A stretch of 53,526 bases of DNA from Desulfuromonadaceae bacterium (GTDB lineage Bacteria; Desulfobacterota; Desulfuromonadia; Desulfuromonadales; JAAYDE01), in assembly GCA_012512925.1 (NCBI GenBank), contig JAAZDE010000099.1, positions 1 through 53,526 of the forward strand. Direction: 5' to 3'. Position 1 is the first letter of the stretch, and each line of letters opens with the position of its first letter. The translations under genes were made by a program, and so were the position numbers. Under the pieces are notes generated by a model. It saw nothing but the letters and a program-made list of their open reading frames with translations. It searched no databases and had not been told where the DNA came from. Below, piece by piece: positions 1 to 53,526 of the stretch.

Positions 1-3000
1 CCGTGGTACCTTTCCTTTTCGTCAAAATGGGCTATTTGCTGAGGTTTGCCGTCGGGGTGGAATTCTTCGCTCTTGCGGCGGACATTCTGTTCGTAGGTTC
101 GGCGCTCCTTTAACGCCCCCGCGTGGGGGCCTTCGGGGTAAAAATGCATCCATTGACCGTGTTTGATCAGGGTCCCGCGAAAGACCTGGTATTTTTTGAC
201 GACCACCAGTGAGCCGTCGGGAAGCTTGTAACTGTCTTCCACCCAGACCACGTCGCCCCCCCCTTCAACGGTCAGTGTTGCCTTGTCGAAGGCGACGACG
301 CGGCCTTCGGAGGTAATCATCTGGACACTTATCCGGCACGTACCTGAAGAAGGCAGCATGAAAACGGCCTGGGGAGCGGTGGTCTCTTTCGCTTGGTGAT
401 TATCGATCTGCCAGGTGTAGGTGGCCCCTTTCGGGACGTTGGCCACCGAGGCCGACACGGTGAAATCCTTTCCGGCCGGCACCGTGATGTTGCGGGCTTC
501 CAGCGTTATGCCAGGTTCCCGACCTTTGTTCACCCGGATCGGCAGCTGGGCGGCGGCAATCGGTTTATCATTGGCGAGAAGATCCGCCCGCAGGGTGTAG
601 TCCCCTGAGTCCGGCCAGGCGTGGCTGTATTGGGAAGTGAATCGGCCGTTCTTCCTAACGACCGGTGTTTCCTTCTGAATCCCCGGAACCGGGCGCCAGC
701 GCACTTTCAGTTGGTCGGGTTCGATGTCTTTCGGCACGACATCCGCCAGCGCATGAAAAGTCGCCTCCTTCAGAGCCTCGGGATTTTCGGCGGCGGCCGG
801 TTCGATGCGGAAATCGAGATTGCTGAGAACCCGCACCTTGACCTCCGCAGCCTTGTCGGAACTGTTGGCGGCGACCAGATACAGCATATCGCCGGCACCG
901 ACGGAGATCTCGGCGGAAGGGTTCGCGCCGCTCAGGGACGCCGCCGGCTTGGCGCCGGCGGCGGATCGGTTATTATCCTTCAGGACATAGGCGTTCACTC
1001 GTGTCAGGGACGCCACATCCCCCTCGACCTCCACCGTTACCCTCCGGGCCGGCGGCTTTTCTTCCTTTTCGGCAATGGGGTTTTCCACCGACAAGGCCCA
1101 GATGTCGGCCGTACCGTGGGCTGAGGTTTTCAGAATCCCCTCGATCTTCTCGTCATCAAGGGCCAGACCCCCGATCGTGTGATACTGCGCCGCCAGGTCA
1201 AGGAGTTGGGAACTGTCGGAAACCAGCTTCTTGCAGGTGTCATCCAGCAACGCCCAAGCCACAAACTCGGCATAAGCATCGGCCAAAGTGGTTCCTCGGG
1301 CGCGCAGAAATCGGTCGATCATTCCGCAAGTCACCATCACCGTATAGGTTTCGAAAGGGTGGTCCACCCCGAGGAGTTTTTTAAAGAGAGCGAAGTCCGG
1401 CGCGCTGATCTCCTCCATGGCCAAAAGGCCGCTGGGGACACTCAGCGTTTCAACGGTCAGCTCTCGAAAATCAATCCCCTTTTGCGACACCATGAAACGG
1501 ACGAACTGGGAACAGGCATATTCGTGATAGCCGTCGACCGTGGTCAGGGGAAGTTTGAAAAAATCCGATTGCATGCCTTTTTGTGCCACGGTGAGACCCC
1601 ACACGGTTCGCGGGGCGAACTCGGCCAGCGCCTCGAGCCACCAGGTGCGGTAATTCATCGACATGATGGCCATGCCCAGATATTCCGCCTGCACGGTGTG
1701 AAAAAACTCGTGGGCGGAATTCGCCCTCAGAGTGGTCGGCCGCCAGGTGGCGGTGGGCGTGATCTCGATCGTTCCCAGCAGTTTGCCGCGATGGTTCTCG
1801 TCGCTCAGCGGTGAATTGACGCCGACATAGATATCGGTCCGGGTCCACTCGGGAACGTTGAACCCCAAATCCTTGTAGCGGTGCCAGGCGTATTCCAGGG
1901 CCTTGGCCATATAGACGATGTAGGTCGGCACGTCGTTTCGCCCTTCGACGACGATGGTTTCGGAGTCGACCTGGTGGGCCAGGCCGATCGGCTCCCCGTT
2001 GGATTCGAGATCATTGACCAGTTTGTCGGACCATCGTCCCTCGTTAACTTCAGTGTCTGTGAGGATGGTTTCCTTGCTGTAAAAGAGGGCGAAATGATCG
2101 GTGTATACCGCGTCGTGAATCAGGTTGTTGACAGGGCGAAGGACGATCGTCAGGAGGGTGAGGTGGCGGGTGCGGATCTCCACCTGACCGGTTTCCGCGT
2201 CGTAGGATACCGGAGTGTACACCCAGGCGCGGGCCGTTTCGTGGAAGTACATGGCGGCCAGTGGCTGGTTCCTCTGGGCCGCCCTTTGCACCGTTTCGGG
2301 AGGAAGTTGGAAGCGCAGGGTCAGGGGCTTGTCAAAGACATGGTGTTCCCCTAAAGAGACCTGCCAGGTCACGACGGCCTCCAGGCCCTTCACGGGAAGC
2401 GGAGCCGGGCTGACAGCCCGGGCAAGGACCAGCACTTCCGGTTTTTCCATGATTTCCGGGGGAATGACCACTTCGGCGCTGTCCACCTTTACCGTGACAG
2501 GATCCCGTTCCGCAAAAACCGTTTTGTCGTGGAGACGGCGCAGATCCACGCGCACCTCGGCCGGATCAACCCTCCCGTCGTTCGACTGTCCACGGCGAAA
2601 CCAACTGGCCTTGACGGCTTCGGTTGGTTTTCCGGAACTCTCCCTGGCGACATGCCGCGCGGATCCGGAAGCGGTTTCCTGAGCCGGCTGTCCGGGGGGT
2701 TGGCCGGTGACGGCCAGGTATTTTTCCAGTTTTCTCACCCGCTCAGCGATGACCGGATCGTCTTTCAGGGCCAACCCGGATTTATATTTTTCGAGGGCCT
2801 CCCCAAACCGATCCTGCAGCTGCAGTTGTTCCCCTTCTTTCCACAAGATGCCGGCCTTTCGGACATCGTTTTCGCCAAGTGCCCCCTGTTTCGGTCCCTG
2901 GGGAAGAATTTTTTCTCCGTCCCATGGCGCTTCAGAAGGATTCTCGCAGTGCCCCCAAACCCCTTCAAAGCGATCGTTGTTGGTAAAGCGGAAACGGAAC

Positions 3001-3293
3001 CGCCCCCAATAGTAGCTGCCGTTTTTGGGCGAGGAACAGCGATGAGCCGAGGTGTTTTCTGTCCAATAACCGGCCAGCGTGTCGCCCTTTAACTCCCCTG
3101 CAAGGGTGCCTCCCTCCCGGGCATAAGTCCCCGTCGTTGAAGAGTCCTGGAGGCGAAGATCCAGATCGCCTTTTGTGGTCCGCCATACCCCCTGAATATC
3201 GTCAAGGTCCATCGCGGCCATCGATGCGCCGGCGGAGAGGCAGGCCGCCACCCAAAAAAAAGCCGCCGGGATCCAGCACGAAAACCGTTTCAT
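1..3293 (-). CDS. Exported multidomain protein with gluzincin-type zinc metallopeptidase motif, PKD/Ig-like segment and C-terminal MORN_2/YwqK-like repeats (truncated by window start)
   Basis: Manual minus-strand translation from ATG at 3293..3291 stays open to base 1. Signal peptide MKRFSCWIPAAFFWVAACLSAGASMA; HEFFH (1712..1698) followed by WWLEALAEFA; PKD-like YTWQIDN; terminal HGQWMHFYPEG...EEFHPDGKPQ. Absent from the ORF track because it has no stop inside the window. Confidence 0.85.
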   Translation of the reverse strand, partial: MKRFSCWIPAAFFWVAACLSAGASMAAMDLDDIQGVWRTTKGDLDLRLQDSSTTGTYAREGGTLAGELKGDTLAGYWTENTSAHRCSSPKNGSYYWGRFRFRFTNNDRFEGVWGHCENPSEAPWDGEKILPQGPKQGALGENDVRKAGILWKEGEQLQLQDRFGEALEKYKSGLALKDDPVIAERVRKLEKYLAVTGQPPGQPAQETASGSARHVARESSGKPTEAVKASWFRRGQSNDGRVDPAEVRVDLRRLHDKTVFAERDPVTVKVDSAEVVIPPEIMEKPEVLVLARAVSPAPLPVKGLEAVVTWQVSLGEHHVFDKPLTLRFQLPPETVQRAAQRNQPLAAMYFHETARAWVYTPVSYDAETGQVEIRTRHLTLLTIVLRPVNNLIHDAVYTDHFALFYSKETILTDTEVNEGRWSDKLVNDLESNGEPIGLAHQVDSETIVVEGRNDVPTYIVYMAKALEYAWHRYKDLGFNVPEWTRTDIYVGVNSPLSDENHRGKLLGTIEITPTATWRPTTLRANSAHEFFHTVQAEYLGMAIMSMNYRTWWLEALAEFAPRTVWGLTVAQKGMQSDFFKLPLTTVDGYHEYACSQFVRFMVSQKGIDFRELTVETLSVPSGLLAMEEISAPDFALFKKLLGVDHPFETYTVMVTCGMIDRFLRARGTTLADAYAEFVAWALLDDTCKKLVSDSSQLLDLAAQYHTIGGLALDDEKIEGILKTSAHGTADIWALSVENPIAEKEEKPPARRVTVEVEGDVASLTRVNAYVLKDNNRSAAGAKPAASLSGANPSAEISVGAGDMLYLVAANSSDKAAEVKVRVLSNLDFRIEPAAAENPEALKEATFHALADVVPKDIEPDQLKVRWRPVPGIQKETPVVRKNGRFTSQYSHAWPDSGDYTLRADLLANDKPIAAAQLPIRVNKGREPGITLEARNITVPAGKDFTVSASVANVPKGATYTWQIDNHQAKETTAPQAVFMLPSSGTCRISVQMITSEGRVVAFDKATLTVEGGGDVVWVEDSYKLPDGSLVVVKKYQVFRGTLIKHGQWMHFYPEGPHAGALKERRTYEQNVRRKSEEFHPDGKPQQIAHFDEKERYH

Positions 3294-3349
3294 TTCCGAT
3301 TTTCCCTCCGTTTTTTTGAGGGGTACTTTATCATTTTTCATGCCGATAT

Positions 3350-3570
3350 TTGGTAAGGAGAAAGGATTTCCAAAAAACTGAGGGCGCCACCGCCCTGCAT
3401 TGCGTCCTCACCTCCGAGGATTCGACCCGGATTGTTCCGCTGCTGCTGGCCGCCGGTGCCGACCCCAATGCTCGGGGTGCAGGCGGCGAAACATCACTGA
3501 ACCGGGTAAGAATGGTTTTTATCGAACTCCGTGAGGCAGTCGGCGGCGCAACCAACCCGCCGCAGACGAC
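3350..3570 (+). pseudogene. Ankyrin-repeat gene remnant
   Basis: Short ORF GATALHCVLTSEDSTRIVPLLLAAGADPNARGAGGETSLNR matches the ankyrin repeat pattern but has no proper N-terminus and ends in low-complexity sequence. Confidence 0.45.
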
Positions 3571-3606
3571 AACGCCCCTGATTTACCGTTGCAGGGGCGT
3601 TTTTTC
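3571..3606 (+). terminator. Rho-independent terminator
   Basis: AACGCCCCTG - 11 nt loop - CAGGGGCGTT followed by a T-tract. Confidence 0.75.
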
Positions 3607-3690
3607 ATTCAGAGCAACCGCTTAACACCGGGAGGAGAATAATCTTTCAGGGTGACTTTTGGCGGCCAGCGGCTGATTCTTTGCTCATCG

Positions 3691-4119
3691 CTATCTTCCC
3701 TTAGGAACTTGGAGGAATTCGACCTCATTTAGATTCACCCCCTCCCGGGTTGGCGCCGGCTTGGGTTGGTAGTCAACGTTGTTGGTCCAGCGGTAACCGC
3801 AACACTGCGCCCGAAAAAGGGTGTAGTGCTGATGATCCTGGTTAAGCCTGGATATTTTATCCCTGATCCGGGTTTTTAGAATTCTGGTGTTTTCTTGCAC
3901 ATACTTCATTTGCCGATCTATTTCCTGCCGGGATTGAAAGGCTAAGCCCAACACATTCCGGGCTTCCTCCTTGGTCAAAGGGATGAAGGTGTCTCTCTGG
4001 GTGGTGAATCTACCCCGAACAGGATAATTCAATCCCCTGTAGTAAAAGGATTGCATGGACTTGACCCGTTCAAGGTATTGAGCGCTGCTTTTATTGGGGA
4101 AATAATGGATTCTATACAA
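3691..4119 (-). CDS. Hypothetical protein
   Basis: 142-aa ORF from a TTG (an internal ATG MQSFYYRG is also possible); no recognised domain. Confidence 0.4.
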   Translation of the reverse strand: MYRIHYFPNKSSAQYLERVKSMQSFYYRGLNYPVRGRFTTQRDTFIPLTKEEARNVLGLAFQSRQEIDRQMKYVQENTRILKTRIRDKISRLNQDHQHYTLFRAQCCGYRWTNNVDYQPKPAPTREGVNLNEVEFLQVPKGR

Positions 4120-4285
4120 TAAGGTAAATTACAGAAAGCGCATTCAGGACAACTTGTCTCGTCAAGATTCATTTTCCAAACAGGCAGTGGTGCTTCTGAG
4201 CGTATTCCCGCTGTGGTCTCTATAGGTACGAATACCAATCGAGTCCGTGCTTCCCTGGAGGTTGTTACGGCGGTCGAATTTTAAG

Positions 4286-4693
4286 TCATAAACCGGGAAT
4301 AATCGTTTCCTTCTTCCGGTAGACCATCCCCTGAAACAGAGCTACCGTTTCTCCGGTATCGTCGGTGATATGAACCGAGTAGGACGCCAACTTGTGGTTT
4401 CTTGCCTGTTCTCTGGCTTCGGCAAAAAGAGTGCCCCGGGTGGCCGCCTTGACGAAAGAGATGCTGTTGTTGATACCCACGGCCAGGGGCCCATGAGAAT
4501 TCGAGGCCACGGCGAAAGCGAAATCGGCCAGGGTGAAGATGGCCCCGCCCTGGACCGTCTTGGCTCCGTTCAGATGATACGGCTCGATCTTCATGGATGT
4601 TTTGGCCCAGCCGATGCCCGCTTCGAGGAGTTCGATTCCGCAATGACACGCGAATTTGTCCTCGGTGGAAAAAAACTTTTTCAGAATTTCCAT
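4286..4693 (-). CDS. PaaI-family / hotdog-fold thioesterase
   Basis: MEILKKFFSTEDKFACHCGIELLEAGIGWAKTSMKIEPYHLNGAKTVQGGAIFTLADFAFAVASN resembles the PaaI hotdog pattern (N-G-x-x-H/Q-GG-x-x-x-x-L-A-D). Start chosen at ATG 4693 rather than the longer ORF. Confidence 0.8.
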   Translation of the reverse strand: MEILKKFFSTEDKFACHCGIELLEAGIGWAKTSMKIEPYHLNGAKTVQGGAIFTLADFAFAVASNSHGPLAVGINNSISFVKAATRGTLFAEAREQARNHKLASYSVHITDDTGETVALFQGMVYRKKETIIPGL

Positions 4694-4907
4694 AAATCTC
4701 CCCCTTTTTCTGGTCCTTGGAAAAATCCCCGGGAAGCATATCACGGCTGAATGGGATCTTAAATGTGTTATCTGGTCAAAGCATGTGCCAAAGAGTGATC
4801 TGGACAGTGGCAAATCGTATTGTAATAAAAAAAGGAGATCACCAAAGGTCAAGATGGCGGTGCCAGCACTTTTCGACGAGTAAAGCTTCCGGAAATGGGG
4901 GCCGGTG

Positions 4908-5018
4908 ATGACGGTTGTTGAAGGTTTCTTCGAAAAGCCGGGAGACAATATTATCTTCGATACCGGTTATCCGGGGAAGGGCACTCTTCACCCCGTCCCC
5001 AGGAATGGAAAACCTTAA
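4908..5018 (+). pseudogene. Possible metallo-beta-lactamase-fold N-terminal remnant
   Basis: 36-aa ORF MTVVEGFFEKPGDNIIFDTGYPGKG... contains an IIFDTG strand typical of MBL-fold N-termini, then stops. Confidence 0.2.
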
Positions 5019-5122
5019 CCGGCATCAACCGGGGAACTTTTTGTTGCCAAAAACGGCGCGGACCGACATGATTGTTGTAATCTTATGGAGGGTTCCCTTC
5101 CGATGCGGCAGAGAAAGAATCC

Positions 5123-6754
5123 GTGACCGATCCTCAACCGTTCAAAAACCCAGATCCATCCGAGGGGTTTAAACCTTCAGCAAGGAGGTCCCGCTGGGAT
5201 ATCGGCGACCTGATCGACCTCGAGTATTTTCTTCATGGCGATGAAAAGGAAAACGACGATTTTCTTCACCGGCGCGACCGAACCATTTTCCTTTCCAGCC
5301 CCCTCTCCCGGCAGACGCCGACACCTCCCCGACGAATACTGATTCGCCGCTGGCTTGAAATCAGAAGGAAAGTGGCAGGGAAGGGAACGGAAGGATCGCC
5401 CCCTCTTTTCCCCGGAACCGTGTTCCGCGAAACCATGAATCTGGCCAAGTGGATAGTTCTGGCTCTGGGATTTCTTTTCGGCGCCGGCCTGGCCTTTTCT
5501 CTGTTGAACTATCGGGGGGTCGAGCCAGTTAATGTATCCGGTTATGTTTCCCTGTTGATAGGAATGCAAATCCTTTTTCTTTTTTTCCTCATGGCCGGCT
5601 CCCTGCTGCGGCGCCGATTCAGAAGATGGACGCTGACGGCCTCCTTTTGGGGAGGATTGCTCCACCTTTTGTGCCGGCGCGCCGCCAGAGCCGCTTCCAA
5701 GGGCCTTTCCGTCAGCTTCCGCGACCGGTTCAACGCCGCCTTCGGACTGCTGAAGAGCAAGCGGTCCGTCTACGGCAACCTTTTTATCCTGCCTTTTTTC
5801 CTGATCAGCCAGCTTTTCGGCCTCAGCTTCAATATCGGAGCGTTGATCGCAACCCTGGCCAAGGTGCTGACCTCCGATTTGGCCTTCGGTTGGCAAACCA
5901 CGGTTCAGGTGGGCCCGGCGGCGGTCCACCAATTGGCGCGGCTGCTTGCCCTCCCCTGGTCGTGGATGGTCCCGGAAGGAACCGGCTACCCGTCCCTGCA
6001 GCAGATTGAAAACAGCCGTATAATACTCAAAGAGGGGATCGCTCACCTGGCCACCACCGATTTGGCTTCCTGGTGGCCCTTTCTCTGCCTTGGTCTTCTC
6101 TTCTATGGGATCCTCCCCCGCTTCCTTTTGTTTCTGGGGACCTGGGTGAGCAAAAAAATTGCCCTGGCTCGCCTCGACTTTTCCCATGCCGCCTGTGATC
6201 GCCTGGTCATGAGAATGCAGACCCCCCTGCTGGAAACTTCTCATCCCTTCAGCGCCGCTTCCCCGGGGAATTCGCCAACCTTGAACAGAGGTTTTCCGGC
6301 CGAAGAGGCCGCGCCGGCGGGGAACGCGCCGGACGCCGTCGCCCTCGTCGATGAAACCCTCCTCCCGCAGGCCCCCCGTGAAGAGGTCGTCAAGGCCGGC
6401 AGGGGTCTTTTCGGGGTGGAGATAACCGAGATTCTCCCCTTGTCCGGAGAACTCCGCCAGAACAAGCAGGTTCTGGAGCAACTCCGAAATTGGCCGTGGA
6501 AAAGGGGTCAGGCCGGAGTCTGCCTGATTCAGGAAGCCTGGCAGCCGCCGATTCTTGAATCCCTTTCCTTCCTACGCGAGATACGAGACGTTTTGCCGGA
6601 AAAGGGGAAGATTTACCTGCTGCTCGTCGGCAAACCGAGGCCGGAAACGGTCCTTACCCCTCCCGCCGCAAACGATCGCAAGGTCTGGGAATGGCAGCTG
6701 AAAAGCCTTGCGGATCCCTATCTCGGCGTCGGCTGGCCCAATAATGGAGCCTGA
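5123..6754 (+). CDS. DUF2868 family integral membrane protein
   Basis: 543-aa ORF with several hydrophobic segments; organisation and adjacency to a DUF3482 GTPase fit DUF2868. Confidence 0.75.
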   Translation: MTDPQPFKNPDPSEGFKPSARRSRWDIGDLIDLEYFLHGDEKENDDFLHRRDRTIFLSSPLSRQTPTPPRRILIRRWLEIRRKVAGKGTEGSPPLFPGTVFRETMNLAKWIVLALGFLFGAGLAFSLLNYRGVEPVNVSGYVSLLIGMQILFLFFLMAGSLLRRRFRRWTLTASFWGGLLHLLCRRAARAASKGLSVSFRDRFNAAFGLLKSKRSVYGNLFILPFFLISQLFGLSFNIGALIATLAKVLTSDLAFGWQTTVQVGPAAVHQLARLLALPWSWMVPEGTGYPSLQQIENSRIILKEGIAHLATTDLASWWPFLCLGLLFYGILPRFLLFLGTWVSKKIALARLDFSHAACDRLVMRMQTPLLETSHPFSAASPGNSPTLNRGFPAEEAAPAGNAPDAVALVDETLLPQAPREEVVKAGRGLFGVEITEILPLSGELRQNKQVLEQLRNWPWKRGQAGVCLIQEAWQPPILESLSFLREIRDVLPEKGKIYLLLVGKPRPETVLTPPAANDRKVWEWQLKSLADPYLGVGWPNNGA

Positions 6755-8201
6755 CCTGATGAACCTTTCCGCCCCTCTGCGCTTTGCCGTTGTCGGCCAC
6801 CCCAACGAAGGAAAATCCTCGGTGGTCTCGACCCTGGCCGAAGACGATACGGTCCCGGTCGGCCCTTTCCCTGGGGAGACCCGTTCCTGCCACGTCTATC
6901 CGGTCATTGTCGATGGCCGGCCCATCGTCGAGTTTATCGACACCCCCGGTTTTCAGAATCCCCGTCATACCCTTGCCTGGCTGGAGGAGTGCGGCATCCG
7001 TGACGAGGAAGCGGTTAAGGCCTTCCGCATTGCTCACCAGGATCTCCCGGAATACCGCCATGAACTCGAATTGCTGCGGCCGATCGAAGAAGGGGCCGGC
7101 ATTATCTACGTGGTCGACGGCTCGCGTCCCCTGCACAAAGACGACCGGGCGGAAATGGAGATTCTGCGCCGGACCGGCCGTCCCCGTCTGGCCATCATCA
7201 ACTTCAAGGACCAGGATGACCGGTACCTGGAGGAGTGGAAAGGGGCCTTTCGGCGAAACTTCAATTCGGTGCGGGTCTTCAACGCCCATCACGCCAACTA
7301 CGCCGAACGGATCGCTCTTCTGGAAACCCTCGAAAATATCGATCAGGATTGGCAACCGGCCATGGAGCAGGTGATCAGCGCCTTTCGCCGTGACTGGCGG
7401 CAGCGCCTGGCCCGGACCGTCGATCTGATCTGCGACCTGCTCGAAAAGTCCCTGGGGCATGTCACCCTCGCCAAGTACGACGAGAAGGAGAAAGAGTCGG
7501 CCGAAGAGCGCCTCAAGGAGCGATTCTGCCGCGATCTGGGAGAATTGGAACAAACCTTCCACCAGCGCATCCGCAGGCTTTTCAAACACAATATCTTCAA
7601 GTATCAACCCCCTCCCAACTCGGCTCTGAGAGACAACCTTTTCAGTGAACGGGTGTGGAAGGTGCTGGGACTCGACCGCTCGCAGCTGACCTGGGCCGCC
7701 GCCCTGGCCGGAGGGGCGGCGGGAGCCGGGCTCGATGTGGCCTTTACCGGCATCAGCGCCGGTGTCTTTACCGCTACGGGGGCGCTTATCGGCGCTCTGA
7801 GCGCCTATCTGGGCGGCGAGAATCTGGCCCGGGTCAAGGGGATGGGACCACGTCTTTTCGGTCTCAGGCTTCTACCCAGTATCGGGAAAATCGAGTTGAA
7901 AATCGGCCCGCTGCACAATCTGCAATTTTTTTTCGTGCTCATCGACCGGGTGCTGATCTTCTTTTCCTACGTCATCAACTGGGCCCACGGCCGTCGCGAA
8001 CCCCTCCCCGAGGATTCTCCGGGAGAAGCCCGGGAAGGCTATACGGCGCAATGGTCCGATGAGCAGAGACGGGTGGCCATCCGCTACTTCGAGGCGCTGA
8101 GAAACCCGGACGATGTGGACCGTCTGGAAAAAAGGCGCCTTGAGTTCCAGGCGTTCCTGCGCCATTTTCTTGCCGGGCTTTCCGGCGAAAATCCGGAATG
8201 A
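6744..8201 (+). CDS. DUF3482 family GTPase
   Basis: P-loop HPNEGKSS and DTPGF switch II; C-terminal Gly/Ala-rich hydrophobic segment. Start ATG 6744 (or 6759) overlaps the upstream stop. Confidence 0.8.
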
Positions 8202-8313
8202 AAGGACTTTCGCCGTTGCCGTCAACTTTGGTTGGTCCTTTCGGGCCTCTTATGTTAAATACTTGGATACTCCCCCCCGCGGTGGAGAAATTTACCCCAA
8301 GGAGCCTTTCCCC

Positions 8314-10386
8314 ATGTCAGAACAGAACCAAGCCGGACTTTTCACCAAGGATGTCGACCAACTGGCCATAAACTCCATCCGCTTTCTCGCCCTTGACGCC
8401 ATCGACAAGGCCAAGAGCGGCCATCCAGGTATGCCTCTGGGGGCGGCGCCGATGGCTTACCTGCTCTGGTCGCGTTTCCTCAATTTCAGTCCCCGCAACC
8501 CCTCATGGGGCAACCGCGACCGCTTCGTTCTTTCCGCCGGACATGCCTCGGCCCTGCTTTACTCTCTCCTTCACCATGCCGGTTACGATCTGTCCCTCGA
8601 AGAGATCAAAAATTTCCGCCAGTGGGGTTCAAAGACTCCCGGACATCCCGAATTCGGTCACACCCCCGGTGTTGAGGTCACCACCGGACCTTTGGGACAG
8701 GGGTTTGCCATGGCGGTCGGTATGGCCATTGCCGAGCGCCATCTGGCGGCCCGCTTCAATCAGGAAGGTTTCGAAATCGTCGATCACCGCACCTACGTTC
8801 TGGCCAGCGACGGCGACCTGATGGAGGGAGTTGCCGCCGAAGCGGCCTCGCTGGCCGGGCATCTGCGTCTCGGCAAATTGATCTGCCTGTATGACAGCAA
8901 CGATATCTCCCTTTCCGGCCCCACTCATATGACCTTCAGCGAGGATACGGGGAAAAAGTTCGAAGCCATGCATTGGCAGGTACTGAAGGTGGAAGACGGC
9001 AACAATCTGGAAGCGATCGAAACAGCCATCGCCGCCGCCCGCGCGGAAACGGTCATGCCCTCGCTGATCATCGTCAAGACCCATATCGGTTTCGGCAGTC
9101 CCAAATTCCAGGACCGCCACGACGCCCACGGCTCTCCCTTCGGCGTCGATGAAACCCAGGCCACCAAAAAGAACCTCGGCTGGCCTTACAAGGAAACCTT
9201 CTTCGTCCCCGATGAGGTCAGGGAACTTTTCGTGGCCATCGCCCGCAAAGGGATCACCGCCCAAGCGGAATGGGACGGACTGATGCGCCGTTTTTCCGGA
9301 CAGAATCCCCGCCTCAAGGAGGAATGGGACCGCATTCAGGCCGGAGAACTCCTCTTGGATTGGGAAAAAGAACTGCCCACCTTTGCCGCCGGGGGAAAAG
9401 CGGTGGCGACCCGTTCGGCAAGCGGCCAGATCCTCAATGGGGCGGCCTTGAGTGTGGACAACCTCATCGGCGGTTCCGCCGACCTCGATCCCTCCACCAA
9501 GACAGTGATGAAAAACAAGGGTTTTTTCGAAAGCCCCCTGACCCTTCCCCAGGGTTTGCAGAACCCGCCGGAGGGGAATTGGAGCTATGCCGGCCGCAAC
9601 ATTTCCTTCGGTGTGCGCGAACACGCCATGGGCAGCATCCTCAACGGCATCGCCGCCCATGGCGGACTGCGCCCCTACGGCAGCACCTTTCTGGTCTTCT
9701 CCGATTATCTGCGTCCCGCCATCCGTCTGGCGGCGCTGATGAAGCTTCCCGTCATCTACATTTTCACCCATGACTCCATCGCCGTCGGGGAAGACGGACC
9801 GACCCATCAGCCGGTGGAACAGACGGCCAGTCTGCGGGCCATCCCCGGCCTGACGGTGATCCGCCCGGCCGACGCCAACGAAACCCTGGAGGCCTGGAAG
9901 CACGCCCTGAACGCCAGGGAAACTCCCACCGCCTTTATCCTGTCCCGCCAGGATCTGCCGATTCTCGACCGGAGCCGATACGCTCCCGCCGCCGGTTTGC
10001 ATAAGGGAGCCTATATCCTTGCCGACGCCGGCAAGGGAACTCCGGATCTGCTTCTGATCGCCAGCGGCGCCGAGCTTTTCCCCGCCCTCGAAGCCTACGA
10101 ACAACTCCTTGGCGAGGGGATTAATGCCCGCCTGGTGAGCATGCCCAGTTGGGAACTGTTCGAGGCCCAGCCTCAGGGTTACCGGGAGGAAATTCTGCCT
10201 CCCGCGGTGAAAAAAAGGATCGCCGTGGAAGCCGGCGTCAGCCAGGGGTGGTACAAATATGTCGGCCCGGAGGGGACGGTCATTGGTGTCGATACCTTTG
10301 GCGCCTCCGCGCCGGGCGGCCTCACCCTGAAGAATTTTGGCTTTACGGTCGAGAATATCCTGAAAAAAGTTAAGGAACTACTTTAA
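8314..10386 (+). CDS. tkt: Transketolase
   Basis: [54 protein letters not shown]-like AAGGAG upstream; TPP motif GDLMEG and C-terminal transketolase domain. Confidence 0.95.
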
Positions 10387-10461
10387 CTAAAAATTTGAAA
10401 CGGTTTCGAATATATGCATAAAGTAAGTCGACTCGGCACCATTTAACGAGGGGAGACGGCC

Positions 10462-13272
10462 ATGACAAGTGAGAATCCGTTACAGAAAATTCAGGCTCTG
10501 GGACAAAGCATCTGGCTCGATTACCTCCACCGGGACATGCTTCGCTCGGGGGAACTGAAGCGCCTGATTGAGCAGGACGGGGTCTGCGGTGTCACTTCCA
10601 ATCCGGCCATCTTCAAGGAGGCGATCGCCGGCAGCAACGCCTACGACGAAGCCATCACCGCTCTGGTCAAGGATGGAAAAAGCGTCGACCGGATCTATCA
10701 GAGCCTGGTGGTTGAGGATGTTCGGACCGCCGCCGACCAGTTTCTGTCCCTTTACGAGGAAACCCAGGCTCTTAACGGCTACGTCAGCCTCGAAGTGTCC
10801 CCCTATCTGGCCCGCGACCTCAAGGGGACAGTGGAGGAGGCCCGCCTGCTGTGGCGCCTTCTCGACCGCCCCAACGTGATGATCAAGGTTCCCGCCACAA
10901 TCGAGGGATGCCGGGCCATCCGCCGGTTGACCGCCGAGGGGATCAATGTCAACGCCACTCTGCTCTTCAGCGTGGACCGTTATCGGGAAGTGGCCGAGGC
11001 CTACGTGGCGGGACTGGAGGATCGAGCCGCCGAGGGAAAACCGGTGGCAAAGATTGCCTCGATGGCCAGCTTCTTCCTCAGCCGCATCGACACCCTTCTC
11101 GACCCGCGCCTCCAGGAGATCGCCGGCGGCGACGGAGAGTCCTCGAAAAAGGCCCAGGAACTGATCGGGAAAATCGCCGTCGCCTCCGCCAAACGCGCCT
11201 ATCGCGTCTTCGAGGAGATCTTCCGCGACGGCCGCTTCCAGCGTCTGGCCGCTCTCGGCGCCGCGCCCCAGCGCCTGCTGTGGGCAAGCACCGGGACGAA
11301 GAATCCCGCCTACAGCGACGTCAAATATGTCGAGGAGCTGATCGGCCCCGACACGGTCAACACCATCCCCGTCAAAACCCTTGATGCCTTCCGCGATCAC
11401 GGCCATGCCGAGGGCACCCTGACCCAGGGGATGGCCGAGGCCGAAAAGGCCCTTGAACAGCTGACAGATCTGGGCGTCGATCTGGCCGAGGGAATGGACC
11501 ATCTCGAAGAGGACGGCATCCGCAAGTTCGTCCAGCCCTTCGACAGCCTCTTCAAAAAACTGGCTGAGGAACGGATCTCCATCTTGGAGAAATGCCGCGA
11601 ATATCAGCAGTTGGATTTGGGCCTGGACACCCGTTTTGTCCAGAAAAGGCTCAACCGCATGGAGGAGGAAGGCTTCGGGCGGCGCTTCTGGTCCAAGGAC
11701 CCGACCCTGTGGAAGAGAAATCGGCAAGCCCACGAAGAAATCCGGGGATTCATGGGTTGGCTCGAGGTCATCGAGGCCATGCAGGCGCGGCTGCCGGAAC
11801 TGGAGGGCTTCGCTGCCGAAATTAAAAAAGCCGGCTTCCGTCAGGTGCTGGTCATGGGAATGGGTGGCAGCAGCATGACGCCGCTGGTCTTCCAGCGCTG
11901 TTTCCCGGTGGGGGAAAATGGTCTTCCCCTGGCCATCCTCGACACCACCGACCCTCAAACCATTCTGCGCCTCGAAGGGGAACTGCCGCTGGCCGACACC
12001 CTGTTCATCGAAGCCAGCAAATCAGGAACCACCGCCGAGCCGTCGGCCTTTTCCAGCTACTTTTGGGACCGCCTGCGACAGATCAAGGGAGAGAAAGCCG
12101 GCGGCAACTTCGCGGCCATCACCGATCCCGGTTCCCCTCTGGCGGCCCGCGCCAGGGACCTCAAATTCCGCAAAATTTTTCTCAATTATCCCGATATCGG
12201 CGGGCGCTATTCAGCCCTCTCCTGTTTCGGCCTGGTTCCGGCCGCGCTCATGGGGATCGATCTTGGCCCTTTCCTCAACAACGCCCTGATGATGAAACAG
12301 GTCTGCGGCCCCGACATTCCCGAGCATAAAAACCCCGGCATGCTGCTGGGAGCCTCCCTGGGAGAAATGGCAGTACACGGCCGCAATAAGGTCACCTTTC
12401 TTCTTCCCGAACCGATACAGACCTTCGGCTTGTGGATCGACCAGCTTATCGCCGAAAGCACCGGGAAAGAGGGTACGGGCATGCTTCCCGTCACCGGTGA
12501 ACCGATCGGGAATCCCTCGGTTTATGGGGATGACCGGGTTTTCATCCACTATCGCCTCGGTTGTGAACGAGATCCGCAACTGGAAAAACTGGCCGAGGAT
12601 CTGAAAAAACTCGACCACCCGGTGATTACCCTTCAAATCGAGGGGGTCAAGGATCTGGCCGGGGAGTTTTTTCGCTGGGAGGTGGCCACCGCCGTCGCCG
12701 CCGCGGCCTTTGGGATCAACCCATTCGATCAGCCCAACGTCCAGGAGAGCAAAAAAAACACCCTCCGCATTCTGGAAAGCGGCGCTCTCTCCTCCCCTGC
12801 CGGTGACGGATTGAAACTGGACGGAGAAAGCGCCGATACAAATTTTGTCGAAGGAATGGAGGAGTTCCTGGCCCGCCGCCGGCCCCGCGACTATCTGGCG
12901 CTGATGGCCTATCTTCCCGACAGCGAAGTCATCGAATCGTCTCTGCGGGAACTTCAGGCGCTGTTGCGCGACCGCACCCACCTGGCCGCCACCCTCGGCT
13001 TCGGTCCCCGTTTTCTCCATTCGACCGGCCAGTTTCACAAGGGGGGACCCAACACCGGCCTGTTCATCCAGATGACATGCTCTCCGCGGCGGGACCTGCC
13101 CGTTCCCGGCCTCGCCTACAGCTTCGGCGCCCTGATTCGGGCTCAGGCTCAGGGTGATCTGGAAGCGCTGGGCAAAGCCGGCCGCCGTGTCCTCCGCATC
13201 GATCTGGGGGAGAATCCCGGGCAAAAGCTGGCTGAGCTGGTCAAGCTGGTCCAGGACCGAGTTGTCATTTGA
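10462..13272 (+). CDS. Bifunctional transaldolase / glucose-6-phosphate isomerase
   Basis: N-terminal transaldolase (GVTSNPAIFKEAI, VMIKVPAT, WASTGTKNPAYSD) fused to a phosphoglucose isomerase-like domain (MGMGGSSMTP, SKSGTTAEPSAF, GGRYSALS). Confidence 0.93.
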   Translation: MTSENPLQKIQALGQSIWLDYLHRDMLRSGELKRLIEQDGVCGVTSNPAIFKEAIAGSNAYDEAITALVKDGKSVDRIYQSLVVEDVRTAADQFLSLYEETQALNGYVSLEVSPYLARDLKGTVEEARLLWRLLDRPNVMIKVPATIEGCRAIRRLTAEGINVNATLLFSVDRYREVAEAYVAGLEDRAAEGKPVAKIASMASFFLSRIDTLLDPRLQEIAGGDGESSKKAQELIGKIAVASAKRAYRVFEEIFRDGRFQRLAALGAAPQRLLWASTGTKNPAYSDVKYVEELIGPDTVNTIPVKTLDAFRDHGHAEGTLTQGMAEAEKALEQLTDLGVDLAEGMDHLEEDGIRKFVQPFDSLFKKLAEERISILEKCREYQQLDLGLDTRFVQKRLNRMEEEGFGRRFWSKDPTLWKRNRQAHEEIRGFMGWLEVIEAMQARLPELEGFAAEIKKAGFRQVLVMGMGGSSMTPLVFQRCFPVGENGLPLAILDTTDPQTILRLEGELPLADTLFIEASKSGTTAEPSAFSSYFWDRLRQIKGEKAGGNFAAITDPGSPLAARARDLKFRKIFLNYPDIGGRYSALSCFGLVPAALMGIDLGPFLNNALMMKQVCGPDIPEHKNPGMLLGASLGEMAVHGRNKVTFLLPEPIQTFGLWIDQLIAESTGKEGTGMLPVTGEPIGNPSVYGDDRVFIHYRLGCERDPQLEKLAEDLKKLDHPVITLQIEGVKDLAGEFFRWEVATAVAAAAFGINPFDQPNVQESKKNTLRILESGALSSPAGDGLKLDGESADTNFVEGMEEFLARRRPRDYLALMAYLPDSEVIESSLRELQALLRDRTHLAATLGFGPRFLHSTGQFHKGGPNTGLFIQMTCSPRRDLPVPGLAYSFGALIRAQAQGDLEALGKAGRRVLRIDLGENPGQKLAELVKLVQDRVVI

Positions 13273-13281
13273 GGACAGTGA

Positions 13282-13731
13282 ATGGGGAAGGATAAGTTGC
13301 CGACACGGGGCGGTTTTATAGGCTTGGCCGCCCTTCTGGTCTATATGGGGATACTGCTCTGGCTTTCCCTTGCCCCCCGCCTCCCGACGATCCCGGTTCC
13401 GGCGCTTTCCTCGGACAAACTGCACCATTCCGCGGCCTATTGCGTTCTCACCCTGCTGGCCTGCCGAGCCTTCGCTCCGTTGCTTCCACCGGGGGTGAAG
13501 GTCCGCCTGGCGGCTTTTTTCTTCGCCTTCTGTTTCGGGGGGCTCGTGGAAATGGCCCAGGGGCTGCTTACCACGGTGCGCAGCGCCAGCGTCCTCGATC
13601 TGCTCGCCAACACCATCGGCGCTCTCGCAGCCCTTCTGATCGCTCCCCTCTTGTTCAGGCCGCCTCGGGCGAAAACCGCCGGGGGCTTTACCGCCCCCCG
13701 CCCCCTGGGCGAGGAGAAAAAGGTTTCCTGA
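13282..13731 (+). CDS. VanZ family protein
   Basis: Four-helix membrane protein with SSDKLHHSAAYCVLTLL and GGLVEMAQGLLTTVRSASVLDLLANTIGA. Confidence 0.8.
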   Translation: MGKDKLPTRGGFIGLAALLVYMGILLWLSLAPRLPTIPVPALSSDKLHHSAAYCVLTLLACRAFAPLLPPGVKVRLAAFFFAFCFGGLVEMAQGLLTTVRSASVLDLLANTIGALAALLIAPLLFRPPRAKTAGGFTAPRPLGEEKKVS

Positions 13732-13734
13732 CCG

Positions 13735-16700
13735 ATGGCTTCGTTTCATCTCTTTACGGGAAACCGCCTGGAAACCCTGGTCGAGGCTCTGGCTGATCTT
13801 CTCAGAACATCCTCAGCTTCTCCCCTTGAGCGGGACATCATCCTGGTGCAGAGCAAGGGAATGGAATCGTGGCTTTCCCTGCAACTGGCGGCCCGATTCG
13901 GCATTTGGGCCAATTTTGAGTTCCCGTTTCCCAATGCCTTGATCGACCGGATAATCTCGAATGCCGTCGGCGAAAAGGTTGCCGAAGACCCCTTTGACCG
14001 GGAGGTCATGGCCATGCGCATCCAGGCCCTCCTTCCCGAATTCCTCAACGATAGCCGTTTTCACCCTTTGAGCCGTTTTCTCAAGGGCGGCGGCCAGGAG
14101 TTGAAAGGTTATCAACTGGCGCGAAGACTGGCCTATCTCTTCGACCAGTATTCGGTCTACCGGCCGGACATGCTCCTTTCCTGGGAAGAGGGACAAGATC
14201 CCGACTGGCAGGCCCAATTGTGGTGCCGCCTGGTCGCCTCTTCCTCCGTCAGCCACCGCGCCCGGCGGCAGCGGGAGTTTTTGCGGCGCTGCGCCGAAAA
14301 CACCCTGTCGAAATCGATTTTTCCGGCGGCAATCCATCTTTTCGGAGTTTCGGCCCTGCCCTCCTATCATATCGACGTCCTGGCCGCCGCCGCCACTTTC
14401 TGCCGGGTCAATCTCTTCCTGCTCAATCCCTGCCGGGAATATTGGTTCGATATCCTTTCCCCCAAATCGGTCTTCCGCCGGGAGGCCTTTTTCGCTGGCG
14501 GCAGAGGGGATTTCGACAGCCTCCATTTCGATGCCGGCCATCCCCTTCTTGCCTCCTGGGGACGATCGGGGCGGGAATTTTTTGAAATGATCTGGGAAAA
14601 AGCAGATCCCCAGGAGGAGAACCTCTTTACCGAAACAGCGGAGAACTCCCTCCTTAACAGGCTGCAGAACGACCTTCTCCATCTCCGGGACCGCTGCCGG
14701 ACGGGTCCAAAGACAATCATCGCGCCCCATGACCGCTCTCTGGAGATCCACTCCTGCCACACCCAGTTGCGGGAAATCGAAGTGCTGCACGACTATCTGC
14801 TGGGCTGTTTCCGGGACGATCCTTCACTGACCCCAACCGATGTGCTGGTCATGACTCCGGATATCGCCGCCTACGCTCCCTACATCTCCGCCGTTTTCGG
14901 GGCCGCAGCGGATCCATGCCGGCGGATTCCCTTCGCCGTCGCCGACCTCAGCCGCAAGAGAGAGAGCCGCCTGGCCGCCCATTTTTTCAATCTCCTGGCT
15001 TTGCGCCATTCCCGCCGCAGCGCTCACCAGATTCTCGATCTTGTCGATTTTCCCGAGGTCATGGCACGTTTTCAGCTTTACCCCCAGGATCTCGAGCGGA
15101 TCATCCACTGGATCGAGGAACTCCACATCCGCTGGGGGCTGGACGCCATCGACCGTTCCCGTTTCGGAATTCCCGCCTTTCAGGAAAACAGCTGGCGGGC
15201 CGGATTGGACCGCTTGCTGCTGGGTTTCGCCCTGCCCGCCGATGGGGCCCTGTTCGAAGATATCCTCCCCGCCGACGGAGTAGAGGGGGAGAGCGCCCGA
15301 ATTCTCGGCCGGCTCGCCGAATTCATCGCCGCCATCGACGATCTTCTGGCCTCGCTGAGGGAAGCGCGAACCATGAAGGAATGGGGGGATTTTTTTCTTT
15401 CGGTCCTCGACCGGTTCTTTCAGCCGGGCCTCGACCCAGAACCGGGTTTTTCGATCCTCGAAGAACTTTTTCACTCACTGACAGCAACGGCGGAGTCCTC
15501 CGGATTTCAGCGCCCGGTGGCGATCGATGTGGCCGAAGCCTGGTTGAACGACCGGCTCGAATCGGCTTTCTCCTCCTCGGGACGGTTCCTTTCCGGCGGG
15601 GTCACTTTCGCCGCTCTGCTGCCGATGCGCAGCATCCCCTTCAAAGTCATCGCGATCGTCGGCATGAATGACGGCTCCTTTCCCCGTTCCGTTTCTGCCG
15701 AAGAATTCGACCGCATGGCCGCCCACCCCCGCCGCGGCGACCGCTCACTGCGCCATGAAGACCGCTATCTCTTTCTCGAAACCCTGCTGTCGGCCCGCAA
15801 CCGGCTCTACATCAGCTACCTCGGCCAGAGCGTCCGGGACAACTCGCCTCTTCCGCCATCGGTGCTGGTCGCCGAACTGATCGATTATCTCCAGAAAAGT
15901 TTCCTGTTGGCCGAGGAGGAGTTCATCATCCGTCACCGCCTTCAGGCTTTCCACCCCTCCTGTTTCAGCCCTGACGCTCCAACAGTCAGTTTCTCCGAGG
16001 AAAACTTCCGCACCGCCCTGGCATCGAGGGAGCCCCCTTCCCCGGTTGAAGGCCTGCACAAGCCCCTGCCGCTGCCCGACGAGGAATGGAAAGAGATCGA
16101 TTTAAGCCAATTGACAGCTTTTTTCCTCCATCCGGCGCGCTTTTTCACTCAGCATCGCCTGGGACTCATTTTCCGGGAGTTGCCGGTCCCGCTGGAAGAA
16201 AGGGAGCCCTTCGCCCTTTCCTCCCTGGACCGTTACCGTCTTGGCGGAGAACTGACCGAGGCTGCTCTGGCCGGGGCAGAGCCGCTGAATCTCTATCCGC
16301 GTATCCGCGAGGAAGGATGGCTGCCGGTGGGGGCCGCCGGCAGGATCGGTTTTACCGATCTCGCCCTGGAGGCGAAACGGTTCGCTGCCGATATCCGCGC
16401 CGTCGCTGCGGGAAATTGCCGGGTGCAAGAGGAATTTTTGGTGGAGATCGAGGGTTGGCGGATCGCCGGCAAGTTCCCTCAGATCCATGGCGACAAGGCG
16501 GTTCACCATCGTTTCGCCCGGATCCGGGGGAAGGACCGGCTGGTTGCCTGGCTGAACCGCCTGGTCCTCGACGCCGCGGGGGACAATCGGGCGCCGGAGG
16601 GCAGTTTTCTTTTCGGCAGGGACGGCGGGTACTGCTATCGTCAGGCGGCCGACGCCCTTAACATCCTGGGGAGACTGCTGGCCATCTTTCGCAGCGGGCT

Positions 16701-16956
16701 TTGCCGTCCCCTTCCCTTCTTCCCTGATACCTCCCTGTCTTACGCCGAGGGACTGGCCCGCCATCCGGAAGCTCCGGAGAAGGCCCGTCAGGCGGCCCGC
16801 CAAAGCTGGCAGGGAAATTCTTTTCAAAAAGGCGAAAAGGAAGACGCCTGCTGGCGATACTGTTTCGGCCAGGCCGATCCCCTGGATAAGGAGTTCGAGC
16901 GTCTCGCCCTGGAGATTTTCTCTCCCCTCCTGGCACATCAGGAGAAGATGTCATGA
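13735..16956 (+). CDS. recC: Exodeoxyribonuclease V subunit gamma
   Basis: FHLFTGNRLETLVEAL, LVQSKGMESWLSLQLA and VIAIVGMNDGSFPRS are RecC signatures. Confidence 0.93.
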   Translation: MASFHLFTGNRLETLVEALADLLRTSSASPLERDIILVQSKGMESWLSLQLAARFGIWANFEFPFPNALIDRIISNAVGEKVAEDPFDREVMAMRIQALLPEFLNDSRFHPLSRFLKGGGQELKGYQLARRLAYLFDQYSVYRPDMLLSWEEGQDPDWQAQLWCRLVASSSVSHRARRQREFLRRCAENTLSKSIFPAAIHLFGVSALPSYHIDVLAAAATFCRVNLFLLNPCREYWFDILSPKSVFRREAFFAGGRGDFDSLHFDAGHPLLASWGRSGREFFEMIWEKADPQEENLFTETAENSLLNRLQNDLLHLRDRCRTGPKTIIAPHDRSLEIHSCHTQLREIEVLHDYLLGCFRDDPSLTPTDVLVMTPDIAAYAPYISAVFGAAADPCRRIPFAVADLSRKRESRLAAHFFNLLALRHSRRSAHQILDLVDFPEVMARFQLYPQDLERIIHWIEELHIRWGLDAIDRSRFGIPAFQENSWRAGLDRLLLGFALPADGALFEDILPADGVEGESARILGRLAEFIAAIDDLLASLREARTMKEWGDFFLSVLDRFFQPGLDPEPGFSILEELFHSLTATAESSGFQRPVAIDVAEAWLNDRLESAFSSSGRFLSGGVTFAALLPMRSIPFKVIAIVGMNDGSFPRSVSAEEFDRMAAHPRRGDRSLRHEDRYLFLETLLSARNRLYISYLGQSVRDNSPLPPSVLVAELIDYLQKSFLLAEEEFIIRHRLQAFHPSCFSPDAPTVSFSEENFRTALASREPPSPVEGLHKPLPLPDEEWKEIDLSQLTAFFLHPARFFTQHRLGLIFRELPVPLEEREPFALSSLDRYRLGGELTEAALAGAEPLNLYPRIREEGWLPVGAAGRIGFTDLALEAKRFAADIRAVAAGNCRVQEEFLVEIEGWRIAGKFPQIHGDKAVHHRFARIRGKDRLVAWLNRLVLDAAGDNRAPEGSFLFGRDGGYCYRQAADALNILGRLLAIFRSGLCRPLPFFPDTSLSYAEGLARHPEAPEKARQAARQSWQGNSFQKGEKEDACWRYCFGQADPLDKEFERLALEIFSPLLAHQEKMS

Positions 16957-19900
16957 CCTCGCCTCTGGAGCGGCTTCCCGCCCCCCTCAAGGGATTTCAC
17001 CTGATCGAGGCCAGCGCCGGAACCGGCAAGACCCGGACCATCACCGATCTTTTCGTGCGCTTGCTGCTGGAGGGGCACGGGGTGGGAGAAATCCTCGTCG
17101 TCACCTTTACCGAGGCCGCCACCAAGGAGTTGAAAAGCCGCCTGCGGCGAAGACTGTTGGAGGCCCTGGCGGTCGTGGACGGCCTGCACGGCGATCCCGA
17201 ACTGGAACGGCTGGTTCAGGCCGCGGCAGGAAATCGGCGCGGTCTCAGGGCGCGGCTCCAGGGGGCGGTGACCGGCTTCGACGAGGCCGCGGTATTCACC
17301 ATCCACGGTTTCTGCCGGAAGATTCTCCAGGAGCACTGCTTCGAGTCGGGTCAGCTTTTTGACGTGGAACTGATCGCCGATCCCTCTTTTCTGCTCCAGG
17401 AGGCGGTGGAAGATTTTTGGCGCCGCCTCCTGCCCGAGGTCTCCCCTCTTTTCCTCCGTTTTCTGCTCAAACTGCTTCAGGACCGCAGAAGAGACCGGGA
17501 CGCCCCCGATCTTCTGGCCGACTTTGCCCGGCAGGTGTTGAGCCGTCCCGACCTGCGGGTTCTCTCTCCCCCTGCCCCGGACGGTCTGACGGAAACCGAA
17601 CAGGAGGTGGCCGGCCTCTTCGCCGCAATGCGGATCCTGTGGGAAAGAGAACGGGAAAAAATCTTTTCCCTTTTGCAGGACCAAGGTCTGAACCGGAGGA
17701 GCTACCCGGTCAACCGAATCAGCCCGTGGATGTCCGAAGGGGACGATTTTTTTCTCTCCGCCGATCCCTTTTTCGAGTGGAAGCATCTCGACAGATTTTC
17801 CGTCGAAACCCTCGCCGCCGCCTGCAAGAAGGGGTTTTCTCCGGTTCATCACCCCTTTTTCGAGGATTGCCGGCTTTTCCTCCAGAAGCGCGACCGCCTT
17901 AAGGAGGATTACAGCCTTCGCCTGGCCCGCCTCAAAAACGACCTGATCCACTTCCTGGACAAAGAAATGGCCCGCCGCAAGGAGACCTTGAGAATACGAT
18001 CCTTTGACGACCTGCTTCACGATCTGCGGAACGCCCTGACTTCCTCCGGCGGCACCCTGGCAGCCGCCGTCCGAAGCAAGTTCCCGGTCGCCCTGATCGA
18101 TGAATTTCAGGACACCGACCCGGTTCAGTACCAGATCTTCCGCTCCATCTACGCTTCTCCGGACACCCTTCTTTTCATCATCGGCGATCCCAAGCAGGCG
18201 ATCTACAGTTTCCGAGGGGCCGATATCTTCACCTACATGGCGGCGGGGAAGGATGCCGCGAAGATTGCCCTGGAGGTCAACTGGCGCTCGGCCCCGCAAC
18301 TGGTGCGGGGGGTCAACACCCTTTTCGCGCGCTGCCCCAATCCCTTCCTTTTCGACGCCATCCGCTTCCGTGAGGTGGCTGCGGCCGACAAGGAGGAAAG
18401 AGAGATTCTTCATCTTTCAGGAGTTCTTCCGTCCGCGCCGCTGCGGCTCTGTTTTTTTCCCCGTATGACGGAGGAAAGGGAGATCGGCCGGGAACGGGCC
18501 GACGAGATCGTTCCCCGCTCGGTGGCGGCGGAAATCAGCAGCCTTCTGCAGCGTGGACGGCGCGGCGAGGCTCGCCTGCTCCAAGTGGCAAAGGGAAAGG
18601 ACGGAGAAGAGCAGACCCTGTCTGAAAGGCCTTTGGAAGCGGGGGATATCGCCGTCATCGTCCGCACCAACCTGGAGACCCGCCTGGTGCGGGATGCACT
18701 GCTTGGCCAAGGCATTCCGTCGGTGATTCACGGCAGCGAAAGCCTCTTCGCCTCTGTCGAGGCCGAAGATGTGCTGCGGCTGCTGCAGGCGCTGGCTGAA
18801 CCGGGCCGGGAAAGCCTGATCAAGGCCGCTCTGGCCACCCCCTTTTTCGGTTTCACCCCGGCCCGCTTCCATGAACTGATCGAGGATGAAAAGGGGTGGG
18901 GGGAATGGCTGGAAAAATTCACCGAATGGCACCGCCTGTGGCTGGACTTCGGCCTCATCACCATGGCAACGGCGCTGATGAACCGGGAAGGAGTCAGGGA
19001 GCGTCTGATCCGCCTGCCACAGGGGGAGCGGCGCCTGACCAATCTTGTCCATTGCTGGGAGATTCTCCACCGAACCGCCGAAGAGCGTCATCTGGGAATG
19101 AAAGGGGTGATTACATGGTTCGCCCGCCAGGTGGCCGAACGCCCGGAGCAGGAGGAATACCAGCTGCGTCTGGAAACGGACGACAGGGCGGTCCAGGTGA
19201 TCACCATCCACCGCAGCAAAGGGCTGGAATTCCCGGTGGTATTCGCCCCCTACTGCTGGTCCGGCGGGGGTTCCGGCAACCTGGTCTTTTTCCATGACCA
19301 GAAGCAGGAAAACCGCCTCACCCTTGATCTCGGCTCCGCTGAACTGGCAGCCCACAAAACCGCCATGGCCGCCGAGGAACTGGCGGAAAACATGCGCCTC
19401 CTCTATGTGGCCCTGACCCGCGCCAAACATCTGTGCCATCTGGCCTGGGGGGCTTTCAAGGGGGGCGAGAGATCAGCCGTCGCCTATCTTTTTCACGGCC
19501 AAGACGAATCCCGCCAGGAGCCCTTTGCCCTCGACTTCAGCCGCCTCAGCGATGACGATCTGCGCGAGGATTTGAACCGGGCCATCGGCGGGCCGGAAAC
19601 CGGGATTGTGGTGACCGTCCCTCCTGCCGCCGAGGAATGTGCCCGCCGACCGCTCATCAGCGGGGAAGAATGCCCGCCTCTGGAATTGCCCGTCCCCCCC
19701 AGGACGATTCCCCGCCCCTGGCGGATGAGCAGCTTCTCTTCGCTGATCTCAGGCAGCCGTCGCGATGAGGGAGTGCCGGAGATCGAATCTCTGGAAGACT
19801 TTTTCCCCACCCAGGAACCTTCCCTTCGGCCGGAGAAACCTCTCACCCTGTTCGATTTCCCCCGGGGCATCCGGCCGGGGCTCTGCCTTCACCACATCCT

Positions 19901-20594
19901 GGAGAGAGTGAAGTTTCAGGGAGCACGGCAAGAGGAGCGGCGGCCGGTTATCGTTGACGGTCTGCGCCGCTACGGCCTGGACGAGGAGTTGTGGCTGGGA
20001 CCGGTTGCCGGGATGGTGGAGAAACTGCTTGCGGCTCCCTTGTCCCCAGGGGCAGAGAACTTTTCTCTGAATAATATTGAAAATGGCTCTCGGATCGCGG
20101 AGATGGGGTTCTATTTCCCGCTGCAGGGGCTCACCAATGACGACCTCATCGGGGCCTTATCAAACTCCTCTTCCTGCTCGGCGGCTTTCCTCCAGCGCCT
20201 GAAAAAATTGCCGGAGGAAAGCCGCGGCGGGTTCATGAAGGGTTTTATCGATCTGGTGTTCGAACATCAGGGGCGTTATTACATCATTGACTGGAAATCC
20301 AATTATCTCGGGCGCCGGCTGGAGGATTACCGCCCTCACAGGCTGGAAGAAGTTATGGACAGGGAACTCTATCTGCTGCAGTACCATCTCTATGCCCTCG
20401 CCCTGCACAAACATCTCCGCTTCCGGCTCCGGGATTACCACTACGAGCGGCATTTCGGCGCAGTCTTTTACATCTTCCTGCGGGGCATAGGGGGTCCGGA
20501 AGGGTGCGGGATTTACCGGGACCGTCCATCCGTCCAAACCATCGAGGCCCTGGAAAGTTGTTTCCAATGGGGACCACAGGGAGGAACGGGGTGA
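16953..20594 (+). CDS. recB: Exodeoxyribonuclease V subunit beta
   Basis: Walker A EASAGTGKTRTI, DEFQDTDPVQY, and nuclease motif GFIDLVFEHQGRYYIIDWKSNYLG; ATGA overlap with recC. Confidence 0.95.
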   Translation: MTSPLERLPAPLKGFHLIEASAGTGKTRTITDLFVRLLLEGHGVGEILVVTFTEAATKELKSRLRRRLLEALAVVDGLHGDPELERLVQAAAGNRRGLRARLQGAVTGFDEAAVFTIHGFCRKILQEHCFESGQLFDVELIADPSFLLQEAVEDFWRRLLPEVSPLFLRFLLKLLQDRRRDRDAPDLLADFARQVLSRPDLRVLSPPAPDGLTETEQEVAGLFAAMRILWEREREKIFSLLQDQGLNRRSYPVNRISPWMSEGDDFFLSADPFFEWKHLDRFSVETLAAACKKGFSPVHHPFFEDCRLFLQKRDRLKEDYSLRLARLKNDLIHFLDKEMARRKETLRIRSFDDLLHDLRNALTSSGGTLAAAVRSKFPVALIDEFQDTDPVQYQIFRSIYASPDTLLFIIGDPKQAIYSFRGADIFTYMAAGKDAAKIALEVNWRSAPQLVRGVNTLFARCPNPFLFDAIRFREVAAADKEEREILHLSGVLPSAPLRLCFFPRMTEEREIGRERADEIVPRSVAAEISSLLQRGRRGEARLLQVAKGKDGEEQTLSERPLEAGDIAVIVRTNLETRLVRDALLGQGIPSVIHGSESLFASVEAEDVLRLLQALAEPGRESLIKAALATPFFGFTPARFHELIEDEKGWGEWLEKFTEWHRLWLDFGLITMATALMNREGVRERLIRLPQGERRLTNLVHCWEILHRTAEERHLGMKGVITWFARQVAERPEQEEYQLRLETDDRAVQVITIHRSKGLEFPVVFAPYCWSGGGSGNLVFFHDQKQENRLTLDLGSAELAAHKTAMAAEELAENMRLLYVALTRAKHLCHLAWGAFKGGERSAVAYLFHGQDESRQEPFALDFSRLSDDDLREDLNRAIGGPETGIVVTVPPAAEECARRPLISGEECPPLELPVPPRTIPRPWRMSSFSSLISGSRRDEGVPEIESLEDFFPTQEPSLRPEKPLTLFDFPRGIRPGLCLHHILERVKFQGARQEERRPVIVDGLRRYGLDEELWLGPVAGMVEKLLAAPLSPGAENFSLNNIENGSRIAEMGFYFPLQGLTNDDLIGALSNSSSCSAAFLQRLKKLPEESRGGFMKGFIDLVFEHQGRYYIIDWKSNYLGRRLEDYRPHRLEEVMDRELYLLQYHLYALALHKHLRFRLRDYHYERHFGAVFYIFLRGIGGPEGCGIYRDRPSVQTIEALESCFQWGPQGGTG

Positions 20595-22438
20595 AAGCGG
20601 CCGACCATCCCCGCTTGAGCGGCTTATTTTCAGGCCTGGAGCACCATTTCGCCGACTTCATGGAGAGACTCTCCGGCGGGGATCGGCACGAATTGTGGCT
20701 GGCCGCCGCCCTTCTCTGCAGGCAAACCGCCGCGGGGCATATCTGCCTCGATCTGCGCCGATGGGATCCGCAGGCGGCATTCCCCGCCGCGGCCATTTCT
20801 TTTCCCTCCCCTTCCCTCTGGCTGGAAAAACTCCAAGGGGCGGCGGTGGTGGGCCGGCCGGCCACGAGGCACCCCTTGATCCTCGATGAAAAGGGCCGTC
20901 TATACCTCAACAAATACTGGAACTATGAAAGGGAATGCGCTGAAACTATAAATAAAATGATTTCTTCGACGGTTACTGTCGACGAGTCTCTGCTGGCCGC
21001 CGGGCTGGCCCGTCTTTTTCCCTCTCCAGCCGAACCGGAAATCGACTTGCAGAAAACGGCCGCCGCCATTGCCGTGCTCAAGCGTTTTTGCGTCATCTCG
21101 GGCGGTCCCGGCAGTGGCAAAACCACCATCGTTGTCCGCGTGCTGCTGCTGCTGATGGAACAGTCCCCGGCCAAGCCGCCGAGCATCCTGCTGGCGGCCC
21201 CCACCGGCAAGGCGGCGGCGCGCCTCAGGGAAACCATTCGCGGCTGGAAGGGGCGCCTGGAAGCGGAACCCCATCTGCTTGAGGCCATTCCCGATGAGGT
21301 TTTCACCCTCCACCGGTTACTCGGCTTCCACCCCTTTACCGGCAAATGCCGGCACCATCGGGACAACCCTCTGTCCTGTGATCTGCTGGTCATCGACGAA
21401 GCGTCTATGGTCGATCTCCCCCTGTTGGTGCGGGTGATGAGGGCGCTCCATCCCGAATCTCGTCTGCTGCTGCTTGGTGACCATCATCAGCTCGCCTCGG
21501 TGGAAGCGGGAGCGGTGCTCAGTGATCTTTGCGGTCCCCGAGCGGAGAACGCCTTCTCCCCCACCCTGTCGACACGTCTCGAAAAGCTTCTGTCCATCCT
21601 TCGTACCAACCCCTCCGTTGACGAATCCTTCCGCCCTCCTCTTCTTTCCGATTCCCTGGTTTTTTTACGGAAAAGCTACCGTTTCGATGAATCGGGAGGG
21701 ATCGGAAAGGCGGCCCGCCTGATCAAGGCGGGAAAAGGGCAAGAGACGGTGGCCTTCCTCTCCGACCCCACGGCGACGGCATGCCGGCTCCATCCTTCCG
21801 CTTCCCCCGGGAAGATCGCGGCGACCATCGTGGAACAATTTCACGATCATTATCAAAATCTTTTTTCAAGCCCCGATCCCTGGACCTATCTCCAACGCTT
21901 TTCCCGTTTCGCGGTTCTCTGCGCCCTGCGACAGGGGCCTTTCGGCGCCGAGGAATTCAATCCGCTTCTGGAAAGGGAGATGGCACGACGGGGGCTGATT
22001 TCTTCCTTCGGCCCCTGGTACCACGGACGACCGATCATGATCACCAGCAATGATTACCGTCTCGGCCTTTTCAACGGAGATGTCGGCGTCGTTTTCCGAA
22101 AACCGGCAGACCAGCGGATGACGGCCTTCTTCCCCACTCCGGACGGGGGCTTGCTGCCACTCTCCCCCGGCCGCCTGCCGGCTCATGAAACGTCATTCAC
22201 CATGACCATTCACAAAAGCCAGGGATCGGAATTCGACAGGGTCTTCCTCTTGTTGCCCCCCCATTTTTCAGAGGTATTGACCAGAGAACTGGTCTACACC
22301 GGGCTCACCCGAGCCAGACGGGAGGCAGTCATCTGCGCACCGGACGATATCCTGGCCAGGACGGTGGAGCGCAAACTGGTTCGAAGTTCGGGACTGTACG
22401 ATCACTTCTGGGGCCATAAAACCCTTGATTCGCGTTGA
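20591..22438 (+). CDS. recD: Exodeoxyribonuclease V subunit alpha
   Basis: GGPGSGKTT, VIDEASMVDLPLL, GDHHQLASVEAGAVL, TIHKSQGSEFDRV. GTG start 20591 overlaps the recB TGA. Confidence 0.93.
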   Translation: MKAADHPRLSGLFSGLEHHFADFMERLSGGDRHELWLAAALLCRQTAAGHICLDLRRWDPQAAFPAAAISFPSPSLWLEKLQGAAVVGRPATRHPLILDEKGRLYLNKYWNYERECAETINKMISSTVTVDESLLAAGLARLFPSPAEPEIDLQKTAAAIAVLKRFCVISGGPGSGKTTIVVRVLLLLMEQSPAKPPSILLAAPTGKAAARLRETIRGWKGRLEAEPHLLEAIPDEVFTLHRLLGFHPFTGKCRHHRDNPLSCDLLVIDEASMVDLPLLVRVMRALHPESRLLLLGDHHQLASVEAGAVLSDLCGPRAENAFSPTLSTRLEKLLSILRTNPSVDESFRPPLLSDSLVFLRKSYRFDESGGIGKAARLIKAGKGQETVAFLSDPTATACRLHPSASPGKIAATIVEQFHDHYQNLFSSPDPWTYLQRFSRFAVLCALRQGPFGAEEFNPLLEREMARRGLISSFGPWYHGRPIMITSNDYRLGLFNGDVGVVFRKPADQRMTAFFPTPDGGLLPLSPGRLPAHETSFTMTIHKSQGSEFDRVFLLLPPHFSEVLTRELVYTGLTRARREAVICAPDDILARTVERKLVRSSGLYDHFWGHKTLDSR

Positions 22439-22455
22439 TGTTGATAGCTTTTAAC

Positions 22456-22483
22456 TTGACTTGAAATTCTTCAGCATTATAGA
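22456..22483 (+). promoter_or_regulatory. Candidate sigma70 promoter for the liv operon
   Basis: TTGACT (22456-22461) - 16 nt - TATAGA (22478-22483) upstream of the liv substrate-binding gene. Confidence 0.45.
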
Positions 22484-22590
22484 TTTCAATCTTAAATTCA
22501 GCGGATTGGATGTTTTTTGACATGACTCGAAAAAGCTGTTTATCCGTTGGCCCGTTGCCAACTTTCCATTAACGCCTGGAGGTAATAAAA

Positions 22591-23757
22591 ATGGCACGAT
22601 TCAAAAATGCACAATCGCTGAAAAAAGGATTTGTCCTGACCGTTGCGGCGGTGGCTTTTGTCGCTCTTGTGGTTCTGCCCGCGACCTCTTTTGCCGCCAA
22701 AGACGCCAAAGCCGGGCCGCTCAAAATCGGCGTGGGCGGCGCCCACAGCGGCGACCTGGCCTCTTACGGTCTGCCCACCGTCAAAGCCGTCGAACTGGTG
22801 GTCAAGGCCAAGAACGATGCCGGCGGCATCAATGGCCGTATGATCGAACTTCTGACCCAGGATGACGCCTGTAAGCCGGAAATGGCTGTCAATGCCGCCT
22901 CCAAGCTGGTGACCGACGGCGCCGAGGCAATTATCGGCCATATCTGCAGCGGTGCCACAAATGCCGCGCTGGGCATCTACAAGGACGCCAAACTCGTGGT
23001 CATTTCCCCTTCAGCAACCAACACCGACCTCACCCATAGTGGCAACAATCCTAATTTTTTCAGGACCATTGGATCTGATTACGCTCAAGCGAAATCCATT
23101 GTGGATTTTAGTCTCAAAAATCTGAATGCAAAAAATATCGCCGTCATCCATGACAAAGGGGACTACGGCAAAGGTTTGGCCGAATTAGCCAAATCGTTAC
23201 TGGAAGCTACGCCCGGCGTCGCCGTAGCCCTGTTTGAAGGGGTCACCCCCGGGGCCGTGGACTACTCGGCGGTCGTGCAGAAGATCAAGCAGTCCAAGGC
23301 CGATGCGGTCATTTTTGGCGGGTACCATCCCGAAGCTTCTAAAATCGTCACCCAGATGCGCCGCAGAGGCATGAAAATCCCCTTCATCTCCGATGACGGC
23401 GTCAAGGACGATACTTTCATCAAGGTGGCGGGGAAATATGCTGAAGGCGTTTACGCCACCGGCCCCAAGGACACCTCCAAAAATCCTCTCACCATTAAAG
23501 CCATCGCCGATCATAAGCGGGTATACGGGGAAGATCCGGGCGCTTTTTTCATTAACGCCTACGCCGCCGCCCAGGCTCTCGTCAATGCCATCGAAAAGGC
23601 CGGCTCCACCGATTTCGACAAGATTGTCAACGCCCTGCACAACGAACCGGTGGAAACCCCGCTGGGCAACATCAAGTTTGACGAGAGGGGGGATGCCATC
23701 GGCGTCGGCTTCTCCATCTATCAGGTCCAAAACGGTGTCTACGTGGAAATGGAGTAG
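22591..23757 (+). CDS. livJ: Branched-chain amino acid ABC transporter substrate-binding protein
   Basis: Signal peptide plus KIGVGGAHSGDLASYGLPTVKAVELVVKAKNDAGGINGR, periplasmic binding protein type I. Confidence 0.92.
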   Translation: MARFKNAQSLKKGFVLTVAAVAFVALVVLPATSFAAKDAKAGPLKIGVGGAHSGDLASYGLPTVKAVELVVKAKNDAGGINGRMIELLTQDDACKPEMAVNAASKLVTDGAEAIIGHICSGATNAALGIYKDAKLVVISPSATNTDLTHSGNNPNFFRTIGSDYAQAKSIVDFSLKNLNAKNIAVIHDKGDYGKGLAELAKSLLEATPGVAVALFEGVTPGAVDYSAVVQKIKQSKADAVIFGGYHPEASKIVTQMRRRGMKIPFISDDGVKDDTFIKVAGKYAEGVYATGPKDTSKNPLTIKAIADHKRVYGEDPGAFFINAYAAAQALVNAIEKAGSTDFDKIVNALHNEPVETPLGNIKFDERGDAIGVGFSIYQVQNGVYVEME

Positions 23758-23775
23758 ACTGCTTACGGTATGATC

Positions 23776-23817
23776 TCAAGGGGCAGGCCGACGATGGGTC
23801 CGCCCCTTGATTTTTTT
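23776..23817 (+). terminator. Intrinsic terminator between livJ and livH
   Basis: TCAAGGGGC - loop - GCCCCTTGA followed by T7. Confidence 0.8.
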
Positions 23818-23858
23818 CTTTGGGCAAGCATTCTCAAACCCCCGACAGCAGGCCATCC

Positions 23859-24761
23859 ATGGATTATTTTCTGGAACTATTTCTCGGCGGTCTGACCCGA
23901 GGCAGCATCTACGCCCTGATCGCCCTCGGCTACACCATGGTTTACGGCATCATCGAGCTGATCAACTTCGCCCATGGCGAAATTTACATGATCGGCGCCT
24001 TTACCGCCCTGATCGCGGCCAGCGTTCTCAATATCATGGGCTTCGGTCCGGTCACCATTCTGATTTTGGCCATGGTGCTGGCAATCGTTTATTCGTGCGC
24101 CTACGGCGTTACCATGGAGAAAATCGCCTACAAGCCGTTGCGCCATTCAACGCGGCTGGCGCCGCTGATCAGCGCCATCGGCATGTCCATCTTTTTTCAG
24201 AATTATGTTCTTCTCGCCCAGACCTCCGACTTTCTTCCCTTTCCCAGCCTGTTGCCGGAGCTCGAAATTCTCGAGCCCTACGCCTACATCATCCGCTCCT
24301 CGGAGGTGTTTATCATTCTCACCACCTTCGGGGTAATGGTGCTGCTGACCCTGCTCATCAAATTCACCCGTATCGGCAAGGCGATGCGGGCCACCGCCCA
24401 GGACCGCACCATGGCGATGCTGGTCGGGGTCGATGTGAACCGCGTCATTTCCATGACCTTCATTATCGGTTCTTCCATGGCCGCCATCGGCGGAGTGCTG
24501 ATCGCCTCCCATATCGGCCAGATCAATTTCTATATCGGTTTCATCGCCGGCATCAAAGCCTTTACCGCCGCCGTTCTGGGCGGTATCGGCAGCATCCCGG
24601 GGGCGGTTCTGGGGAGTCTGGTCCTCGGCTGGACGGAGAGCTTCGCCACCGGCTACATTTCCAGCGATTACGAGGATGTTTTTGCCTTCGGTTTTCTGGT
24701 CCTGATCCTCATTTTCCGCCCTGCCGGTCTGCTCGGCAAAGCCACAACCCAGAAGGTGTGA
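23859..24761 (+). CDS. livH: Branched-chain amino acid ABC transporter permease LivH
   Basis: MDYFLELFLGGLTRGSIYALIALGYTMVYGIIELINFAHGEIYMIGAF; start refined from the ORF track. Confidence 0.95.
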   Translation: MDYFLELFLGGLTRGSIYALIALGYTMVYGIIELINFAHGEIYMIGAFTALIAASVLNIMGFGPVTILILAMVLAIVYSCAYGVTMEKIAYKPLRHSTRLAPLISAIGMSIFFQNYVLLAQTSDFLPFPSLLPELEILEPYAYIIRSSEVFIILTTFGVMVLLTLLIKFTRIGKAMRATAQDRTMAMLVGVDVNRVISMTFIIGSSMAAIGGVLIASHIGQINFYIGFIAGIKAFTAAVLGGIGSIPGAVLGSLVLGWTESFATGYISSDYEDVFAFGFLVLILIFRPAGLLGKATTQKV

Positions 24762-24804
24762 CCAGTATCAATTCTTTACCCTGTGGAAACTCGGGAAAAA
24801 CGCC

Positions 24805-26042
24805 ATGTGGAAGTTTTTCAGCCTGGATGAAATCAAAAAGTCGCTGTTGATGGCCCTCTGGTTCATCTTCCTGACCTTTCCCATCATGGTGATTCGGGTC
24901 AATCCCATTTATAACGTGGTCGAGTGGCGCTGGCAGAACATGGCGCTGGTGGGTGCCGGCGCTTTCTTCCTTTCATTTCTGTGGCGCTATTTTCTGGAAT
25001 ACAAAAACCCGGCACCCTCGAAACCTGCCGATGACGCCGCAGTTTCCAGAAGTGGCAGATTTTCGGAACTGCTGCGCAGTTCCGGAACCCGCCGTCTGGC
25101 TATCGGTGCGGCGGTGATCTTGGCCTTGGCCTTCCCCTACCTCTTTTCCAGCTATCAGGTCAACATCATGACCACGGCCCTGATCTATGTGGTCCTGGGC
25201 CTCGGGCTGAATATCGTCGTCGGTCTGGCCGGCCTTCTCGATCTCGGTTATGTGGCCTTTTACGCTGTCGGCGCCTACAGCTACGCTCTCCTCAACCTCC
25301 ATTTCGGCCTCAGCTTCTGGATCTGTCTGCCCATCGGGGCGGCTCTGGCGGCTTTGTTCGGCATCCTGCTCGGTTTCCCGGTGCTGCGCCTGCGGGGGGA
25401 CTATCTGGCCATCGTCACCCTCGGTTTCGGCGAGATCATTCGCCTGGTTCTGGAGAACTGGAACGATTTTTCCAAAGGCCCGAGCGGCATTGCCGGAATC
25501 CCCCGCCCCGGAATTCCGGGCATCGAGATGTCCCTCAACGCCAGCAGCGTTTTCCTTTATTTTCTGATGATCGCCCTGGCTCTGTTTACCATCATGGTGG
25601 TAAGCCGGCTTCGCAATTCCCGGATCGGGCGGGCCTGGATCGCCCTGCGCGAGGATGAGATCGCCTGTCAGGCCATGGGGGTCGACAAGACCAAAACCAA
25701 ACTGACCGCCTTTGCCTTGGGCGCCACCTGGGCCGGCATGGGGGGGGTCATGTTCGCCGCCAAAACCACTTTCATCAACCCGGCCAGCTTCACTTTCCTG
25801 GAATCGGCCATCATCCTGTCCATCGTTGTCCTCGGCGGCATGGGCTCCATCATCGGCGTCATCGCCAGCGCCTTTATTCTGATTCTGCTTCCCGAATATC
25901 TGCGCGCCTTTTCCGAATACCGGATGCTGATCTTCGGCGCCGTTCTTGTCATCATGATGGTCTTCCGACCCCAGGGGCTGATCAGCAATGTCCGTCAAAC
26001 TTATCGTTTTAAAGGACTGCAGGAAAACAAGGAGGGAGACTG

Positions 26043-26043
<1 letters not shown>
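24805..26043 (+). CDS. livM: Branched-chain amino acid ABC transporter permease LivM
   Basis: [46 protein letters not shown]. Confidence 0.95.
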
Positions 26044-26823
<780 letters not shown>

Positions 26824-26831
<8 letters not shown>

Positions 26832-27531
26832 AATCAGGAATATTCGAACTTATTACGGAAACATACAGGCTCTCAAGGGGATCACTCTCGATATCGCCGA
26901 AGGGGAGATCATCACCCTGATCGGGGCCAACGGCGCCGGGAAAAGCACCACACTGATGTCGATTTGCGGCGTGGCGCGGCCACGTTATGGAGAAATCTTT
27001 TTCCGCGGCACGCCGATTCATGAAATGTCCACGGAAAAAATCGTCGCTCTCGGCATTTGTCAGGTACCGGAAGGAAGACGCATCTTCCCCAATCTTACCG
27101 TCATGGAAAATCTGGAGATGGGAGCTTTCCTTCGCCGCGATGGCCACGGCATCAAAAATGACCTTGACCATGTTTTCGATCTCTTCCCCATACTGGCCCA
27201 GCGCCGGTCCCAGGCGGGTGGCACCCTGAGTGGCGGGGAACAGCAGATGTTGGCCATCTCCCGGGCGCTCATGGCCCGCCCCAAGCTCCTGCTGCTCGAC
27301 GAACCCTCCCTTGGGTTGGCGCCCCTGATCATTCAACAGATTTTTGAAATCATCAAAAAGATCAATGCGGAGAGCAAGACCACCATCTTTCTGGTGGAAC
27401 AAAACGCCAATCTGGCCCTCAAGGTGGCCCATCGCGGCTATGTCATGGAAAACGGCCTCATCACCATGAGCGATTCGGCAATCAATCTCCTGGGCAACGA
27501 AGAGGTGAAAAAAGCCTATCTGGGCCTCTGA
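26824..27531 (+). CDS. livF: Branched-chain amino acid ABC transporter ATP-binding protein LivF
   Basis: MLKIRNIRTYYGNIQALKGITLDI, GANGAGKSTTLMSI, LSGGEQQMLAISRALMARPKLLLLDEPSLGLAP; start refined. Confidence 0.95.
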
Positions 27532-27619
27532 CAAGCAAGCTCTTTTTCTTCCCCACTTGCAAAATCCTTGATCCCTACTCAAAGCGTAATTTTTGGATGA
27601 CCACACCCGACAGGTGATC

Positions 27620-28204
27620 TCAGGACAGGGAAAGGATGTATTCGACAGCTCCCGGCAGGTCGGCAAAGGTGAGAACATTTTCCGGTAGAATCTTTCTCGC
27701 CGTTTCTTCTCCGTAACCTGTCAGGACCAGCAGCGGTCGGCAGCCGGCATTCCTTCCTGCCTCGATATCGGAGGTCTTGTCGCCGATCATGAAAGAATTG
27801 GGGAGGTCTATGCCGAAATCCGCCGCGGCCTGCAACAACATTCCGGGATGTCCTTTGCGACATAAACAGGTTGTGCGGAAGGGTGGAATCCCCTCGGGAT
27901 GGTGGGGGCAGACATAGAAAGCGTCTATGGTTGTCCCCTCTCGCTTCAGCAGAGCTTGGATGTGGCGATGGACGAGATTCACTTCGAAGAGGGTGAAATA
28001 GCCTCTGGCCACCCCCGATTGGTTGGTAATGACAATGACCAGAAATCCGGCTTGCCTGAGTTGACCGATCGCCTGAGGTACACCGGGGAAGAATTCCAGA
28101 TCCTCGGCGTGACAAAGATACCCTTTCTCCACATGAAGGGTTCCGTCCCTGTCGATGAAAACGGCCCTGCGCAATTCAGGACGGTTTGCCGACACCGTTT
28201 TCAA
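27620..28204 (-). CDS. gmhB: D-glycero-beta-D-manno-heptose-1,7-bisphosphate 7-phosphatase
   Basis: HAD motifs [27 protein letters not shown], zinc-binding CPHHPEG...[22 protein letters not shown]. Confidence 0.93.
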
Positions 28205-29664
28205 AAGCGCTCCAGAATCCGGTTGATGAGTTGGGTTGTGGAACGCCCTTCCACGAAGCGAATGATCTCCACCCTTCCGCCATACCCTTCAACCTGTTCC
28301 CGGCCAACGACCCCTTCCGGGGTGTAATCCCCTCCCTTTACCAGGATATCGGGGCGCAGGGCGGCGATCAGGTCGAGAGGGGTGTCCTCATCGAAAATAG
28401 TCACATAATCGACACAGCTCAGGGCGGCCAGGATTTGCGCCCTTTCCTCTTCTCCGATCAGGGGGCGTTTTTCCCCTTTGAGACGGTGCACCGAGGCGTC
28501 GGAGTTGAGGCCGAGAATCAGCAGATCCCCCAATTGGCGCGCCTGCTGCAGATATTTGACGTGTCCGACATGCAGAAGATCGAAACAACCGTTGGTGAAA
28601 ACAACCGATTTCCCAACCTTGCGGGCCGCGGCGACGATCTTCTCCAGGCAATTCCCGGTCTGGATTTTGGAATCGGTTCCATACAACTGGCGCCGGGCCT
28701 CTTCCAGCATTTCTTCCGCGCGGACGGTCGAGGTGCCGACCTTGCCGACCACGATCCCCGCCGCCAGATTGGCCGCCTGGGCCGCCTCGGTAAAGGAAAG
28801 GCCCCCTCCCAGCCCGGCCCCCAGAAGAGCGAGAACCGTATCTCCGGCGCCCGACACATCAAACACCTCCCGCGCCCGAGTCTGCAGATCGATCTCATCA
28901 CCATTTTGGAAAAACAGGGTCATCCCCTCTTCCGAGCGGGTCAGGGCCAAAGCCTCCAGTTCGAGGGAAGCCACGATCCTTTTACCCGCCTTGCGCAGAT
29001 TGGCGTCGGTCATGGGGAAAAGGTCGGTTGCCTGCAGAAGTTCTCTGCGGTTGGGAGTCAACAAAGTGGCGCCGCGGTATTTGGTGAAATCTTTTCCCTT
29101 GGGATCGACCAGCACCGGAATCCCTTTGGCGCGGGCCATGGCGATCAGTTCCCTCAGCAGGCTATCGGTCAATACGCCCTTCCCGTAATCGGAAAGCAAC
29201 AGGCACTGGCAGTCGTCGAGCTTCTCTCCACAGCAGGTCAACAAGCGCTCTTCCACCGCCGGCGGAATGGCCTCACGGCTCTCCCGGTCGATTCTCATCA
29301 TCTGCTGATTGCTGGCCAATATGCGGGTTTTGCGACTGGTTTTGCGGTCCGGCTGAAGAATCACTCCATCACTGGACTTTTGCAGGGCGGAAAGCAGGGC
29401 CAGGACCCTTTCCCCATCTTGGTCCCCCCCGACCACACTCACCGTCTCCACCTGGCAGCCCAGTGAATGAAGATTGTGGATCACATTGCCGGCGCCGCCA
29501 AGGCGCAGGTCTTCTTGGTGAATATCGACAATCTGCACCGGCGCTTCGGGAGAGATCCGTTCGGTCGTCCCCCACAAATACTCATCCAGCATCAGATCTC
29601 CGACAACCAGAATATGGATACCGGGAAGCCGCTCCACAAACCCTTCAATCGCCGTTCGCTTCAT
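28201..29664 (-). CDS. hldE: Bifunctional heptose-7-phosphate kinase / heptose-1-phosphate adenylyltransferase
   Basis: PfkB-type kinase ([23 protein letters not shown]) fused to a cytidylyltransferase-fold domain ([17 protein letters not shown]). Confidence 0.95.
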
Positions 29665-30632
29665 GGCCGCGTTCTTTTCTCCCCATGTAGTCGATCCAGA
29701 ATAGCGGCGGCCAGCAGCGGGATGTTGATCTCGTGATGGCCGGTGATGGAATAGCCGCGTCCCCGGCAGGAAGTCGGCCTTTTGACCACATTCTGCAGCG
29801 GACGGTAGTGCCGGATCATGTCGAAGTCGGCGGTGGTGAAATCATCGAGAGATTTCCCGAGGTTCCGGGCGATCGACAGGGCTTTCAGAAAAACCTCGGG
29901 CAACAGGACCGCCGAACCGACGTTGAGCCATACCCCTCCGCCGCCCAGTTCGCCGACAAGGGATACCAGCAGGCGGAAATCCCGAAAAGTCATCTCTCCG
30001 GTCACGCTCCCGTCCGCCAGCGGATGCTGATGAATGATGTCGGTACCGATGGCCACATGGACCGTCGCCGGCACTTCGTTTGCGGCACAGGCAGCCAGCA
30101 GACTGAAATCTTCAAAGGGGTGGGCATGATCAATAATCCAGCGTCCGATCGCCTCGCCGAAACCGATATTTTCTTCACTTCCTTTTTTGAGCGCCCGGTT
30201 CATGCCGGACCCGGTCTCCTCGGCGAATCCGAAATCGCCGGAATGGAGAACCGCGCCGACATCTTCCGAGGTGGCGCCGATCAGGGAAACCTCGAAATCA
30301 TGGATGGCCGCCGCTCCATTCATGGCCACCGCGGTGATGACATCCTCCTCGATCAACTGCTTTATAATCGGTTGCAGCCCGCATTTGATCACATGCCCCC
30401 CCAGGGCCATGACCACCGGTTTTCCCTGGTCTCTCGCCGAAAGGATGTCCTCCGCCACCTGGCGCAGGTTTTCGGCCCCCAGCAGATTGGGAAGGCGGCT
30501 GAAAAAATCGCCGAAGGAGAGATTCGGGGGAAAGGCCCGGGCGAAATGCTCGCGCACATTCACTTTGTTGTCGCGGGACACGATGGGATAGGTTTTGACC
30601 TGGGTCAGGTCCGCCGGTTCTTTTTTTTTCAT
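29661..30632 (-). CDS. Conserved protein of unknown function, deoxyhypusine-synthase-like (tentative)
   Basis: 323-aa ORF with 4-nt overlap with hldE; segments [37 protein letters not shown] and [13 protein letters not shown] loosely resemble the DHS fold. Confidence 0.7.
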
Positions 30633-30639
30633 GTCTGTG

Positions 30640-31323
30640 TCAGGTTGGGTTGGGAGGTCGAAAAAAGGGGACCTCCTTGGTCAGTCGCTGCCAGAACCGC
30701 TCCTTTTCATTCGAACTCAGCAAAGAAGCATCCATATAATTCCGTACAAAAGATTCGACTCCATTGGCCTCGATCCGTTTCCTGTCCTCTTCATAGCGAA
30801 TCATGTGCTTGAAGTTTCTCACCCTTTTGGAAAGGCTCAAAGCTGCTTTGTGAATAGTCATATCGGCGACATCGATCAGGGCAAAAGGATTATCTCCCTC
30901 GGAGACAATGACATTGCCGAAATGTATGGAACGGAAAAATATTCCCTTGCCGTGAAGTTGGGCAAAAAAGATGGAAAAGCGGGCCAGGATATCATCCCTG
31001 CCGGCTGGGTCCGCCAGCACCTCGCGCAAGGTGCGGCCGGCTACGGAGCGGTAAAGCACGAGGTGTTGTTTCTTGGCGGGGCAGGTGAAAATGTTTTCCA
31101 CATCCACCGTCTTTACCCCGAGAACCAGCAGCGATTCGGCGTTTTGTTGAAAACGGACCGCGTAAGGCCGAAGAAAATCGGAGGTGATAAAGTTTCGGCG
31201 GCGGAATATTTTGACGATCATCCCGTCGGCAAGTTCGAAAACCTTGACCCCTCGCCCGTCTCTGGCCAATGGTCGAGCTCTATCCAGAAGTTGCTGGTAT
31301 TGATCGGTGGATAAATGATTCAT
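30640..31323 (-). CDS. Lipopolysaccharide kinase (InaA/KdkA/Tol)-like protein
   Basis: GIFFRSIHFGNVIVSEGDNPFALIDVADMTIHKAALSLSKRVRNFKHMIR; start ATG 31323 overlaps the gmhA stop. Confidence 0.75.
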   Translation of the reverse strand: MNHLSTDQYQQLLDRARPLARDGRGVKVFELADGMIVKIFRRRNFITSDFLRPYAVRFQQNAESLLVLGVKTVDVENIFTCPAKKQHLVLYRSVAGRTLREVLADPAGRDDILARFSIFFAQLHGKGIFFRSIHFGNVIVSEGDNPFALIDVADMTIHKAALSLSKRVRNFKHMIRYEEDRKRIEANGVESFVRNYMDASLLSSNEKERFWQRLTKEVPFFRPPNPT

Positions 31324-31907
31324 AACTCCCCTTCTGGAGGGAAAAGGGCATCTTCCACCATTTTGCACAGGAGATGAATGACGGCGATATGCATCTCCTG
31401 GATATGGGGGGTCTGATCCGCGGGAACAATAAGTTTGTGATCGGCGATCCCCGCGGCTTCGCCGCCATCCCTGCCGAGCAAAGCGAGGGTGGCGCAGCCG
31501 ATTTTTCCTGCGGTGACGATTGCTTTGTTGATATTGGGGGAATTGCCGCTGGTCGAAATGGCGATCACCAGGTCTCCGGGGACGGCGAGGGCCTCGACCT
31601 GGCGGCTGAAGATGCTTTCAAAACCGAAATCATTGCTCACAGCCGTCAGTGTGGCGGAATTGCCGGTCAAGGCCACAGCTGGGAGCCCCCTTCTGTTCTT
31701 GAGAAAACGGCCGACCAGTTCACCGGCAAAATGTTCGGCATCGGCGGCGGAGCCGCCGTTGCCCATGATCAGCACCTTGTTCCCCCGGCGAAAGGTATCG
31801 GTCAGCAATCGGGCGAAGCAGACGATATCTTCACTGTTTTCCCGTTCCGTTCGCTCCAGCGTTTTCCTAAGAGCAAGAAAGTAACATCCGATGGTATTAG
31901 AAGGCAT
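31320..31907 (-). CDS. gmhA: Sedoheptulose-7-phosphate isomerase
   Basis: SIS domain: LIMGNGGSAADAEHFAGELVGRF, AISTSGNSPNINKAI, HIQEMHIAVIHLLC. Confidence 0.93.
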   Translation of the reverse strand: MPSNTIGCYFLALRKTLERTERENSEDIVCFARLLTDTFRRGNKVLIMGNGGSAADAEHFAGELVGRFLKNRRGLPAVALTGNSATLTAVSNDFGFESIFSRQVEALAVPGDLVIAISTSGNSPNINKAIVTAGKIGCATLALLGRDGGEAAGIADHKLIVPADQTPHIQEMHIAVIHLLCKMVEDALFPPEGEL

Positions 31908-31989
31908 TAATAACCCGCATGTTAGATGATTATTAGAGTGGTATCTTTTTTGGATCCACCAGTTCAAGGAAAAAAATCAATTTTTGGGT

Positions 31990-33528
31990 TCATACATTTT
32001 TTCCGAACACCAATACAGATATTTTTTTTCCATTGAATTCTTTAACCAGATGATAATTGGTCATTCCTGTTTTTAAAATATCGTTTTCAGATGTGCTCAA
32101 TACAATGAAGTCACACTGATTTTCAACGGCGGCCTTCTCCAGGTTTTCTTTATTGTTGATGGTGAAATTGTGGTATTTCTCTCTTAGCATTCCGGCGTGA
32201 AAAAGAACCCTTTCCTCCGTAGTTATGATTTTCTTGTTCAAAAGGGTTTTATTATTCTGAAGCCATAATGCGCATTCTCTGATTTCTTTCTTATTTTCAA
32301 TTGAATCGGAAAAACTTTTGGAAGCGGGATAGAACACAAAGAGAAAAAACAGGGTTAGCAAAGCGATTTTCGAATATTTTAGGTTGTTTGTCCATATCCT
32401 CGCACGCTCCAGTCCAAAACCGATAACCGGCAGCAAAAACAGAACCGCCACCATGAGATAACGGCCAGAGATAAAATTTCTGGAAATAATAAAATAATAA
32501 TTCATGGCGAGGTAGGAAAAGGAGAGCCACAACAGGACAATAAGGCCGCCCCGGTAACGATCCCGGCAAGCCAGACCCAAGGCCAGTGGTATCAGAAAAA
32601 TTGGAAAAATTTCCTTGAAAAACTTCAGAAACATTCCCCAAAGGTAGATCCAGGCCATGTTCCGTCGGGCAATTTCAAAAAAATCCTGTCCCCATTCTCC
32701 TCCACGAAACCTTCCTTCGACACTTTTGAGATAATCATAGATCTGGTGGTAATTATTAAGGAAATCGAAGGAAAAATAATGCCTGGCGAAAGGTTTCCAG
32801 GCTATCTGCAGAGCCTCGGAGGGAAAAAACCCAGTCAAAAATAAAACAGCGGAAAGGATGATAGCCAGGCTGGGAATCGCCAGGAAGACGGCCAGACCCC
32901 GAAGATATTTTCTGCGCTCGTCAGAAACGGCCAGAACCACAACCACAGCCGGGAGGTAGGCGAGGATGAAAACGATCCCTTCCAGGCGGAAAAGGGTTGC
33001 CGCCGAGGCGCTGCAAAAGGTCAGCAGAAAATAAAGAGGCCGAGGGTTTTGCAGGGCTTTGACCCCCAGAAACAAGGCGGTGAGGATGAAGAAAAGAAAG
33101 GGAGCATCCTTGACGACTTCCGCCGCAATGCTGTTGGCTGAGGGAAGCAGAATAAATACCAGCCCCGACCAAAAGGCTGCGTTACGGCCGAAAAGCTCCC
33201 TGGTGAGATAATAAAGTGGAATCAGGGTCAGCGTCAGAAAAACCGACGAAAGGATCTTCCCCGCCCAGAACCAGTCCTTTATGACCAGTTGAAAGACCCC
33301 GAGGGTCAGGGAATAAAAAAGCATTTTTTCGTGACCGAAAGCTTCCCGGAAATTCCCCTGCAGCAAATGGTGGGCGGAGTTGGCATAGCGGACGCCATCA
33401 GGATTGATAACCATGACATGGGGAATAATGACGGCTTTGACCAGAACCGACAACAAGACCAGCATAAGGATCTTTTTGTAATCGGATCCCTCCACGAAAT
33501 CTGCCAGGAACGCTTTCATCGCGGCCAC
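31990..33528 (-). CDS. GT39/ArnT-like membrane glycosyltransferase
   Basis: 512-aa polytopic protein; NPDGVRYANSAHHLLQGNFREA and YYLTRELFGRNAAFWSGLVF fit the PMT_2/GT39 pattern. Confidence 0.75.
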   Translation of the reverse strand: MAAMKAFLADFVEGSDYKKILMLVLLSVLVKAVIIPHVMVINPDGVRYANSAHHLLQGNFREAFGHEKMLFYSLTLGVFQLVIKDWFWAGKILSSVFLTLTLIPLYYLTRELFGRNAAFWSGLVFILLPSANSIAAEVVKDAPFLFFILTALFLGVKALQNPRPLYFLLTFCSASAATLFRLEGIVFILAYLPAVVVVLAVSDERRKYLRGLAVFLAIPSLAIILSAVLFLTGFFPSEALQIAWKPFARHYFSFDFLNNYHQIYDYLKSVEGRFRGGEWGQDFFEIARRNMAWIYLWGMFLKFFKEIFPIFLIPLALGLACRDRYRGGLIVLLWLSFSYLAMNYYFIISRNFISGRYLMVAVLFLLPVIGFGLERARIWTNNLKYSKIALLTLFFLFVFYPASKSFSDSIENKKEIRECALWLQNNKTLLNKKIITTEERVLFHAGMLREKYHNFTINNKENLEKAAVENQCDFIVLSTSENDILKTGMTNYHLVKEFNGKKISVLVFGKNV

Positions 33529-33534
33529 CGATTC

Positions 33535-35214
33535 TCAACGGGTCAATTGACGGTATTTGATGCGGTGAGGCCGTTCCGCCTCATCTCCCAGCCGCAGTCT
33601 TCGGTCGGTCTCGTACTCCGAATAGTTCCCTTCGAACCAGACCACTCGGCTGTCCCCCTCGAAGGCGAGGATATGGGTGGCGATACGGTCAAGAAACCAG
33701 CGGTCATGGCTGATCACCACCACACAGCCGGCGAAGTTCAGCAACGCATCCTCCAGGGCCCTCATGGTGTTGACGTCGAGGTCGTTGGTCGGCTCGTCGA
33801 GAAGCAGAACATTGGCCCCTTCCCTCAGTATTTTGGCCAGATGAAGGCGGTTTCGCTCTCCTCCGGAGAGTCCGGCCGTTTTCTTCTGCTGGTCGCCTCC
33901 GGCGAAATTGAAACGGGCCACATAGGCGCGGGAATTGACCAGATGCTTCCCGAGCTGTATCTGTTCGTTGCCGCCAGTGATCTCCTGCCAGATGGTTTTT
34001 TCCGGATCGAGCCGGCGGGCCTGATCCACATAGGCCATTTTGACCGTTTCCCCGATGCGGATCGTGCCCGAATCGGGCTGTTCCTGGCCGGTGATCATCC
34101 TGAACAGGGTCGTCTTGCCGGCGCCGTTGGGTCCGATCACTCCGATGATTCCTCCCGGCGGAAGAGAAAAATTCATATTCTCCACCAGCAGGCGATCTCC
34201 GTATCCCTTGCCGACCTCTTTCGACTCGATCACCACGTCTCCCAGACGAGGTCCCGGAGGTATATAGAGCTCCAGGTTTTTCTCCAGGCTATCGGCTTCC
34301 TGGGTGAGAAGATTCTCATAGGCGCTGATGCGGGCCTTTCCTTTGGCGTGACGCCCCTTGGGGGCCATGCGGATCCACTCCAACTCCCGCTCCAGGGTCT
34401 TCTGGCGGGCCGTCTCCTGTTTTTCTTCCTGGGCGAGACGGGCCTGCTTCTGCTCCAGCCAGGACGAATAGTTCCCTTTCCAGGGGATACCGTGGCCGCG
34501 GTCGAGTTCCAGAATCCAACCCGCCACGTTATCAAGAAAATAGCGGTCATGGGTAACGGCAATGACCGTTCCCTCGTAACGCTGCAGGTGCTGTTCCAGC
34601 CAGGCCACCGTTTCCGCGTCGAGGTGATTGGTTGGCTCGTCCAGAAGAAGGATGTCCGGTTTCTGCAGCAGCAGTCGGCACAGCGCCACCCGCCTTTTCT
34701 CGCCGCCGGAGAGAACTTTGGTCGAGGTGTCGCCGGCGGGACAACGCAGGGCGTCCATGGCCATCTCCAAACGCGAGTCGAGGCTCCATGCATCGGCGGC
34801 ATCGAGTTTCTCCTGGACCTCCCCCTGGCGCTCGATCAGTCCGTCCATCTCCTCATCGGACATCGGTTCGGCAAAGCGGGCGTTGATTTCTTCGAATTCC
34901 TTCAACAGATCGACGGTTTCCTGCACCGCTTCCTCCACCACCTCGCGGACCGTTTTGGATTCATCCAATTGCGGCTCCTGCTCCAGAAAACCGATGGTAA
35001 AACCCGGGGAGAGAATGGTCTTCCCGTTGAATTCCTTGTCCACCCCCGCCATGATGCGCAGCAGGGTACTTTTCCCGGCACCGTTGAGACCAAGAACACC
35101 AATCTTGGCCCCGTAGAAATAGGACAGGGAAATGTCCTTGATAACCTGCTTTTTGTTGATGGTTTTGTTGACTCCGAGCATGGAGTAGATGATCTTCTGG
35201 CCTTCATTGCTCAT
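33535..35214 (-). CDS. ettA: Energy-dependent translational throttle protein EttA (ABC-F)
   Basis: MSNEGQKIIYSMLGVNKTINKKQVIKDISLSYFYGAKIGVLGLNGAGKSTLLRIMAGVDKEF; two ABC domains with LSGGE signatures; start refined. Confidence 0.95.
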   Translation of the reverse strand: MSNEGQKIIYSMLGVNKTINKKQVIKDISLSYFYGAKIGVLGLNGAGKSTLLRIMAGVDKEFNGKTILSPGFTIGFLEQEPQLDESKTVREVVEEAVQETVDLLKEFEEINARFAEPMSDEEMDGLIERQGEVQEKLDAADAWSLDSRLEMAMDALRCPAGDTSTKVLSGGEKRRVALCRLLLQKPDILLLDEPTNHLDAETVAWLEQHLQRYEGTVIAVTHDRYFLDNVAGWILELDRGHGIPWKGNYSSWLEQKQARLAQEEKQETARQKTLERELEWIRMAPKGRHAKGKARISAYENLLTQEADSLEKNLELYIPPGPRLGDVVIESKEVGKGYGDRLLVENMNFSLPPGGIIGVIGPNGAGKTTLFRMITGQEQPDSGTIRIGETVKMAYVDQARRLDPEKTIWQEITGGNEQIQLGKHLVNSRAYVARFNFAGGDQQKKTAGLSGGERNRLHLAKILREGANVLLLDEPTNDLDVNTMRALEDALLNFAGCVVVISHDRWFLDRIATHILAFEGDSRVVWFEGNYSEYETDRRLRLGDEAERPHRIKYRQLTR

Positions 35215-35266
35215 GGCAGACAGGGCTCCTCGAGTGATTGGTTTTTCAGTGACCTTTGAGTGGACG

Positions 35267-35563
35267 TCATTCCGAATTGTTGAGGCGTTGCAGATATTCC
35301 TCCCACTCCAGCGGCAGGAGATACTTCTTGCGGCTGTTGCATTCCTTGCATGCAGGCACGCAGTTGCCACGGGTGCTGCGACCGCCACGGATGAGGGGAA
35401 CCAGATGGTCCAAAGTCAACTCTGCAGGCGCCACTTCGGCGCCGCAGTAATGGCAGCGGCCGGCGGCTGTTTTCTGACTCCACCAACGGCTTTTGCGCAA
35501 TTCCCTGGCTTTTTCCTTTTCCCGGCGCAATTGTTGGTCGGAAACCTCGACCAGAAATCCCAT
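35267..35563 (-). CDS. HNH endonuclease family protein
   Basis: GRCHYCGAEVAPAELTLDHLVPLIRGGRSTRGNCVPACKECNSRKKYLLP; start ATG 35563. Confidence 0.88.
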   Translation of the reverse strand: MGFLVEVSDQQLRREKEKARELRKSRWWSQKTAAGRCHYCGAEVAPAELTLDHLVPLIRGGRSTRGNCVPACKECNSRKKYLLPLEWEEYLQRLNNSE

Positions 35564-35720
35564 TGTCTTTCCCACTCTTTCAAATTCATTTATATTACCC
35601 CAAACAGGCCTGCCCGGGCAACAGCCGTCGGGGTTTTGAACTTGCGCCGGGCATGATTTAATGTAGATTGATACAGCGGGTTTATCAACATTCCAATCAC
35701 CGTGAGTCAAGGGTTCGAAC

Positions 35721-37073
35721 ATGAAGATTCTGATTATCGGCGCCGGACAGGTGGGCTTTTACCTGTGCAGCCGACTTTCCGCTGAAGGACACGAGGTCAC
35801 CCTCATCGACCGTAACGCCGAACGTCTCCGGCAGGCCCAGGACAGGCTCAATGTCCTCGGCATCCACGGCAACGGCGCAGGAGCCGAATTTCTCGAACAG
35901 GGCGGGATCAAGGAAACCGACACGCTGATTGCCGTCACCGACCAGGACGAGGTCAACATCCTCGCCTGCCTTTTGGCCCGCAGTTACCAGGTACCCACCC
36001 GCATCGCCCGAGTCAAGAGCATCGAATACTCGGGGCGGGGAGCCACCCTGACCCGTGAAAAACTCGGCATCGACCTGCTGATCAACCCCCAGGATGCGGT
36101 ATCGGAGGAAATCATCAATATCGCCTCCCGAACCGGGGTTTTCGACGTCGCCGAGTTCGCTGAGGGCAAAATTCAATTCCTCGGCTACCGGATCGGCCCG
36201 GAAAGTCCCCTTTGCGAACTTTCCATGAAGGAACTTGGAGAAATTCGCGGCATGTACCGCTTCATCGTCACCGCCATCACGCGGGGGGAGAAAACCATCA
36301 TCCCCCGGGGCGACGATGTTATCAAGGCCGGGGACAGTATCTACATCTTCGCCCACAACAACGATCTTCCCGCCATCTACTATCTGCTCAAGATGGAGGA
36401 AGTGAAAAAAAAGCGCAAACCGCGGACATTCATTCTCGGCGGGGGGCGGATCGGCTTCCAGATTGCCAAACAGCTGGAACAGATCGGTTATGATGTCCGC
36501 CTGGTCGAGCACAACCAGGCCCGTTGCGAGGAACTGGCCGGCAAACTAAAAAAGGTCGTCATCCTGTGGGCGGAAGGAGACGACATCCGTACCCTGATCG
36601 ACGAAGGAGTGGAAACCGCCGATATTTTCATCGCCGTCACCGAGAACGATGAAACCAATATCCTCTGTTCCCTGCTTTGCAAACAACATGGCGCCAGCCG
36701 CACCGTCTCCCTGGTCAGCAAACCGGAGCTTCTTCGTCTGGCCCCGACTCTGGGCATCGATGCGTGCGTCTCTCCCTTTATCGCCGCCGCCTCCGCCATC
36801 CTGAAATATGTCCGCCGCGGCGAGATTCTCACCCTGGCCACCATCGAGGGGAGCAACGCCGAGGTACTGGAGGTCAAGGTACGGGACAAAGCGGAAATCA
36901 CCAATGTGCCGCTCAAGGAGCTCCATTTTCCGGAGGGCGCCATTATCGGCGCCATCGTTCGCGGCAATCACTTTGAGATCGCCACCGGCGAGACCCTCCT
37001 TCAGGTGGGGGACCGGGTGGTCATCTTTTCTCTTCCCGGCTCGGTTCCCAAGGTGGAAAGGTTCTTTGCCTGA
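35721..37073 (+). CDS. trkA: Trk potassium transporter regulatory subunit TrkA
   Basis: Tandem RCK domains: MKILIIGAGQVGFYLCSRLSAEGHEVTLIDRN and FILGGGRIGFQIAKQLEQIGYDVRLVEHN. Confidence 0.95.
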   Translation: MKILIIGAGQVGFYLCSRLSAEGHEVTLIDRNAERLRQAQDRLNVLGIHGNGAGAEFLEQGGIKETDTLIAVTDQDEVNILACLLARSYQVPTRIARVKSIEYSGRGATLTREKLGIDLLINPQDAVSEEIINIASRTGVFDVAEFAEGKIQFLGYRIGPESPLCELSMKELGEIRGMYRFIVTAITRGEKTIIPRGDDVIKAGDSIYIFAHNNDLPAIYYLLKMEEVKKKRKPRTFILGGGRIGFQIAKQLEQIGYDVRLVEHNQARCEELAGKLKKVVILWAEGDDIRTLIDEGVETADIFIAVTENDETNILCSLLCKQHGASRTVSLVSKPELLRLAPTLGIDACVSPFIAAASAILKYVRRGEILTLATIEGSNAEVLEVKVRDKAEITNVPLKELHFPEGAIIGAIVRGNHFEIATGETLLQVGDRVVIFSLPGSVPKVERFFA

Positions 37074-38516
37074 ATGAACATCCCCCTGACCCTGCGAATT
37101 CTCGGCATATTGCTGATATTTCTGGCCGCCGCGCTGCTGCTTCCGCTCCCTTTTTCCTTTTATTTCGCCGACGGCATGGCCACTCATTTCATCATTTCCT
37201 CTTTTCTGTCGCTGGCCGCAGGGCTGATTCTTGTCAAGGTCTTCAACAGTGATAAAGAACTGTCGATCCGTGACGGCTTCGCCGTCGTCACCTTCGGTTG
37301 GCTCTTTTATGCGGCCTTCGGCGCCCTCCCCTATCTCATCAGCGGCGTCATCCCTTCCCTCACCGACGCCTGGTTTGAAACCATGAGCGGATTCACCACA
37401 ACCGGCGCCACCATCCTTGCCAAAATCGAAGGGGTGCCGGAGAGTATCCTTTTGTGGCGGGCGCTCACCCACTGGATGGGGGGGATGGGGATCATCGTTC
37501 TTTCCCTGGCCATCCTGCCCATGCTCGGCATCGGCGGCATGCAGCTTTTCCAGGCCGAAGTGCCCGGTCCCACCGCGGATCGCCTCAAACCGCGGATCCA
37601 GGATACGGCCAAACTGCTGTGGGGTGTCTACATCCTGCTGACCGGTTTGGAGACGATCCTGCTCATGTTCGGCGGCATGACCCTTTACGAGGCCCTCTGC
37701 CACGCCTTCGCCACCCTCGCCACCGGCGGCTTCTCGACCCGTGACGCGTCGGTAGGGGCCTTCTCCAGCCCCTTCATCGATTGGGTCATCACTTTTTTCA
37801 TGTTCCTTGCCGGGATCAATTTTTCCCTTCACTACTACGCCATCCGCGGGCGCCTGGTCGAATATTTCCGCAACCAGGAATGTCTCTTCTATATCTGTCT
37901 GACCCTCATTTCCGTTGTCACCCTCATGGCTTTCAACCAGGGGAAGGTCTACGACTCCCTTTCCGACAACCTGCGCTTCAGCGCTTTCCAGGCGGTTTCC
38001 ATTCTCACCACCACCGGCTTCGGAACCGCCGATTACGAATTCTGGCCCCCCGTCACCGGCTGTATCCTCATTTTCCTGATGTTCGTGGGAGGATGCGCCG
38101 GATCCACCGGCGGCGGGATGAAGGTCGCACGGGTACTGCTGCTCTTCAAGCATGCCCGTTTTCAGCTTTATCACCTCATCCATCCCCGCTCGGTGCAACT
38201 GGTCAAACTCGGCGAGGCGCCGGTTGATCGGGAGGTCATGCAGTCGATTCTCGGTTTTTTCGCGCTTTTTGTGGGAATGTTCGTTTTCGCTACCTTTCTC
38301 ATGGCCGCCACGGGGCTGGACATGGTGACCGCGGCCAGTTCCGTGATCGCCACCCTCGGCAACATCGGCCCCGGCCTCGGTCTCGTCGGCCCGACCGACA
38401 ACTACGCCCACATCGTCCCCTTCGGCAAATGGGTACTCATCACCTGTATGCTCTGCGGCCGTCTGGAACTTTTCACCGTTCTCGTTCTCTTTTTTCCTTC
38501 CCTGTGGCGGAAATGA
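37074..38516 (+). CDS. trkH: Trk potassium transporter membrane subunit TrkH
   Basis: Polytopic; MSGFTTTGATI, TLATGGFSTRDASVG, GGCAGSTGGGMK pore signatures; starts immediately after the trkA stop. Confidence 0.95.
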   Translation: MNIPLTLRILGILLIFLAAALLLPLPFSFYFADGMATHFIISSFLSLAAGLILVKVFNSDKELSIRDGFAVVTFGWLFYAAFGALPYLISGVIPSLTDAWFETMSGFTTTGATILAKIEGVPESILLWRALTHWMGGMGIIVLSLAILPMLGIGGMQLFQAEVPGPTADRLKPRIQDTAKLLWGVYILLTGLETILLMFGGMTLYEALCHAFATLATGGFSTRDASVGAFSSPFIDWVITFFMFLAGINFSLHYYAIRGRLVEYFRNQECLFYICLTLISVVTLMAFNQGKVYDSLSDNLRFSAFQAVSILTTTGFGTADYEFWPPVTGCILIFLMFVGGCAGSTGGGMKVARVLLLFKHARFQLYHLIHPRSVQLVKLGEAPVDREVMQSILGFFALFVGMFVFATFLMAATGLDMVTAASSVIATLGNIGPGLGLVGPTDNYAHIVPFGKWVLITCMLCGRLELFTVLVLFFPSLWRK

Positions 38517-38648
38517 TCCCGGAGGATCAAAAGGCCATTCCGGGATTCCTTGGCAAACCGGGGAATTTTTGTTACTTTTCCAATATACAGCTTCCTCCTT
38601 CACTGCCGTTTCGGCACCTGTTCCGATGGGAACAAAAGGAACCGCATC

Positions 38649-40178
38649 ATGAGCCTTCAGCCCGGCAGCCTTTCCGCCAGCCCATATGACCAGGCCCTTG
38701 CCGAAAATGTGCATCCGGCGGAGTGGATCAATCCCGAACCCGCATCGCGCTACAACCTGCTGGTTATCGGCGCCGGCCCCGCCGGCCTGGTGGCCGCGGC
38801 GGGAGCCGCCGGCCTGGGAGGGAAGGTGGCCCTGGTGGAAAAAAACCTGCTGGGTGGGGATTGCCTCAACTTCGGTTGCGTTCCTTCCAAAGGGATCATC
38901 CGCGCCGGCAGGGCGATTCGCGACGCGCGCAACGCCGCGGAATTCGGTGTGGTCAACGGCGAGAAACTGAAGGTCGACTTCACGGCGGCCTTTGAAAGAA
39001 TGCGCCAGGTTCGGGCGCGCCTCAGCAATCACGATTCGGCCCGACGTTTCCGAGAGGAGTTGGGTGTCGATGTGTTCTTTGGGGCGGCCCGGTTCACCGG
39101 TTCCGACACCGTGGAGGTAGAGGGGCAAAAACTCACTTTTCACCGCGCCGTGATCTGCACCGGATCCTTCGCCCGCATTCCGCCGATTCCCGGTCTTGAA
39201 GAGACCGGATACCTCACCAATGAAACGGTCTTTTCCCTGAACACTTGTCCCGAACGTCTGACCATAGTCGGCGGTGGGCCGATCGGCTGCGAGTTGGCCC
39301 AGGCCTTCGCCCATCTGGGAAGTACCGTTACCATTCTCAATTCGGGAAAACGGATTCTCCCCCGGGAGGACCCGGAAACCTCGGAGTTTATCCACAACGC
39401 CCTTGAGCGGGATGGCATCATTATCTACAATGAGATAAAGATCCTCGAGGCGACAAAAAGCGAAGGGGAAAAGCTCCTGATCTTTGAGCAACAGGACCAG
39501 CAGCGTTTCACCGTTTCCGCCGATCAGATTCTCATTGGCGCCGGACGCACCCCAAACGTCACCCAACTGGACCTGGAAAAGGCCGGCGTCGATTATGATC
39601 CCCTTGAAGGGATTCGGGTCAACAGCCGTCTGCGCACCGGTAATTCGCGGATTTACGCCGCGGGGGATGTCTGCAGCCCCTTCAAGTTTACCCACGCGGC
39701 GGACGCCATGGCGCGGATCGTGATCGCCAACGCCCTTTTCGGAGGGAGGCAGACCGTCTCCGGGCTGGTCATCCCCTGGTGTACCTATACCACGCCGGAG
39801 GTGGCCCACGTCGGCATGAACAGAAGGGAGGCGGAGGAAAAAAACATCGAGATCGACAGTTACTCGGTGTCCCTGGCCGAAGTGGACCGGGCCCTCCTTG
39901 ACGGCGAAGAGTACGGTTTCGTAACGGTCCATGTAAAAAAGGGAACGGATCGCATTCTCGGCGCCACCATCGTCGCCCGCAATGCGGGGGAAATGATCAA
40001 CGAGTTCACTCTGGCCATAACCGCCGGAATCGGTCTTTCCACCATCGCTGCCACCATCCATCCCTACCCTACCCAGGGGGAGGCGATCAAAAAGCTGGCC
40101 GACAGCTACAGACGAACCAGGCTTACCCCGGGGATAGGCAAGATACTGTCCATCTGGTTGCGCTGGAAACGAAATTAG
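38649..40178 (+). CDS. Mercuric-reductase-like FAD-dependent pyridine nucleotide-disulfide oxidoreductase
   Basis: [21 protein letters not shown], redox motif [24 protein letters not shown]; no N-terminal HMA domain. Confidence 0.9.
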
Positions 40179-40206
40179 ACCGCAATTTTTTTATAAGGAA
40201 CCGCAT

Positions 40207-40395
40207 ATGTTCGGACTTGGCATACAGGAACTGCTTATCATCCTTGTGCTGGTGCTGATTCTCTTCGGCGCAGGCAAACTTCCTCAGGTGGGAGGGTCTC
40301 TTGGCAAGGGGGTGAAAAATTTTAAAAAAGGACTTTCCGGAGAAGATGAAAAGGATGAAGAAGCGGAAAAACCAAATGATTCGTCGAAAAAATGA
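40207..40395 (+). CDS. tatA: Sec-independent translocase TatA/E
   Basis: [44 protein letters not shown]. Confidence 0.95.
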
Positions 40396-40470
40396 AATAA
40401 CCTTTCCCCAAATCACCCGTTTTGACCCTCATCCACCTGTTCCCGGAGTTTCCTTCATCGGACAGTCGCC

Positions 40471-40779
40471 ATGCCCCTTCTGAGATGTGTCCTGTCCCCT
40501 TATCCCGGCCTTCCCACACAGTCGCGGTTCTGGGATGCTGTCCGTGTCGATTCCCGCACTCAGGTTCTTTCTCTCGATCCTTTCCAGGATGAGCGCGATG
40601 TGCTGCGGGAACTGCAGCGGCGCGGCGTGATCGGCGGCAAGGCTTTGCTGGAGAATTTTCACATCGAGAAAGCCGTCGATGAGGATTTGTGGCGGCTGCT
40701 TTATGTCCTGGGCAAAAAGCCGACCATCCTGCTGGAAATCAAACCGCCCCCGGATCGCCAACTCGATCTGTTTGCCTGA
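40471..40779 (+). CDS. Hypothetical protein (102 aa)
   Basis: Compact ORF between tatA and the sigma54 activator, same strand; no recognised domain. Confidence 0.6.
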   Translation: MPLLRCVLSPYPGLPTQSRFWDAVRVDSRTQVLSLDPFQDERDVLRELQRRGVIGGKALLENFHIEKAVDEDLWRLLYVLGKKPTILLEIKPPPDRQLDLFA

Positions 40780-40794
40780 ACGGCGTCTGGAAAA

Positions 40795-42183
40795 ATGACA
40801 CAATCCAAGAAAACCATCTCGCCATTGATCCGCACCTCCACCGAAGCGATTCTGGAAAGCATCTCGGACGGTGTTTTCACCGTCGATCTGCAGTGGCGCA
40901 TCACCTCCTTCAACAGGGCCGCCGAAAAGATCACCGGCACTCCCCGTCAGGAAGCCATCGGGCGGCTCTGTTCCGAGGTCTTCCGCTGCAGTATGTGCGA
41001 AGCGGAATGCGCCTTGCGCAAAACCATTCGCAACGGCAAGGCGATCATCGGCCGGTCGGGCTACATCATCAATGCCGAGGGCGCCCGCATCCCCATCAGC
41101 GTCTCCACCGCAGCGCTGCGGGATGAAACGGGAACCATCATCGGCGGGGCGGAGACCTTCCGCGATTTGAGCGAAATCGAAGCCCTGCGCCGTGAGTTGG
41201 AAGGAAGTTCCAGGGTCGGCGACCTGGTCAGCCACAGCCCGCTGATGCAGCACATCTTCGAAATCCTTCCCGCTGTCGCCGCCAGCCCCAGCACCGTGCT
41301 GATCACCGGGGAAACCGGGACCGGCAAAGAACTGATCGCCCGCACCCTTCATGAACTGAGCCCCCGCCATAAGGGCCCGTTTGTCGCCGTCAACTGCGGA
41401 GCGTTGCCCGATACTCTCCTGGAATCGGAGCTTTTCGGCTACAAGGCCGGCGCCTTCACCGGAGCCGCCAGGGACAAATCGGGGCGATTCACCCTGGCCT
41501 CCGGCGGAACTCTTTTTCTCGATGAAATCGGTGAGGTGAGTCCCGCCCTGCAGGTGCGTCTGTTGCGGGTCCTCCAGGAAAAAACCTTTGAACCCCTCGG
41601 TGCCACCCGCAGTGAGAACTCCGACGTCCGCATCTTGGCCGCCACCAACCGGGATCTGGGTGATCTGGTGAAGCAGGAGCGTTTCCGGGAGGATCTCTAT
41701 TATCGGATCAATGTGATTCGTCTGGAACTTCCGCCTCTCAGAAAACGTAAAGAGGATATTCCCCTGCTGACGAACCATTTCATCGAACATTTCAACCGTC
41801 TCCAGGGCCGCTCGATCCGTGCCGTCAGCGGGGAAGTCCTGTCCCTGCTTATGGCCCATGACTGGCCCGGCAACATCCGGGAGCTCGAGAACATCATCGA
41901 AAGGGCGTTTATCATGTGCCGGGACGAGGTGATCCATATCCCCCATCTCCCACCCGAATTGACCCGGCATCCTGAAACGGCCGCCTCCGGCGTCGATATC
42001 CGCACCGCCCGGGAACTGCTGGAAACGGAAACCATCCGCAAGGCCTTACAGGAGTGCGACTACAATCGCCTCGCCGCCGCCAAAAAACTCGGCATCCATA
42101 AAAGCACCCTGTTCCGCAAAATCGCTCAATTGGATATTTCCCTCCCTTTGCGTGACGGCCGTTCCAGAAAAAAAGTCCAATAA
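40795..42183 (+). CDS. PAS domain sigma54-dependent transcriptional activator
   Basis: N-terminal PAS (ILESISDGVFTVDLQWRITSFNRAAEKITG), AAA+ GETGTGKE, sigma54 contact GAFTGA, Fis-type HTH (NRLAAAKKLGIHKSTLFRKI). Confidence 0.95.
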   Translation: MTQSKKTISPLIRTSTEAILESISDGVFTVDLQWRITSFNRAAEKITGTPRQEAIGRLCSEVFRCSMCEAECALRKTIRNGKAIIGRSGYIINAEGARIPISVSTAALRDETGTIIGGAETFRDLSEIEALRRELEGSSRVGDLVSHSPLMQHIFEILPAVAASPSTVLITGETGTGKELIARTLHELSPRHKGPFVAVNCGALPDTLLESELFGYKAGAFTGAARDKSGRFTLASGGTLFLDEIGEVSPALQVRLLRVLQEKTFEPLGATRSENSDVRILAATNRDLGDLVKQERFREDLYYRINVIRLELPPLRKRKEDIPLLTNHFIEHFNRLQGRSIRAVSGEVLSLLMAHDWPGNIRELENIIERAFIMCRDEVIHIPHLPPELTRHPETAASGVDIRTARELLETETIRKALQECDYNRLAAAKKLGIHKSTLFRKIAQLDISLPLRDGRSRKKVQ

Positions 42184-42244
42184 TCCTCTTATCGCCCCTT
42201 CATTTGTTAAAGGCCTTTTTCCGCCCTTTTCTTTCATTGACGGA

Positions 42245-42436
42245 ATGAAAATGATTTGCGAGGATTGCTTCCGGTTGTGCCCGGCCAGGGACAATGACTC
42301 GGCGGCGAAACCGACCCTCGCTGGTGGACACGACCGGCAAAGAGTCCTTTTCCCGCCCGCCGTTCCGGTATTCGAGCTGCCATCCGCATCGGAAAAACCC
42401 CTCTCCGCTCATCGCAAAAAGACGGAGACCACCTGA
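42245..42436 (+). CDS. Possible small CxxCxxxC protein
   Basis: 63-aa ORF MKMICEDCFRLCPARDND... between the activator and the ORP-like gene; no obvious SD. Confidence 0.25.
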   Translation: MKMICEDCFRLCPARDNDSAAKPTLAGGHDRQRVLFPPAVPVFELPSASEKPLSAHRKKTETT

Positions 42437-42463
42437 AAACAAAGTGAAGAAGGAGAACACAAC

Positions 42464-42802
42464 GTGAAAATCGCCATTCCCCTGGCCAATGGAAAACTGT
42501 CGATTCATTTTGGCCATTGTAAACAATTCGCACTGCTGGAGGTCGATCCCTCTTCCCGCCGGATTCTGCGACGGGAAGACCTTGAAGCCCCGCCCCACGA
42601 ACCGGGCCTGCTTCCTCCATGGCTGGCGGATCAGGGAGCCAACGTCATCATAACCGGTGGCATGGGACAGCGGGCCCAGGCGCTGTTTGCCCAGGAAGGA
42701 ATTCAGGTCATCGTGGGGGCTCCCGTCGACACCCCGGAAAGCATCGCCGCCTCCTATCTGGCCGGAACCTTACAGACCGGTGCCAACCCCTGCGATCACT
42801 GA
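42464..42802 (+). CDS. NifX/NifB-type dinitrogenase iron-molybdenum cofactor family protein, ORP-like
   Basis: MKIAIPLANGKLSIHFGHCKQFALLEVD...PPHEPGLLPPWLADQGANVIITGGMGQRAQALFAQEGIQVIVGAP; SD-like AAGGAG upstream. Confidence 0.9.
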   Translation: MKIAIPLANGKLSIHFGHCKQFALLEVDPSSRRILRREDLEAPPHEPGLLPPWLADQGANVIITGGMGQRAQALFAQEGIQVIVGAPVDTPESIAASYLAGTLQTGANPCDH

Positions 42803-42978
42803 CGTTCCCGGGGAGTCGACCCTCTCCGCCAACAGGAGGTCTTCAGGTCCGTGCCCTTTTCCGACGGGCCTGACGAATATGGCATTCAACCGGACCGGGC
42901 CTCCCCCTTTTCATCCCGGCTAGAATCGCAAACACCTCGGTAACCGTTCGAAAACTTTTACATCAGAGGAGGAAACCA

Positions 42979-43677
42979 ATGCCAGGAAAATCGCAAATCT
43001 TCGATAGCTGGTCGGACAAATACGAGCAGTGGTTTGCCACCCCTCTCGGAAAAATCGTTCGGGAAACCGAGCTCAACCTGCTGCTGGAGTATCTGGCCCC
43101 TGCCCCGGGCGAACGGATCCTCGACGCCGGTTGCGGCACCGGCATCTTCACCACCGACTTCCTGGCCGCCGGAGCAGAAGTGGTGGGTATGGACATCTCC
43201 GCCGCCATGCTTCAGACCGCGGCCCGCAAAGCCACCAGGATATCCAAAGAGAAGGATTTTCTGGCGGTCAAGGGGAACATCCTCGATCTGCCTTTCCTGG
43301 ATGGCACTTTCGACAAGGTGATTTCCAACACCGCCCTCGAATTTATCGCCGAAGGGAATGAAGCTGTCGGTGAACTGTTCCGGGTGCTGAAACCGGGGGG
43401 CCTCCTGGTCATCGCCACTCTCAACCGCCTCTCGCCCTGGGCCGAAGAACGTATCGGGCGCGCCAAGCGAGGGGAAACCGACCTTTACGACAAGGCTTTT
43501 TTCCGTTCCCCCCAGGAACTTCTGGCTCTGGCGCCGGTTTCCGGAGAATTCAGGACGGTGGTCCACTTCTTCAAGGACGAGGAACCGGAAAAGGCGCGAC
43601 GGATTGAACGGGAAGGAATCGAGAAAAAACTCGACACGGGAGCATTCCTGGTGGCGAAATGGGTCAAGCCGAACTGA
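42979..43677 (+). CDS. Class I SAM-dependent methyltransferase
   Basis: ILDAGCGTGIFTTDFLAAGAEVVGMDISAAML; FRVLKPGGLLVIATLN. Confidence 0.92.
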   Translation: MPGKSQIFDSWSDKYEQWFATPLGKIVRETELNLLLEYLAPAPGERILDAGCGTGIFTTDFLAAGAEVVGMDISAAMLQTAARKATRISKEKDFLAVKGNILDLPFLDGTFDKVISNTALEFIAEGNEAVGELFRVLKPGGLLVIATLNRLSPWAEERIGRAKRGETDLYDKAFFRSPQELLALAPVSGEFRTVVHFFKDEEPEKARRIEREGIEKKLDTGAFLVAKWVKPN

Positions 43678-44002
43678 CATGCTGCTGAAAATCGCCCTGT
43701 TAGGCCGGTTGAGACGCCCTCCCCTGGCGCGATGTGTCGCTGGAAACGCTGGCTACCCGGACCGACACTCAAAGGGAATCGTGTCAAGAAAGGATGGACC
43801 CCGTCTGATCCAGCGGAAATAGCCATCATGGCCCGGTGCCATATCAGCGAGACGAAGAAAGGCTGACGGACCCTCGGCCAGGATAAGGCCCGCAAACCGG
43901 CCTGGGTCGTCAATTTCGATTTCCGGGCATTTCTGTAAGGGAGGGGCGAAACGAATTACTTTAAAACGGTCCCGGAACCTTCGAAACGCGTGCCTGTTCG
44001 GA

Positions 44003-44030
44003 TTGAGTTTCCGTTATTCGGTTGTATAAT
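44003..44030 (+). promoter_or_regulatory. Candidate sigma70 promoter
   Basis: TTGAGT - 16 nt - TATAAT upstream of the 81-aa ORF. Confidence 0.6.
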
Positions 44031-44100
44031 GGGAATAACCTCATTCTAGCCCCTAAATTCTTATTTTAAAAATGGTTTTCTGTGAGGAAAGGAGCGGGCC

Positions 44101-44346
44101 ATGCGTATCAGAGAAGAATACGAGGACATCTTCAAATCAGAACTTGATGAAATAATGCGTCAGATTAAAACCCTGGCTTTGACTCACAGAGATGAGGATA
44201 CGTTCAGAGACTTGATGGACAAGGAGCAAAAAGCCCTGCTGAAACTGCGGGAACTTCGGGCGTCATCCAAAGACGTTTGGGGCGAAATCAAAACGGACCT
44301 CGAAAGATCCTTTGATGACTTGAGCAGAGCTTTGGCCAAATTTTAA
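44101..44346 (+). CDS. Small charged, probably coiled-coil hypothetical protein
   Basis: MRIREEYEDIFKSELDEIMRQIKTLALTHRDEDTFRDLMDKEQKALLKLRELRASSKDVWGEIKTDLERSFDDLSRALAKF; AGGAAAGGAG upstream; strong promoter-like sequence. Confidence 0.75.
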   Translation: MRIREEYEDIFKSELDEIMRQIKTLALTHRDEDTFRDLMDKEQKALLKLRELRASSKDVWGEIKTDLERSFDDLSRALAKF

Positions 44347-44477
44347 TGAGAAAAATACCGCTAAACAGGAGAAATCTTTTTGCGCCGGGATGTCCTCCGC
44401 CAAGTTTCAGGGGCACGCAAATTTAAGCTTCAATCTGTTGAATTTTCAAAGAGAAACCTTCAAAACCAAGCCCCAGG

Positions 44478-45116
44478 TCATTTCCGCAATGCCACCTGGA
44501 GGGAGGAAAACATGGTTTTTCCGGCTCCATAAGTTGAGCTGATGTTAATATTCTTCGCATTAAACTTCCCTGTTACAACAACTCTCCCTTCCTCGGGTGC
44601 AATCTTGGTCAATTCCAAAAACTTCAGGGCTGTATCCAGCCAACTGTCCAACCCGTCAAGGGAAAATTCCACAACCCCATTTTTATCGGAGAGCTGGCGG
44701 AGTTTCATTTCAAGAAAATCCTGGCCGGTTACGATGCTGAAAAATCGATTCCCTAGAGAAGCGAAAACTCCGCGAATATCCGACTTGTCGATCACCATGG
44801 TTTTTTCCTCTACTTTGAATCGAACCCTGTGGCGCCCTTCTTCCCATGCCGGTTCAAGGGCTACCGCCTTGACTGCAAAATTTACCGTCACGCCCCTATT
44901 AAACACCTTGCCGGAGACGTTAACCCCACCGTAAAAGCTTTTAATGGCAAGCTGTTTGAGCTCCGCACCAGCCGTTTTACCCAGCCTGCTCAGGTTCTTT
45001 TCAAGAATTTTATTGATAAGGTCATCCCTGACGGGAAAGTTTTTCGCTTCTAACACCTTGTCACCAATTCTAGCTAGAGCCTCTTTACAGACTTTGGCTT
45101 TTTCCCTTAAATTCAT
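44478..45116 (-). CDS. Hypothetical protein (~212 aa)
   Basis: MNLREKAKVCKEALARIGDKVLEAKNFPVRDDLINKILEKNL...; natural-looking composition, no recognised family; longer ORF start not credible. Confidence 0.6.
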   Translation of the reverse strand: MNLREKAKVCKEALARIGDKVLEAKNFPVRDDLINKILEKNLSRLGKTAGAELKQLAIKSFYGGVNVSGKVFNRGVTVNFAVKAVALEPAWEEGRHRVRFKVEEKTMVIDKSDIRGVFASLGNRFFSIVTGQDFLEMKLRQLSDKNGVVEFSLDGLDSWLDTALKFLELTKIAPEEGRVVVTGKFNAKNINISSTYGAGKTMFSSLQVALRK

Positions 45117-45200
45117 CAGATTTAGACCTCGAAACCATATTTTTTGAGGAGTTCCCGGCAAAGAGAACCTGGGGATGCTGTCTAAAGATCTCGATAGACG

Positions 45201-45236
45201 AAGCCCCGGAAAACCAAAAGTCGTCCGGGGCTTTTT
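45201..45236 (+). terminator. Rho-independent terminator, plus-strand orientation
   Basis: AAGCCCCGGA - 13 nt loop - TCCGGGGCTT with T5 on the plus strand; no plus-strand gene ends nearby. Confidence 0.65.
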
Positions 45237-45276
45237 CCATCGTAGCAGAAAGCAGAAAAGGAAAAAAAGGGGAAAT

Positions 45277-46401
45277 CTACATTCTCCCGTCAAGCGTCGA
45301 TTGTTTTTTGGCCCGGGAAGCCGGACGGGAGGGCCTGGGCAGATCGGCGAAGGATTCGATCCAGCGTCCGAACAGCGTTTCGCACTTGCGGCAAGCCCTA
45401 CAGTTCTTGTCGCAGGAAGCCACGGTCTCGAAAAAATCACCAGGCAATTTGGCGTTGTCGATAAACACATCCTTGGAAAGGATCTGGGTGGCGTCGAGAA
45501 GATCGAGCAGATTGCCGTTGTATTTCCGGTCCAGGTAAGCCTGAAAGATCATCTTCATGCGATTGGGCGGCAGGGTCTTGCCACAGACCTTGAGGATGTC
45601 GGCCAGCCCTTCCAGGTGATGGATATCTTCCGGTCGCACGAAGGGAGAACGAAACACGTTGGCCGGATTCCTGAGGTTGCTGTTCTGACAGCCGTAGAGC
45701 TTGTTCAGGTTGAAGTCGTCGCAATCCGTGTCGCGATGGATCTGTTGTTGATTGTGATCATTGGACATGGAGATGAAGATGTCGTGATTGACCTTGAAGG
45801 GGCAGTGGAGCATACATCCCTCGTTGACCAGAACCTCGATCTTCAGTTTGGAATCAAAATCTTTCAGTTGCCCGCAAAGCCGCCGCAATCCCTGAAGATC
45901 CCGATTCAATCCGCGATCAATAATGACCTTTTTAGTGCGGAAAGCACCGCAGGCATCCTCAAGATAGCGGCGCATGGTGTGAAACTTCCCGATGGTGTCG
46001 ATAAAACAGTTGACGCTCGGCACCAGTTCCAGTTCCCCAATTCGCGGCTCGATGGCGATCAGTCGGCGGATATAGAAAAAATCAAGAAAAATGATCCCAT
46101 GCAACTGACCCTGATCATGGAGGTCCAGCATCAGGCGGGCGTTTTCCCGCACGTTGCCGGCGGAGTAATTGATGGGTGGGTTGTAGCGCCCGTTCAGGGT
46201 CACATACTTTTTGATCTTATCCGGCACTTTTTGCAGAGCCAGCAACAGTTCGTCGTAAGTCGGCTTGCTGTAGATGACCCTGGCGTCGTTCATGTAAGCG
46301 CTGGGGAGGGTGAAAAAGATGGAATAGATCTTTTCCTGATGAGCCTGGATTATCGACGACATGAAATCATCGGTGGTTTTGAGGGGGATATCGAATTGCA
46401 T
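45277..46401 (-). CDS. Peptidase U32-like protein with C-terminal Cys cluster
   Basis: NEGCMLHCPFK resembles the U32 core motif; C-terminus SCDKNCRACRKCETLF. Confidence 0.65.
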   Translation of the reverse strand: MQFDIPLKTTDDFMSSIIQAHQEKIYSIFFTLPSAYMNDARVIYSKPTYDELLLALQKVPDKIKKYVTLNGRYNPPINYSAGNVRENARLMLDLHDQGQLHGIIFLDFFYIRRLIAIEPRIGELELVPSVNCFIDTIGKFHTMRRYLEDACGAFRTKKVIIDRGLNRDLQGLRRLCGQLKDFDSKLKIEVLVNEGCMLHCPFKVNHDIFISMSNDHNQQQIHRDTDCDDFNLNKLYGCQNSNLRNPANVFRSPFVRPEDIHHLEGLADILKVCGKTLPPNRMKMIFQAYLDRKYNGNLLDLLDATQILSKDVFIDNAKLPGDFFETVASCDKNCRACRKCETLFGRWIESFADLPRPSRPASRAKKQSTLDGRM

Positions 46402-46496
46402 GCAATCACCTGTGCGAATATTGAAATTTCCCTAAAAGGGTCTTTGACTATACCCCGCGGAGCCGGACGACATCAACACGAAAAGGTTTTTAGAGT

Positions 46497-46526
46497 GAAA
46501 GGGGCGATTATCGAATCGCCCCTTTC
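46497..46526 (-). terminator. 13-bp perfect hairpin downstream of ahcY (terminator or mRNA 3' stabiliser)
   Basis: GAAAGGGGCGATT - ATCG - AATCGCCCCTTTC; poor U-tract on either strand. Confidence 0.5.
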
Positions 46527-46533
46527 ATAATTT

Positions 46534-47958
46534 TCAATAACGGTAATGATCCGGCTTGTACGGCCCCGCCACCGGTACACCGATGTAATCGGCCTGTTTT
46601 TGCGACATTGCGGTCAGTTGAGCGCCAAGTTTGGCCAAATGCAGAGACGCCACTTTCTCATCCAGAAACTTGGGAAGAATGTAAACCTGCTTCTGATATT
46701 GGCCTCTTTTCTGCCACAGTTCCATCTGCGCCAAAACCTGGTTGGTGAAGGAGGCCGACATGACAAAGGAAGGGTGACCGGTAGCACAGCCGAGGTTGAC
46801 CAGCCTCCCCTTGGCCAGCAGGGTAATCCGCTTGCCGTCGGGCCATTCGATCTGATCGACCTGGGGCTTTACTTCATGAATCTTGAGGCCAGGGTCCTTG
46901 AACAGGGAATCGACCTGGATCTCCGAATCAAAATGGCCGATATTGCAGACAATGGCCTCGTTCTTCATTTGATTCATGTGCTCACGGGTAATGACATCGA
47001 CGTTTCCGGTACAGGTGACGAAAATGTCCCCCCACTGACAGGCATCATCCATGCGCACTACGGGAACCCCTTCCATGGACGCCTGGAGGGCGCAGATCGG
47101 ATCGATTTCGGTGACATAGACCATCGCCCCCATGCCGCGGAAAGCCTGTACGCATCCCTTGCCGACGTCGCCGTAGCCCAGAACCACACATTTCTTGCCG
47201 GCGGTCATGATGTCGGTGGCCCGCTTGATGCCGTCGATCAGGGATTCCCGGCAGCCGTAGAGATTGTCGAACTTGCTCTTGGTCACCGAATCATTGACGT
47301 TGAAGGCCGGGAACAACAGCGTCTTGTTCTTGGCCATATGGTAGAGACGATGGACGCCGGTAGTGGTCTCCTCGCTCACCCCGACCAGTCCCTCGGCCAT
47401 TTTCCGCCAGCACCGGGGATCTTCATCAAGGGTGGCGTTGAGCAGCCGGTCGATGATTTCGATCTCGGAATTTTCGGTGCAGATTGCCGGCTTGACGCCG
47501 CTGTTTTCGAACTGCCGTTCCCGTTCGACGCCGCGGTGCACCAGCAGTGTCGCGTCACCGCCGTCATCCACGATCAGGTTCGGGCCTTCCGGATGGGAGA
47601 GGGCCAATTTGGTGTATTGCCAGTATTCTTCCAGGGATTCTCCCTTGTAGGCAAAGACCGGAATGCCGCGCTCGGCAATGGCGGCGGCGGCATGATCCTG
47701 GGTCGAAAAAATGTTGCAACTCGCCCAGCGCACCTCGGCGCCCAACTCCACCAGGGTCTCGATCAGTACCGCGGTCTGGATGGTCATGTGCAAAGAACCT
47801 GTAATCCTGGCCCCTTTAAGAGGTTTGGCGGCACCAAACTCGGCCCTGGTGGCCATAAGCCCGGGCATCTCGTTTTCCGCCATACGGATCTCCTTGCGCC
47901 CCCATTCGGCCAGCTTCAAATCCTTGACAACATAGTTTTTAGCTTTTTCAACCGACAT
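46534..47958 (-). CDS. ahcY: Adenosylhomocysteinase
   Basis: [69 protein letters not shown]-terminal KPDHYRY. Confidence 0.97.
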
Positions 47959-48924
47959 TCATTCCTCCATGAAAAGCGACAGCGTTTCCGACTGAATCCT
48001 GCCTTCACCTTTACGGGCTCGCAGGATGAAAAGATCAAGTTGACCGTTGTTCCCTGGAATCTCTTCCCGTGACTCCAGGACAAAACCGGCGCGGTCCAAA
48101 AAATCCCCCATATCCTCAAGGCTGAAACCGAGCCATTGGTCGGCCAGTTTGTCTCTTACCCATTCCTGTTCGTGAGGGAGAAGATCGGCCACTACCAGAG
48201 TACCGCCGTTTTTCAGCACCCGGGACGCCTCTCCGAGAACGGCGACGGGATGGGGAGCATGATGAAGAACCATATTAAAAACCACCAGGTCGACCTCCCT
48301 CCCGGCCAAGGGTAGATGGGACATATCGCCGACGCGGAGATCAACACCCTGGAGACCTTCACGGAGAACCCTTTTGCGTGCCTCCTCGATCATCTCCAGG
48401 GACTGATCTATGCCGACCACGAGGATCGACTTGCGGGCCAGGCTAGGAATCAGGGAGCCGGTGCCGCAACCGACCTCAAGTGCGGTGTTTGCGTTTGGCA
48501 GAAATTTAAGGAACCGATCTTGGTAGTTGGGGAGCGGCAGAAACTTGTGCAACGTACTGTCCCAGTTCCGCGCCTGGCGATCGAAAAAATGGCGACTGGC
48601 CTTTTTCCGTTCCTCCAGACAATCGAGCATCGCCGTGGCATCACGAATGACTTCGGGCAAAAGGGCGACCTCCCCTTCGATAGCTGACCAGATACGGTCG
48701 AAAACGGCAACGTTTCTCTGCAGTCGGTAATACCCCCAGGTACCCTGGCGTTTGACGGAAACCAGCCCCGCGTCGAGGAGAACTTTCAGGTGGTGAGAAA
48801 CCAGGGGCTGCCGCAGATCAAGAATGGAGGTCAATTCACGGACCGTGAATTCACCCCCCTGGAGAACTCCAAGGATGCGTAAGCGGGTATCGTCAGACAG
48901 TGTTTTAAGGGTGGCCTTCAACAT
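47959..48924 (-). CDS. sahR: ArsR-family HTH fused to class I methyltransferase domain, SahR-like regulator
   Basis: ArsR wHTH (DDTRLRILGVLQGGEFTVRELTSILDLRQPLVSHHLKVLLDAGLVSVKRQGTWGYYRL) plus MTase ALEVGCGTGSLIPSLA; directly abuts ahcY. Confidence 0.85.
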   Translation of the reverse strand: MLKATLKTLSDDTRLRILGVLQGGEFTVRELTSILDLRQPLVSHHLKVLLDAGLVSVKRQGTWGYYRLQRNVAVFDRIWSAIEGEVALLPEVIRDATAMLDCLEERKKASRHFFDRQARNWDSTLHKFLPLPNYQDRFLKFLPNANTALEVGCGTGSLIPSLARKSILVVGIDQSLEMIEEARKRVLREGLQGVDLRVGDMSHLPLAGREVDLVVFNMVLHHAPHPVAVLGEASRVLKNGGTLVVADLLPHEQEWVRDKLADQWLGFSLEDMGDFLDRAGFVLESREEIPGNNGQLDLFILRARKGEGRIQSETLSLFMEE

Positions 48925-48961
48925 AAACCAAAATTGATATTTTAAAGTAATTTTGGTTTAT
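48923..48961. promoter_or_regulatory. Perfect 13-bp inverted repeat, candidate SahR operator
   Basis: ATAAACCAAAATT - GATATTTTAAAGT - AATTTTGGTTTAT at the sahR start codon. Confidence 0.65.
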
Positions 48962-48977
48962 ATATTCTATTTATCCA

Positions 48978-48989
48978 AATTGATCAATT
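48978..48989. promoter_or_regulatory. Palindrome AATTGATCAATT, second candidate operator
   Basis: Perfect 12-bp palindrome in the AT-rich sahR upstream region; ArsR-family sites are often TTGA/TCAA palindromes. Confidence 0.45.
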
Positions 48990-49059
48990 AAAAAATATCC
49001 CCCCCCTGTGGTGCAATGCATGGCAAGTTCCTTGAAAATTCTTAAATCATTTGGGATTG

Positions 49060-49800
49060 TCATGGTAGATCGAACAGCAGAGTATGCCGCTGACCGGTCC
49101 TGACCTCTTCCAACTGCAGCCGCAGGCTCTTGGCCGATGGGGCTTCGCCGGGAAAGAAAAGAAACCCATGGGCCATCGAGCCCGCCCCGATCACCTTGTT
49201 CTGCAGTTCCTTGTTGGCCAGGTCGCGGGAGATCTGCCGTCCCGCATCCTCGGAGAGTCCCCCCTGAATACCGCCGATAGTGGCGCCGCCGGCGCCGCCG
49301 ATGGCCGCTCCCTTGGCCAGGGCGGTTCCGACATTCTCCCCGGTCAGAACGCCGATAGCGGCCCCGATCAAGGCCCCACTGGCGGCGCCGAAAATGGCTC
49401 CTTTGCCGCCCCCCTTGACGATCCGGGCATACTCGGTACTCTTCTCCATTCGCTCATAGGCCACCGAGCCCTGAAGCAGATTCCACATATTGCCCTGCCC
49501 GTCGATGAGGAAAGTCTGAGAAGTCACAATTTGCAGTTCCTGATCCCCGGTGTTGTCGATCACCACCTGAACCGGCAGAATCCCGGTGGCGCGGATGTCG
49601 AAACCGAAAACCTCCTTGGCCTGTTTCGGGTCGGCATGGGACTCCACCGCCACCTGGGCCCCCGAAACATACTGCATGTTGGCGAAAGCCGAGGGATGGC
49701 GGAAAGAAACCTCCCGACTTTTATAGGTGGCGCAGCCCGAAATCATGAGGATGATCGCAAAAGCGGTGATGAGACGGCGGATTCTAGTTGCTCTCGTCAT
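49060..49800 (-). CDS. Lipoprotein with glycine-zipper segment
   Basis: Lipobox LMISGC near the N-terminus; GAIFGAASGALIGAAIGVLTGENVGTALAKGAAIGGAGGATIGG. Confidence 0.75.
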   Translation of the reverse strand: MTRATRIRRLITAFAIILMISGCATYKSREVSFRHPSAFANMQYVSGAQVAVESHADPKQAKEVFGFDIRATGILPVQVVIDNTGDQELQIVTSQTFLIDGQGNMWNLLQGSVAYERMEKSTEYARIVKGGGKGAIFGAASGALIGAAIGVLTGENVGTALAKGAAIGGAGGATIGGIQGGLSEDAGRQISRDLANKELQNKVIGAGSMAHGFLFFPGEAPSAKSLRLQLEEVRTGQRHTLLFDLP

Positions 49801-49841
49801 GGAACGCCTCCTTTTTTCACGTTGATTCAGTTTGCTTTCCT

Positions 49842-50981
49842 TCAACTATATCCTTTTCCCGAGCGCTTGGAAAACTTCCTCCAGCGGCAAATGAACCGGT
49901 AGCAATGGAACCACAGCCAGGCCAGCAGAGTGGTCGCCCCTCTGCCGAAAGCGTTTTCAACCCAGGGGCGCATTCCGGCATCATAGGCGCCGAGAAAAGG
50001 GGTTTCCTTAACCGGCGGCAAATGACCCCCCTTCACCCAGCGGCGCACATCGAGGAGGAGAGCGACCTGCCACGCGTTGGAGTTGATGTAAGCACCGGTT
50101 CGCCGCCAGAGCCGGAAGCGGCGCCGCCAGGACTCTTCCCTCAGCAGTTCGGCCGTTTTGTCGAAAAATGGAAGCAGTTCCAGTCGGCCGCATTCATGCT
50201 GCTGACGGTAGATGCCGCGGCTCTCCGAGAAGAACGGATGCCAGCCGATGGCGCGGCAATTCATGATCAGGGCATTGAGGATTTGGCGCTCGAAAAGACC
50301 CTCCTCTTGGAAGCGGCGCGCCGAAGTGCCGATTTCTGCAGGCAACAAAACCCATTTTCCTCTGGCAAAGACCGCATCGGCCAGAGCTTCATCCTCCAGT
50401 ATCGGCAGATCTTCACGGTACCCCCCCAGGTCGCTGAAAAAGGCTTGGGCCATCATGAATCCCTGGTCGCCATGGATACATCCGACACGGGTGAGGCGAG
50501 CCTTGGTTTCGTAGAAAAGATACGGCGTGGAGAAAACATCCCGCCCGCGTTCAAAGCGCAGAGCGAAGCGCCCGGCCGCGGTGAAATCCCCATCTCTTTT
50601 CCATTCGGCCTTGAGTGTATCCAGACCCTGCCGCAAGGCCAGAGGATTTTTAAAAGAGGAATCGACATGAAGGAACAGAAGCGTTTCCGCCCGGCTTTGG
50701 CCGATGCCGGCGTTCATCTGACGGCCGCGACCGGCCGCCCCGCTGACGACCTTAACGGGGAAAAAGGCGCCGGCGGCACAATTATAGATAATATTCAGAG
50801 ATTCATCCGCTGATCCCCCGTCACAGAAAATGACCTCGAAAGCTGCCCTCTGCTGACGAAAAAGATTGTCAAACAAGGCCTTAAGTGACTTTTCCTCATT
50901 TAACACAGGAACGATGATGGACAATTCAATTTGGTCCTTTTCCGCCAAGCATCCCTCTCTTTCTTGATTTTTCTTTTCCAC
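49842..50981 (-). CDS. Family 2 glycosyltransferase (TIGR04283-like)
   Basis: ELSIIVPVLNEEKSLKALFDNL, VIFCDGGSADES, SGAAGRGRQMNAGI, HGDQGFMM. Confidence 0.85.
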   Translation of the reverse strand: MEKKNQEREGCLAEKDQIELSIIVPVLNEEKSLKALFDNLFRQQRAAFEVIFCDGGSADESLNIIYNCAAGAFFPVKVVSGAAGRGRQMNAGIGQSRAETLLFLHVDSSFKNPLALRQGLDTLKAEWKRDGDFTAAGRFALRFERGRDVFSTPYLFYETKARLTRVGCIHGDQGFMMAQAFFSDLGGYREDLPILEDEALADAVFARGKWVLLPAEIGTSARRFQEEGLFERQILNALIMNCRAIGWHPFFSESRGIYRQQHECGRLELLPFFDKTAELLREESWRRRFRLWRRTGAYINSNAWQVALLLDVRRWVKGGHLPPVKETPFLGAYDAGMRPWVENAFGRGATTLLAWLWFHCYRFICRWRKFSKRSGKGYS

Positions 50982-51151
50982 CTAAACTATCATCGAAATT
51001 ATTCGGCGTGTTGGCAAAGGTTTTTGAGCAAATATTTAACACTATTTTTTCCCGCTGATTTTTTTGGCGCATCTGGAATTATGTTGACCCATTTTTTATT
51101 AAATGCCGAAATTTTCAACTATTTTTCAGTTATTTGGCATACGGGAGGTTT

Positions 51152-51179
51152 AAGGCGGTTCCCGTGGCGGGAACCCCTT
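51152..51179 (+). promoter_or_regulatory. Strong hairpin upstream of hypC
   Basis: AAGG-C-GGTTCCCG-TGG-CGGGAACC-CCTT: 12 bp with one bulged C, no following U-tract. Confidence 0.5.
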
Positions 51180-51220
51180 CCGATCCTGATCTTCCGTTCT
51201 CAGCCTTCATGGAGTCTTCT

Positions 51221-51460
51221 GTGTGTCTTGCCGTTCCCATGAGGATCATCGTCCTGGAAGGTGATTCCGCGCTCTGCGAAATCGATAATGTCCAGCGCCG
51301 CGCCAGCGTCACCATGATCGAAAATCCTCAAGTTGGCGATTACGTTCTGGTCCACGCCGGTTACGCCATTGAAAAACTCAATGAAAAAGAGGCCGAAGAA
51401 ACCTTGCGCCTGTTCCGTGAAATGTCGCAAGATCCGGGCACACCCTTTGAAATACTCTAA
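51221..51460 (+). CDS. hypC: Hydrogenase maturation chaperone HypC
   Basis: GTG start giving (M)CLAVPMRIIVLEGDSALCEIDNVQRRASVTMIENPQVGDYVLVHAGYAIEKL; the Cys directly after the initiator is characteristic. Confidence 0.93.
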   Translation: MCLAVPMRIIVLEGDSALCEIDNVQRRASVTMIENPQVGDYVLVHAGYAIEKLNEKEAEETLRLFREMSQDPGTPFEIL

Positions 51461-52538
51461 GGAATTCCGCGATCCGAAGGTCGCCGCACGCTTCCTGGAA
51501 ATCCTGGCCAGGGCCAATGACGAGCTTGACCGGGTCAAAACCCTGATGGAGGTTTGCGGCACCCACACCATGGCTATCCATCGCCATGGCCTTCGCTCCC
51601 TGCTCCCCGACCGAATCCGCCTCATCTCAGGTCCCGGCTGCCCGGTCTGTGTCACCCCCGTCGATTTTGTCGACAAGGCCGTGGCCCTCTCCCGCCATAA
51701 GGAGATCATCATCGCCACCTTCGGTGACATGGTGCGGGTTCCCGGTTCCAGCACCAGCCTGCTGAAGGAAAAAGCCAAAGGGATCGACCTGCGCATCGTC
51801 TACTCCCCCGCCGACGCTGTTGCCCTCGCTGTCCGCAATCCTCACCGCCGCATTGTGTTTCTCGGCGTCGGTTTCGAAACCACGGCCCCCACCGTGGCGG
51901 CTTCTCTTCTTGAAGCCCGCGATATGGGGCTGAAAAACTATTTCCTCCTCTGTGCCCACAAGACCATTCCCGAAGCCATGGACCTCCTCACCAGGGATCC
52001 GCAGCTCGACATCGATGGCTATCTCTGTCCGGCCCACGTCAGCGCCGTCATCGGCTGCCGGGCCTATTCCCATCTCGCGGAGGATCGGCGCATCCCCTGT
52101 GTTGTCACCGGCTTTGAACCCCTCGATATCCTGCAGGGGGTGACCATGCTGATCAGCCAGATCCTCGGCCGCCGCGCCGAGGTGGAAAATCAATACAGCC
52201 GCTTTGTCCGCAATGAAGGCAACCCCAAGGCTCTGGAAATCCTCCATCGCGTTTTCGAACCTTGCGACGTCCGCTGGCGCGGCCTGGGAATGATTCCCGG
52301 CAGCGGTTTGCGAATCCGCGAGGAGTTCTCCGCCTTCGACATCGAGAAATGTCTGGCCATCGATGCCGAACCGGCCCGAGAACCGGACGGCTGCCGCTGC
52401 GGCGATGTCCTCAAGGGGAAGATCGGACCTAAGGAATGTCCCCTTTTCGGCGCCGTCTGCACCCCGGAGGAGCCGGTGGGCGCCTGCATGGTCTCCAACG
52501 AAGGGGCCTGCGCCGCCGCCTACCGCTATGGCGGCTGA
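51447..52538 (+). CDS. hypD: Hydrogenase maturation protein HypD
   Basis: TTG start giving (M)KYSKEFRDPKVAARFLEIL; LMEVCGTHTMAIHRHGLRSLLP, SGPGCPVCVTP, FGAVCTPEEPVGACMVSNEGACAAAYRY. Confidence 0.93.
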   Translation: MKYSKEFRDPKVAARFLEILARANDELDRVKTLMEVCGTHTMAIHRHGLRSLLPDRIRLISGPGCPVCVTPVDFVDKAVALSRHKEIIIATFGDMVRVPGSSTSLLKEKAKGIDLRIVYSPADAVALAVRNPHRRIVFLGVGFETTAPTVAASLLEARDMGLKNYFLLCAHKTIPEAMDLLTRDPQLDIDGYLCPAHVSAVIGCRAYSHLAEDRRIPCVVTGFEPLDILQGVTMLISQILGRRAEVENQYSRFVRNEGNPKALEILHRVFEPCDVRWRGLGMIPGSGLRIREEFSAFDIEKCLAIDAEPAREPDGCRCGDVLKGKIGPKECPLFGAVCTPEEPVGACMVSNEGACAAAYRYGG

Positions 52539-52560
52539 GATATCAGCAAGGAGTTTCGAG

Positions 52561-53526
52561 GTGAAAAGCGACGTTGTTCTGCTCGGCCACGGCAGCGGTG
52601 GCAAACTCAGCCATCAGCTGCTCGACGATATCATCATCCCCCATCTTTCCGGAATCCCGCAAAAGCACCAGAACGATTCCGCCGTCATTCCCTTCAGCGG
52701 GGAACGCCTGGCCTTTACCACCGACTCCTATGTGGTCGATCCGATCTTCTTCCCCGGCGGCAACATCGGCGATCTGGCCGTCAACGGCACCGTCAACGAT
52801 CTGGCCATGAGCGGTGCCCGTCCCGTGGCCATCAGCGTCGGCCTGATTCTGGAGGAGGGCCTTCCCATGAGGGATCTGGAGCGCATTGTCCGCTCCATGA
52901 GGCAAGCCGCCGATCAGGCGGGGGTGGCCATCGTCACCGGGGACACCAAAGTGGTGACCCGCGGCGGAGCCGACAAGATATTCATCAATACCTCCGGCAT
53001 CGGTGTTTTCGATCATCCCTTCCGCATCGAAGGGAACGGCGCCCGGCCCGGTGACACGATCCTCATCAACGGCCCCATCGGCGACCACGGCATGGCCATC
53101 CTGGCCAGCCGCGAAGGACTGGAACTGGGGAGCGACATCCAGAGCGACAGCGCTTCGCTCAACGGCCTGGTAGCCCTCCTTCTGAAGAGCCATGGGAAGC
53201 ATATCCACGTCCTCCGTGACCCTACCCGCGGCGGAGTGGCGACCACATTGAAGGAGATCGCCCGCCAATCGGGCGTCGACATCGCCCTTGAGGAATGCGC
53301 CATCCCGGTGCGGCAATCGGTCGAGAACGCCTGCGCCATTTTGGGGCTGGACCCCTTGTATGTCGCCAACGAGGGGAAAATGCTGGTCATCGTCGACCGG
53401 GAAGCGGACCGGGAAATTCTCGATCTTCTCCGCCGTCATCCCCTGGGTGAAAAAGCCGCCGTCATCGGCAAGGTGGACGCTTCCGTGGCGGGGCAAGGAA
53501 GAGTCTTTCTGCGCACCGCCATCGGC
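52561..53526 (+). CDS. hypE: Hydrogenase maturation carbamoyl dehydratase HypE (truncated by window end)
   Basis: GTG start preceded by AAGGAG; VKSDVVLLGHGSGGKLSHQLLDDIIIPHL...NDSAVIPFSGERLAFTTDSYVVDPIFFPGGNIGDLAVNGTVNDLAMSGARP. Open to the window edge, absent from the ORF track. Confidence 0.93.
   Translation, partial: MKSDVVLLGHGSGGKLSHQLLDDIIIPHLSGIPQKHQNDSAVIPFSGERLAFTTDSYVVDPIFFPGGNIGDLAVNGTVNDLAMSGARPVAISVGLILEEGLPMRDLERIVRSMRQAADQAGVAIVTGDTKVVTRGGADKIFINTSGIGVFDHPFRIEGNGARPGDTILINGPIGDHGMAILASREGLELGSDIQSDSASLNGLVALLLKSHGKHIHVLRDPTRGGVATTLKEIARQSGVDIALEECAIPVRQSVENACAILGLDPLYVANEGKMLVIVDREADREILDLLRRHPLGEKAAVIGKVDASVAGQGRVFLRTAIG

Follow-up and report, generated by a model that had tools for sequence, protein, structure and literature searches.

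The start of the window, by which we mean the whole stretch of DNA analysed (53,526 bases, the entire contig G000:C22), raises the question of whether a long frame absent from the default list of open reading frames is a gene and, if so, what kind of protein it encodes and how that protein might work.

Reading frame and N-terminal modules

An earlier note on this DNA had described an uninterrupted minus-strand frame from the ATG at 3293 that was missing from the ORF track, and both statements were borne out. Translation gives a frame open from ATG 3293 to base 3 on the minus strand, with 1,097 codons and no stops, and the default list omits it because it runs off the edge. The frame is considered to be coding rather than a chance opening because it has a homolog in a Phycisphaerae MAG (L035, its best relative), the two being 72% identical across the full peptidase domain and 59% identical in the 852 residues that align. 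Its codon usage and GC3 (0.71) agree with those of neighbouring genes; recent horizontal acquisition was considered, and codon usage gave no sign of it. A second in-frame ATG is located at 3341, 16 codons upstream of ATG 3293, but the latter is preferred because it is preceded by GGAGG at a distance of about 11 nt and leads directly into the signal peptide. We conclude that the window begins within a genuine gene, one that encodes a large, exported protein of a bacterium (P0001; truncated CDS at 3..3293, minus strand, as are all of its features given below). Since the window is the whole contig, the C-terminus of this protein is lost at the contig end. The surroundings are ordinary chromosome, including thioesterase, DUF2868, DUF3482, transketolase and recC genes, and a transaldolase-phosphoglucose isomerase fusion (10462-13272, plus strand) that adjoins the transketolase gene. 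Directly upstream of the frame and divergent from it is a short ankyrin-repeat fragment (3350-3622, plus strand), possibly a gene remnant.

The Sec signal peptide claimed earlier is present (aa 1-27; 3213..3293), with the correction that a lipobox-like sequence also lies within it. The signal is ambiguous, and can be read either as lipobox-like V15-A-A-C18 or as having a signal peptidase I site near SMAA-MD, between A and M. Lipoprotein-type signals are found in relatives such as L035 (LVGC), L037 (LGGC), L041 (VISC), L045 (LIGC) and L049 (LAGC), and the window protein may be lipid-anchored via its N-terminal fragment. Next comes a W/G-rich domain (aa 30-128; 2910..3206) with two invariant cysteines, C86 and C116, for which no relatives were found in Pfam or the PDB. 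The N-terminal ~100 residues, described earlier as being of unknown type, are a two-Cys domain that recurs elsewhere in the phylum. Secreted proteins of 240 aa from the same class carry two copies of it in tandem (L002:1495-2217, minus strand; L004), and it also lies within a TPR protein of L003 in which the module order is swapped, the TPR motif preceding the domain rather than following it. To the domain list of the earlier note we add a TPR-like motif C-terminal to this domain (aa 143-192; 2718..2867), which shares 49% identity with part of the TPR protein of L003/L009.

The beta-sandwich and its H-L-T triad

Roughly 140 residues directly before the peptidase, unrecognised in the earlier note, form a predicted beta-sandwich (aa 246-388; 2130..2558). 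Single-sequence searches with this region against Pfam, NCBIfam and PDB sequences returned nothing meaningful, and it was recognised only with a 16-row profile and a structure model. The AF2 model built from the 16-row alignment had a pLDDT of 92.6, and Foldseek matched it in the PDB to the GAIN domain of CD97 (1.4e-4), ankyrin ZU5 (2.2e-4) and the GAIN domain of BAI3 (1e-3), all with a probability of 1.00. The sequence profile, compared with PDB sequences, matched ankyrin-1 (E=0.0017) and adhesion GPCR F1 (0.037), and the alignment to ADGRF1 passes through the invariant Trp and sets H-L-[ST] on the H-L-T of ADGRF1. Judged from profile and model, aa 246-388 is a predicted beta-sandwich of the ZU5/GAIN/Nup98 superfamily that carries an intact triad at its end, H377-L378-T379 (2157..2165). 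GAIN domains cleave at HLT or HLS, between the Leu and the Thr or Ser (PMC11697300), and PIDD and Nup98 are cut between the Phe and Ser of HFS, by an N-O/N-S acyl shift that requires Ser, Thr or Cys (PMC3210808). The alignments and these precedents suggest self-cleavage of the window protein between L378 and T379, just before the peptidase.

In the 16-row alignment, position 1 of the triad is His in 15 rows, position 2 is Leu or Phe in all 16, and position 3 is Ser in 10, Thr in 4 and Cys in 2; the triad also appears as THLS and DHLT in L049 and L061. Of 297 sampled genomes of the phylum, 29 hold related domains, which occur in proteins of widely differing length; most of the ZU5-like domains aligned from other proteins of the phylum carry H-[FL]-S, so that the triad is general to the bacterial domain rather than special to this protein. 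For the same reason it could be kept for structure: the protein would then be an active exported gluzincin whose ZU5/GAIN-type domain serves merely as a structural or adhesion module, with HLT as a fold relic and no autocleavage. We take this to be a serious possibility, albeit not the reading we would choose. It is favoured by the wide occurrence of the triad, by the absence of the triad His in two relatives (L037 and L016), and by the ankyrin ZU5 matches, which are equally good; to our knowledge, ankyrin ZU5 adopts this fold without cleaving itself. However, the nucleophile position holds only Ser, Thr or Cys in the 16 rows and Ser or Thr in 21 of 21 broader sequences, and the axonemal protein Casc1, with H-L-A at the triad position, shows that the fold tolerates loss of the nucleophile.

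The predicted peptidase domain and C-terminal modules

The sandwich leads into a predicted gluzincin-like peptidase domain related to MXAN_6640 (aa 386-738; 1080..2138), recognised from relatives, profile and model. It contains the HEFFH zinc motif, H528-E529-x-x-H532 (1698..1712); the segment WWLEALAEF (1617..1643), in which E554, separated from H532 by 21 residues, probably provides the third zinc ligand; and H590-E-Y592 (1518..1526), possible transition-state residues whose His and Tyr are invariant in the ZU5-bearing subgroup. HExxH, Gln535 and Trp551 are invariant in three alignments, which comprised 9 to 15 relatives of mostly 20-30% identity; Glu554 varies hardly or not at all, with Asp in its place in L036. 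The two proposals of the earlier note, that HEFFH is a zinc motif and that the Glu of WWLEALAEFA is the third ligand, thus gained support from HExxH being invariant among about 15 relatives and from Glu554 being kept in nearly all of them. Orthologs lacking the His and Glu residues, or a region around HEFFH without a peptidase fold, had been named as findings that would count against a peptidase; His528, Glu529, His532 and Glu554 proved to be conserved, and the best matches of the model around HEFFH were gluzincins, at modest scores.

The sole NCBIfam match of the peptidase region is NF045524, the MXAN_6640 family of putative metalloproteases (23.5 bits, E=4e-5), which is also the best NCBIfam peptidase-family match for nearly every relative tested. 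By the curated cut-off of 140 bits, neither the window protein nor L035 (29.9 bits) scores as a member, but relatives bridge the gap, with 138 bits for L013, 104 for L022, 28 to 50 for most others tested and lower values for a few. The likeness lies in the HExxHxxQ ... WWxEA core; the difference is that the closer family relatives checked (L013-L015, L017, L048, L052, L063 and others) are without a ZU5/GAIN domain. By sequence, the HEFFH region is a divergent relative of this HExxH family; a literature search on MXAN_6640 found no papers. Membership of the M9 collagenases (PF01752) was rejected at 11.5 bits against a cut-off of 26: these bacterial enzymes resemble the window protein in their layout of gluzincin and PKD but have other flanking domains.

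The AF2 model of the catalytic domain was moderately confident (pLDDT 71, pTM 0.80), with HEFFH lying in a helix and the WWLEALAEF segment in the helix that follows. Its top 11 Foldseek matches were MA-clan metallopeptidases apart from one protein of unknown function at rank 7; M4 Gentlyase (prob 0.87) and LasB (0.91) led, and M60-like enzymes, M1 aminopeptidases and LTA4H also appeared. The scores were modest, with TM about 0.3-0.37 and E-values of 0.09 and above, none being below 0.05, and for this reason conservation outweighs fold score in the peptidase call. That HEFFH is a coincidental motif of some unrelated helical domain might be argued from the weak library scores, NF045524 and M9 alike, but cross-phylum conservation together with the gluzincin structure matches speaks strongly against it, and we consider it very improbable that the domain is not a peptidase. 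Retention of the gluzincin fold as a binding scaffold without catalysis would fit the many binding modules of the protein and the Asp at the third-ligand position of L036; HExxH is, however, invariant in every row of the three alignments and the Glu, His and Tyr are conserved too, which leaves such a pseudo-enzyme unlikely, if a little less so than a chance motif. Sequence and model thus support a predicted gluzincin zinc peptidase as the working part of the protein.

Downstream of the peptidase are a beta-rich region that alignment shows to be common to relatives (aa 739-845; 759..1079), a PKD-like domain (aa 929-997; 303..509) and the start of MORN_2/YwqK-like repeats (aa 1013-1097; 3..257), cut by the contig end and complete in L035. 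The PKD-like segment and terminal repeats reported earlier both gained support through this ortholog. PKD (PF00801, curated cut-off 23.5 bits) scores 23.1 bits here and 32.3 in L035; MORN_2 (PF07661, cut-off 29.6) scores 13.7 here and 18.4 in the ortholog tail, where the repeats are visible by eye. The L035 frame encodes 1,119 aa. Its signal is of the lipoprotein type, and neither the N-terminal W domain nor the TPR motif is present. The sandwich, peptidase, beta region and PKD are shared, and MORN_2-like repeats then occupy roughly another 150 residues. Recovery of the missing C-terminus, which had been advised, was achieved in part: searching the remainder of the assembly for MORN_2 revealed no continuation of the gene, and the Phycisphaerae protein supplies a likely end. 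By comparison with it, the window protein probably ends in MORN_2-like repeats as well. The Omnitrophica relative L042:4422-7310 appears, by eye, to end in a MORN_2-like tail, and hence the combination of ZU5, peptidase and MORN_2 may not be unique.

Distribution, proposed mechanism and significance

No full-length orthologs were found in 58 relatives, 395 genomes of the phylum, plasmids, viral contigs or a first contig scan; L035 was found only by a motif-based scan for HE[FL]FH[AT]VQ and WW[LF]EA patterns, which gave 48 related loci. When 136 genomes of the order were searched with the peptidase profile, none but this genome gave a convincing match, three others reaching E-values of 0.06-0.09. 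The Phycisphaerae match and the absence from the order together indicate old transfer or loss; the finding of 72% identity between L035 and this genome, when the remaining 135 genomes searched from the order yield no convincing copy, might reflect either old horizontal transfer or a MAG binning problem. The order of sandwich then peptidase recurs in MAGs and genomes labelled Planctomycetota, Chloroflexi, Omnitrophica, Acidobacteriota, Halanaerobacter, Clostridia and Methanospirillum. One ZU5-HExxH protein lies in a Methanospirillum MAG (L040:4360-7089), and the architecture may therefore reach archaea, unless this is a binning error. The genome of the window itself encodes a second large exported ZU5-HExxH protein (G000:C5:14000-17466; L124, 3-3263, minus strand), with a peptidase-like region of HELFHHYQ ... 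LMEAS, the triad H-C-S and an N-terminus that resembles that of L036 by eye.

Building on the observed domain identities, conserved motifs and fold similarity, we infer autocleavage, retention or release, peptidase activity and the location of the protein, and slightly favour a combined model of a self-cleaving domain and a gluzincin peptidase in one exported protein. The multidomain protein would be exported, possibly lipid-anchored, and located at the surface or in the periplasm. After folding, T379 would attack the carbonyl of L378 in an N-to-O acyl shift, with H377 assisting, and hydrolysis of the resulting ester would follow. Comprising the W domain, the TPR motif and most of the sandwich, the N-terminal fragment would keep hold of the peptidase fragment non-covalently via the post-cut strand, and release or re-arrangement of this strand may free, expose or position the peptidase. 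H528, H532 and E554 would act as Zn ligands and E529 as general base, the PKD and MORN_2-like repeats may bind the target or the envelope, and the substrate would most likely be an extracellular or envelope protein.

Compared with the GAIN domains of adhesion GPCRs and polycystin-1 (subdomain B, GPS), the window protein shares the beta-sandwich, the conserved Trp and a terminal H-L-[TS] followed by a strand; it differs in showing no sign of subdomain A or GPS Cys pairs, in not being a membrane receptor and in its fusion to a peptidase. With the ZU5 domains of ankyrin, PIDD and the FIIND of CARD8/NLRP1, it shares the fold and the H-[FL]-[ST] motif. ZU5 domains of bacterial surface proteins and polymorphic toxins have been proposed as autopeptidases that process surface proteins (PMC3482391); the bacterial surface setting is the same, but the window protein has no RHS/SpvB toxin architecture, and its cargo is a gluzincin with PKD and a MORN_2-like tail. 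ZU5-type domains of bacterial surface proteins being already described, the architecture is not a new class. What is added is the placement of a GAIN/ZU5-type domain, its triad intact, immediately ahead of a gluzincin, in an architecture that recurs across several phyla. More speculatively, and with less confidence than in any reading above in which the peptidase is active, these proteins might belong to a class of surface gluzincins, widespread among bacteria and archaea and so far undescribed, that are controlled by a GAIN/ZU5 domain and cut themselves between the Leu and Thr of H-L-T into two chains held together as in an adhesion GPCR; removal of the N-terminal fragment by force or ligand would then unleash the peptidase.

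In animals, the GAIN domain is investigated as a mechanosensitive tether that is cut by itself. With a bacterial homolog fused to a peptidase, one could ask in a simple setting whether cleavage and non-covalent retention preceded receptors, and whether an enzyme is gated by the sandwich. If true, the model would give a function and a mode of regulation to a peptidase superfamily that libraries name only 'putative'.
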